Assembly (NCBI GenBank): GCA_030628225.1
Contig: DAOVRJ010000132.1
Coordinates: 1 to 6,904 of the forward strand
Source of the DNA: Candidatus Zixiibacteriota bacterium
GTDB lineage: Bacteria; SM23-81
Direction of reading: 5' to 3'
Length of the DNA stretch: 6,904 nt
The stretch's first letter is position 1. The number at the start of each line of letters is the position of its first letter. The translations under genes were made by a program, and so were the position numbers. Under the pieces are notes generated by a model. It made no database searches. It was not told the origin of the DNA and saw only the letters and a list, made by a program, of their open reading frames with translations. This document shows positions 1 to 6,904 of the stretch, piece after piece.

Positions 1-1
1 G

Positions 2-1444
2 ACACAGTATGACGCCTCCACCCACCGGTGGTTCCTCCAGGCCCAGGTGCCCGCGGAGACGCCCATGGGGCTGTATGATCTGGTAGTCACCGCCTGGGGA
101 GACATCCGGGATACCACAGTCCAGTCGGTGAAGGTCATCGAGCGGGCCAAGGACGATTTCTACTTCATCCACCTCACCGATACGCATATCCCCGAGCGGG
201 GAAGCAGCACCCTTCACTTTCTGGATGAGATCATCCCGGAGATAAACATCATCAACCCTGAATTCGTGCTCATCTCCGGTGATTACGTGAACCGCAGCTA
301 TAAGGACCAGATGGAGATCGGACAGCTCTATTTAAAGAAATTTCAGGTGCCTGTCTTTCTGACTTCCGGCAATCACGATATAGGCGACGGCATGGAACCC
401 TGGTGGGAGTTCTTCGGCTGGCCCTACCTGAACTACTACGACCAAGTTCACTGGAACGGCGGCCCCCTGACCCAGGACTACAGTTTCGATTACGGCAACC
501 TGCATGTGGTGGCCCCCATGACCTGGGTCAATTACAACGACTTTCAGTCCTCGATCTACGGGGACCACAGCATGATCCAGTCCCAGTTGAACTGGCTGCA
601 TCAGGACCTCTCCGCGGTGGAGGGAGATCCCTATCTGGTCATGTTCTACCATTACGACTTCGGCTGGTACGACGACGCACCCCAGATGCCCGAATTCTTC
701 AACCAGTATGGGGTGAATCTGGCACTGTGGGGACACACCCACCAGGCGGCCGAGTATCAGGAGGGGCCCACGCTATCCCTGAACACCGACGACGCCATGA
801 GCTCATCCGGGGGGTTCCGGCTGCTGAAGTTCGAGGACGGCCAGCTTATCGCCCACCCACACCTGTGGAATGCCGATGACATCACTCTGGATTTTTCATC
901 CCCCAATGACGGCACCAGCCCCATCAACACCGCCACCATCCTCAACACCCACAACCAGGTCTTCGAGAACGCCTTTGTCCGGTTTCAGGTACCATCTCCT
1001 GGAGAATATCAGGTGGGTGGCGGCGAGGTCCTTCAGGTCATCGACACCGGGGGTAGCCTCATCTACGAGGTGGAAACGGAGGTGCCCGCCAACGGTCAGA
1101 TGGAGGTAACCATCGCTCTTCAAGTGGGGGCTGAAGAGGAACCACAGGCAGCGCCACCGGGCAAGTTCGTCCTCCATCAGAACAGCCCCAACCCCTTCAA
1201 CGATAGCACGAACATCTCCTTCGCCCTGCCGGGAACTGGATATTGGCGCGTCTCCCTGAAAATCTACAATGTCTGCGGTCAGAAGGTGTTCACTCTGTTA
1301 GACCAACACCTGCCTTCCGGCCGACACACTGTCCGCTGGGACGGTCGCGACGGCTACGGATATTCTCTGGCCTCCGGCCTGTATTTCTGCCGCCTGCGCA
1401 CCGGCGAACGCACGAAGACGGTGAAAATGATGTTGCTGAGGTAA
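2..1444 (+). CDS. Secreted calcineurin-like metallophosphoesterase with C-terminal sorting domain (5' partial)
   Basis: The frame is open from base 2, so the true start lies upstream; 480 residues are visible (numbered from base 2). After an N-terminal beta-rich stretch (about residues 1-50, probably the end of an Ig-like domain) comes a metallophosphoesterase domain with the full dinuclear-metal motif set: DTH (D60, H62), GD (D94), GNHD (N124-D126), a lone His217 and GHTH (H245, H247). The fold hydrolyses phosphomonoesters or diesters; the substrate cannot be read from the sequence. A beta-rich segment follows (about 275-375). From about residue 389 there is an FlgD-like/Por-secretion type C-terminal domain with the hallmark NSPNPFN (394-400), a GLYF strand and a basic ending KMMLLR. 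Such tails direct export through type IX-like secretion in FCB lineages, so the protein is inferred to be extracellular or surface-attached. GC content looks higher than in the operon downstream. No terminator hairpin is visible after the stop, so read-through into the next gene is possible. Confidence 0.9.
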   Translation, partial: TQYDASTHRWFLQAQVPAETPMGLYDLVVTAWGDIRDTTVQSVKVIERAKDDFYFIHLTDTHIPERGSSTLHFLDEIIPEINIINPEFVLISGDYVNRSYKDQMEIGQLYLKKFQVPVFLTSGNHDIGDGMEPWWEFFGWPYLNYYDQVHWNGGPLTQDYSFDYGNLHVVAPMTWVNYNDFQSSIYGDHSMIQSQLNWLHQDLSAVEGDPYLVMFYHYDFGWYDDAPQMPEFFNQYGVNLALWGHTHQAAEYQEGPTLSLNTDDAMSSSGGFRLLKFEDGQLIAHPHLWNADDITLDFSSPNDGTSPINTATILNTHNQVFENAFVRFQVPSPGEYQVGGGEVLQVIDTGGSLIYEVETEVPANGQMEVTIALQVGAEEEPQAAPPGKFVLHQNSPNPFNDSTNISFALPGTGYWRVSLKIYNVCGQKVFTLLDQHLPSGRHTVRWDGRDGYGYSLASGLYFCRLRTGERTKTVKMMLLR

Positions 1445-1527
1445 GAGGATTTAGGGTACAGGGGTTAGGGGGAAAAACAGTATCTGCACAATCCTCCAAG
1501 GACGCATCTGGGGTCATCCTGGCTCCA
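1445..1527 (+). repeat. Spacer with G-rich imperfect 7-bp tandem repeat
   Basis: Between the phosphoesterase stop and the first ATG of the operon, bases 1450-1470 read as three consecutive heptamers, TTTAGGG, TACAGGG and GTTAGGG, followed by two more G. The three G runs (GGG, GGGG, GGGGG) are on the plus strand and separated by 3-4 bases. It could be a small degenerate dispersed repeat; short GGGTTCAGGG-like arrays do occur between bacterial genes. No convincing -35/-10 promoter pair or terminator was found in the spacer. Confidence 0.4.
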
Positions 1528-3477
1528 ATGAACACGATCTACGATCACAAACAAGTTTTAGCAGAGGAAATGATCTCCATGAATCTTGACGAGAGCAAAA
1601 ACCTCGAAGATGCCAGGTCTAAATATCCGGACAAGTTTCAGTCGGAGAGGAGAATATTTGACCATCTCCATCGAGGGGACCGAATATTTATCCACACCGC
1701 TTGCGGAGAACCACAATATCTGGTGAATGCCCTGATCAATTTCGTCTCCTCTCATCCTACGGCCTTTTACGACGCCGAGGTGCTTCATGTCTGGACCCTC
1801 GGCGTGGCACCCTACATGGATGAAAAATTCAAGTACAATTTCCGACTCAACTCCTTCTTCGTGGGCAGCAGCACCAGAGCCGCGGTCAACGAAGGAGTTG
1901 CTGACTACACACCGATATTTCTATCTGAGGTTCCCGAACTGTTCCTGCGCGGAGTTGTGCCCATTGACGTCGCCCTGGTGCAGTTGTCGCCGCCGGATCA
2001 GCACGGCTATATGAGCCTGGGGGTGAGCGTCGATATCGTCAAGGCGGCTACGGAAAAAGCTTCCCTGGTCATCGCTCAGGTAAATTCTAATATGCCCCGG
2101 GTGCATGGGGATGGGTTCCTGCACATCGAAGAGGTGGATTTTATCATCCCCCATGATGAGCCGATACTGGAATATAAGGAAGAGCCGGAGGGCGATATCG
2201 CTCAGCGGATTGGAAAGTACGTGGCCCGCCTGATCCAGGATGGGGACACCATTCAGGTGGGATACGGAAGCATACCAAATGCCATCCTGGCCAATCTGGG
2301 AGACAAAAAGCATCTCGGGGTCCACACGGAGCTGATCAGCGATGGCATCGTGGACTTGATGAAAAAAGGGGTCATCGACAACACGCGTAAAAGCATCAAC
2401 CGCGGAAAGTCAGTGGTTACTTTCTGCATGGGCAAAAAGGAGACCTATGAGTTCATCCACGATAACCCGGCCATAGAATTCAGAACCATTAATTACACAA
2501 ACAATCCATTGGTTATCTCCCAGCACGACCACATGACAGCGATAAACTCCGCCCTGGAAATAGACCTCACCGGACAGGCAACGGCAGAATCTCTGGGGAA
2601 AACCTTCTACAGCGGAATAGGAGGGCAGGCAGATTTCATGAGGGGCGCCGTTCTATCCAAAAGCGGCAAAACAATCCTGGCGCTGCCATCCACCGCCGAC
2701 AACGAGCAAACCTCCAGAATCGTTCCCTTCCTCAAAGAGGGCGCCGGGGTTACTCTCATCAGAGGAGATATCCACTATGTGGTTACCGAGTATGGAATTG
2801 CATATTTACATGGCAAAAACATCAGAGAGCGAGCTATGGAATTGATCTCCATCGCACATCCCAAATTCAGGCCCGGACTGATAGATGAAGCCAAGAAGCT
2901 GTATCTGATATTCAAAGACCAGGCATTCATACCAGGAAAACGAGGTGAATATCCGGAAGAGCTGGAAACGTATCGTACCACAAAAACCGGGCTGGAGATT
3001 TTCCTGAGACCCGTGAAAATAAGCGACGAGCCGTTGTTGAAGGATCTTTTCTACTCCCTCTCGGACAAGAGCATGTACCGCAGATTTATCTCGCAGCGAA
3101 AGGACATGCCTCACGAGCGTCTACAGGAATTCGTGATCATCGACCACCTGAGGGAAGTGTTAATGCTCGCCGTGATAGAAAAAGAAGAAGTCGAAGAAAT
3201 CGCTGGAGTGGGGCAGTATGGCATCGACGAGGCCAGCCATACCGCGGAGATCGCCTTTGTGGTCCGGGATATTTATCAGAACATGGGAATCGGCGCTGAA
3301 TTACTATCTTATCTGACCACTCTGGCGAAGAAGCAGGGGCTTTGGGGCTTCACCGCGGAGGTGCTCTGGGAAAACAGACCGATGTTGCAGTTATTTGAAA
3401 AGGCTGGATTTGACATCGAAAAGAGAAGCAGTCAAGGGGTATATGAGTTGAAGATGGCCTTCCGGGAGACGCGATGA
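1528..3477 (+). CDS. Acetyl-CoA hydrolase/CoA-transferase fused to C-terminal GNAT acetyltransferase
   Basis: The 649-residue protein has two parts. Residues about 35-470 are a Cat1/4-hydroxybutyrate CoA-transferase type domain: GDRIF followed by ACGEPQYLV near the N-terminus, SPPDQHGYMSLG, GYGSIPNAIL, LGVHTELISDG with the expected catalytic glutamate E268 (forms the glutamyl-CoA thioester in this family), and GIGGQADF (363-370) near the CoA site. It should move CoA between an acyl-CoA and a free acid such as acetate, or hydrolyse acetyl-CoA. Residues about 492-649 are a GNAT domain resembling that of Pat protein acetyltransferases, with the acetyl-CoA loop QNMGIG (584-589) and E574 as candidate general base. 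Plain CoA-transferases of this type are about 430-440 residues, so the tail is a real extra domain. The start is uncertain: ATG 1528 has no clear ribosome site; ATG 1579 has GAGGA ten bases upstream and would be closer to the length of relatives. The frame stays open back to 1243, but that stretch overlaps the previous gene and is arginine-rich shadow. The stop overlaps the next start. Confidence 0.9.
   Translation: MNTIYDHKQVLAEEMISMNLDESKNLEDARSKYPDKFQSERRIFDHLHRGDRIFIHTACGEPQYLVNALINFVSSHPTAFYDAEVLHVWTLGVAPYMDEKFKYNFRLNSFFVGSSTRAAVNEGVADYTPIFLSEVPELFLRGVVPIDVALVQLSPPDQHGYMSLGVSVDIVKAATEKASLVIAQVNSNMPRVHGDGFLHIEEVDFIIPHDEPILEYKEEPEGDIAQRIGKYVARLIQDGDTIQVGYGSIPNAILANLGDKKHLGVHTELISDGIVDLMKKGVIDNTRKSINRGKSVVTFCMGKKETYEFIHDNPAIEFRTINYTNNPLVISQHDHMTAINSALEIDLTGQATAESLGKTFYSGIGGQADFMRGAVLSKSGKTILALPSTADNEQTSRIVPFLKEGAGVTLIRGDIHYVVTEYGIAYLHGKNIRERAMELISIAHPKFRPGLIDEAKKLYLIFKDQAFIPGKRGEYPEELETYRTTKTGLEIFLRPVKISDEPLLKDLFYSLSDKSMYRRFISQRKDMPHERLQEFVIIDHLREVLMLAVIEKEEVEEIAGVGQYGIDEASHTAEIAFVVRDIYQNMGIGAELLSYLTTLAKKQGLWGFTAEVLWENRPMLQLFEKAGFDIEKRSSQGVYELKMAFRETR
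3464..3468 (+). promoter_or_regulatory. Ribosome binding site of the acyl-CoA synthetase gene
   Basis: GGGAG lies five bases before ATG 3474, inside the last codons of the upstream gene. It supports this start and, with the ATGA overlap at 3474-3477, translational coupling. Confidence 0.6.
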
Positions 3478-5597
3478 GAAAAGGAACGCCAAATATTAAA
3501 TTCCTGTTCGAGCCTCGCTCTGTGGCCATCATAGGCGCTTCGCAGCATCAGAACAAGATCGGGTACAAAATCGTCGAGAACATCCGGTTCAGCAAGTACC
3601 CCGGCAAGATATACCCGGTAAATCCCAAGGGCGGTGAAATACTCGGTCTTCCCGTGTACCGGTCGCTGGACGAGATCCGTGGCCACATCGATATGGCCGT
3701 ACTGGCCATACCGGCAAAAATCGCTTATCAAGCGGTGAAGGACTGCGCCAGGTGTGGCGTGAAATTTCTGGTGCTGATCACGTCGGGCTTCTCAGAAGTG
3801 GGCAACACCGAGGGGGAAAGAAAGATCGTCGCCTATGCCCATGAGCACCAGATGCGCATTCTAGGACCGAATATCTTTGGAATCTACTCATCCATGGCGC
3901 CGCTAAACGCAACTTTCGGCATGAAAGAGATCATGCCCGGCAGCGTGGCCATCATCACTCAGAGCGGGGCCCTGGGACTGGCCATGATCGGCAAAACCGC
4001 GGTGGAGAACATCGGCCTGTCGGCCATCGTTTCAGTGGGGAATAAATCGGACATCAATGAGGCCGATCTTTTGGGATATCTGGCGTCCCACAAAAACACC
4101 AAAGTCATTTTGATGTACATAGAGGGGGTGAAAGACGGGGACAAGCTGGTGGATGTGCTCAAGGAGACCACCCCCAAAAAACCGGTTGTGGTCATCAAAT
4201 CCGGAAGATCCAAAGTTGGCGCCATGGCAGCCGCATCACATACCGGCTCCCTGGCCGGGGCGGACGAGATCTTTTCAGACATCATGACTCAGTGCGGAGT
4301 CCTCAGAGCAGAGAGTATTCAGGAGGCTTTTGCCTGGTGCAAATTCCTGGCCAGCGCGCCGACGCCAAAGGGTGAGAACACCGTGATCATCACAAACGGG
4401 GGCGGCCTGGGCGTGCTGGCTGCAGATGCCTGTGAAAAATATGATGTCCAGCTTTATAATGACATCGAAAATATGAAAAAAACGTTCTCCGGGGTGGTTC
4501 CAGAATTCGGCTCCCTGAAAAATCCGGTGGACATCACCGGTCAGGCGACGATGACAGATTATGAGCAAGCTCTCAACATCTCGTTGAAAAATAGGGATAT
4601 CCACTCTATCATCTGCTTAGGCTGTGAAACGGCGGTTTTTGCCGGCAAAGAGATTTCCATGATGGTCAAGAAGATCTTCTCCGCGGGAAAGTCAAAAAAA
4701 CCCCTGGTGTTCTCCTTCGTCGGAGGAGTTCAAACAGAAGAAGCCATCGATCATTTAAAAACGAGTGGCATCCCCATATTCTCTGATGTCTACGAAGCTG
4801 TATCATGTTTTGGGACTATGTATGTGAATTACCACAACACAAAGAATAGCCCAGCCGCTGAGATCGAGGAGAGAGAAATTGACATCCGCGCAGTTGAGAG
4901 CATCATAAAAAAAGCAAGAGACGAAAAAAGACAGAGCCTTCTCTCTTGGGAGGCCCGGGGGATCATAGAAGCAATCGGCATTCACGGGCCGGAAAGTCAT
5001 CTGGCCCGCAATCTCGATGAGGCCATCGCGTATGCGGAGAAACTCGACTATCCTGTGGTCATGAAAGTCGTGTCCAGGGATATCCTTCATAAAAGCGACG
5101 TAGGCGGTGTCGCTCTGGACCTGTTGAACCGGGATGAAGTCATCGACGCATACGGGGCCATCATGCACAGCTGCAGAGAGCACGTGCCTGAGGCCATCAT
5201 CGAGGGTGTCGAGATCTCCCAGCAGGTTGAACCCGGCTTGGAAACCATCATCGGGGCCAGAAGGGATAGATCTTTCGGTCCCATCGTTATGTTTGGTCTC
5301 GGCGGCATCTATGTGGAAGTCATGAAAGATGTTTCGTTTCGTGCCCTTCCTCTAAACAGAGAGGAAGCAGGAGCCATGATCAAGGAAATCAAATCATACC
5401 CGCTGTTGTTGGGAGTACGGGGAGAAAAGCGGAAGGATATCGATAGCGTAATCGATACCATCATGAATTTAAGCGCACTTATACAAAAATGCAAGAGCAT
5501 CTCAGACATCGAGATCAATCCCCTGGTGGTCTATGAACAGGGCGATGGAGCACAGGCTGTAGATGCTAGAATTCTTATTTCAAGCGCAGAGAGGTGA
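3474..5597 (+). CDS. NDP-forming acyl-CoA synthetase (acetate--CoA ligase, ADP-forming type), fused alpha-beta chain
   Basis: This 707-residue protein has the order CoA-binding domain (about 8-135, with SVAIIGAS at 16-23), succinyl-CoA-ligase-like domains (about 140-450) and, after a charged linker (about 455-485), an ATP-grasp beta part (about 485-707). The reversible reaction is acyl-CoA + ADP + Pi to acid + CoA + ATP, in the cytoplasm. Residues known to matter in archaeal ADP-forming acetyl-CoA synthetase are in place: H256 in SHTGSLAG is the phosphorylated histidine (His257-alpha in Pyrococcus), E217 matches Glu218-alpha, and H539 in HKSDVGGV matches His71-beta. ITQSGALG (about 161-168) and DIEINPL (678-684, Mg/nucleotide side) are also present. 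Since the catalytic residues are kept, it should be an active enzyme rather than a Pat-type regulator with a dead synthetase part; Pat proteins also carry a GNAT, absent here. Acetyl-CoA is the likeliest substrate, but propionyl-, branched or aryl-CoA cannot be excluded. It is coupled to the upstream gene by the ATGA overlap. Confidence 0.92.
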   Translation: MRKGTPNIKFLFEPRSVAIIGASQHQNKIGYKIVENIRFSKYPGKIYPVNPKGGEILGLPVYRSLDEIRGHIDMAVLAIPAKIAYQAVKDCARCGVKFLVLITSGFSEVGNTEGERKIVAYAHEHQMRILGPNIFGIYSSMAPLNATFGMKEIMPGSVAIITQSGALGLAMIGKTAVENIGLSAIVSVGNKSDINEADLLGYLASHKNTKVILMYIEGVKDGDKLVDVLKETTPKKPVVVIKSGRSKVGAMAAASHTGSLAGADEIFSDIMTQCGVLRAESIQEAFAWCKFLASAPTPKGENTVIITNGGGLGVLAADACEKYDVQLYNDIENMKKTFSGVVPEFGSLKNPVDITGQATMTDYEQALNISLKNRDIHSIICLGCETAVFAGKEISMMVKKIFSAGKSKKPLVFSFVGGVQTEEAIDHLKTSGIPIFSDVYEAVSCFGTMYVNYHNTKNSPAAEIEEREIDIRAVESIIKKARDEKRQSLLSWEARGIIEAIGIHGPESHLARNLDEAIAYAEKLDYPVVMKVVSRDILHKSDVGGVALDLLNRDEVIDAYGAIMHSCREHVPEAIIEGVEISQQVEPGLETIIGARRDRSFGPIVMFGLGGIYVEVMKDVSFRALPLNREEAGAMIKEIKSYPLLLGVRGEKRKDIDSVIDTIMNLSALIQKCKSISDIEINPLVVYEQGDGAQAVDARILISSAER
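5591..5597 (+). promoter_or_regulatory. Ribosome binding site of the DRTGG protein gene
   Basis: GAGGTGA, a strong Shine-Dalgarno match, contains the TGA stop of the upstream gene and ends five bases before ATG 5603. It fixes this start and indicates co-translation. Confidence 0.75.
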
Positions 5598-5602
5598 GAT
5601 AA

Positions 5603-6637
5603 ATGGATACGATGATTATCGCATCAACGCGCAAAAGCGCAGGAAAAACAAGCATAATTATGGGCATCGCTCGGGCAACGCAGAAGAAGATCGGATACAT
5701 GAAACCCTTCGGGGACAGACTGATCTACCATAAAAAGCGGCTGTGGGATTACGACTCCGCCCTGATCGCAAATGTCTTCGGCCTGAAAGAAAACCCTGAG
5801 GATATGAGCATTGGTCAGGAGCATTCCAAACTCAGTTACATGAGCGCGGAGGAGATCGAGGAGAAGCTACTGCGAAGTATCTCGAAGATGTCCCAAGATA
5901 AGGAAATTCTGTTCGTTGAAGGTGGGAAAGACCTCACATATGGCGCCTCCGTCCACCTCGACGTCATATCTGTGGCCAAGCGTCTCGATTATCCCCTCGT
6001 GTTTGTCATCGGCTCCGACAACGACTCCATCGATGAGATCACCTTCGTCAAAAAGTACATCGACATGACCGGTGTGAACGTAAAGGGCGTTATCGTTAAC
6101 AAAACTCACGACCCGGAGGATTTCCAAAACACTCATCTGAAAACCATCACCGATATGGGCTTAAAAATTCTGGGCATCATCCCCTCCCGACCAGAGCTAA
6201 CCTGCCTCTCGGTGGAATATCTGTCCAATCGCCTGTTCGCCAAGGTTATTGCCGGCGAGGACGGTCTGAGCAATGTGGTCAACAACATCTTTGTTGGTGC
6301 CATGTCCGCCGACGCCGCTCAGCGCAGCCCTAAATTTCACAAGGAGAAAAAGCTGATCATCACCGCCGGCGACCGGGTTGATATGATCCTGACTGCCCTG
6401 GACAGTGATACCACATGCATCATCCTCACCAATAACATCCTGCCACCGGCAAATATCATCTCCAAAGCCACCGATCACAGCATTCCTTTGCTTCTTGTCT
6501 CGACGGACACATATCAAGTGGCTCAGCAGGTTGACAGCATGGAACCCCTGCTGACGAAAAACGACACCGAAAAGATCGAACTGCTGGGACAATTAATCGC
6601 CGATCACGTGGATCTGAAAGAGATCGCCGGCGTTTAA
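5603..6637 (+). CDS. BioD-like/DRTGG domain protein (stand-alone N-terminal half of phosphotransacetylase)
   Basis: The 344-residue protein matches the layout of the COG0857-type family: a P-loop NTPase part related to dethiobiotin synthetase (about 1-205), then a DRTGG domain (about 210-325). The P-loop is STRKSAGKTS (8-17), with KPFGDR (34-39) after the next strand, FVEGG (104-108) at the Walker B/acid position, and an IGSDNDS strand-loop. In long phosphotransacetylases of about 700 residues this pair sits before the catalytic PTA_PTB domain and affects regulation; here that catalytic domain is absent, so the protein should not make acetyl phosphate itself. In the DRTGG domain GDR (256-258) is kept, but the usual ILTGG is ILTNN, which may change ligand binding. 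It is last in the operon, six bases after the synthetase stop, ahead of a terminator. A regulatory or ligand-sensing role in acetyl-CoA/acetate exchange is inferred from domain and context only. Confidence 0.85.
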   Translation: MDTMIIASTRKSAGKTSIIMGIARATQKKIGYMKPFGDRLIYHKKRLWDYDSALIANVFGLKENPEDMSIGQEHSKLSYMSAEEIEEKLLRSISKMSQDKEILFVEGGKDLTYGASVHLDVISVAKRLDYPLVFVIGSDNDSIDEITFVKKYIDMTGVNVKGVIVNKTHDPEDFQNTHLKTITDMGLKILGIIPSRPELTCLSVEYLSNRLFAKVIAGEDGLSNVVNNIFVGAMSADAAQRSPKFHKEKKLIITAGDRVDMILTALDSDTTCIILTNNILPPANIISKATDHSIPLLLVSTDTYQVAQQVDSMEPLLTKNDTEKIELLGQLIADHVDLKEIAGV

Positions 6638-6672
6638 TTCGTGCATGAGTCTGATACTGCTGGGGTTTGAGT

Positions 6673-6701
6673 CGTTAGCGGAAAAAGCTGCCCTGCTGAC
6701 G
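6673..6701 (+). other. Possible stem-loop in the 3' untranslated region
   Basis: CGTTAGC (6673-6679) pairs with GCTGACG (6695-6701) through one G-T wobble, and GG 6680-6681 can pair with CC 6692-6693 around a bulged T. The loop is about ten bases. No T-run follows, so it is not a terminator by itself; it could protect the transcript 3' end or be chance. Confidence 0.3.
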
Positions 6702-6708
6702 CTATGAC

Positions 6709-6740
6709 AAAAAAGGCGACCATCGAGGCCGCCCTTTTTT
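6709..6740. terminator. Bidirectional intrinsic terminator between convergent genes
   Basis: Six A (6709-6714) and six T (6735-6740) flank a GC-rich hairpin: GG-CG-CC on the left pairs with GG-CG-CC on the right, with one bulged C and one A-C mismatch, around the loop ATCGA. The T-run ends transcripts of the operon on the plus strand; the A-run gives the same structure with a U-tail for the minus-strand gene, whose stop lies 27 bases away. Confidence 0.8.
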
Positions 6741-6767
6741 CTGAATCAGCCTTGATCTTCACCTTCC

Positions 6768-6904
6768 CTAATCCAGGCCTCCGAAACCCAACATCAGGTG
6801 GACGTAGAGACCATCTAAGCCCAGTTCCGGACCACCCAGCACGCTGGTCTCCTCCATCTTCCAATCACCCTTGGAAGGTGTAAACACATAGCCGGCCCGC
6901 AGAC
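6768..6904 (-). CDS. C-terminal end of a beta-rich protein, possibly outer-membrane (5' partial)
   Basis: On the minus strand a frame enters at the window edge (first full codon at 6902) and runs 44 codons to TAG at 6768-6770. The peptide starts LRAGYVFTPSKG and ends LYVHLMLGFGGLD, with short stretches alternating aromatic/hydrophobic and polar or glycine residues separated by turn-like segments. That pattern resembles the last strands of an outer-membrane beta-barrel or porin-like protein, but no family can be named from so little sequence. The position of its stop just before the shared terminator supports it being a real gene end. Confidence 0.55.
   Translation of the reverse strand, partial: LRAGYVFTPSKGDWKMEETSVLGGPELGLDGLYVHLMLGFGGLD

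Follow-up and report, generated by a model that had tools for sequence, protein, structure and literature searches.

A Pat-type acetyltransferase domain fused to a CoA-transferase and encoded with an ADP-forming acyl-CoA synthetase: a candidate lysine acetyltransferase of acyl-CoA metabolism

Protein acetylation controls acetate activation through enzymes such as Pat, MtPat, and AcuA. The stretch of DNA analyzed here (the window, 6,904 bases, an entire contig of a 2.34-Mb, 306-contig metagenome-assembled genome [MAG] on which all statements about the genome rest) encodes a family I CoA-transferase whose chain continues into a GNAT domain of the Pat type. We propose, with a probability of about one half, that this GNAT is a lysine acetyltransferase (KAT) of acyl-CoA synthetases and that the CoA-transferase half, apparently still active in the window, serves as an acyl-CoA gauge. 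We favor this reading because the GNAT is Pat-like, relatives have lost the transferase Glu while retaining the GNAT acid, AMP-forming synthetases (Acs) neighbor the fusion in L138, L215, and L225, and synthetases in general tend to adjoin it. Against it count the lack of a PX4GK motif in the coupled synthetase, an excess of adjacency over unfused enzymes that is not significant, and nine fused GNATs that have lost the acid.

The fusion gene (gene 1; 1528..3477, + strand; 649 aa as called from 1528) is tightly packed on the + strand with two others. Gene 2 (3474..5597, +; 707 aa) encodes an ADP-forming acyl-CoA synthetase (ACD) with alpha and beta parts in a single chain and no GNAT, and gene 3 (5603..6637, +; 344 aa) encodes a protein with AAA_26 (residues 3-200) and DRTGG (residues 209-312) domains. 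An ATGA start/stop overlap at 3474..3477 (+) implies translational coupling of genes 1 and 2. The real start of gene 1 is probably the ATG at 1570 or 1579 rather than 1528, since homologues in an alignment of close fusions start at residues 16-26 of the called protein; residue numbers are nevertheless counted from 1528. Upstream, at 2-1444 (+), lies a calcineurin-like metallophosphoesterase unrelated to the cassette, and its FlgD-Ig/Por-type C-terminal sorting domain suggests a host with type IX-like secretion. Downstream of gene 3, an imperfect hairpin rich in GC, with a run of six T behind it (6709-6742), was noticed by eye; it is a plausible cassette terminator, although a terminator scan did not call it.

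The CoA-transferase domain (residues 30-455; 1615..2892, +) matches both Pfam halves of its family, AcetylCoA_hydro (E 4e-52) and AcetylCoA_hyd_C (E 3e-64), and its nearest solved structures are the 4-hydroxybutyrate CoA-transferases 9vag, 3eh7, and 3gk7. E268 (codon 2329..2331, +) aligns with E238 of 3gk7, which we take to be the catalytic Glu of that enzyme, and is invariant in all 32 close fusions. The two Pfam halves and this Glu place gene 1 in family I, in the 4-hydroxybutyrate/butyrate:acetate class. Relative to the 4-hydroxybutyrate and butyryl-CoA:acetate CoA-transferases (3gk7, 3eh7, 9vag), it is alike in the full domain and in E268, but it carries the extra C-terminal GNAT and, at 294 bits against a cut-off of 674.8, scores below the butyryl-CoA:acetate CoA-transferase equivalog of NCBIfam (TIGR03948). 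Identity to unfused relatives is 41-49%. A full-length AlphaFold model of gene 1 had a mean pLDDT of 66.8, with the CoA-transferase core and the linker poorly modeled.

The remainder of the chain is recognized by Pfam as Acetyltransf_1 (E 9e-10) and, at residues 491-628, Acetyltransf_3. The GNAT domain proper occupies residues 491-640 (2998..3447, +), and homology to Pat begins ahead of this core, at a YP..LE segment starting at residue 474. Both functional marks of a Pat-type GNAT are present. The first is the catalytic acid, E574 in HTAEIAF (codon 3247..3249, +), whose aligned counterpart in MtPat and SlPatA is the Glu of AEIAF/AEVAF; the second is a Q/R-x-x-G-x-G/A acetyl-CoA P-loop, Q584-N-M-G-I-G589 (3277..3294, +). 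Among the 32 close fusions, the acid is E in 29 and D in three, and G587 is invariant. The initial annotation had already read one chain with a CoA-transferase bearing E268 and a C-terminal GNAT with the QNMGIG loop, followed by a coupled and complete ACD without a GNAT; the Pfam domains, alignments, ATGA overlap, and both ACD histidines agree with it.

Sequence and fold point to the same relatives. The best PDB sequence matches of the GNAT are E. coli PatZ, SlPatA, and MtPat, and its best matches in a plasmid collection are mostly proteins named "bifunctional acetate-CoA ligase/GNAT" or "pat". A profile built from the fused GNATs gave Pat GNATs 60-128 bits, compared with 24 for RimI and 10 for SpeG. 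The nine best PDB folds for the predicted GNAT model (pLDDT 79) all belong to PatZ (TM 0.87), SlPatA, MtPat, or MsPat, with other solved GNATs ranking below them; the SlPatA entries include both the enzyme on its own and its complex with the Acs C-terminal domain (4u5y). By profile, tree, and predicted fold, then, the GNAT is of the Pat type, as had been supposed when a tree was named as the check.

In the GNAT tree, all CoA-transferase-fused GNATs and the standalone L102 form a single clade (99/96), with synthetase-GNAT, GNAT-synthetase, cAMP-GNAT, and standalone Pat-type proteins as neighbors whose order relative to one another the tree does not resolve. In the CoA-transferase tree, the fused forms likewise group together (92/92), and each of the 16 unfused enzymes falls outside that group. 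The simplest reading of these two groupings is a single ancient fusion event. The idea that a Pat module was "re-partnered" with the CoA-transferase thus stands as to the kind of GNAT; its direction does not follow, since the fused GNATs occupy their own clade rather than nesting within any synthetase-fused Pat clade, and derivation from Pat is one possible direction. The standalone L102 protein (L102:5772-6659, -; 295 aa), which is 52% identical to the fused GNAT and has V at the acid position, apparently split off from a fusion.

The most informative variation lies in the relatives. Across 104 aligned fusions, which come mostly from one phylum and are not independent rows, 44 no longer have the catalytic Glu of the transferase (Q in 21, D in 10, P in eight, and other residues in five; L091-L096, L175-L234), so that a non-acid stands in its place in 34, while the surrounding LG[VI]H[TS] motif is largely retained. 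The acid of the GNAT (E or D) persists in 95 of the 104. The tree calls for at least seven changes of the Glu and for four of the GNAT acid. Unfused CoA-transferases kept the Glu in 16 of 16 cases (Fisher p 0.0005 versus the fusions, with relatedness ignored). In L215 and L225, for example, Gln replaces the transferase Glu, the GNAT is intact, and an adjoining Acs carries PKTRSGK, the motif of Pat's known target. Nine fused GNATs lack the acid, and six of these (L187, L188, L191, L193, L194, and L197) have also lost the transferase residue, with Glu changed to Q and the GNAT acid to M; five of the six adjoin or lie near an AMP-binding enzyme, which carries PRNPTGK in L188 and L194.

This pattern suggests that the Glu-lost transferase halves became sensors, and we regard them as candidate pseudo-transferase sensors. 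The synthetase-like half of Pat offers the precedent: inactive and lacking the catalytic His, it binds acetyl-CoA and exerts control over the GNAT (PMC8556138; also PMC6456759, PMC11254643). The CoA-transferase fusions, in which the transferase Glu has repeatedly disappeared and the GNAT acid has mostly stayed, therefore look like a second, parallel route to the design seen in Pat.

Alternatively, regulation could run in cis, with the GNAT acetylating its own CoA-transferase half or serving as an oligomerization and acetyl-CoA-sensing module, such that high acetyl-CoA throttles the transferase and the synthetase is only a metabolic partner. Both halves do sit in one chain, the fused forms group together in both trees, both active sites are intact in the window's subfamily, and autoacetylation is known for PatZ (PMC6456759). 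Yet the fusions with a non-acid for Glu and a mostly conserved GNAT acid would have nothing to regulate in cis, and we consider this explanation unlikely.

The fusion is widespread. Scanning GTDB genomes turned up 41 loci. In most of them the full fusion is present, at 63-76% identity, and the set spans Theionarchaea, Desulfobacterota, Eisenbacteria, Neomarinimicrobiota, Dehalococcoidia, Nitrospirota, Dethiobacter, and others; the phylum of the window MAG itself was represented by four genomes only in the set searched. Of 198 genomes sampled from the deltaproteobacterial phylum to which L020 belongs, at least 84 carry a full-length fusion, with identity down to 34%. The plasmid collection yielded zero fusions covering 80% of the query. 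In RefSeq, proteins of this kind presumably go under the name "bifunctional acetyl-CoA hydrolase/transferase family protein/GNAT family N-acetyltransferase".

Several copies merit separate mention. The archaeal L003 and L037 are among those closest to the window (76%), and the contig bearing L037, the Theionarchaea copy, is 242 kb long. MAGs labeled Woesearchaeota, Nanoarchaeota, and Methanothrix/Methanosaeta (L006, L019, L035, L042) contain the fusion or fragments with bacterial-like identity, which may reflect misbinning or transfer. Broken copies include frameshift-split fusions in L109:1525-2861 and L033:6137-7971 and ACD fragments in L023:9917-11095. In the UBP15-type MAGs L028, L030, and L032, a lipid A acyltransferase-like gene directly precedes the fusion.

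The gene order of the window, CoA-transferase-GNAT followed by ACD and then the DRTGG protein, occurs in 19 other loci, archaeal and bacterial. These are L003, L004, L005, L006, L007, L008, L009 (one intervening gene), L013, L016, L026, L037, L038 (cut inside the GNAT), L142, L143, L147, L154, L157 (one intervening gene), L159, and L161; contig ends cut the cassette in L010, L019, L141, and L160. Such recurrence argues against chance. Between loci, the three proteins diverge in step (Mantel r 0.80, 0.84, and 0.91; p 0.0005), which indicates that they are inherited together. The survey of gene order that the initial annotation had called for therefore found it kept across phyla and co-inherited. 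That annotation had also held that the fusion is not new and that its pairing with the synthetase and DRTGG protein is the point of interest. The fusion is indeed widespread, but it is commoner than was implied and is itself the more informative part, given the lost catalytic Glu in relatives and the cassette in which an Acs stands in for the ACD.

That cassette (L138:4566-9598, -) reads CoA-transferase-GNAT, AMP-forming Acs with PKTRSGK, and AAA+DRTGG protein. In L015 and L025, an Acs with PKTRSGK is likewise encoded, some 2 kb downstream, and L017 has the same gene family at that place. A short-chain fatty acid transporter gene immediately precedes the fusion in L005 and L008; in L110, it separates the fusion from the ACD. 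In more distant fusions, the ACD is often directly upstream (L174, L179, L192, L196, L198, L201).

Gene 2 itself has every ACD domain (Pfam CoA_binding, Succ_CoA_lig, Ligase_CoA_2, and ATP-grasp_5) and both active-site histidines, H256 in the alpha-part phosphohistidine motif AASHTG (codon 4239..4241, +) and H539 in the beta-part ILHKSDVGG (codon 5088..5090, +). It shares all domains and both histidines with the ACDs 8wzu and 4xyl, and differs from them in falling under the NCBIfam cut-offs and in being coupled to a CoA-transferase-GNAT gene. From its family, we infer an ADP- rather than AMP-forming activity. Judged by their residues, the E268 transferase, the E574 GNAT, and the ACD all look catalytically intact in the window.

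The initial annotation named this coupled ACD, beside the CoA-transferase itself and other enzymes, as a possible target of the GNAT, closing a feedback loop within the operon. The ATGA coupling, the order in 20 loci including the window, the correlated divergences, and the separate arrangement with the ACD directly upstream of the fusion all count in favor of such a role. At the residue level, however, an alignment yielded zero cassette-specific invariant lysines, each of the six that are invariant being present in other ACDs too, and the coupled ACD does not have the PX4GK motif of AMP-forming targets. Many fusions, moreover, have no neighboring ACD, and L138 has an Acs in its place. Adjacency is the sole support for the coupled ACD as target, beyond which the claim is unsupported; the ACD is not singled out, and we find this explanation quite unlikely.

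Adjacency in general is well above background. In that deltaproteobacterial phylum, an acyl-CoA synthetase is the direct neighbor of 29 of 100 fusions, compared with three of 375 background genes taken from these loci (p 7e-12). The corresponding figure for unfused CoA-transferases is two of 20 loci (p 0.096 against the fusions, not significant), and for this reason part of the adjacency may reflect shared acyl-CoA metabolism. A plain metabolic fusion, in which a cassette for ordinary acetate metabolism carries a GNAT that is either a small-molecule acetyltransferase or a vestigial structural appendage, could draw on the same control, on the metabolic kinship of synthetase and CoA-transferase, on the versatility of GNATs, and on the nine fused GNATs without the acid. 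It is hard to square with Pat-like sequence and fold matches that rank above all small-molecule GNATs, or with a GNAT acid and P-loop conserved across nine or more phyla, and we think it improbable.

Gene 3 corresponds to the N-terminal part of a class II phosphotransacetylase (PTA), with the AAA_26 and DRTGG domains present and the PTA catalytic domain absent; the protein ends at 344 aa and covers model NF004167 to position 367 of 708. The same domains without a PTA domain make up DVU3031 of Desulfovibrio vulgaris and AF_1212 (PDB 2ioj), from which gene 3 differs in coming after an ACD. DVU3031 is located in an acetate-forming operon (PMC4481167) and is required for growth on L-lactate (PMC10102598). 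Gene 3 putatively encodes a regulatory subunit.

The rest of the MAG supplies further components. It encodes a Sir2/CobB-like deacylase, AMP-forming acyl-CoA synthetases with PX4GK (one Acs being cut by a contig end), and a second ACD. The fusion is the only Pat-type GNAT found in its 306 contigs, where no synthetase-GNAT Pat was found. Writer, eraser, and canonical targets are therefore all present. A mutual exclusion of cassette and synthetase-GNAT Pats (Pats in about two of 17 cassette genomes and eight of 14 others) was considered and left unused, as the distribution is phylogenetically clumped and MAG-based. On a Tsukamurella plasmid (L129:1292-5225), the genes for an AcuC-type deacetylase and a GNAT-synthetase Pat overlap, joining writer and eraser in one unit.

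We accordingly picture acetylation of acyl-CoA synthetases by the fused GNAT as follows, with each step conditional. The window would constitute a cassette for acetate/acyl-CoA conversion that brings its own protein acetyltransferase. Its CoA-transferase half would move CoA between acetate and other short-chain acids by family I chemistry via E268, the ACD would interconvert acyl-CoA + ADP + Pi and acid + ATP + CoA, and the AAA+DRTGG protein could act in trans as a regulatory subunit. When acetyl-CoA is high, the GNAT would acetylate acyl-CoA synthetases, namely AMP-forming enzymes of the Acs type encoded at other sites of the genome and perhaps also the ACD coupled to it, with the CoA-transferase half acting as gauge in the manner of the dead synthetase half of Pat; the Sir2-type deacylase of the same genome could reverse the modification. 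More tentatively, CoA-transferase-GNAT fusions may represent an unrecognized and widespread KAT type that uses a Glu-stripped transferase as sensor and controls AMP- and ADP-forming synthetases in anaerobes, the window's form being one in which transferase, synthetase, and acetyltransferase have all kept their activity and share their inheritance with a DRTGG regulator.

The fusion is apparently unstudied despite its breadth. The published KAT types I-V include no CoA-transferase class (PMC6456759, PMC8556138, PMC11254643), and the literature searched, with subscription papers outside its reach, contained no account of a CoA-transferase-GNAT lysine acetyltransferase. If these proteins are KATs, a large share of syntrophic and sulfate-reducing anaerobes carries an unassigned acetylation system. 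The repeated loss of Glu would then provide a natural series from acyl-CoA enzyme to sensor, of which Pat shows the finished form only.

Finally, the cassette can be set beside known systems. It resembles, by analogy only, acuABC of Bacillus subtilis, where an acetyltransferase of Acs is encoded with a nucleotide-responsive regulator and with ATGA coupling (PMC13039410); the protein families are others (AcuB is CBS+ACT), and the window cassette has no deacetylase. With the type III KATs MtPat and MsPat, the fusion shares an N-terminal regulatory domain joined to a Pat-type GNAT and a fold match, but it has no cAMP domain. With Pat/PatZ/YfiQ (type I) and SlPatA (type II), it shares the kind of GNAT and a partner that is likewise an acyl-CoA-binding enzyme. 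The partner of types I and II is an NDP-forming synthetase-like domain in the same chain, whereas here it is a family I CoA-transferase, the synthetase is a separate gene, and the GNATs fall in a separate clade. As in Pat, the catalytic residue of the partner is lost in many relatives; in the window, E268 is retained and the partner does not have the dead active site of types I and II.
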